Assembly (NCBI GenBank): GCA_023381995.1
Contig: JAMCVD010000121.1
Coordinates: 1 to 34,964 of the forward strand
Length of the DNA stretch: 34,964 nt
Origin: Deltaproteobacteria bacterium
GTDB lineage: Bacteria; JAMCPX01
Direction of reading: 5' to 3'
Shown: piece by piece, positions 1 to 34,964 of the stretch
Layout: each line of letters begins with the position of its first letter
How positions within the stretch are numbered: position 1 is the stretch's first letter
Notes under the pieces: model-generated
The model's input: only the letters and a program-made list of their open reading frames with translations
Database searches by the model: none
What the model was told of the DNA's origin: nothing
Translations under genes and position numbers: made by a program

Positions 1-163
1 ACGCAGAGTACCACGGAAGCATTGCAGGCAGTCCGGATGTGTTTCCCTTCGCAGTGTCGAACACTCTTTCTTTTTGTTCTATCAGTCCCATGATCACTTT
101 TGGGATAAGAGCCGTTATTTTTTTCTGGGCTCTTTTCCCAACTGAGTGGGTAAAAACACTCAC
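1..163 (-). CDS. Partial ORF running off the left edge, unknown function
   Basis: Minus-strand frame is open from a stop at 197-199 to the window edge. Reads ...VSVFTHSVGKRAQKKITALIPKVIMGLIEQKERVFDTAKGNTSGLPAMLPWYSA. The start is uncertain (GTG near 163 or ATG at 91). Confidence 0.25.
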   Translation of the reverse strand, partial: MSVFTHSVGKRAQKKITALIPKVIMGLIEQKERVFDTAKGNTSGLPAMLPWYSA

Positions 164-250
164 TTTAGATAGCCTCCAGCATACAAGCTGAGACCTTCAA
201 TGGTAACAAGAACGCTGAATGGCACAAGCGAGATAGCCATGAGCTGCAAA

Positions 251-997
251 TTATACCCTCAGTGCGAGTGCAAGCACGTACACCCGCCGTATGCCTGCCT
301 TTCTCAGGGCGGACACGCATGCGTTGACCGTTGCGCCGGTCGTGATGACGTCGTCGACGAGCAGTACCGGCCTGCCTCTGAGCGCGTGTCTGTCCGCGGC
401 CCTGTACGCGTGCTTGACGTTCTCGTGCCTCTCTTTCGCACTCAACCGCGACTGCGGCGGCGTCTCCTTTATCTTCTCGAGCACGTCCTGATACATGGGG
501 ACCGACAGCTTCCCGGACAGACCGGCGGCAAGCAGCCGGGTCTGGTTGTACGACCTGTGCTTCAGCCTGCGTACGGACAGCGGGACCGGGATGATGGCCG
601 CGATGCCCTTTGACGAGAGGTGTGCGTCGTACAGTCCGAGCAGCTCGTCCGAAAGATAGGAGGAGAGGTCTACCCTGTCACCGAACTTGAACCTCTGGAT
701 GAGCCTTACGATGTCCCCGCTGTACTCGAACACGGCCCGTGCTGCAACGAACCTGTTCCTGCCCTTTATGCAGTCATGGCAGATGTGAGATATGCCGCTG
801 TCGGATGCAAAGGGCCTGCCGCACTTCGTGCAGAACGGCGGCCTTATATAGGTAAGGCGGCCTTTACAGTCGTCGCAGATGCCCGGCTGCTCCGTCTCTT
901 TCCCGCACACAAGGCAGGCGGGCGGGAAAAAGATGTGCAAAAGACGTCCGACCCCGAAGCGCCCGGCCGTAATGCCTGCCCCCTCTCTTATTCTCAT
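251..997 (-). CDS. comF: ComF family protein (double zinc-ribbon plus phosphoribosyltransferase)
   Basis: CLVCGKE...CDDC, FCTKCGRPF...CHDC zinc-ribbon motifs, then PRTase motif VLLVDDVITTGATV. Confidence 0.9.
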   Translation of the reverse strand: MRIREGAGITAGRFGVGRLLHIFFPPACLVCGKETEQPGICDDCKGRLTYIRPPFCTKCGRPFASDSGISHICHDCIKGRNRFVAARAVFEYSGDIVRLIQRFKFGDRVDLSSYLSDELLGLYDAHLSSKGIAAIIPVPLSVRRLKHRSYNQTRLLAAGLSGKLSVPMYQDVLEKIKETPPQSRLSAKERHENVKHAYRAADRHALRGRPVLLVDDVITTGATVNACVSALRKAGIRRVYVLALALRV

Positions 998-1117
998 ACG
1001 CCTGGCTCATAGCATAAGAAGGATTCACACAAAATATCAAGTCAATGTGCCCTTTTTGTATGCTCGGGAAGCTGCTGTATACAATCACCTTCGTCTGAAA
1101 TTATGGAAAGGCCCGTA

Positions 1118-4100
1118 TCAATGGTAGAGTGCGCGGTGATAGCTCCATTGGTTCTGTGAACTATTCAATTGCTCCTCGACGTTTTGCGGAATACAGAGCT
1201 GTGCATACGGGAACATCAGATGGTTGTATGTCGCTATGGTCTTAAGATTCGACACAGCGCCCTCCGAGTTCGCAACGATCAACTGTGTACTGCCCTCTCC
1301 TGTCCCAACCCCGCCGCCGCAGATAGGTATGGTATAAGGGTTGGGCGGCGTGTTGGTCGTGGTTGTCTGCGATCCGCCGCCGGCATGTATGCTCGTTACC
1401 AATATCGGTGCCGAGGGTATGCCAGAGTCCGTTGGAATATTGTACAGCAGTTGTCCCGCCTTTATATTCGTCCCTTCGATCGGCTGCATGGCCATTGCTA
1501 TCAATTGACCTGACCCGCCAAGCGCGTTACAGCTAAACGATAGTGTCGTCCCGCCTATACATGCATTTGGATCCGGCGTAAAGATGCCCGCGTATTGGAC
1601 GTCCCCTGTCTGGTATGCCACACTTATGCTCTTGGCGCCGCTGCCTGTGCCTGTAAATGAGGTCAGGGCAATGTCCCATCCGATTAACGGGGAATTCGGC
1701 TGGAAGCCGCAATTGGCCGCATCGAACCCGGTGGTCCCGGAAAGCGGCGATAGATTGGAGGCCGTTAAGACCGAGCTCAAAGGTGTGTATGGATTGACCT
1801 GCACGAAGTCATACAGATAGTTTACAGGCGTGCAGCTTAAAGGATCGTCCCTGTCTCCGGCGCCAAGCCCGATCCACAGGTTGTTACATGGGTCCCATGA
1901 CCCGCTTGGTATAAAATAGAACTGCTGGGCCTGGCTCTGGACGGGCGGAGGGTTTTGCGCGGCGAATACGCGTTCGCCCCAGAAACAATTTTTATCGGTT
2001 GTGGGGTCGATACAGGTCTTTACAAGGTCCGTGCCCGCATCGAGGTCGCCTGCCCAGAAGCCTGTCCCTCCCATGCCTGCTGCCGTTCCCCTCGGCAGGT
2101 ATGAGAACTGCCACAACTGTCCCCCGAGGTCCGGTAAAAACGATTCCATCCACCATCCATGGGCTGACCCCTGGTTGAATTGGGCGATGTCCGCCACGCT
2201 TGCGGGTGTCGGGTATGTCATAGCGGAATCATTTGTCTGATCGAACTTCCATACCAGCTTGCCTGTCGCGATATCGACCACATAGAATGCCCTGCCCCTG
2301 TTCGACGTCACACCCGGGTCCCACCCACCGCTGAGCATAACGACCCATCTTGGCTGAGGGGAGGGCAAAGACGCGGAGGTTGACGGGTCGTAGTTGAGCC
2401 ATACGGGCCCTACCGGCGCAGCGTTCGGCGCGGCCTCTGCGAACGTAAAGCCCATGTCCTTTGTCGTGAACTCCCACATGAACCTCGGATGCAGGGTGTT
2501 CGTTATGTCGAGGCAGATATAGTACGTGCCGCCGAGCCTTTCGCCGATGATCATGACGGTATGCCAGTACGCGGCATTCCCGGACAACCCGAGACCGTTG
2601 TCGATCCCCGGCAGGTATGCATTCCTTACATAGGCGGACGCATCCACGTAGTAAACATGGCTGGTCGATATCGTCGTATAGATGCCCGCCGTTGTCCAGT
2701 ACTCGCCTGTCGTCGTCGTCGGTACAAGCGCCGGGTTTTGCATGTACTGGAGCTTCGGCAGCAGGTCGTAAGGCACGAAGGCCCAGACCTCCTGCCCGGT
2801 ACCGTAGTCGAACTGTGCGCTCCCGAACTGGTAATTGCCCAGGCCGTTGAATGTGGCGGTACCGGGTATATAATTCCCGGCATCGAAGGCGTGGATCATG
2901 CCGTCGTCAGCGCCTGCGATCACAATCTGGGGCACATTATAGGTCGCATTCAGATAGCCCTGCTCGTCCAGAGATGTTTTATATTCTTCGTTATAGTCGA
3001 ACGGATCAAAGACACCGGGAATGGTGAGCGGAGATACAAGCAATGGGTCCGAATGGAAGATGTCTCCAAGCACGTGTTTTCCGTCTGCCTTTAGTCCTCT
3101 TACATAGTCGATGATGTTGTCCATTGTTGCGGTGTCCGCGACATCGAAATCGATGGGCAGCAATAAGGCGTTGCTTGTCGTAAGCGCCTGTGTCGCACCG
3201 AGGGGCAGGTCCGGATTGGCGGCCGAATACCATGTTGTGGCTCCGTTTGTAGTAGCCGAGATCAACTGGGACGAGGCAGGCGTTACCGTGTAGATATTAC
3301 GCACCTGCGGTGCAAGATAGCAGGGCGGATCTTCTGCTGCTGGAACTGTATTGCATACGGATAGTGTGCTGATCGTAAGGTCCTCTGCTGCGTCCCATAT
3401 TGGAGGCGGAACGGTTGAAGAGAAGCTGCACGCGGTTGATGTGGATGAGTATCCCGAGAACGGTGCACCCGTCTTATCGTACAACGTAATCGTACCCGTC
3501 GTAGAAGATGTACCCGTATATTCTCTTAAGTCCCCATACCAGAAGTTCTTGTCCCTTGGAACAAATGAAGCGACATAGGCCTTGAATCCGGTTATTGTAG
3601 TTGTTCCTGTATTGGATGCGCCGGATGTTATAAGCTGCGGCAGGCTCGGGGTGCCGTAGGTATGGTTCTTCTGAACGATGTTCGAGAGTGCCTTCACGAA
3701 GGCATTCTCGATTTGCTGATAATTAGTTGCAGGTATAAATAAACCATCCCCATTCATTGCTGCATTTTGAAGGACATCAAAAGGCAGTTGACAGTTGTTT
3801 GTGCTTGTATGGTAAATAGGCGTGCCGGAACAATTTGCTCCGCTTCCGGATATACTACTGCCGTAAAACCCTATTGTATAGGTGTCAATAGATGGCCCCC
3901 CATTAGTATAGGGACATATTGCATCGGAACGGATGGTGTTGTTATGCAAAAAGCTTGCGATCTCGTCTGTAAAGCAAGGGTCAGTATAGTAAGGGCCAGA
4001 CCAACTGTTCTCATGTTGATAGCTGGTACATTCACAATCATTACCGGGCGATGAACAAATGTTGTTGCTCGGCGGAAAATTCCGAAGAGAAGACGGACCG

Positions 4101-5182
4101 TTTTCTATATACCTGTCATAATTCGCCAATCCGTCTGTAACGACAATCGTAAACATCTTCTCGCATTGCCAGTTACTATTGTATGTCCCGCACCATGAGT
4201 CGGACCCTGATCCCTGCGAGCCCGGGGGGTTTAAAAATCCCATTGAGCAGCTACATCCATTGGGACAGCATGAATTCGGTGTGCTTGTGTAGCACCTATT
4301 TATAAGCTGACAAAAGTAGGTATTGTTATTCGCAAAGTAGGAGCCGACATCGAGCAAGGCATCCGCGAGAGGTGTACTCGTCGGTATATCTGATGAGTAG
4401 CTGCTGCTACTCCCGTATAAACTATTGTAGAATTTTCCCTTGAAGTCATAGTCCTGCGGGTTTGCATTGCCGAGTTGGGAGCACGGCGGCTGTAGAGCTT
4501 TAAGTATATGTGCACCTGTGCCTGAATTAAAATCCGCAAGCCCTATCCTTACCTCTTTTCCCTGCGGCAGCAGGCTGTGTGCATTGTAAGTTATGACGTC
4601 CGCTATAGCCTTTCTCAAAACAACATACTTCGGAGGGTAAAAGTTAAGAAGGTTACCGGAATAAAAGACTACACCATTGGAAGAAGAATAATAGTAGCCG
4701 TAATTCGTGATCCCGTTTATGCAATTGGCAGGGTTGTAGGTATAAGTATTGCACGCAGATGATATGCTTCCTAAATCACCCCATGCTTGACAACCATATT
4801 CGTAATAAGCATCGCCCGGATAAAACGCCCCGGGTTGACCGCTATAATTGGTGTTGCCGCAGCTTGATCCGTTAACGCATGGATCAAAAACAGGATACGT
4901 CGTATTTGGATTATATCCCATAGTTATGAAAAAGTTTGTATTGTTCGGCGATGCAAGCTGAGCAAGCCCGCAGTCTTCCTGGCAATCAGGCACCGCACAC
5001 GGCAGATCATACATGGACCCTGACTCATCCATCAAGATCATCACAGACGGCGGCGGAGCACTCGAAACAGGGTTGAGGAATATGTCGGTATCGTCCCCGA
5101 TGCCTTTGCGTGGCATGGAGTCAACCATAAGCATCAGCATAGCGGCCATTACGAGGTATTTTATAAGTTTATTAGTGTTCAT
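1118..5182 (-). CDS. pilY1: PilY1-like type IV pilus tip/assembly protein with vWA domain and C-terminal beta-propeller
   Basis: 1354 aa; N-terminal hydrophobic segment; vWA MIDAS-like MDESGS; PilY1 propeller signatures (HVLGDIFHSDPLLVSP, VIAGADDGMIHAFDAG, VWAFVPYDLLPKL). Last gene of a minor pilin operon. Confidence 0.9.
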   Translation of the reverse strand: MNTNKLIKYLVMAAMLMLMVDSMPRKGIGDDTDIFLNPVSSAPPPSVMILMDESGSMYDLPCAVPDCQEDCGLAQLASPNNTNFFITMGYNPNTTYPVFDPCVNGSSCGNTNYSGQPGAFYPGDAYYEYGCQAWGDLGSISSACNTYTYNPANCINGITNYGYYYSSSNGVVFYSGNLLNFYPPKYVVLRKAIADVITYNAHSLLPQGKEVRIGLADFNSGTGAHILKALQPPCSQLGNANPQDYDFKGKFYNSLYGSSSSYSSDIPTSTPLADALLDVGSYFANNNTYFCQLINRCYTSTPNSCCPNGCSCSMGFLNPPGSQGSGSDSWCGTYNSNWQCEKMFTIVVTDGLANYDRYIENGPSSLRNFPPSNNICSSPGNDCECTSYQHENSWSGPYYTDPCFTDEIASFLHNNTIRSDAICPYTNGGPSIDTYTIGFYGSSISGSGANCSGTPIYHTSTNNCQLPFDVLQNAAMNGDGLFIPATNYQQIENAFVKALSNIVQKNHTYGTPSLPQLITSGASNTGTTTITGFKAYVASFVPRDKNFWYGDLREYTGTSSTTGTITLYDKTGAPFSGYSSTSTACSFSSTVPPPIWDAAEDLTISTLSVCNTVPAAEDPPCYLAPQVRNIYTVTPASSQLISATTNGATTWYSAANPDLPLGATQALTTSNALLLPIDFDVADTATMDNIIDYVRGLKADGKHVLGDIFHSDPLLVSPLTIPGVFDPFDYNEEYKTSLDEQGYLNATYNVPQIVIAGADDGMIHAFDAGNYIPGTATFNGLGNYQFGSAQFDYGTGQEVWAFVPYDLLPKLQYMQNPALVPTTTTGEYWTTAGIYTTISTSHVYYVDASAYVRNAYLPGIDNGLGLSGNAAYWHTVMIIGERLGGTYYICLDITNTLHPRFMWEFTTKDMGFTFAEAAPNAAPVGPVWLNYDPSTSASLPSPQPRWVVMLSGGWDPGVTSNRGRAFYVVDIATGKLVWKFDQTNDSAMTYPTPASVADIAQFNQGSAHGWWMESFLPDLGGQLWQFSYLPRGTAAGMGGTGFWAGDLDAGTDLVKTCIDPTTDKNCFWGERVFAAQNPPPVQSQAQQFYFIPSGSWDPCNNLWIGLGAGDRDDPLSCTPVNYLYDFVQVNPYTPLSSVLTASNLSPLSGTTGFDAANCGFQPNSPLIGWDIALTSFTGTGSGAKSISVAYQTGDVQYAGIFTPDPNACIGGTTLSFSCNALGGSGQLIAMAMQPIEGTNIKAGQLLYNIPTDSGIPSAPILVTSIHAGGGSQTTTTNTPPNPYTIPICGGGVGTGEGSTQLIVANSEGAVSNLKTIATYNHLMFPYAQLCIPQNVEEQLNSSQNQWSYHRALYH

Positions 5183-5195
5183 AGTGATCTCCTTC

Positions 5196-5732
5196 TTACG
5201 GCAGGCCGTAGTAAACGACCTGCTCGCATTCCATCTTGGTATTGTTGCCTAACGTGATGCCTATCGAAGGACCGATTGCATAGAACCCGCCGCCGATGCT
5301 GCTGCCCGAGGGGAATGAATTTATGGCTGAGCCCATACCGCCGCCCAGGGGCGTTATCGGCTTCGGGAAGCTGTTCTGCAAGAATGGGAACGAGCCGTAC
5401 ATCATATTATAGGTACTGCCGGCATTGACTGTCGGCATCGACGTGGTGTACTGCCCGCCATAGAACCCGGCCTGGGGCGAAGACGTCGGCGTATTGAGGA
5501 CATTGGTAACGGTGGTATTGGTTATACCGGGGAAATTGCTGCATAGCTGGGCCATGCCCGTATTCACGCCGGCCAGGGACGCCCTTTTTGCCGAGAATTG
5601 CGTCCTTTGATTGCCGGACAACTGTATGTCCGATGTAGACACCATCATTGCTCCCATGCCTGCGACCGTCAATGCCACAAGCATCAGCAGTGTTATGAGC
5701 AAAACATAGCCGTTTTCTTCATTTATATTCAT
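5196..5732 (-). CDS. pilX: PilX-like pilus assembly protein
   Basis: N-terminus NGYVLLITLLMLVALTVAGMGAMMVSTSDIQLSGNQRTQFSAKRASLAG is PilX_N-like. Directly upstream of pilY1. Confidence 0.8.
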   Translation of the reverse strand: MNINEENGYVLLITLLMLVALTVAGMGAMMVSTSDIQLSGNQRTQFSAKRASLAGVNTGMAQLCSNFPGITNTTVTNVLNTPTSSPQAGFYGGQYTTSMPTVNAGSTYNMMYGSFPFLQNSFPKPITPLGGGMGSAINSFPSGSSIGGGFYAIGPSIGITLGNNTKMECEQVVYYGLP

Positions 5733-5741
5733 ACTGCCTCC

Positions 5742-7091
5742 TTATAATCCCCTATTGTCGAACAACTGGCTCGCCGTCCTTATGTCCGGCAGTTGTATGA
5801 TGCGCTGATATGTCTGCCTCTGGTAATTTGCCAGTGGACCGAGCGTCGATGGCGGATATGGTATACCGCTTTCGGCCGTATTGTGATCGGCGACCCACGC
5901 GGCGGGCGGCACTGCCACCGTGGGCGACGGCACATCCGAGCGCGCCACGATGGTAATCATGACAGCATCGATGTTCAACGGGTTCTGGTGCTCGGGCGGG
6001 GAAGGGCTTATGGGCACAGGATCATAATACTGATCGCTGAACGACGGGAAGATCGAGTATAGGGTCGTATATGTATTGCTGTAAGAGCCCATGAGGTTGT
6101 AGCCTGTCGTAAGATTGCTGTCGTCCATTATAAACTGCACCTGAAAGTCCTCTATATCGTCCGCGAGCGGTACCGGGGCGCCGCCGTTCGTCTGCATCAT
6201 CAGGACAGGATGATTTGCGTCGGAATAATCCACATAGACGTGGGCGACATCGACCCTTTGATAGAACCCTCCGTTGAAAAGAGATGCCTTGGAAGCGTTC
6301 TGGAGCACATCCAGCTCATTGAAGAAGCTTTGATTTTGATTCGCCGGGAGGTCTATGTGTCCTGGCCCGGCCACCCCGGTACCGTTCAGGGTGACCAGTG
6401 CGGACTCCACGTGGTTGGGATCGACAAGGAAGCCCACGTCGTTGACCCCTACGCTGAAATAAGGGTAGGTATCATCGAAGCCGATCGACGGCGGCGTACC
6501 CGGGTTTACCGTAAGGTTGATACCGAGATACTCTGGATCCCTGTATGCAAAGGTGAGGCTGTCGGTACCGTAAGGCGGACAGGTAGTGTTCCAGTTGTTT
6601 TTGGCGCACTGGGTCCCGTCCATGGTCGCTGTGGTATACGAGTCGCCCTGCGATGGGTTGGCATAGTTGCACAGGTAGGAAGATGACGCGTTTGGTGTAT
6701 AAAAGCAGAACGCCGCCGAGTCGAAGGGCTGGATGCCGCTCGGGTTGTTATACACGGGCTGTGTATCGCCCTTTACCACGCCGAATCCCGCATTCGAGAT
6801 CATCATATCGATGGTGTCCATCGCCGTTCTCGCATTGTCCTGGAGCTCCGTGGACATGCGCGTGGTCGTATATGCCTTGCTCTGGAGTATGAACATGCCC
6901 GTCAATGCTATCATCATCAGGGACGCCAGGACCAGGGAGACCGTCAGCTCTACGAGTGTAAACCCAGTTACCTCCTTTCCCTTGGAATAGAGGCTTTTTG
7001 TTAGTTGATTGTTCAATCTGCCACGTATCCATAGTCTAACGACTTCATTTCCCAGATGGAACGGGGTAAACCTTTTTTGTTCCTTTATCAT
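5742..7091 (-). CDS. pilW: PilW-like type IV pilus minor pilin
   Basis: Prepilin motif VTGFTLVELTVSLVLASLMMIALTGMF, with downstream PilW-like sequence (NARTAMDTIDMMISNAGFGV). Unusually long predicted leader. Confidence 0.85.
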   Translation of the reverse strand: MIKEQKRFTPFHLGNEVVRLWIRGRLNNQLTKSLYSKGKEVTGFTLVELTVSLVLASLMMIALTGMFILQSKAYTTTRMSTELQDNARTAMDTIDMMISNAGFGVVKGDTQPVYNNPSGIQPFDSAAFCFYTPNASSSYLCNYANPSQGDSYTTATMDGTQCAKNNWNTTCPPYGTDSLTFAYRDPEYLGINLTVNPGTPPSIGFDDTYPYFSVGVNDVGFLVDPNHVESALVTLNGTGVAGPGHIDLPANQNQSFFNELDVLQNASKASLFNGGFYQRVDVAHVYVDYSDANHPVLMMQTNGGAPVPLADDIEDFQVQFIMDDSNLTTGYNLMGSYSNTYTTLYSIFPSFSDQYYDPVPISPSPPEHQNPLNIDAVMITIVARSDVPSPTVAVPPAAWVADHNTAESGIPYPPSTLGPLANYQRQTYQRIIQLPDIRTASQLFDNRGL

Positions 7092-7104
7092 ACCAAGCTC
7101 CTTC

Positions 7105-7548
7105 TCAATAGTGTGCCGCTGGCACAGTATAGGTAAAGCTCCCGTTGGCCCAGCTTATTTTTATGGCTATGCTTAACAGGTTTTGCGTCGTGCTCCCGAA
7201 GGGCATTATGGGGGTCACGACCCAGCTTACCTGATATATGTTGTTCCCTCCGGTATTACAGGAGCCCTGTGTGTCTACGGAGGCCATGCAATCGGCGCAA
7301 AACAGGCATGCATCATTGCTGTTCCCGTATCCGTGGCTGCCGGAAGACAATGCCTGGGCAGTAAACGGCAGGCCCTGTAGCTCGCCGGCGAGGGACTGGG
7401 CAAGGTAATTCCCGATCGTATTGTTGTTGCCGATGACCGCACCCCTTGTTGCAAGCACCTGCAGCCCCATCATACCGAGCACACCGATTGTAAACAGGAC
7501 AATAGAGACAAGGACCTCTAATAAGGTAAAGCCGTTTTCTTTATTCAT
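7105..7548 (-). CDS. pilV: PilV-like type IV pilus minor pilin
   Basis: MNKENGFTLLEVLVSIVLFTIGVLGMMGLQVLATRGAVIGNN. ATG at 7548 is preceded by GGAGG; the provided ORF start at 7779 lies inside fimT. Confidence 0.85.
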   Translation of the reverse strand: MNKENGFTLLEVLVSIVLFTIGVLGMMGLQVLATRGAVIGNNNTIGNYLAQSLAGELQGLPFTAQALSSGSHGYGNSNDACLFCADCMASVDTQGSCNTGGNNIYQVSWVVTPIMPFGSTTQNLLSIAIKISWANGSFTYTVPAAHY

Positions 7549-7562
7549 GGACAATGCCTCCA

Positions 7563-8243
7563 TCAGAAAAACTCCTTCACTGCGCCCGTCAGGCTTACGA
7601 TACCTATCGCACATTCCCGCGAGCTGTCGTTGTTCGATGCATCCTCTCCCGGTATGATGGTGACACTCCCGCCCAGAGTGGCCGCGGTGCCTCCCAGGAA
7701 AAACGAGGAGCCGTTTGGCTGGAAAGCCACTGCACCGACATTGCTCGTACAGAATGTGCACGAGCTTGCGATCACGCACGGCTGGACGTTGAGGCCCGTA
7801 ACGACGCAGTACGTGGGGGGGACACTGAATCCGGAAGCGGAGTTCGGCACCATGGACGCTGGGAATACGATACTCGAGGGGAGGGTATTGACTGCGCCAT
7901 TGAGCTCTCCCGCATGGAAGCAGCCTGGCACGTCCGTAAGTGTCTGGCAGTCGTTGTTCGCATCATTGACGATAAAATAGCAGCTTGTGCCCGCCTCGTT
8001 TGTGCTGACGCCCGCTACATTGCCGGGACAGTTGTTGTTTGTATAAAAAGCGACCACGACGTCATTGCCGTTCCTTATCGCGTTCATCCTTGCGCTGACA
8101 AGCGCGTTCGTTATATCATCGCACTCCCCCCTTGTTTGAAAGCCCCAGTACCAGCTCTTGAGGTTCGGAGTTGCTATGATGGCTATAATGCCTATGATTG
8201 CAATGACAACCATCAACTCTACGAGAGTAAACCCCTTATTCAT
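7563..8243 (-). CDS. fimT: FimT/GspH-like pseudopilin
   Basis: MNKGFTLVELMVVIAIIGIIAIIATPNLKSW prepilin N-terminus. ATG at 8243 is preceded by GGAGG. Confidence 0.85.
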   Translation of the reverse strand: MNKGFTLVELMVVIAIIGIIAIIATPNLKSWYWGFQTRGECDDITNALVSARMNAIRNGNDVVVAFYTNNNCPGNVAGVSTNEAGTSCYFIVNDANNDCQTLTDVPGCFHAGELNGAVNTLPSSIVFPASMVPNSASGFSVPPTYCVVTGLNVQPCVIASSCTFCTSNVGAVAFQPNGSSFFLGGTAATLGGSVTIIPGEDASNNDSSRECAIGIVSLTGAVKEFF

Positions 8244-8265
8244 AGAAACCTCCGTCTCTAACTTT

Positions 8266-8281
8266 AGCAACAACCATACCA
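8266..8281 (-). promoter_or_regulatory. Candidate sigma-54 promoter for the minor pilin operon
   Basis: Minus strand TGGTATGGTTGTTGCT fits TGGYACR-N4-TTGCW with one mismatch and GG-N10-GC spacing, 23 nt upstream of the fimT ATG. Confidence 0.5.
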
Positions 8282-8401
8282 CTATCGTTTAGAAAAATCT
8301 ACAAGAAATTACAATGTGTTAAAAGTGGTGTCTCTTAAGAGTATTATTGTAATGTATGAAAAGATGTCATGTCGTGCAAAAAATGCACGATTTCTCTCTG
8401 C

Positions 8402-8812
8402 CTAACGCCTTACCCGCTTTACCCTGAGATATTTGTAGCCCATGAACCCGACAATAATCACAAGCCCTATCCATGTCTGGGAAGGCGATTTTGCTATCAG
8501 GCCATAGGCAAGGGACAATACGCCTGTGATTAGAATGGAGTACTCGAAACCGAATAATCGTAACAGGAGATTCTTTTTCGGTTTCAACTCTTCTATGTCG
8601 CTGTGTACGGGCATGAACTTGAACTGCAGCACCGTTGTCAATTGTTTTGTGAATTTTGCGGAGAGTGCTGGATACGTACCCTGGATCTGCCGGTAGCGCT
8701 GCAGGGCTTCCTTTTCAAGATCGTGCTTTACACACGCATTCACGTACTGCTGATGCAGCGCCTCATTGGAAGGATCGGCCTCTACCATTTTCCATAGTTC
8801 CTGTTCGGTCAT
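8402..8812 (-). CDS. Hypothetical membrane protein with TPR-like N-terminus and two predicted TM helices
   Basis: MTEQELWKMVEADPSNEALHQQYVNACVKHDLEKEALQRYRQIQ... then hydrophobic SILITGVLSLAYGLIA and WIGLVIIVGFMGYKYL. Confidence 0.65.
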   Translation of the reverse strand: MTEQELWKMVEADPSNEALHQQYVNACVKHDLEKEALQRYRQIQGTYPALSAKFTKQLTTVLQFKFMPVHSDIEELKPKKNLLLRLFGFEYSILITGVLSLAYGLIAKSPSQTWIGLVIIVGFMGYKYLRVKRVRR

Positions 8813-8935
8813 GAACCTTAGTATAAGCATGGATGCTTGACTTTAAAGTGGTGTGCTATAAGGTAGGGACGGCCCGTGGACCGCCCCTGCGGTAGAAAGT
8901 ATGGAACGAGTGCGACGAATGCACGATGAGGAACC

Positions 8936-9370
8936 ATGAAACGTATACTTGCGATTGATTACGGCGATGTAAGGATGGGACTGGCGGTGAACGATGCGCT
9001 CGGCATAACCGCCCAGGGCGTCTGCAGCTTTAAGAGGACGTCCATGGAGAACGACATGGCGAAGATAAAGGACGTGATAACGTCCCGCCACGTAGAAGAG
9101 ATCGTCGTGGGCATGCCGTATCTGCTCAGCGGCGAGAAGGGGAGCAAGGCGAAAGAGGTCGAGGAGTTCATATCCATGCTGAGGCAGTACGTCCCCCTAC
9201 CCGTAAGCGAGTGGGACGAGCGGTACACCACGGTCCAGGCAGAGGAGGTCCTCCACAGCGCGAACGTCAAGAGAAAGAAGAAGAGGAGCGTGGTCGATAT
9301 GCTCGCGGCGACCTTTATCCTCGAGAGCTATATGGAGAGCCTGAAGAAAGGGCTCAATCGTGCTCCTTGA
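8936..9370 (+). CDS. ruvX: YqgF/RuvX family putative Holliday junction resolvase
   Basis: MKRILAIDYGDVRMGLAVNDALGITAQ...IVVGMPYLLSGEKG...VSEWDERYTTVQAE...KKRSVVDMLAATFILESYM. Confidence 0.92.
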   Translation: MKRILAIDYGDVRMGLAVNDALGITAQGVCSFKRTSMENDMAKIKDVITSRHVEEIVVGMPYLLSGEKGSKAKEVEEFISMLRQYVPLPVSEWDERYTTVQAEEVLHSANVKRKKKRSVVDMLAATFILESYMESLKKGLNRAP

Positions 9371-9608
9371 ACGCCCTGTCCTGTTCCGGGTCGTGCTTCC
9401 TTATCCACTCTATGAGCATCGCTGCATGCTCTTTTTCCTCGTCCATGTTGTGCTTGAGCAGGTGTCTCAGCTCCGGGTCTTTCGATGCGGCTATCCTCTG
9501 TTGGTACCAGTCGATCGCATCGAGTTCTTCAGAGAGGGATGTCCTCGCCCTCTCGAGGTCCCTGGACAGCTCATCGAGCCTGTCCCAGTCATTGTATGTC
9601 GCTGACAT
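9354..9608 (-). CDS. Encapsulated-ferritin-like (EncFtn-type) small ferritin-like protein
   Basis: ELDAIDWYQQRIAASKDPELRHLLKHNMDEEKEHAAMLIEWIRKHDP closely resembles the EncFtn core (E...DWYxQRxxASxDPEL...HNxDEEKEHAAMxxEWxRR). Confidence 0.8.
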   Translation of the reverse strand: MSATYNDWDRLDELSRDLERARTSLSEELDAIDWYQQRIAASKDPELRHLLKHNMDEEKEHAAMLIEWIRKHDPEQDRAFKEHD

Positions 9609-9617
9609 AATAAGCTC

Positions 9618-10859
9618 CTATTTCAACTCTTTTCTCGTGTAATCGAGGATCGCCCGTGCGATGACGAGCCTCTGGATCTGCCCTGTGCCCTCGAACACGT
9701 CGTACACCTTTGCGTCCCTCATCCATTTCTCGAGCAGGTGTCTCCTCGAGTAGCCCTCTGGTCCGTAAAGCTCTATCGCCTTTTGTGTTACCTCGTCGAC
9801 GACCGTGCCCGCCTTCGCCTTTGCCATTGATGCCTCCTTGAGGTTGGGCAGTCCGTGGTCGAGCATCCATGCGGCCTTCCATGTAAGCAGTCTTGCCGCA
9901 TTGATCTTCGCCTCCATGTCCTCGAACACGGTTTCTACGTACCCTCTTTTATGGATGGCCTTCCCATAGTTTATCTCGAGGCCGCCCTTCACGACGAGGT
10001 CTTCGTAGAGATAGTCGTACGATGCCCTCGCTATGCCCGTCGCCATCGCCGCTACGATGGGCCTCGTCGCATCGAACGTCTGCATTGCGCCCTTGAATCC
10101 CTTTTCTTCTTTTTTCTCGCCGCCGAGCAGGTTGTCCTTGTGCACGCGGCAGTCCTCGAGCACGACTTCCGCGGTGTCAGAGGCCCTTATGCCGAGCTTG
10201 TGTTCCAGCCTTGTCATTTTGATGCCGGGGTTGCCTTTCTCTACGACGAACGCCTTTATGCCGGACCTCCCCATGTCCTTGCCGAGCGTCGCCCAGACGA
10301 CGTAGAGGTCGGCCATTTCTCCGCCCGTGACGAAAATCTTGGTCCCGTTCAGTATATAGTAATCGCCGTCTTTGACCGCTGTGGTGCTGACCGCGGATGC
10401 GTCCGAGCCGAAGCCAGGCTCTGTCAGGGCCATCGCCCCGTAGCTCGGCTTCGGGCCGTTGAGTATTTTCATGAACCTTTTCTTTTGCTCGGGGGTAGCG
10501 GCAGCCATTATTGCGGCACCTCCCAGTCCGGGACCGGGGATCCTCAGCGTGAGGCCGGGACATCCCCACGCAAGCTCTTCGGTCGCGATGGCGCCGAGTA
10601 GGTTCATCTCCATTTTCGGCCTATCGTGCTTTCCCTTGCTCTCTGCGTCGTCTTCTTTGCTTCCCCCGCCTGCCTTTGTCGTGGAGAAGCTGAACCCGAG
10701 GGAGGTGAACATCTCGTGCGTCTTCTGGATGAATTCCGTAGGCGCCACGTGCTCCTCTTCATCGTATTTGCGTGAAATGGGCCTCATCACATCGCGCGCA
10801 TAGTTGTGCGTAAACTCTCTTGCCATTTTCATTATCGGGGTAAGTTCGAAATCTACCAT
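9618..10859 (-). CDS. Acyl-CoA dehydrogenase (catalytically complete by motif)
   Basis: MALTEPGFGSDASAVST, FVTGGEMADLYVV, C-terminal WMRDAKVYDVFEGTGQIQRLVIARAIL. Start taken at MVDFELTP. Confidence 0.92.
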   Translation of the reverse strand: MVDFELTPIMKMAREFTHNYARDVMRPISRKYDEEEHVAPTEFIQKTHEMFTSLGFSFSTTKAGGGSKEDDAESKGKHDRPKMEMNLLGAIATEELAWGCPGLTLRIPGPGLGGAAIMAAATPEQKKRFMKILNGPKPSYGAMALTEPGFGSDASAVSTTAVKDGDYYILNGTKIFVTGGEMADLYVVWATLGKDMGRSGIKAFVVEKGNPGIKMTRLEHKLGIRASDTAEVVLEDCRVHKDNLLGGEKKEEKGFKGAMQTFDATRPIVAAMATGIARASYDYLYEDLVVKGGLEINYGKAIHKRGYVETVFEDMEAKINAARLLTWKAAWMLDHGLPNLKEASMAKAKAGTVVDEVTQKAIELYGPEGYSRRHLLEKWMRDAKVYDVFEGTGQIQRLVIARAILDYTRKELK

Positions 10860-10869
10860 GGAAGCCTCC

Positions 10870-11967
10870 TTATACAATCGCCATAAATTCCGATACAGCA
10901 AACGACCGTGCGTCTCTGTACCACATCTCGACCGGGTGGTCCCTTGTAAAGCCGTGTCCGCCGAGGACCTGTGTGGCATTCCTCGTTACGAACATGGCCG
11001 CATCTGCTGCGTACCTCTTGCCCATGGATGCGTCCTTGTACGCGTCTATCCCCTTGTCGATCATCCACGCGGACCTCCATGCCATGAGCCGCATCGCGTC
11101 GACCTCCATGGCCATCTCGGCAAGGGTGAACGCCACGGACTGTCTCGATGCTATGGGCTCGCCGAACGCTATACGCTCCTTTGCGTATGCGAGGGCGTAT
11201 TCGTACGCGGCCCTGCACACACCCGTCGTAAGTGCTATCGATGCGGTCCTTGCGCGTGCGAGCAGTCCCGCAAACCCGCCCGACAGCCTGAGCACGTCGC
11301 TGCGCGGCACCCTCGTGCCTTCGAGGGATATCGTGAATTGCTTGAGGGCCCTGAGACCCTGGTTCTTCTCCCGCTCCTTGACCGTAAAGCCCCCGGATGG
11401 GACTATGAATCCGTCGATGCCCGCGAGCCCTTCGCCGCTGCCTTTTCTTGCAAAGACGATCGTAGCGAGCGCGGAGTCGGCAATCGCAACGAAGGCCTTT
11501 TCTCCGTTCAGTACGAAGTCGTCTATCTCATCGGCCGCCGCCGTCCTCAATGCCTCGGGATCGAATTTTACCGCGGGTTCCGCGAGCGCCGCGGTAAAGC
11601 CATGGAACTGGTCGGGCTTGTTCATGCCGAAGTATTTTTTCTTCTGGTCCTCCGTGCCGTAGAGCACAAGGGGGATGTTGACTAACGAGGGTGCCAGGAT
11701 GTTCAGCGCCATCGAGAGGTTGCCGTACGCGAGCTCTTCGAGGATGATCACGCCGTTGAGTGCCGAGAGCTCGCCACCAGGGCCGCCGTAGGTTTCCGGG
11801 ATATACCCTGTCGTCAGTCCGAGCTCGTGTCCCTGCTTTACGATATCGGAGGGTATCTCTCCGGACTCGTCGGACTGTCTGTCATATTTCCGCATGGCCG
11901 TGAGGGCGAAGTCCCTGCACGTATCGCGCAGCAGCTTTTGTTCTTCGCTTAATTCAAAAGAAACCAT
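10870..11967 (-). CDS. Acyl-CoA dehydrogenase family protein with degenerate FAD/catalytic motifs
   Basis: FELSEEQKLLRDTCRDFA, GYIPETYGGPGG, QVLGGHGFTRDHPVEMWYRDARSF. Start taken at MVSFELSE with an upstream Shine-Dalgarno. Confidence 0.9.
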   Translation of the reverse strand: MVSFELSEEQKLLRDTCRDFALTAMRKYDRQSDESGEIPSDIVKQGHELGLTTGYIPETYGGPGGELSALNGVIILEELAYGNLSMALNILAPSLVNIPLVLYGTEDQKKKYFGMNKPDQFHGFTAALAEPAVKFDPEALRTAAADEIDDFVLNGEKAFVAIADSALATIVFARKGSGEGLAGIDGFIVPSGGFTVKEREKNQGLRALKQFTISLEGTRVPRSDVLRLSGGFAGLLARARTASIALTTGVCRAAYEYALAYAKERIAFGEPIASRQSVAFTLAEMAMEVDAMRLMAWRSAWMIDKGIDAYKDASMGKRYAADAAMFVTRNATQVLGGHGFTRDHPVEMWYRDARSFAVSEFMAIV

Positions 11968-12154
11968 AGTGCCTCCTTTATGATAGAAGGTATAAAGGTC
12001 TCTTGATTGAAATGTCAACAAAGTTTTAAATGAATGTTTGCCTTTATGGCTCTTCTCCCATGGGCCATGGGGAAGGGGCTTTGGGAGAAAGTCCTTCCCT
12101 TTTCATCAGATACATACTATCATCCCCCCTATTGAAAGAAGGGCCCTACGAACA

Positions 12155-14377
12155 ATGGAGAAAAGATATACATATTACCTCGTTACCGGCGTAACAGCCT
12201 TTTTGTCCTTGGTCCTCATATTTGTCAATCCGTATCCGCTCATATCCATAAACCTCAAGCTTACCGATTTTATGATGGCCCACAGGGTCTCCGGAAGACC
12301 CGGCTCCACTGTCACCGTCGTCGCGATAGACGAAAAGAGCCTTGAGCAGATAGGCAGGTGGCCATGGGACAGGGCGACGTTCGCAGCCCTTGTGGACAAT
12401 CTCAGATCGGCCCGCCCTTCTGCGATAGGACTGGACGTCGTTTTTTCGGAGCAGCAGCACGACAGGGCACGACGTCTGCTGACGCACATCGCACGGGAGC
12501 TTGCTCCAATCGCCGGCGCGGACAGCGTAAGGGAGGACGTACAGCGGACATTGTCCAGCCTGCCCGATTCCGATGCCGTGCTTGCCGGTTCCATATCAAA
12601 GGCGGTAAATGTCGTACTCGGATATTTCTTCTACATGTCCAGAAGGCAGTTGCCCATGGGGCTGAGTGTGACGGACACATCATTCGCTTTCTCGCAGATA
12701 TCCTCCAGCACGCTGCCTGTGATAAAAATAGGTGTGCCGGGCATACCGCAGGCCTACTTCCCGGTCGTCGATGTCCCCGTGATTGGCTCCGCGACCATTT
12801 ACAAGGGCTTTTTCAATATGTTTCCGGACCCGGACGGCGTCGTAAGGAACTATACGCTTGTCCAGATCGCTCATGGTATGACCTTCCCGTCCCTGGGATT
12901 GGCGCTCGCCTCGCTCTATTCGGGCATGCAGCCCCTTGTTACGGAGGACAGCGCCGGTATAGCGTCTATAAAGCTGCTCCCATCGTCCGGCAGGGCTGTC
13001 AGGGTCCCTGCGGACAATTACGGGAGGATGCTTATCAACTATCCCTCCGGGGGGCATGCCGTCCCGACGCTGTCTGCGGTTGATGTGCTGAAAAACAGGT
13101 TCGATCATGGGTTGGTCTCGAATAAGGTCGTGATCATCGGGGCGACGGCCCCGGGACTGTACGACCTGAGGGTTACCCCGGTAAACGATACGCTGCCGGG
13201 CGTATTCATCCATGCCGCTGCCATCGAACAATTGATAAGCAGGCGGTTCCTGACCGATCTCTCGGAGAACCCGCTTGTCAATGCCCTGATGATACTCGTC
13301 ATCGCGGTCGCTTTAATCGTAGGTATGGACAGGATCTCGTCACCGTTATTCCTGGTCGCGCTCGCCGTATCGGTGCTGGGCTTTGTCTCCACGGCGTTTC
13401 TCCTGCTCTCCTTTGCTTCCACGATCCTCAATATGGTGTACCCCGTTTCGTCCATCGTGCTGTTCGGCGTGGTCCTGTCTTCTTACAAGTACGCGGTGGA
13501 AGAGAAAAAGGGACGGGAGGTCAGGAAGGCGTTCAGCCACTATGTGAGTCCGGCTGTCGTACGGGAGATTACGAAGGACCCGGAATCGCTGAAATGGGGG
13601 GGCGAGAAGAAGGATATCTCCATCCTGTTCTCGGACATAAGGGGCTTCACCGGGCTTTCTGCGTCCCTCAGACCGGAGCAGGTAGCGCTGTTGCTGCACG
13701 AGTACATGACGCGGATGACGCAGGTCGTTTTTGACAATAGCGGCATGCTCGACAAGTATATAGGAGACGCGATAATGGCGCTGTTCGGTACGCCGCTGTC
13801 GGCCGCGGACCATGCGGGGAAGGCCGTATCGTGCGGCATGGAGATGCGCAGGGCGTTGAGCGGTGTAAACAAAAGGCTGAACGACCTTGGGCTGCCCCGG
13901 ATATCCATAGGGATAGGTATCAATAGCGGTGAGGCCATTGTCGGCAATATGGGGTCTGCGATGCTGTTCGACTATACTGCCATAGGGGACAACGTCAATA
14001 TCGCATCGAGGCTCGAAGGCCTGAACAAATACTACGGCACGGACCTTATTGTGTCGGGACACACGTACGACCGGCTGCCTTCGAAGGGGATTTTGTTCCG
14101 GCTGGACCGGGTTGTTCCACAGGGTTCGGACAGGCCCGTCTCCCTGTACACGGCGCTGCCGGACAGCATAAAAGACGGAGGTAAGTTTACATCGATGTAT
14201 GAGAAGGCGCTGGCGCTTTATATAGAAGGCGGGTTCCGGGATGCACAGGCATTGTTCTCCGGACTCGCGGAAAGCTGGCCGCCCGCAGGGCTCTTAGCGG
14301 ACAGATGCGCATTGCTCGACGCTGCCGATAGGGGCACGGCCGCATGGGAAGGCTTTTATCGGTTTGATAAGAAGTAG
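12155..14377 (+). CDS. CHASE2-sensor adenylate/guanylate cyclase
   Basis: TVTVVAIDEKSLEQIGRWPWDR...IGLDVVF (CHASE2); three C-terminal TM helices; ILFSDIRGFTGLS...LDKYIGDAIMALFG...SIGIGINSGEAIVGNMG (class III cyclase). Confidence 0.92.
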   Translation: MEKRYTYYLVTGVTAFLSLVLIFVNPYPLISINLKLTDFMMAHRVSGRPGSTVTVVAIDEKSLEQIGRWPWDRATFAALVDNLRSARPSAIGLDVVFSEQQHDRARRLLTHIARELAPIAGADSVREDVQRTLSSLPDSDAVLAGSISKAVNVVLGYFFYMSRRQLPMGLSVTDTSFAFSQISSSTLPVIKIGVPGIPQAYFPVVDVPVIGSATIYKGFFNMFPDPDGVVRNYTLVQIAHGMTFPSLGLALASLYSGMQPLVTEDSAGIASIKLLPSSGRAVRVPADNYGRMLINYPSGGHAVPTLSAVDVLKNRFDHGLVSNKVVIIGATAPGLYDLRVTPVNDTLPGVFIHAAAIEQLISRRFLTDLSENPLVNALMILVIAVALIVGMDRISSPLFLVALAVSVLGFVSTAFLLLSFASTILNMVYPVSSIVLFGVVLSSYKYAVEEKKGREVRKAFSHYVSPAVVREITKDPESLKWGGEKKDISILFSDIRGFTGLSASLRPEQVALLLHEYMTRMTQVVFDNSGMLDKYIGDAIMALFGTPLSAADHAGKAVSCGMEMRRALSGVNKRLNDLGLPRISIGIGINSGEAIVGNMGSAMLFDYTAIGDNVNIASRLEGLNKYYGTDLIVSGHTYDRLPSKGILFRLDRVVPQGSDRPVSLYTALPDSIKDGGKFTSMYEKALALYIEGGFRDAQALFSGLAESWPPAGLLADRCALLDAADRGTAAWEGFYRFDKK

Positions 14378-14383
14378 ACTCCG

Positions 14384-15097
14384 TTAGAAAGGTCGGGCAT
14401 CCCGACGGGGGCGGCCCGCAGGCCGTTGGAGGGCAAGTCCTATTATTTTTTTGTAGAGAGCCCTATTGCTGCGGCCGCTGTTACAGCCTGTCTCGCCGAG
14501 GAACTTTTTGCCGAGCAGGAGCGACAATACGGATGCATTTGTCCTTTTCGCGGTATCGTCCTTTTTGTCCATGCTATTGAGCACGACGCCCAGCAGGCTC
14601 AGCCCATGTGCCTCCGTGCAGTCTACGGTGAGCATCGTATGGTTTATCGCCCCGAGCCTGTTTGCGGATACGACAAGGACCTCCAGGGAAAGCTCCCGGG
14701 CAAGGTCTGCGTACGACAGGTGCCTTTCGATCGGTACGAGCAGGCCACCGGCCCCCTCTACCACCACGAGGTCGTAGCTCCTGTGAAGTCGGCCGTAGAG
14801 AGTGACGACCTTTTTAACGTCTATACCTCTGTCCTCGATCCTTGCTGCGACGTAAGGGGCAGCGGGCGTCTTGAACCTGTATGGGTTCACTGTATCGATG
14901 TCGTTCATACCGCATGCCTTCATGAGCTTCACTGCGTCACGGGGGACGAGCCTGCTGTCTCTCGAACCGCAGCCTGTCTCGAAAGGCTTCATTGCAGCCA
15001 CACCGAGTCCGGCCGCCCGTGCCGTATTGATTATGCGGAGCGCGGTATACGTTTTACCAACCCCGGTGTCCGTACCTGTTATGAGTATACCTCTCAT
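14384..15097 (-). CDS. bioD: Dethiobiotin synthetase
   Basis: MRGILITGTDTGVGKTYTA...MKPFETGC...DLVVVEGAGGLLVPI. Confidence 0.92.
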   Translation of the reverse strand: MRGILITGTDTGVGKTYTALRIINTARAAGLGVAAMKPFETGCGSRDSRLVPRDAVKLMKACGMNDIDTVNPYRFKTPAAPYVAARIEDRGIDVKKVVTLYGRLHRSYDLVVVEGAGGLLVPIERHLSYADLARELSLEVLVVSANRLGAINHTMLTVDCTEAHGLSLLGVVLNSMDKKDDTAKRTNASVLSLLLGKKFLGETGCNSGRSNRALYKKIIGLALQRPAGRPRRDARPF

Positions 15098-15196
15098 GTA
15101 TGCAATCCCTGGTTCCTCTCCTGAAAGGAATCATAGTATTCAAAGCATAAAAAGGAAAGAGTTTGCGACGATAATGCCTTCCCTTGTGTTAAATAA

Positions 15197-15258
15197 ATTG
15201 CTTTTAAGCAATAACTTGACTACAAAAATAAAAATGTATACCTATAGTTGAGTATACT
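15197..15258 (+). promoter_or_regulatory. AT-rich promoter/operator region upstream of thrC
   Basis: Hairpin ATTGCTT-TT-AAGCAAT (15197-15212), TTGACT (15216-15221), and GTATAC repeated as a dyad (GTATACCTATAGTTGAGTATAC). Confidence 0.35.
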
Positions 15259-15284
15259 ACTAATGATTGATGAATGGAGGATGT

Positions 15285-16532
15285 ATGAGTTTCGTAAAAG
15301 GTCTGAGATGCAGGGAGTGTGGAGAGCTTTATCCAAAGCAGGCTCTGCATGTGTGCGAGCTGTGCTTCGGTCCGCTTGAGGTAGTATATGATTACGAAAA
15401 GATAAAGAAATCCATATCCAGAGATGTGATTGCCCAGAGGGGAAAGGGCATGTGGAGGTATAAAGAGCTTTTGCCGATAGATGGAGAGCCGGCGGTTGGT
15501 ATCGATTCCGGCTTCACGCCCCTGGTCAGGGCCCAGAACCTTGCGAAGACGCTCGGCATAAAAGAGCTGTATATAAAGAATGATACCGTGAACCATCCGA
15601 CCTTCTCTTTTAAGGACAGGGTCGTCTCTGTGGCGATCTCGAAGGCGAAGGAGCTCGGATTTGACACGGTGGCGTGTGCATCGACGGGCAACCTCGCGAA
15701 TTCAGTCGCGGCGAATGCAGCGGCGTGCGGATTGAAAAGCTATGTCTTTATCCCGTCCAATCTCGAGCAGGCAAAGGTCGTGAACACCCAGATATACGGT
15801 GCCAATGTCGTGGGTATAAAAGGCAACTACGATGAAGTAAACAGGCTTTGCTCCGAGATAGCGGGCAAGTATCACTGGGCGTTTGTCAATATAAACATAA
15901 GGCCATATTACGCGGAGGGATCGAAGACGCTGGCACTCGAGGTGGCAGAGCAGCTCGGCTGGCACGCACCGCAGAATATCGTCGTGCCGATGGCGAGCGG
16001 ATCGCTTCTGACGAAGGTATACAAAGGGTTCAGGGAGCTGTACGAGCTCGGGCTTCTATCGAGCATGGAGACGAAGATCTATGGCGCCCAGGCGACGGGG
16101 TGTTCCCCTATATCGGCAGCGGTAAAGGAGCGCCAGGAGCTCTTCAAGCCTGTCATACCAAAAACGATAGCAAAGTCCCTTGCCATAGGGAACCCCGCGG
16201 ACGGCTTCTATGCGATAGAGACCATCAATAAGACACATGGCTGGGCAGAGGACGTCTCGGACGACGAGGTCATAGAGGGCATAAAGCTGCTTTCCGAGAC
16301 GGAGGGTATATTTGCCGAGACGGCCGGGGGGGTAACCGTCGGTGTCGCCAAGAAGCTTGTGGAAGAGGGCAGGCTCCCGAGGAATGAGTCCGTCGTATTG
16401 CTGATAACCGGGAACGGGCTGAAGACGCAGGAGGTATTGATCAACAGGATCGATCAACTGATGGTGATACCCGCCAGACTCGATGCATTCGACGAGGTGT
16501 TCAGGGAAAAAGAAAGGGCGAAGTCGAAATAA
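15285..16532 (+). CDS. thrC: Threonine synthase
   Basis: Zinc-ribbon-like N-terminus LRCRECGELYPKQALHVCELCFGPLE; PLP-lysine motif NPTFSFKDR-like (HPTFSFKDRVVSVA); ACASTGNLANS; TEGIFAETAGGVTV. ATG at 15285 preceded by GGAGG. Confidence 0.92.
   Translation: MSFVKGLRCRECGELYPKQALHVCELCFGPLEVVYDYEKIKKSISRDVIAQRGKGMWRYKELLPIDGEPAVGIDSGFTPLVRAQNLAKTLGIKELYIKNDTVNHPTFSFKDRVVSVAISKAKELGFDTVACASTGNLANSVAANAAACGLKSYVFIPSNLEQAKVVNTQIYGANVVGIKGNYDEVNRLCSEIAGKYHWAFVNINIRPYYAEGSKTLALEVAEQLGWHAPQNIVVPMASGSLLTKVYKGFRELYELGLLSSMETKIYGAQATGCSPISAAVKERQELFKPVIPKTIAKSLAIGNPADGFYAIETINKTHGWAEDVSDDEVIEGIKLLSETEGIFAETAGGVTVGVAKKLVEEGRLPRNESVVLLITGNGLKTQEVLINRIDQLMVIPARLDAFDEVFREKERAKSK
16236..16268. repeat. thrC copy of a short tract shared with the JAMM gene
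   Basis: catggctgggcagaggacgtctcggacgacgag; 31/33 identical to 17766-17798, with 26 contiguous identical bases (16243-16268). Confidence 0.95.
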
Positions 16533-16544
16533 GGCCACGGTAGT

Positions 16545-17480
16545 ATGGATGATACCATGAAGCTGATAGATGTCGATAATATCATCAATGGCACCATACT
16601 CGAGCTGATAGGCAATACGCCTCTTTACAGACTGAAGAGGTTCTCTCAGAAGAGTGGGAAGGTAGAGGTATACGCGAAGCTCGAGAAGCACAACCCCGGC
16701 GGGTCCGTAAAAGACAGGCCTGCGCTGCGTATGGTACTTGAAGGCATAAGGACGGGGGATCTGACGGAATCGAAGGTCATACTCGAGTCGACGTCCGGCA
16801 ACACGGGCATTGCCCTTGCAATGATAGGGGCGGTGCTCGGCTACCGCGTAAAGCTCTATGTCCCCAGGAACGCGAGTGAAGAAAGGAAGAAGATAATGAA
16901 CGCGTTCGGTGCCGAGGTCGTATTGACCGACCCCGTGGAGGGCTCGGATGGCGCATACAGGGAGTGCATCATGGAGTACGACAGGCACAGCGACCAATAC
17001 TTCAAGCCCGACCAGTACAACAACCCTGCGAATGTGCGCGCACACTACGAGACGACGGCACCCGAGATCATACGACAGACGCGTGGCAGGCTCACGCATT
17101 TTATCGCGGGCATCGGTACCGGCGGCACGCTTGTGGGTACGGGAAAACGGCTGAAAGAGTACAACCCCGATATCCAGATCATAGGGGTTGAGCCCGATTC
17201 CCCTTTCCACGGCCTTGAGGGCCTGAAGCACATAGAGAGCTCCATAGTGCCGGGTATACTCGACAAGAGCGTCTACGACGAGGTCATACATGTCAATACC
17301 GAGGAGGCGTATAATATCGTCAGGCAGCTCGCGAGGGAGGAAGGCATACTCGTTGGGCAGTCGTCCGGGGCGGCCCTCTGGGCCGCGTTGCAGGTCGCAT
17401 CGGGTGCGGAGGAGGCCGTGATCGTAACGGTGTTCCCGGACGGCGGCTCGAACTATTTCAGTACAAGGCTCTGGGACTGA
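16545..17480 (+). CDS. Cysteine synthase-like PLP enzyme (CysK/CysM family)
   Basis: LIGNTPLYRLKRF, KLEKHNPGGSVKDRPAL, ESTSGNTGIALAMIG, GIGTGGTLVGTGKRLKE, GQSSGAALWAAL, VFPDGGSNYFST. Confidence 0.92.
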   Translation: MDDTMKLIDVDNIINGTILELIGNTPLYRLKRFSQKSGKVEVYAKLEKHNPGGSVKDRPALRMVLEGIRTGDLTESKVILESTSGNTGIALAMIGAVLGYRVKLYVPRNASEERKKIMNAFGAEVVLTDPVEGSDGAYRECIMEYDRHSDQYFKPDQYNNPANVRAHYETTAPEIIRQTRGRLTHFIAGIGTGGTLVGTGKRLKEYNPDIQIIGVEPDSPFHGLEGLKHIESSIVPGILDKSVYDEVIHVNTEEAYNIVRQLAREEGILVGQSSGAALWAALQVASGAEEAVIVTVFPDGGSNYFSTRLWD

Positions 17481-17482
17481 GC

Positions 17483-17890
17483 ATGATAGTAAAGGACGAT
17501 GCCTTGAAGCACATGAGGAGCCACCTCGAGCAGGCGTATCCGCACGAAGGCTGCGGGGTCATGCTCGGGAGCGACGGCGTTATTACGATGGTACACCGCG
17601 GAACGAATATAAGGCAGGACAGACGGGAAGACAGGTTCCTGCTCGATCCGTCCGATATCGTGCATGCGGAAAAGCTCGCACGGCAAAAAAGAGTGGAGAT
17701 CATGGGTTTCTATCATTCACATCCTGATCACCCTGCGCGACCTTCATTGACCGACCGTGAGGACGCATGGGAGGGCAGAGGACGTCTCGGACGACGAGTC
17801 GATAACGGCAGGATGGGAGACATAGGCGTGTTCAGGCTTTCGGAAGATGGCGCCGATTTTGTACAGGAAACGTTTACGATCGAGGATTAA
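17483..17890 (+). CDS. JAMM/MPN+ (Mov34/PAD-1, M67-type) metallopeptidase, with an anomalous internal segment
   Basis: YPHEGCGVMLG and JAMM motif GFYHSHPDHPARPSLTDREDAW. The next residues (EGRGRLGRR) do not look like the usual hydrophobic strand. Confidence 0.85.
   Translation: MIVKDDALKHMRSHLEQAYPHEGCGVMLGSDGVITMVHRGTNIRQDRREDRFLLDPSDIVHAEKLARQKRVEIMGFYHSHPDHPARPSLTDREDAWEGRGRLGRRVDNGRMGDIGVFRLSEDGADFVQETFTIED
17766..17798. repeat. JAMM-gene copy of a short tract shared with thrC (different reading frame)
   Basis: catgggagggcagaggacgtctcggacgacgag; 26 identical contiguous bases (17773-17798) to 16243-16268. Confidence 0.95.
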
Positions 17891-17903
17891 TAAGGAGGTA
17901 ACT

Positions 17904-18434
17904 ATGGCAATAACGGTAAGAATACCGACACCGCTGAGGAAATACACCCAGGGCAGGGATGAGGTATCAGTAGAGGGGGCCAACCTCAGGGAGCTTCTCC
18001 AGAACCTTGAGAAGGACCACAAAGGCATAGGCCAGAGGATCATGGATGACAAGGGGGGCGTACGGCGCTTCGTGAATATCTATCTCAACGACGAGGATGT
18101 CAGGTTCAAAAAAAATCTCGATACCCCGATAAAAGACGGAGATGTGATATCGATAATACCGGCGATAGCCGGAGGTGTGCCGGACAGGAGTGGAAAGGTT
18201 AAAAAAAAAGTGTACCTGACGTACAAAAGGACGTTGCTCAACAAGCCCGTCATATGGGAGGCGTGCAGGAAGTTTGATGTCGTAATAAACATCGGTACCG
18301 CGTCCGTGTCCGGGGACATAGGGCTTGTCGGGGTGGAGCTGGAAGGGCCCCCGGAAGAGATAGAACAGGTAATAAAATGGTTTACGAAAAGGGGCGTAAA
18401 GGTCGAGCCCATAGAACAGACAGTGCTGGAGTAA
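17904..18434 (+). CDS. MoaD/ThiS-like ubiquitin-fold sulfur carrier fused to a C-terminal NIL domain
   Basis: MAITVRIPTPLRKYTQGRDEVSVEGANLRELLQNLE...GDVISIIPAIAGG (MoaD-like ending in GG), then linker VPDRSGKVKKK and NIL-like VYLTYKRTLLNKPVIWEACRKFDVVINIGTASVSGDIGLVGVELEGPPEEIEQVIKWFTKRGVKVEPI. ATG at 17904 preceded by AAGGAGG. Confidence 0.88.
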   Translation: MAITVRIPTPLRKYTQGRDEVSVEGANLRELLQNLEKDHKGIGQRIMDDKGGVRRFVNIYLNDEDVRFKKNLDTPIKDGDVISIIPAIAGGVPDRSGKVKKKVYLTYKRTLLNKPVIWEACRKFDVVINIGTASVSGDIGLVGVELEGPPEEIEQVIKWFTKRGVKVEPIEQTVLE

Positions 18435-18440
18435 GAGGTA

Positions 18441-19238
18441 ATGCTGACGAATTCACAAATAGAGAGATACGCACGGCACATCATACTCGATGGGGTCGGG
18501 GGCAAGGGTCAGGAGAAGCTGCTCAGATCGAAGGTATTGGTGATAGGGGCCGGAGGTCTCGGCTCGCCGATTGCCATGTACCTCGCTGCGAGCGGTATCG
18601 GTAATATAGGTATTGTCGATTTCGATGTCGTGGACGTCTCGAACCTGCAGAGACAGATAGCACACTCTACGGCCGACATAGGGACGCCCAAGACCGACTC
18701 AGCGGAAAGGACCATAAAGGCCATCAATCCCGACGTTGCCGTTCAGAAATTCAGCTTCAAGCTGACATCGGAGAACATCATGGACATAATCAAGGACTAC
18801 GACCTCATCGTCGACGGCACCGATTCCTTCCCTGCCAGATACCTTATAAACGACGCCTGCGTGCTTTCCGGGAAGAGGAATGTATATGGCAGCGTTTTTA
18901 AGTTTGAAGGGCAGGCGACCGTGTTCTCTCCAGGCGAGGGACCGTGCTTCAGGTGCCTCTATCCTGAGCCCCCGCCGCCCGGGATGGTACCGAGCTGTCA
19001 GGAAGCGGGGGTATTCGGCGTACTGCCGGGCCTCATAGGCATGATACAGGCGACCGAGGCGATCAAGATCTTTCTCGGCATCGGGAGGCCGCTCATCGGC
19101 AGGATGCTCGTCTATGATGCACTGCGCATGGAGGTAAGAGAGATGAGGATCCGAAAGGACCCCGCGTGCCCTGTGTGCGGCGAGCACCCTACTGTCACGA
19201 AGCTCATAGACTATGAGCAGTTTTGTGGGGTACGATGA
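18441..19238 (+). CDS. MoeB/ThiF/HesA family E1-like adenylyltransferase
   Basis: RYARHIILDGVGGKGQEKLLRSKVLVIGAGGLGSP; GTDSFPARYLINDAC; CFRCLYPEPPPPGMVPSCQEAGVFGVLPG; CPVCG zinc ligands. Confidence 0.93.
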   Translation: MLTNSQIERYARHIILDGVGGKGQEKLLRSKVLVIGAGGLGSPIAMYLAASGIGNIGIVDFDVVDVSNLQRQIAHSTADIGTPKTDSAERTIKAINPDVAVQKFSFKLTSENIMDIIKDYDLIVDGTDSFPARYLINDACVLSGKRNVYGSVFKFEGQATVFSPGEGPCFRCLYPEPPPPGMVPSCQEAGVFGVLPGLIGMIQATEAIKIFLGIGRPLIGRMLVYDALRMEVREMRIRKDPACPVCGEHPTVTKLIDYEQFCGVR

Positions 19239-19531
19239 GGCTGTGTGTCCTTGTCGCGGTATCGGGGAAGACGATTTTGACCACGCTGCGCCGTCTCTAC
19301 GACGACTGTGGGGGGGACATCGAGTTCTTCCTGTACGGCGACGGCGTCCTGCTTTTGGATGATCAGTCATTCATGGAGCTGTCGAAGCACGTGAAGACTA
19401 CTCTGTGCGGTGTGAGCGGGGAGGAGAGGGGGACAGGGAAGCGTGATGGCGTTGTTTTCGGCAGTCTGTACGATCTTTCCGTCATGGCCGCACGTTCGGA
19501 CAGGCTCGTATCATTTGCCAGAGAGCCATGA
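19235..19531 (+). CDS. DsrE/TusD-like sulfur relay protein
   Basis: MRLCVLVAVSGK...IEFFLYGDGVLLL...TTLCGVSGEERG...VVFGSLYDLSVMAARSDRLVSF resembles TusD/DsrE layout. ATGA overlap with the E1 gene. Confidence 0.6.
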   Translation: MRLCVLVAVSGKTILTTLRRLYDDCGGDIEFFLYGDGVLLLDDQSFMELSKHVKTTLCGVSGEERGTGKRDGVVFGSLYDLSVMAARSDRLVSFAREP

Positions 19532-19839
19532 ATATAACCGTTCTCATAAAAGAGGGCAGCACTGCACGGCTGGTTGATGGCATACGGCTTGCGCTCGGCC
19601 TTACGATCAACCACAAGATATCGCTGCTTATCACGGAGGAAGGCGCCGGCTCCATTTCGGACGCCCTCGCAGACGGTGCCTTCAAAAAGCAATTCCTCGA
19701 GTCGATCGGGCTCATAACCTCGATGTCCGGTATCGTGAGGACAGAGAGGGCCATTGCAGGCGTCGGTCCCATCGAGCTTCTCTCACGGGACGATCTTGCA
19801 AAGCTCGTGCTCGGCTCTGACTCCATAATAGTATTTTGA
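19528..19839 (+). CDS. DsrF/TusC-like protein
   Basis: DGIRLALGLTINHKISLLITEEGAGSISDAL... DsrF/TusC-like layout. ATGA overlap with the preceding gene. Confidence 0.55.
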   Translation: MNITVLIKEGSTARLVDGIRLALGLTINHKISLLITEEGAGSISDALADGAFKKQFLESIGLITSMSGIVRTERAIAGVGPIELLSRDDLAKLVLGSDSIIVF

Positions 19840-19853
19840 TCGTTCCATAAACT

Positions 19854-19882
19854 TTGACATAACGAGAATAGTGGTGGATAAT
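19854..19882 (+). promoter_or_regulatory. Candidate sigma-70 promoter for galU
   Basis: TTGACA (19854-19859), 17-bp spacer, GATAAT (19877-19882), 22 nt upstream of the galU ATG. Confidence 0.6.
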
Positions 19883-19903
19883 CGTTCTTTGATAGGAGCA
19901 GGG

Positions 19904-20764
19904 ATGAAGATCAAAAAAGCCATAATACCCGCGGGAGGGTATGGTACGAGGTTTTTGCCCGTCACAAAGGCCGTGCCGAAGGAGCTTCTGCCCATCGTGG
20001 ACAAGCCCATGATACAGTACATAGTCGAGGAGGCCAGGGCATCGGGGATAGAGCTTATAATCCTTATCGTGAACCACGGCAAGGAGGCGATAGAGGATCA
20101 CTTCGATATCAACTATGAGCTCGAGGACATACTGGGCAAGAAGGGGAACCACGAGCTCCTCGGGCTCATAGAGGGGCTATCGGACATGATCAGGATCGTG
20201 TCGATACGGCAGAAAAGGCCCCTCGGACTCGGCCACGCCGTGCTGCAGGCAAAGCACCTTATAGGCGATGAGCCGTTTGCGGTAATACTCGGTGACGATA
20301 TTATAGATGCGCAGATGCCCTGCCTTCTGCAGATGGCAGGCGTTTATGAGGAATACAAGAGGCCCGTTATTGCGGTCCAGAGGGTCCCAAGGGAAGAGAC
20401 GTCCCGGTACGGCATCATAAAGGGCAGACAGACGGGAAAGAGGGTCTACACGCTGGATGACGTTGTCGAGAAGCCTTTGCCGGACAAGGCGCCTTCCACT
20501 CTCGCGATCATCGGGAGGTATATACTCGTTCCGGAGATCTTCGACATACTCGAAAGGATACCGGCGGGTGCCGGCGGGGAGCTCCAGCTCACGGACGGGC
20601 TGAGAGAGCTCCTGGGGGAAAAAGGCCTGATAGGATACGAGTTCGAGGGGGACAGGTACGACGGCGGCGACAAGCTCGGCTTCCTGTTTGCCAACATCGC
20701 ATACGCAATGAAACGCCCAGAGATAAAGGACAAGCTGCTGGCGTACATGAAGGGGTTTCAATGA
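19904..20764 (+). CDS. galU: UTP-glucose-1-phosphate uridylyltransferase
   Basis: MKIKKAIIPAGGYGTRFLPVTKAVPKELLPIVDKPMIQYIVEEA; LGDDIID; GRYILVPEIFDIL. Confidence 0.94.
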   Translation: MKIKKAIIPAGGYGTRFLPVTKAVPKELLPIVDKPMIQYIVEEARASGIELIILIVNHGKEAIEDHFDINYELEDILGKKGNHELLGLIEGLSDMIRIVSIRQKRPLGLGHAVLQAKHLIGDEPFAVILGDDIIDAQMPCLLQMAGVYEEYKRPVIAVQRVPREETSRYGIIKGRQTGKRVYTLDDVVEKPLPDKAPSTLAIIGRYILVPEIFDILERIPAGAGGELQLTDGLRELLGEKGLIGYEFEGDRYDGGDKLGFLFANIAYAMKRPEIKDKLLAYMKGFQ

Positions 20765-21597
20765 GAAGGGCGGCATTGGTCCTGTTGGCTGTGGTCTCGT
20801 TTACGGGCTTCATAGTCCCTGCATCCAAGATGGCAGAGCTTATGAAGGCCCGGGGCCGGTTCAAGGCCGTGGTATTCAATGGCGATACATTCTTTAATAT
20901 CGGCAACGACTATCTCGACAGGGCTGTCCCATGCAGGGTTGTCATAACTCCTTCCGGCTACGTCAGACAGGACTATAAGTTCCCGAAGGCGGTGGTCAGC
21001 ATTATCAATGAAGGCACGAAGCAGACGATGCTTGTCAATAATGTCAGGATGGGCACCTCCCTGCCCATGTTCTCCCGGAACAATGTCTTTGCCCTGCTGA
21101 TGGGGCTTTTCCTGTCGAATTCCCCAGGGAACGTATTCAATGAGATGGGACTGGATTCGACAAAAGTCGCGTATGGCCTCGCGAACAACAGGGCCGCATA
21201 CATTATCGGCAACGACAGCGACCAGATGTTCATAGACAATGAACAGACTGTGCCCTTGATGTTCCGTGTAAAATACAACAATGCGTACCTGTACGCTGTC
21301 GTAAAGAATTATCTCAATACCGCACGGCTCATAGAGGGCAGTGCAACGATCAAAGACCGGGGGAACGGCGGAGGCATACCTCTGTTGGTCGGGGCCGCAG
21401 ACTATACGGAGACGGCCGTAATACTGCCGCAAACGGTGGAACTGTACCGAGGGGACATGCTTGCCCAGAGATGGCTCTTTACGGATGCCGTGCTGTTTCC
21501 CGCAGGCACCGGTATCAAGAAGTTGGTTTTGACGCCCTACGAGATAAAAAGGCTGCCGTTTTCGAGGCAAAGGCTATCGCCGTTCATGCTGTTCTGA
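20761..21597 (+). CDS. Hypothetical protein with N-terminal hydrophobic/signal-like segment
   Basis: 278-aa ORF overlapping the galU stop by 4 nt (ATGA). MRRAALVLLAVVSFTGFIVPASKMAELM... No family recognised. Confidence 0.65.
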   Translation: MRRAALVLLAVVSFTGFIVPASKMAELMKARGRFKAVVFNGDTFFNIGNDYLDRAVPCRVVITPSGYVRQDYKFPKAVVSIINEGTKQTMLVNNVRMGTSLPMFSRNNVFALLMGLFLSNSPGNVFNEMGLDSTKVAYGLANNRAAYIIGNDSDQMFIDNEQTVPLMFRVKYNNAYLYAVVKNYLNTARLIEGSATIKDRGNGGGIPLLVGAADYTETAVILPQTVELYRGDMLAQRWLFTDAVLFPAGTGIKKLVLTPYEIKRLPFSRQRLSPFMLF

Positions 21598-21666
21598 GCC
21601 GTTTCCGGCGCGGTTTCCCGGGGGCACCATGGATGCCCGGACCGTCCTCACGGCCGTCAGGCTGTT

Positions 21667-22485
21667 TCAGGTATCCTTGTGCGCGAGTACATCGAGCAGG
21701 ACGTGATGGATGTGGGGGTTCGCCGCGACTATATGGTCCGTGTATATCGAATATTTGTTCCCATGAAAATCCGTCACGGTCCCGCCCGCCTCGCCGATTA
21801 TGAGGCTGCCTGCCGCCACGTCCCAGGGCTTCAGCTTCATCTCCCAGAAGCCGTCGAACCTTCCGGCCGCGACATAGCAAAGATCGAGGGCAGCGGAGCC
21901 GTCCCGGCGTATTGCCTGTGCCCTTCTTATGAATTTTATCCAGTTGTCCAGGTTGTTTTCGCTGGAAGTCCTTATATCGTAGGGGAAGCCTGTTGATAGG
22001 AGGGCATCCTCTATGGTATTCACGCTGGAGACATGGAGCCTTTTATCGTTCAGGAACGCCCCCCTGCCTTTTGTTGCATAAAACAGCTCTTTTTTTAAAG
22101 GATCATACACAACGCCGACTATAACGATGCCCTTGTGCTCCAAAGCTATGGAGACCGAGACGAAAGGATAGGAATGATAGAAGTTTGTTGTGCCGTCGAT
22201 TGGATCGATGATCCACCTGTAATCGCTTTTTCCCGGCACGCTCCCCAATTCCTCTGCGAGTATGGAGTGTGATGGAAATCTTCTGTTTATGACCTGTATA
22301 ATCGTCTTTTCGCATAACGTGTCCACATCCGTCACCAGGTCGACGATGCCCTTGTATGAGACCCGCTTGGGGGTGTTGATCCTTTTGTTTATAATGGTCC
22401 CCGCAGTCCTCGCTGATTTTATGGCTATATTTAAAAGCTCTGCGCCTGATATCATGCTCATTGTCCCTTCAATAAAGTATCTCAT
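21667..22485 (-). CDS. Inositol monophosphatase family protein (SuhB-like)
   Basis: ILAEELGS, WIIDPIDGTTNFYHSYPFVSVSIAL, KPWDVAAGSLIIGEAGGTVTDF. The start may be a few codons downstream. Confidence 0.92.
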   Translation of the reverse strand: MRYFIEGTMSMISGAELLNIAIKSARTAGTIINKRINTPKRVSYKGIVDLVTDVDTLCEKTIIQVINRRFPSHSILAEELGSVPGKSDYRWIIDPIDGTTNFYHSYPFVSVSIALEHKGIVIVGVVYDPLKKELFYATKGRGAFLNDKRLHVSSVNTIEDALLSTGFPYDIRTSSENNLDNWIKFIRRAQAIRRDGSAALDLCYVAAGRFDGFWEMKLKPWDVAAGSLIIGEAGGTVTDFHGNKYSIYTDHIVAANPHIHHVLLDVLAHKDT

Positions 22486-22667
22486 TAGACCACTTTGGTA
22501 TAAACTGCAATAAATAAATCAGATCAATAAGATAGGATGCTTATCTTTTCAGCAAAACATGGAGGATGTGCATCCGAAGCGGGCAAGCCGTGTATTGTAA
22601 GACACTTACTAACAGTTTATTAACAATTTAGTTGAATACTTTAGACGCTTTGTGTTAGTAAAAATAT

Positions 22668-23546
22668 ATGACGGATGATAAGACTTCTTTCATAAACATA
22701 GACCTGAACGAATTGCAGGGTGAAAGACACAAATCATGCATTATTATTGAGGGCGAGCAGATAGGAAGGATCTTCTACCTTACAAAACAGTCGAACGTCA
22801 TAGGCCGGTCGGAAGACGCCGATATCAATCTGGACTCTCCGACCGTGTCAAGAAGGCATGCCGTAATAAGCCTGGGCAGGGAAGGCAGGATTTTCATAAA
22901 AGACCTCGGGAGCAGCAACGGTACGTACGTCAATGCCAGACGCATAGCCGAAGCGGAGCTCGGCGAAGGCGATATATTCGCGGTCGGGGTCTACAAGCTG
23001 AAGGTCGCCGCGCTGTCAAGGCACGATACGGCGTTCTTCCAGCACATGGTAGACGGCGCTGAAAGGGACAGCCTGACAGGCGCATACAATAAGGGCTTTA
23101 TAACGAAGCTCCTCGATACGGTGATTGCCAGGTCCCGGCATCTTGAACGACCGATCTCGATTGCGATGGTCGATATCGACCACTTCAAGAGCGTCAATGA
23201 TACCTACGGACATATGGCCGGCGATGCGGTGCTCAAGAACATTGCTGTGCTGTTCGACACGTCCCTCAGGTCTACGGACAGGTTCGGCAGGTTCGGCGGG
23301 GAAGAATTCCTGATCATATTCGACAGGACGTCCATGGGAGATGCAAAGGTCATAAGCGAAAGGATCCGGAGAGCGGTGATGGAGCGCCCCGCCGTATACA
23401 GCGGTAGGCGTATAGAGGTCACCATAAGCGTCGGGCTTGCATGCAACGAGGGCGGGCATATCGTGGATGCCGAGTCGTTCATAAGGGCCGCCGATGAAAA
23501 GCTCTACGCTGCGAAAAGAAACGGGAGGAACCAGACCGTGTCTTAG
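22668..23546 (+). CDS. FHA domain-GGDEF diguanylate cyclase
   Basis: FHA: NVIGRSEDADINLDSPTVSRRHAVISL...DLGSSNGTYVN. GGDEF: VDIDHFKSVNDTYGHMAGD...RSTDRFGRFGGEEF, including an RxxD I-site. Confidence 0.93.
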   Translation: MTDDKTSFINIDLNELQGERHKSCIIIEGEQIGRIFYLTKQSNVIGRSEDADINLDSPTVSRRHAVISLGREGRIFIKDLGSSNGTYVNARRIAEAELGEGDIFAVGVYKLKVAALSRHDTAFFQHMVDGAERDSLTGAYNKGFITKLLDTVIARSRHLERPISIAMVDIDHFKSVNDTYGHMAGDAVLKNIAVLFDTSLRSTDRFGRFGGEEFLIIFDRTSMGDAKVISERIRRAVMERPAVYSGRRIEVTISVGLACNEGGHIVDAESFIRAADEKLYAAKRNGRNQTVS

Positions 23547-23647
23547 CGGTGGTGTGGCATAGTTCGTTTCTGCGCAGATACCCGTCGACCATTTTGTTGA
23601 TTTTTACGGCTTGTTTGCATACACGGACTATAAGGAGGAGCATGGGT

Positions 23648-25135
23648 ATGACAGACTACGTACTCGCTATCGATCAGGGGACTACTTCTACAAAGACCTC
23701 TTTAATAGATCCGTCCCTTAATGTCGTCGCATCGGCGGGCTACGAGCTCCCCCAGATATTCCCCAGACCGGGCTGGGTGGAGCACGACCCGGACACGATA
23801 CTCAGGACGACGTTCGACAGTATAAAGGCCGTTCTCCAGAAAGCGAACATCGATCCGCACAGGATCGCCGTTATCGGCATAACAAACCAGAGAGAGACAG
23901 CGATAGTCTGGGACAGGAAGACTGGCAGACCCGTCTATAATGCCATTGTCTGGCAGTGCAAGCGGACGAACCATATAGTGGAGAAGCTCAGGGACAGAGG
24001 CTACGAGAAGGCGTTTAAGAACGCGACCGGCCTCGTACTCGATCCGTACTTCTCTGCAACGAAGATCATGTGGCTCATCAATACCATCCCGGGCCTGCGT
24101 ACCAAGGCGCAGAAAGGAGAGATCGCCTTTGGAACGGTCGATTCATGGCTGTTGTGGCATCTGACTGGAGGAGCGAGCCATGCAACGGACGTCAGCAATG
24201 CATCGAGGACGCTGCTGTTTAATATAAAGCGCTTAAAGTGGGACGATGATCTGCTCAAGATAACGGGGATCCCAAGGTACATAATGCCGGAGGTAAGGCC
24301 CACGGCGGACATATTCGGCTATACAAGGGAACTCGGCTTCCTCCCGGACAACATACCGATCGGTGCCCTTGCCGGCGATCAGCAGTCCGCATTGTTCGGA
24401 CAGGCATGCTTTGAAGCGGGTACGGTAAAGGCGACGTATGGGACGGGCTCCTTCGTATTGTTCAATACGTCGGATAGGCCCATTATGTCGGGGCACGGGC
24501 TGTTGACGACCATTGCGTGGCAGATTAAAAACAGGGTAACCTACGCCCTTGAGGGGAGTGCAATGATATCTGGTGCCGCGGTGCAGTGGGCACGGGACGG
24601 TCTCGGCATAATAAGCAGATCGGAAGATATAGAGGCCCTTGCCTCCAGCGTGCCCGACAGCGGCGGTGTCGTGTTCGTGCCTTCTTTGAGCGGTCTCGGT
24701 GCTCCGTTCTGGAGGCCCGATGCAAAAGGGATAATAACAGGCATAACAAGGGGCACCGTAAAGGCCCATATAGCAAGGGCCATACTCGAAGGCATAGCTT
24801 TACAGGAACACACGCTGCTGGAGGCAATGAAGGAAGATACGGGACAGAGGATAAGCGCTTTGAAGGTGGACGGTGGCGCGAGCAAGGACAACCTGCTTAT
24901 GCAGTTTCAGGCGGACATACTCGGTATACCTGTAGTAAGGCCCCAAAACATAGAGACGACATCCCTCGGTGCTGCCATGCTCGCGGGCCTGTACGCAGGT
25001 ATATGGAGGGACGTTAAGGAACTGAGGAAGATCTGGAAAGAGGACAGGAGATTTAATCCGACGATGCCCGTTGCCCAGAGGAGGGGCTTCCTGTCCAGGT
25101 GGAACGCCGCCGTTAAAAAACTCCTTGTCGAATAG
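23648..25135 (+). CDS. glpK: Glycerol kinase
   Basis: MTDYVLAIDQGTTSTKTSLID; GITNQRETAIVWDRKTGRPVYNAIVWQ; ALAGDQQSALFGQACF; GTGSFVLFNT; DGGASKDNLLMQFQADIL. Confidence 0.94.
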   Translation: MTDYVLAIDQGTTSTKTSLIDPSLNVVASAGYELPQIFPRPGWVEHDPDTILRTTFDSIKAVLQKANIDPHRIAVIGITNQRETAIVWDRKTGRPVYNAIVWQCKRTNHIVEKLRDRGYEKAFKNATGLVLDPYFSATKIMWLINTIPGLRTKAQKGEIAFGTVDSWLLWHLTGGASHATDVSNASRTLLFNIKRLKWDDDLLKITGIPRYIMPEVRPTADIFGYTRELGFLPDNIPIGALAGDQQSALFGQACFEAGTVKATYGTGSFVLFNTSDRPIMSGHGLLTTIAWQIKNRVTYALEGSAMISGAAVQWARDGLGIISRSEDIEALASSVPDSGGVVFVPSLSGLGAPFWRPDAKGIITGITRGTVKAHIARAILEGIALQEHTLLEAMKEDTGQRISALKVDGGASKDNLLMQFQADILGIPVVRPQNIETTSLGAAMLAGLYAGIWRDVKELRKIWKEDRRFNPTMPVAQRRGFLSRWNAAVKKLLVE

Positions 25136-25153
25136 AGAAGAGGACAGATAGGC

Positions 25154-26239
25154 ATGCGGGTGGGCGGACTCTTCACTCAGTGGCAAAAGGCAGTCATTGC
25201 CATGGTGTCTTTATCGTCTCTGATCTACATAGTTTTGGATACGACCATGCTGGTGACACTGAAGAGATCGGACCGACCTATGGCAATGGTAAATGCAATG
25301 GAAGGTGCCATGAAACAGGCGGACGCTGCGGCTTCTGTCATCGGGAATGAAGGCATAAGGCATGCCAGCGTATTTGTCCTCTATAAATCGAGCGCGCATT
25401 ACACAACCGCTTCTGGCATGGAGAGCAGCTCGTCGTACATCTCTTTCTTTACGTTTAATGCGGAGCTGCAGTACGCGCTTCTTCCGATGCCGGTTGAGGT
25501 CTCTACGGGGCCGGCCGTTACGGCAGCACTCCGGAAGTACGATTATGTCCTATTGCCCGCCGGAGACACAGCATTGAGCAACGACTGTGAGTCGATCAGG
25601 CAGGCCTCGATGGAATGGTTGCTCTATCGGTGCAAGAAAGCCATCACAGATAAACGCACCGAGTCGCCCGTTATGGCCCGGTTCGTAGACAGGAGCTATG
25701 TATCGCCTGCCGCGAAGCACGTCATCGAGGTATACGTCTTCGGCACCGTAAAGTATGCGGGGAGCTTTACCCTGGATGACGGCGCAAGGCTGACAGATAC
25801 CTTCACCGCTACGGGAGGTCGGCTGCCTGGAGCGGACCTGAGCAATATCCTTATCATGAGGCATGATAAGTTGATAAAGTCAGACCTCGTGAGATACCTG
25901 CGGACTAAAGACCCGGACTGTAATCCGTTGTTGAAAGACGACGACGTCGTCTATATCAATAGTGTCCCCCACAGGACCATCTCGGTGTTCGTGTTCGGGG
26001 CCGCGAGACGTACCGGAAGGTTCACCCTTAAGGAAGATGCAAGACTGGTAGACACCTTCACTTTGACAGGCGGGCCGCTGCCTGTATCTGACCTGAGCGA
26101 TATCCTTATCCTGAGGCGCGATAAGGTGATACAGGAGAACCTCTTACGATATATACAGACAAAGGATATAGCTTACGATCCATTGTTGAAGAATGGCGAC
26201 GTCATTTACATACGAAAGGTATCGATCTCTCCTCGATAG
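25154..26239 (+). CDS. Membrane-anchored protein with two tandem SLBB-like repeats
   Basis: N-terminal TM segment. Two similar approximately 80-aa units: VYVFGTVKYAGSFTLDDGARLTDTFTATGG... and VFVFGAARRTGRFTLKEDARLVDTFTLTGG... Confidence 0.7.
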   Translation: MRVGGLFTQWQKAVIAMVSLSSLIYIVLDTTMLVTLKRSDRPMAMVNAMEGAMKQADAAASVIGNEGIRHASVFVLYKSSAHYTTASGMESSSSYISFFTFNAELQYALLPMPVEVSTGPAVTAALRKYDYVLLPAGDTALSNDCESIRQASMEWLLYRCKKAITDKRTESPVMARFVDRSYVSPAAKHVIEVYVFGTVKYAGSFTLDDGARLTDTFTATGGRLPGADLSNILIMRHDKLIKSDLVRYLRTKDPDCNPLLKDDDVVYINSVPHRTISVFVFGAARRTGRFTLKEDARLVDTFTLTGGPLPVSDLSDILILRRDKVIQENLLRYIQTKDIAYDPLLKNGDVIYIRKVSISPR

Positions 26240-26295
26240 GGCCGGCAGAGCGATATGTTTGCGGCCCGTGGGCCCTTGACTGTGCGGGCTTTGTG

Positions 26296-27210
26296 ATGGA
26301 TAATATCTCCGATATGAGACGGGTAGCAGTGGTTGATCTGGGGACGAACGCCATGCGGCTTGCGATAGGGGAGGGGAGCGCAGACCGTTACACGCTGGCC
26401 AAGTATATAAGGTACCCGAACAGGCTGAGCCAGGGCATGTTTTCCGACGGGATGCTGAAACAGCACGCAATGGAGAGGACGCTGGAGGCGTTCGATGATA
26501 TACGGTCGCTCCTCGACGGCTACCGCATCGACATGCTGCGCCTGGTAGCTACGAGCGTACTGAGGACTGCAAAGAACGCCCGGCAGTTCGTAGAGCTTGT
26601 CAGGGGAAGGACGGGCTTCGACGTGGAGATAATATCGGGCACGGAAGAGGCGAGGCTTATCCATACGGGCGCCGTAGACGGCATCGATGTCGGCAGCAGG
26701 CTTGCATTCGTTGTCGATATCGGCGGTGGCAGCACGGAGCTGTCCGTGGGCGATCGCGATGGCATACGGGCGGCGTTGTCCGTGGAGACCGGCGCAGTGC
26801 GGCTGAGAGAGGGCTTTCTGCACCACGATCCGCCGATGCGGGACGAGCTTGACGCCGTACTCTCGTCTATCGACAGCTCTTTCAAAGGCACGTTCGAGAG
26901 GATACGGGCGTTGAGGCCGGACATACAGATAGGCGTGCCTGGCAATATAGGCACTATCTACAATACGCTGAAACCGGCGGATGGACTTGCCATCGAAGAT
27001 CTCAAGATATTCTACGGAGAGCTTTCTGCGATGAGTATCGGTCAGATAAAGTCCCTTACGGGCCTTGAAGCGGACAAGGCCGACATCCTCCTCCCCGGGC
27101 TCATGATCCTTATAAGGATCATGGACTCATTGAATACAGGTCGGTGCTACCTGTCGCAGAAAGGCCTGTTGCACGGCCTGCTGATCAGTCTGCTGGGAGA
27201 GACGTATTGA
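26296..27210 (+). CDS. Ppx/GppA family phosphatase
   Basis: VAVVDLGTNAMRLAIGEG; ATSVLRTAKNA; ISGTEEARLIHTGAV; FVVDIGGGSTELSVGD. Confidence 0.92.
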   Translation: MDNISDMRRVAVVDLGTNAMRLAIGEGSADRYTLAKYIRYPNRLSQGMFSDGMLKQHAMERTLEAFDDIRSLLDGYRIDMLRLVATSVLRTAKNARQFVELVRGRTGFDVEIISGTEEARLIHTGAVDGIDVGSRLAFVVDIGGGSTELSVGDRDGIRAALSVETGAVRLREGFLHHDPPMRDELDAVLSSIDSSFKGTFERIRALRPDIQIGVPGNIGTIYNTLKPADGLAIEDLKIFYGELSAMSIGQIKSLTGLEADKADILLPGLMILIRIMDSLNTGRCYLSQKGLLHGLLISLLGETY

Positions 27211-27273
27211 CTTCTCGTACAAGCGGCTTTAAACTCTTCATAAGAAAAAAGCGGTCGAAAGGAGTTTGAAGAC

Positions 27274-28116
27274 ATGAACCAATTGAAGACAGTGCTGCTT
27301 CTCGGCACACTTACCGGCCTGCTGGTACTGATCGGCGGGGCGCTCGGGGGGGAGAGCGGTATGCTGATAGCGTTTTTCATTGCTGTGGCGATGAACTTTT
27401 TCAGCTACTGGTTCTCCGACAGGATCGTCCTTGCGATGTACAGGGCAAAGGAGCTCTCGGAGTCGGATGCACCAAGGCTGTTCTTTACAGTCAGGAAACT
27501 CACGACAAAGGCGGGACTTCCGATGCCGAGGGTATACCTTATACAGAGCCCTACGCCGAACGCGTTTGCGACGGGCCGCAGCGCCGGGCACGCCGCGGTG
27601 GCTGTAACGCAGGGGCTGCTCGACATCCTGAGCGAAGAAGAGATGGAGGGCGTACTCGGCCACGAGCTTTCGCATGTCGGACACAGGGACATCCTTATAA
27701 GCAGTATATCGGCGACGATAGCGGGCGCCATCATCCTGCTTGCACGGATGGCGATGTTTGCGGACCTGTTCGGCGGGTTCAACAGCAGGAACAGGAACAA
27801 TGTGTTCGTGATGCTCTTTTTTGCCATACTCGCCCCTATCGCGGCCAGCATCGTTCAGCTCGCGATATCGCGGTCGAGGGAGTTTTACGCTGACGAAGGC
27901 AGCGCGAAGCTGACGGGCAGTCCGAACGGCCTGATCTCGGCATTGAAGAAGCTCGAGTATGGGAACCGGAGGATACCGATGCAGACGAACCCCTCGACAG
28001 CGCATATGTTCATCGTATCGCCGTTCCTGGGCAAAGGCATCGTGTCCCTCTTCAGCACGCACCCGCCCATAGAGGCAAGGATTGATAGATTGGAGAAAAT
28101 GATCTATAATAGATGA
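27274..28116 (+). CDS. htpX: M48 family zinc metalloprotease HtpX
   Basis: Two N-terminal TM helices; GLPMPRVYLIQSPTPNAFATGR; HELSHVGHRD; SREFYADEGSAKLTG; FSTHPPIEARI. Confidence 0.94.
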   Translation: MNQLKTVLLLGTLTGLLVLIGGALGGESGMLIAFFIAVAMNFFSYWFSDRIVLAMYRAKELSESDAPRLFFTVRKLTTKAGLPMPRVYLIQSPTPNAFATGRSAGHAAVAVTQGLLDILSEEEMEGVLGHELSHVGHRDILISSISATIAGAIILLARMAMFADLFGGFNSRNRNNVFVMLFFAILAPIAASIVQLAISRSREFYADEGSAKLTGSPNGLISALKKLEYGNRRIPMQTNPSTAHMFIVSPFLGKGIVSLFSTHPPIEARIDRLEKMIYNR

Positions 28117-28131
28117 TGGAGACGGTGACAG

Positions 28132-30432
28132 ATGTTCGACTTAACCAACTATAAGGACAGGCTTGCGGAGCGGACTCAGGCGGTAATCAATCTTGCGATC
28201 GACGACTCCAAAAAACGACAGCAGTTCTATGTCGGCGTAGAGCACCTGTTCATCGCGTTCATAACGATCGAGAAGGAGTTCTACAACGACCTTACCAATG
28301 CACTCGGGATCGAGCGGAAGTTGATCGAGGACCTCCTGAAGGAGCACCTGAACAATTCCAAGTATTTCGTTACGAGGGGCGTTAAGTTCCTCCCCGATGC
28401 AAACACCGTCATGCAGATCGCACTGGAGAATATAAGGCGTGAGGGCAAGCAGGTCATAATGCCCGTGGACCTCCTGGTGGCGATGTTCGAAGAGGGACAC
28501 TGCTACCCGGTCCAGTTGCTGCGTGGCTTCGGATACGATCCGAGGACCGTCATCGTAGAGATAGAGAGGCTCGTCAGGAAGCGCGATGAGAAAGAAAAGG
28601 AGCTCAAGAAGAAGTATGAGCTACCGCCGTACCTGAAGCAGTTCGGGACAAACCTGAACAAGCTCGCGAGGCTGGACAAGCTGCCGCCCCTGATAGGGCG
28701 GGAGAAGGAACTGGGCCAGATAATGGAGATCCTCTCGCACAGGGAGCGGAGCAACTCCGTAATGCTTGTCGGTGAGGCGGGTGTCGGCAAGACGGCGATA
28801 GTGGAAGGCCTCGCGAGGATGATAGAGCTGGAGCCCGATCGTGTCCCGCACAGGCTGGAGGACAAACAGATTGTCAATCTGCAGATGAACACCATAGTGG
28901 CTGGGACGATGTTCAGGGGCATGTTCGAGGACAGGATCGAGCGCATCATAAAGGAGCTGAAGGAGAGACAGAACATCATATTGTTCGTCGATGAGGCGCA
29001 CAGTCTTGTTGGGGCGGGCTCCGCGATGGGGGTGCCGAGCGATGCCGCGAACATATTCAAGTCCAGTCTCGCGAGGGGGGAGGTCCAGATTATAGGGGCG
29101 ACGACGTACACGGAGTACAAGGAATTTATAGCGGAAGACGAGGCGCTCGCCCGGAGGTTCAGGCTCGTCCACGTCAAGGAGCCGTCGTTTGCAGAGGCAA
29201 AGACGATCCTCGAGGGGGTGATACCGAGGCTCGAGAAGCTGTACTCCGTCACGATACCGCAGGAGGCCGTGGATGTCGCGGTCGAGATGAGCCAGAGGTA
29301 TAACAAGTCCGTGAGGCTCCCGGACAAGGTGATAGGATGGCTCGACACCTCATCGGTCAAGACCGAGATCAAGAATGAAGAGGTCGTCACGGTGGATACG
29401 GTCAAGGAGGTCGTCGCACAGGAGTCCCAGATACCGCTCGACATGGTATCGAGGGACACCGTCCAGCGCTTCCTGCATATAGAGGACATACTCTCCAGGA
29501 GGGTCATGGGGCAGCACGAGGCGATAAAGAGCGTTACGGACTATATCAGGCTGAACAAGGGGCCCCTGAAGGAAAATTACAACAGGCCGGATGCGGTACT
29601 CCTGTTCCTGGGACCTACCGGCGTAGGGAAAACGGAGCTGGCCAAGGCGCTCGCCGAGTTCTTTTACGAGGACGAGCATAAGATCGTGCGGATCGATATG
29701 TCGGAGTATTCCGATTCCTCCATAGCCGTTGACAAGCTTATCGGCATGCCCAGGGGCATCGTGGGCTCCGAGAGGGGAGGGATACTTACCAATATGGTAA
29801 AGGACAACCCGTCTTCGGTGGTCCTCCTCGACGAGATCGAGAAGGCAAACAGCTTTATCCATAACCTCCTGCTCCAGGTGTTTGACGAGGGCTGGCTTAC
29901 GGACGGAAGGGGCAAGAAGATATATTTCAGCGATACCATCATAATAATGACGAGCAACCTCGGCGCAGACCAGTTTAAGAAGTTCATGCAGCCTCTCGGG
30001 TTCCTGAAGGACTCCAGGGAAGGACTCGGCCCCCTTCGTAAGTCGGTTATGGCCGAGGCAGAGAGGATATTCTCGCCGGAATTCCTTAACAGGATAGACG
30101 AGGTGATTGTCTTTAACCCGCTGGAGTATGAGACGGTAAAGGACATCGCACGCAAGTACATAGACCAGATCATGAAACAGACGGAAAGGCAGGACAGGTA
30201 TTTGACTGTGACCGAAGATGCCCTCGACTATATCGTCGCCAACGGCTACAGCCAGAAGTATGGGGCAAGACTGCTGAAGAGGACGATAGATCAGCTCATA
30301 AAGATACCCCTGACCTCGAACTGGGACAGGGCAAAGAAGTTCGATATATATATGAATAACGGCGCATTGGATGTGAAGGTCGGCTTCGAGGATGTCTCTC
30401 CCGATGCAACGCTCGCATCGGTAGTGACATGA
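28132..30432 (+). CDS. Clp-family AAA+ ATPase (ClpA/ClpC-like, two AAA modules)
   Basis: Clp_N-like N-terminus; Walker A GEAGVGKTA and GPTGVGKTE; Walker B IILFVDEAH and VVLLDEIEKA; LNRIDEVIVFNPL. Confidence 0.92.
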   Translation: MFDLTNYKDRLAERTQAVINLAIDDSKKRQQFYVGVEHLFIAFITIEKEFYNDLTNALGIERKLIEDLLKEHLNNSKYFVTRGVKFLPDANTVMQIALENIRREGKQVIMPVDLLVAMFEEGHCYPVQLLRGFGYDPRTVIVEIERLVRKRDEKEKELKKKYELPPYLKQFGTNLNKLARLDKLPPLIGREKELGQIMEILSHRERSNSVMLVGEAGVGKTAIVEGLARMIELEPDRVPHRLEDKQIVNLQMNTIVAGTMFRGMFEDRIERIIKELKERQNIILFVDEAHSLVGAGSAMGVPSDAANIFKSSLARGEVQIIGATTYTEYKEFIAEDEALARRFRLVHVKEPSFAEAKTILEGVIPRLEKLYSVTIPQEAVDVAVEMSQRYNKSVRLPDKVIGWLDTSSVKTEIKNEEVVTVDTVKEVVAQESQIPLDMVSRDTVQRFLHIEDILSRRVMGQHEAIKSVTDYIRLNKGPLKENYNRPDAVLLFLGPTGVGKTELAKALAEFFYEDEHKIVRIDMSEYSDSSIAVDKLIGMPRGIVGSERGGILTNMVKDNPSSVVLLDEIEKANSFIHNLLLQVFDEGWLTDGRGKKIYFSDTIIIMTSNLGADQFKKFMQPLGFLKDSREGLGPLRKSVMAEAERIFSPEFLNRIDEVIVFNPLEYETVKDIARKYIDQIMKQTERQDRYLTVTEDALDYIVANGYSQKYGARLLKRTIDQLIKIPLTSNWDRAKKFDIYMNNGALDVKVGFEDVSPDATLASVVT

Positions 30433-30507
30433 GCGTGTCGGCCTAAAGTCGCTTCGTTTGTTTTGTAGTGAGAAATACCATAATGATGCAGGAAAGGGGT
30501 GTATTGT

Positions 30508-31440
30508 ATGATTGAGCTGAAGGGCATAACAAAAAAATACGGGGACAGGACGGTACTGAACAGTATCTCCTTTAGGGTGGAGAAGGGCGAGGTGCTTGGT
30601 TTCCTTGGACCGAACGGCGCAGGGAAGACCACGACAATGCGTATCATCACAGGCTATCTGTCGCCTACCATGGGCGAGGTGATGGTGGAGGGGTACGACA
30701 TAAAGAAAGAGCCTGTCAGGGTGAGGAGCATCATCGGCTATCTCCCGGAGCTTGCTCCGGCCTACCCGGAGATGACGGTGCTCGGATACTTGAAGTTCAT
30801 GGCGGGGATCAAGGGCCTGTCGGGCAGGTACAGCAAGGATGCCATAGACCGTGTTATACAGCGGATCAGCCTCGATAAGGTGAAGGACAGGATCATAGGC
30901 AACCTCTCCAGGGGGTACAGACAGAGGGTGGGCATCGCCCAGGCCTTGCTCAGCAACCCGTCCATACTGATACTCGACGAGCCGACGGTCGGGCTCGACC
31001 CGGAGCAGATAATAGAGATAAGGAACCTGATCAGGGAGCTCGGGAGCGACCACACTATTATCCTGAGCACCCATGTGCTTCCCGAGGTCACCGTTACGTG
31101 CAACAGGGTCCTTGTCATCAATGACGGCAAGCTGCTCGCAGGCGGTGACTATAATATGCTCTCGGACGATATCTACAGGGAGAGGACGTACCGCCTCGTT
31201 ACCACCAGACTGGACGACGGGGTCGTCCGGCTGATCGAGTCCATAGACGGCATAAAGGCTGTGGAGAGGCACGATGACGGTTTTACGATTACGATAGACA
31301 CCGGCTTCAAGAACCCCGAGGTCATAACGGACGCGGTGTTCAAGGCAGGGTATTCCGTTGCCGAGTTCTCGTCGAAGCGCGTCAGCCTTGAAGATGTGTA
31401 TATAAAACTGCTCTCGCATGACAGGGGAGGTATTCAATGA
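30508..31440 (+). CDS. ABC transporter ATP-binding protein (GldA/CcmA-like)
   Basis: GPNGAGKTTTMRIITGYL; NLSRGYRQRVGIAQALLSNPSILILDEPTVGLDP. Confidence 0.93.
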   Translation: MIELKGITKKYGDRTVLNSISFRVEKGEVLGFLGPNGAGKTTTMRIITGYLSPTMGEVMVEGYDIKKEPVRVRSIIGYLPELAPAYPEMTVLGYLKFMAGIKGLSGRYSKDAIDRVIQRISLDKVKDRIIGNLSRGYRQRVGIAQALLSNPSILILDEPTVGLDPEQIIEIRNLIRELGSDHTIILSTHVLPEVTVTCNRVLVINDGKLLAGGDYNMLSDDIYRERTYRLVTTRLDDGVVRLIESIDGIKAVERHDDGFTITIDTGFKNPEVITDAVFKAGYSVAEFSSKRVSLEDVYIKLLSHDRGGIQ

Positions 31441-32213
31441 ACCCGAGAAAAATATGGTCGATAATCAAGAAGGAGCTGGTCTCTTATTTTGCGTCGCCTA
31501 TAGCCTACGTGATACTGGGCATATTCACGCTCCTGGGGGGCTACTTCTTTTACGTCAGGATACAGCTCTATAACTATGTAAGCCTCCAGTACATGAGGTA
31601 CCAGGGCTATATCACATCGCTGAACATAAACGATTACATCGTGAAGCCCATGTTTGCTAACCTTGCGGTGATTCTTCTGCTGCTCATACCGATAGTTACC
31701 ATGAAGTCTTTTGCTGAGGAGAAGAGGAACGGGACAAAGGAGCTCGTCATGACTTCCCCGGTGACGTTGACCGACATCCTGATCGGTAAGTTTGTCTCGG
31801 CGTGCATCGTCTTTGTCACCATGCTCGTCTTTACGACATCGATCCCCATATTCCTGATAATCTACGGGGAGCCGGACAAAGGCATAATTCTGACGACATA
31901 CCTCGGCATGTTTCTTATGGGCTCGACGATGATCGCCATCGGCATGTTCGCTTCGAGTATTACAGAGAACCAGATAGTCGCCGCTGTCATAACCTTCGGG
32001 CTCCTGCTCCTGTTCTGGGCGATAGGATGGGTGTCTCATGGGGTCAGTCCGGGGCTGTCGACCTTCCTGAGCTATCTCTCACTCATAGATATACACTTCC
32101 AGGACATGATAAAGGGAATCATAGATACGAGAGACATAGTGTACTATCTCAGCGGGATATTTTTCTTCCTTTTCCTTACGCATAGGGTCTTGGAATCAGA
32201 GAGATGGAGGTGA
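31437..32213 (+). CDS. ABC-2 type permease (GldF-like)
   Basis: KKELVSYFASPIAYVILGIFTLLGGYFF; six hydrophobic helices; FAEEKRNGTKELVMTSPVT. ATGA overlap with the ATPase. Confidence 0.88.
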   Translation: MNPRKIWSIIKKELVSYFASPIAYVILGIFTLLGGYFFYVRIQLYNYVSLQYMRYQGYITSLNINDYIVKPMFANLAVILLLLIPIVTMKSFAEEKRNGTKELVMTSPVTLTDILIGKFVSACIVFVTMLVFTTSIPIFLIIYGEPDKGIILTTYLGMFLMGSTMIAIGMFASSITENQIVAAVITFGLLLLFWAIGWVSHGVSPGLSTFLSYLSLIDIHFQDMIKGIIDTRDIVYYLSGIFFFLFLTHRVLESERWR

Positions 32214-32217
32214 TAGC

Positions 32218-33735
32218 ATGAAAATAGCGTTATGGATTACTGGTGTATTGTTTATCGTTACGGGCATGTTCATATACCTCGTAACGTCGCTGCTCAGCGC
32301 ATGGGCGATACTGTTCCTGTCGTCCGGGCTGCTCTTCGTCGTTCTATGGGTTGTCCTGTACAGGAGGGAGATACAGGGGGCTTTCAGCGTACAAAAGGCC
32401 TTTTACGGCTTCAACGTCATAGTGCTTGTAGCGGTCGTCCTGGGGATAGTTTCCGTTATAAATTACGTGTCGACGGACTATTATAAAAGGTGGGACCTGA
32501 CGTCCAACAGGCAGTATACGCTCTCTCAGGAGACCCGGAAAGTCCTCGGGGGGCTTCGGCAGGGGCTTACGATCAAGGCCTTCTTTCAGGAAGGCACGGG
32601 CATGAAAATAAGGGACCTGCTTGCGGAGTATGCCTATCTGAGCAGGCACGTACACTATGAGGTCATCGACCCGGACAAGGAACCGACCATTGCGAAGAGC
32701 TATGGTATAACATCAAGCGGGACCATCGTCTTACAGTACGGTACGAAGACCGTGAAGATAGAACAGTCCACGGAGAACGGCATAACAAACGCAATCATAA
32801 AGCTGCTCTCGGCCCGTGTCATAAATGTATGCTATATAACCGGCAACGGAGAGCGGGACCTGGCGGACACCTCGGGGGTCGAGGGATACGGCCTGTTCAA
32901 ACAGGCGCTTATCGATCAGGACTATACCGTTACGCCGCTCCTTCTCCCGGCTGCCGCGTCCATACCGACGTCCTGTACGCTCGTCGTAGACGCAGGTGCC
33001 GTCAAGCCGTTCCTGTCCAGTGAGCTGGGCTTGCTCGATGACTATCTGAAGGCCGGCGGGTATCTTTTTGTAATGATGGATCCACTGACCCGGACAGGCC
33101 TTTCGAAGTTCCTTTCGAAGTACGGGATAGTTGTAGGAGACAATGTTGTCCTCGATCAGGTCGTAAGGCTGTTCCAGGGCCCGGCCCTCGGTGTCGAGCC
33201 CGTTGTGACCCAGTATAGCAAGGTGAGCGATATAACGAAGAACTTCAAGGGTACGACGATCTTCCCCCTTGTGCGATCGGTCGACAAGGAGAGAACGGCC
33301 AATTCTGGCACCGGCATCCTCTCGATTGCCAGAACGAGCAACACGAGCTGGACGGACGTCCATCTTAAGAAGCTCTTCAGCAAAGGGATTGCCAAGTTCG
33401 GTCCTGGGGATGTCAAGGGCCCTATCAGCGTCGCCGTTGCGGGAACGCTGACACTCGGAAACAGGGTCGCCCGTATCGCTGTGTTCGGTACTTCAAAGAT
33501 TGCCACGAACAAGTATATAACGGCGCTGTTCAACAAGGACCTTGTAATGAATACCGTAAGCTGGCTTGTCGAGGAGGGGAACCTCGTGACCATACGGTCG
33601 AGGCCCAACAAAGGCCAGCAGATGTTCTTGACCGTCGTGCAGGGTAAGCTGATATTTTATTTGACCGTCGTTCTGATCCCGGCCATGCTTTTCTTCTTCG
33701 GCGTACTCGCCTACATGAGGATGAAGAGGCTGTAG
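32218..33735 (+). CDS. GldG-family ABC-associated protein
   Basis: YYKRWDLTSNRQYTLSQETRKVLGGL; C-terminal TM; downstream of the GldA/F-like pair. Confidence 0.85.
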   Translation: MKIALWITGVLFIVTGMFIYLVTSLLSAWAILFLSSGLLFVVLWVVLYRREIQGAFSVQKAFYGFNVIVLVAVVLGIVSVINYVSTDYYKRWDLTSNRQYTLSQETRKVLGGLRQGLTIKAFFQEGTGMKIRDLLAEYAYLSRHVHYEVIDPDKEPTIAKSYGITSSGTIVLQYGTKTVKIEQSTENGITNAIIKLLSARVINVCYITGNGERDLADTSGVEGYGLFKQALIDQDYTVTPLLLPAAASIPTSCTLVVDAGAVKPFLSSELGLLDDYLKAGGYLFVMMDPLTRTGLSKFLSKYGIVVGDNVVLDQVVRLFQGPALGVEPVVTQYSKVSDITKNFKGTTIFPLVRSVDKERTANSGTGILSIARTSNTSWTDVHLKKLFSKGIAKFGPGDVKGPISVAVAGTLTLGNRVARIAVFGTSKIATNKYITALFNKDLVMNTVSWLVEEGNLVTIRSRPNKGQQMFLTVVQGKLIFYLTVVLIPAMLFFFGVLAYMRMKRL

Positions 33736-33812
33736 AGCGTGCGAAAGAGGGACGGATTTATCGTAGTGGCCGGCGTGTCGCACCATGAAATAGTATGCTT
33801 TGAGGAGGACGA

Positions 33813-34964
33813 ATGAACTTTAAACTGACTCTCTACCTTACCGTAGTGCTCGCTGTTGCTCTTGGGATCGTGCTCTTCGTTGTGAAGCCGAGGAACAGCA
33901 CCAGCATTACGAAGGCCCGGATCGAGGCCAGACGGGTTTTCAAAATGGACGGTAGCAGCATCGAAAAGGTGTCCGTCGAGAACGAGCATGGCAGCTTTAC
34001 GGTGCAGCAGAGTAGCCCCGGGAATTGGACGATCGTGTCGCCCGTTCATACGGGCACCGATAGGACGGTGATCAACGGCATAGTGAACGGCATCAAGACG
34101 CTCGATTACGAGAGGAACATAGGTGCCGGTCCGCTGTCGGCATTCGGTCTGAGCCCGGCGTCCATAACGGCAACGGTAACGTCGTCGGACAATCGTGTCT
34201 ATACCGTCGAGATCGGTACAAAGACCCCGGTCGGAGAGTATTATTACGCAAGGGCGGTGCACGGCCGTGGGGGTATCTTTACGATCACGGGCTGGATAAG
34301 GAACGAGCTCGATAGTACGCTGTTCCACCTGAGGGACAAGAGTGTTTTGTCGATCCCCCGCAACGACATAGAGGGCATATCCTTCTCGAAGAAGGGCAGG
34401 CCCGCTTATGCGCTGAAACAGAGCAACGGGGTATGGTTTTTTGCGAGGCCTTCGTATAACAGGCTCAAGACGGCGTTTTTAAACGATATGCTTTTTAAGC
34501 TGACCAATCTCACCGCGACCAATATCATTGACGACGCCTCCGGCCTGAGAGGGACGGGGCTTGAAAAGCCCTCGGCGATCATCGGCATACTGGGGTCGGA
34601 CAACAGGAAGTTCGACCTGAAGATAGGCAAGGAGGCAGATCGGAACGATGTTTACGCGGCAGTTTCCGGGCGTCCCCCCGTCTATGTGATAAACAAAGGC
34701 ATACTTTCGACCTTTGATAAGCCCGTGGGCACGATGGTCGACGACAAGCTGCTGATGCAGAGCAAGTGGTCGCTCTCATCCGTGGAGATTGTATGGCACG
34801 GCAGGGCCGTTACGCTTTCAAGGAAGGATTATACGCACTGGCTGAAGGACGGCTCTCCCTACGCGGGTACGAAGGATGTCAGCGGGCTGATCGATACGCT
34901 GACGTCTGCCGGGGCCGAGCGGTTCGTCGAAAAGGAGAGGCAGGCGGAGAATGCTGCGATTACA
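33813..34964 (+). CDS. DUF4340-like protein, truncated by the right window edge
   Basis: ATG at 33813 with SD GAGGAGG. Translates MNFKLTLYLTVVLAVALGIVLFVVKPRN...IEKVSVENEHGSFTVQQSSPGNWTIVSPV. Open to the window end, so absent from the ORF list. Confidence 0.8.
   Translation, partial: MNFKLTLYLTVVLAVALGIVLFVVKPRNSTSITKARIEARRVFKMDGSSIEKVSVENEHGSFTVQQSSPGNWTIVSPVHTGTDRTVINGIVNGIKTLDYERNIGAGPLSAFGLSPASITATVTSSDNRVYTVEIGTKTPVGEYYYARAVHGRGGIFTITGWIRNELDSTLFHLRDKSVLSIPRNDIEGISFSKKGRPAYALKQSNGVWFFARPSYNRLKTAFLNDMLFKLTNLTATNIIDDASGLRGTGLEKPSAIIGILGSDNRKFDLKIGKEADRNDVYAAVSGRPPVYVINKGILSTFDKPVGTMVDDKLLMQSKWSLSSVEIVWHGRAVTLSRKDYTHWLKDGSPYAGTKDVSGLIDTLTSAGAERFVEKERQAENAAIT

Follow-up and report, generated by a model that had tools for sequence, protein, structure and literature searches.

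How can a sulfur carrier work when its Gly-Gly motif lies in the middle of the polypeptide chain, and what does the domain behind that motif contribute? These questions are raised by a locus of a Deltaproteobacteria bacterium, located on a stretch of 34,964 nucleotides that was analysed as a whole and is referred to here as the window. Thiocarboxylate chemistry, as known, requires a C-terminal glycine. In the ThiS-NIL fusion encoded at this locus (Table 1), the GG is followed by 85 residues, and the primary product thus has no free C-terminal GG. The sequence-only reading had interpreted the protein as a pro-carrier that is cut after GG, presumably by the adjacent JAMM protein, with the tail as a possible methionine/thiol sensor, targeting module or lock. 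The genomes used for comparison are MAGs and incomplete (84% completeness for the window genome), and "family" (f1, f12 and others) and "phylum" denote group codes of the genome collection.

Domain layout and distribution of the fusion

The ATG of the fusion ORF is preceded by a good ribosome site, AAGGAGGT. The fused architecture was confirmed by a Pfam domain search in which both halves scored above the curated cut-offs, with a ThiS match to residues 5-91 (64.4 bits, cut-off 22.5) and a NIL match to residues 103-168 (42.4 bits, cut-off 24). The carrier half ends in AIAGG, its GG codons lying exactly where the sequence-only reading had placed them. Pfam, PDB matches and the structure model all point to a beta-grasp fold with GG for this half. 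Its best PDB matches, also recovered by Foldseek, are CysO of M. tuberculosis (3dwg_C) and of Amycolatopsis (4n6e_B), and CysO aligned with it over the full length (E 1.2e-22). The NIL assignment holds by profile as well as by fold: apart from Pfam, the second half matches the C2 domain of MetN in a profile comparison (3dhx, E 2.9e-9) and in Foldseek (3tuz and 3dhx, E 1.5e-4).

Structure prediction of both halves, which had been proposed as a check, yielded two confident domains (AlphaFold2 of the whole fusion, 88 aligned rows, mean pLDDT 87.5) separated by a disordered junction. The pTM of this model is 0.49, and the relative placement of the ThiS and NIL domains is therefore to be regarded as unfixed. 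The linker had been given as the eleven residues VPDRSGKVKKK; the stretch VPDRSGKV stood as linker, but KKK opens the first NIL strand. These three lysines are all encoded by AAA and form an A9 run (18201-18209) at the start of the NIL domain, a possible slippage site. Only one other run of at least eight nucleotides is present in the 35 kb, namely A8 at 18108.

Table 1. Features of the carrier operon in the window and the evidence for their assignment.
Feature	Position	Strand	Basis
MetM-type threonine-synthase paralog, candidate homocysteine synthase	15267..16532	+	thrC family, 288 bits; clade apart from canonical ThrC
CysM-type cysteine synthase	16545..17480	+	TIGR01138, 388 bits, slightly below cut-off 394.2
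JAMM metalloprotease, candidate trimming/releasing enzyme	17483..17890	+	Prok-JAB E 2.5e-20; 2kcq match
ThiS-NIL fusion ORF	17904-18434	+	176 aa, ATG start
Sulfur-carrier half (ThiS/MoaD, CysO/MetO-like), residues 1-91, ends PAIAGG	17904..18176	+	Pfam ThiS E 1.4e-17
Codons of Gly90-Gly91; cut expected behind Gly91	18171..18176	+	AGG in 41/41 fusions
Linker VPDRSGKV, sequence and length drift in relatives	18177..18200	+	pLDDT <50 at residues 89-95
NIL domain, residues 100-176	18201..18431	+	Pfam NIL E 6.7e-11; MetN C2 profile and fold matches
E1-like (MoeB type) adenylyltransferase, without rhodanese domain	18441..19238	+	ThiF E 2e-85; MoeB-type NCBIfam matches
DsrE-like protein, possible sulfur donor to carrier	19223..19531	+	Pfam DsrE E 2.1e-4, narrowly misses cut-off; position conserved in f1
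103-aa ORF, operon end	19528..19839	+	conserved in f1

The uninterrupted fusion was found in six families, namely f1, to which the window belongs, f15, f99, f152, f12 and f29. It is present in eight of the nine f1 genomes, where the seven other copies are 73-87% identical to that of the window; identity is 49-58% in the remaining five families. Of the 30 genomes in the phylum that includes G019, 29 matched the fusion, one of them over its last part only. An assembly artefact or a chance read-through could be ruled out, given that the uninterrupted fusion is shared by seven further genomes of the same family and by five other families, with 41 distinct, conserved fusions in all.

A second arrangement, in which the carrier gene has its own stop and a NIL gene follows directly, was observed in 14 genomes of 12 other families (G391, G252, G243, G299, G373, G210, G133, G394, G165, G091, G093, G049, G126 and G038). 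In five of them both genes share one frame that is interrupted by a single stop. Other relatives carry NIL elsewhere in the carrier neighbourhood, sometimes in two copies; L123, L124, L134, L135 and L136 each have two NIL genes per operon neighbourhood. As to a single origin of the fusion, the tree did not decide between one and several events (parsimony 5 changes, AU p 0.163).

Proposed cleavage behind the buried Gly-Gly motif

In the alignment of fusions, AGG is identical in all 41 proteins, whereas identity across the fusions is 0.33 in the linker in comparison to 0.67 in ThiS and 0.63 in NIL. An invariant AGG next to a drifting linker argues for a cut after GG, since the two glycines would be ordinary linker if the chain stayed whole. 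The carriers of the split homologs end at GG or one to eight residues past it, and the extra tails of unfused relatives consist of a few unrelated residues (K, R, KF, TH, SC, KRA, SRGIRCLT). In other relatives the same GG is buried in front of an E1, a rhodanese-E1 or an FeS_assembly_P domain. Examples are a ThiS-GG fused to FeS_assembly_P (PF01883; L081:1186-1782, G089) and carriers fused directly ahead of their own E1, or of rhodanese-E1, with the GG kept at the junction (L138:3685-4767, L134:3372-4454, L135:2758-3840, L028:346-1782 and L102:1501-2970). In a carrier at L146:7021-7365, 24 residues come after AIAGG, and this tail closes with AVAGG. In G000, G001, G003 and G004 no second ThiS-family protein was detected; the fusion alone represents the family in these four genomes and should therefore be functional.

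The JAMM protein next to the fusion, on which the sequence-only reading relied, is present and has an intact motif according to profile and motif check: the glutamate of YPHEGCG is followed by HSHPDHPARPSLTD, in agreement with E ... H[ST]H-x7-S-x2-D. JAMM matches above the cut-off were obtained in 20 of 21 fusion genomes, and in G327 (84% complete) the match was sub-threshold only. The gene is linked to the fusion in f1, f15 and most of f12, lies 3 kb away in G036, and is located elsewhere in f99 and f152. Its presence in relation to tail length (31 of 33 with a tail, 4 of 5 without) offers no usable contrast. A precedent for the removal of a domain-length tail by JAMM exists in MoaD-MoaE, where Deinococcus DRJAMM leaves a C-terminal glycine (PMC8832034). 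Taken together, the invariant GG, the split homologs, the JAMM genes and the MoaD-MoaE precedent provide good, if indirect, support for the proposed pro-carrier. Most likely, the fusion must be cut before it can work, and without such processing the name pro-carrier would not apply; that the cut is made by the JAMM protein of the operon is what we infer from these sequences.

The pathway served by the operon

The fusion belongs to a tight run of genes comprising ThrC-like, CysM, JAMM, fusion, E1, DsrE-like and ORF103 (15267-19839). Their order is conserved across f1 as far as the contigs extend, with minor variation at the operon end, and the 103-aa ORF had no family match in Pfam or NCBIfam. 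By automatic annotation the first gene would be called a threonine synthase, but the gene proves to be a paralog of MetM type. The window genome has its canonical thrC on a separate contig (G000:C79), and the operon protein is only 34% identical to the ThrC encoded there. It falls into a single clade (support 99) separate from canonical ThrC and made up of 38 copies from operons of many lineages, whose PLP-lysine motif is mostly PT[LFWHY]SFKDRVV in place of PTGSFKDRGM. The operon thus contains one feature expected of MetM, a ThrC-like paralog that is distinct from canonical ThrC and shares an operon with a carrier.

PMC12172450, citing Hasebe et al. 2024, describes Streptomyces MetM as a ThrC-like homocysteine synthase that uses O-phosphohomoserine, and S. 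albulus metM as having an upstream SAM riboswitch and a related carrier gene, metO. The same source reports MetM homologs in cyanobacteria, the M. aeruginosa copy being located beside a carrier and without a SAM riboswitch, which is consequently not strictly defining for MetM (PMC12172450). Among the loci compared, the Streptomyces-like L144 (72% GC, 9.2 Mb genome) shows the order known from S. albulus metM/metO, with SAM riboswitch, ThrC-like and carrier, its ThrC-like protein being 52.6% identical to that of the window. In 11 related loci, five of them f12 fusion loci, the MetM-type gene is directly preceded by a SAM riboswitch; none was found upstream of the window operon, even among sub-threshold matches. 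Methionine enzymes of PF01053 were absent from eight of the nine fusion genomes tested, including all five of f1. Across families, the commonest neighbour of the carrier is the MetM-type gene, often without CysM or JAMM.

These data suggest that the pathway serves mainly methionine synthesis. Homocysteine could instead come from the DUF39 (HcyA) route. That the same carrier would serve cysteine as well is suggested by the CysM gene of the operon, by five f1 genomes in which no serine acetyltransferase scored above the cysE cut-off, and by the fusion being the only ThiS-family protein detected. As CysM shares the operon, cysteine may be an equal or even the main product, which counts against the methionine reading.

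The NIL domain and the proposed pro-carrier

No NIL domain other than that of the fusion was found in the window genome. Six columns are invariant among 25 carrier-linked NIL domains, one of them being Asn30 (Asn129 of the fusion, codon 18288-18290). It aligns with Asn295 of E. coli MetN, a residue needed for methionine binding; the 6cvl chain has Ala at MetN residue 295. The asparagine lies in the motif that gives the NIL family its name, and its conservation therefore supports a working site but is not proof of a methionine ligand. The suggestion of a methionine sensor has thus gained pathway and residue evidence, binding itself being a prediction. Given that the neighbouring gene is a MetM-type homocysteine synthase candidate, a point absent from the sequence-only reading, a methionine-type domain becomes intelligible here, and a predicted methionine sensor fits a methionine operon.

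We therefore favour, with a probability of about 0.6, a MetO/CysO-type pro-carrier that would be trimmed by JAMM and whose NIL half would sense methionine. From the domains and their conservation, the operon, the MetM-type clade, the SAM riboswitches of relatives, the absence of PF01053 and the invariant asparagine we infer the cut and the protease that makes it, the substrates used, the ligand and the regulation. The product would be a pro-protein in which JAMM cuts after Gly91 to expose the GG end. The E1 would adenylate this end, a DsrE/TusA-type donor would give the sulfur, and the PLP enzymes would accept it from the carrier. The carrier would serve a thiocarboxylate route from O-phosphohomoserine to homocysteine together with the MetM-type synthase, and probably one to cysteine with CysM. 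JAMM may also detach the amino acid that is bound to the carrier, in the manner of Mec+ acting on CysO-Cys. The NIL half would act like the stand-alone NIL products of sister lineages, most likely as a regulatory partner that binds methionine or a related thiol amino acid and is made one-to-one with the carrier. A further step, in which methionine or homocysteine bound by NIL before the cut would set the rate at which JAMM exposes the GG, is tentative and rather improbable.

It is quite possible, though in our view somewhat doubtful, that NIL is carried along passively, the fusion having arisen by loss of the stop codon between neighbouring genes, with a JAMM that trims any tail and a NIL that acts only after release and has no role in carrier maturation. 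The great variety of tails past GG, from 0-8 residues to entire domains, is in line with this, as are the adjacent carrier and NIL genes in 14 genomes, five of them one stop away from a fusion. Retention of the fusion in eight of nine f1 genomes and in nearly all 30 of another phylum speaks against a mere passenger, but the idea survives this, since a fusion kept throughout two groups is thereby only known to be at least not harmful. An unlikely alternative leaves cleavage unchanged and assigns the pathway to CysO-type cysteine synthesis, with CysM acting on O-phosphoserine, JAMM acting as Mec+, the MetM-like gene as a bystander and NIL sensing cysteine or nothing. CysO is the best solved match of the carrier half, CysM and JAMM genes lie adjacent, and five f1 genomes lack a clear cysE; however, the prevalence of the MetM-type gene beside carriers that often have neither CysM nor JAMM, its upstream SAM riboswitches in relatives and the missing PF01053 enzymes point to methionine.

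Cleavage itself would be dispensable if sulfur could be transferred without a free GG by a fusion that stays uncut, with NIL serving as a tether or in dimerisation. The distant JAMM genes of f99 and f152 would agree with this very improbable explanation, but the known chemistry, the invariant AGG beside a drifting linker and the GG kept before tails as unlike as E1, rhodanese-E1 and FeS_assembly_P do not. Moreover, M. tuberculosis MoaX is inactive when uncut, its activity depending on a cut after Gly82 by a protease that was not identified there (PMC4326299). Two products might also arise from one gene without proteolysis, by slippage at the A9 run or by internal initiation, giving a carrier without NIL or NIL alone. 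Most f1 relatives have the run, even though the lysine codons of the operon are mostly AAG (58) rather than AAA (17), and either frameshift soon reaches a stop in relatives. We nevertheless give this hardly any credence, as residues would still trail the GG and A9 is not strictly kept in other families.

Buried-GG carriers, JAMM trimming and the MetM route are already known. The CysO system of M. tuberculosis (CysM, Mec+ JAMM, MoeZ) has the same kinds of genes, CysM, JAMM, carrier and E1, but CysO ends at GG, whereas the window carrier continues into NIL, its E1 is without rhodanese and a MetM-type gene is added. MetM/MetO, as outlined in the source cited above, likewise combines a ThrC-like paralog and a carrier in one operon, with a SAM riboswitch shared by relatives of the window; the window operon differs in having no riboswitch and a carrier fused to NIL, and its MetM-type activity is a candidate one. 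In MoaD-MoaE fusions (MoaX; DR2607 cut by the JAMM DR0402) the GG of the carrier is likewise buried, with a whole C-terminal domain behind it, but this domain is MoaE and the pathway is that of the molybdenum cofactor. The JAMM-trimmed pro-carriers of the HcyS/HcyD and QbsE/QbsD systems have tails of a few residues instead of a whole domain. MetN shares the N295 position with the fusion, its NIL sitting on an ABC transporter ATPase. The Thermus MoaD-related protein 1v8c likewise consists of a ThiS half with GG and a C-terminal domain; in the 1v8c-like protein of L030 the tail matches DUF1952 and not NIL.

In our literature search, which covered papers available without subscription, no published ThiS-NIL fusion and no NIL genes in such an operon were found. 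What is new here is the pathway context, in which the operon "threonine synthase" is a distinct paralog of MetM type, MetM being the recently reported homocysteine synthase that works with the carrier MetO. The MetM route would thereby be connected, at this locus, with a pro-carrier, the protease that likely processes it and a sensor domain of the methionine type; the locus also suggests how bacteria without the usual methionine enzymes obtain homocysteine. Split and fused forms together connect stand-alone NIL genes to the MetM/carrier pathway. Methionine-gated maturation, if true, would place a sulfur-carrier pathway under post-translational control by its end product.
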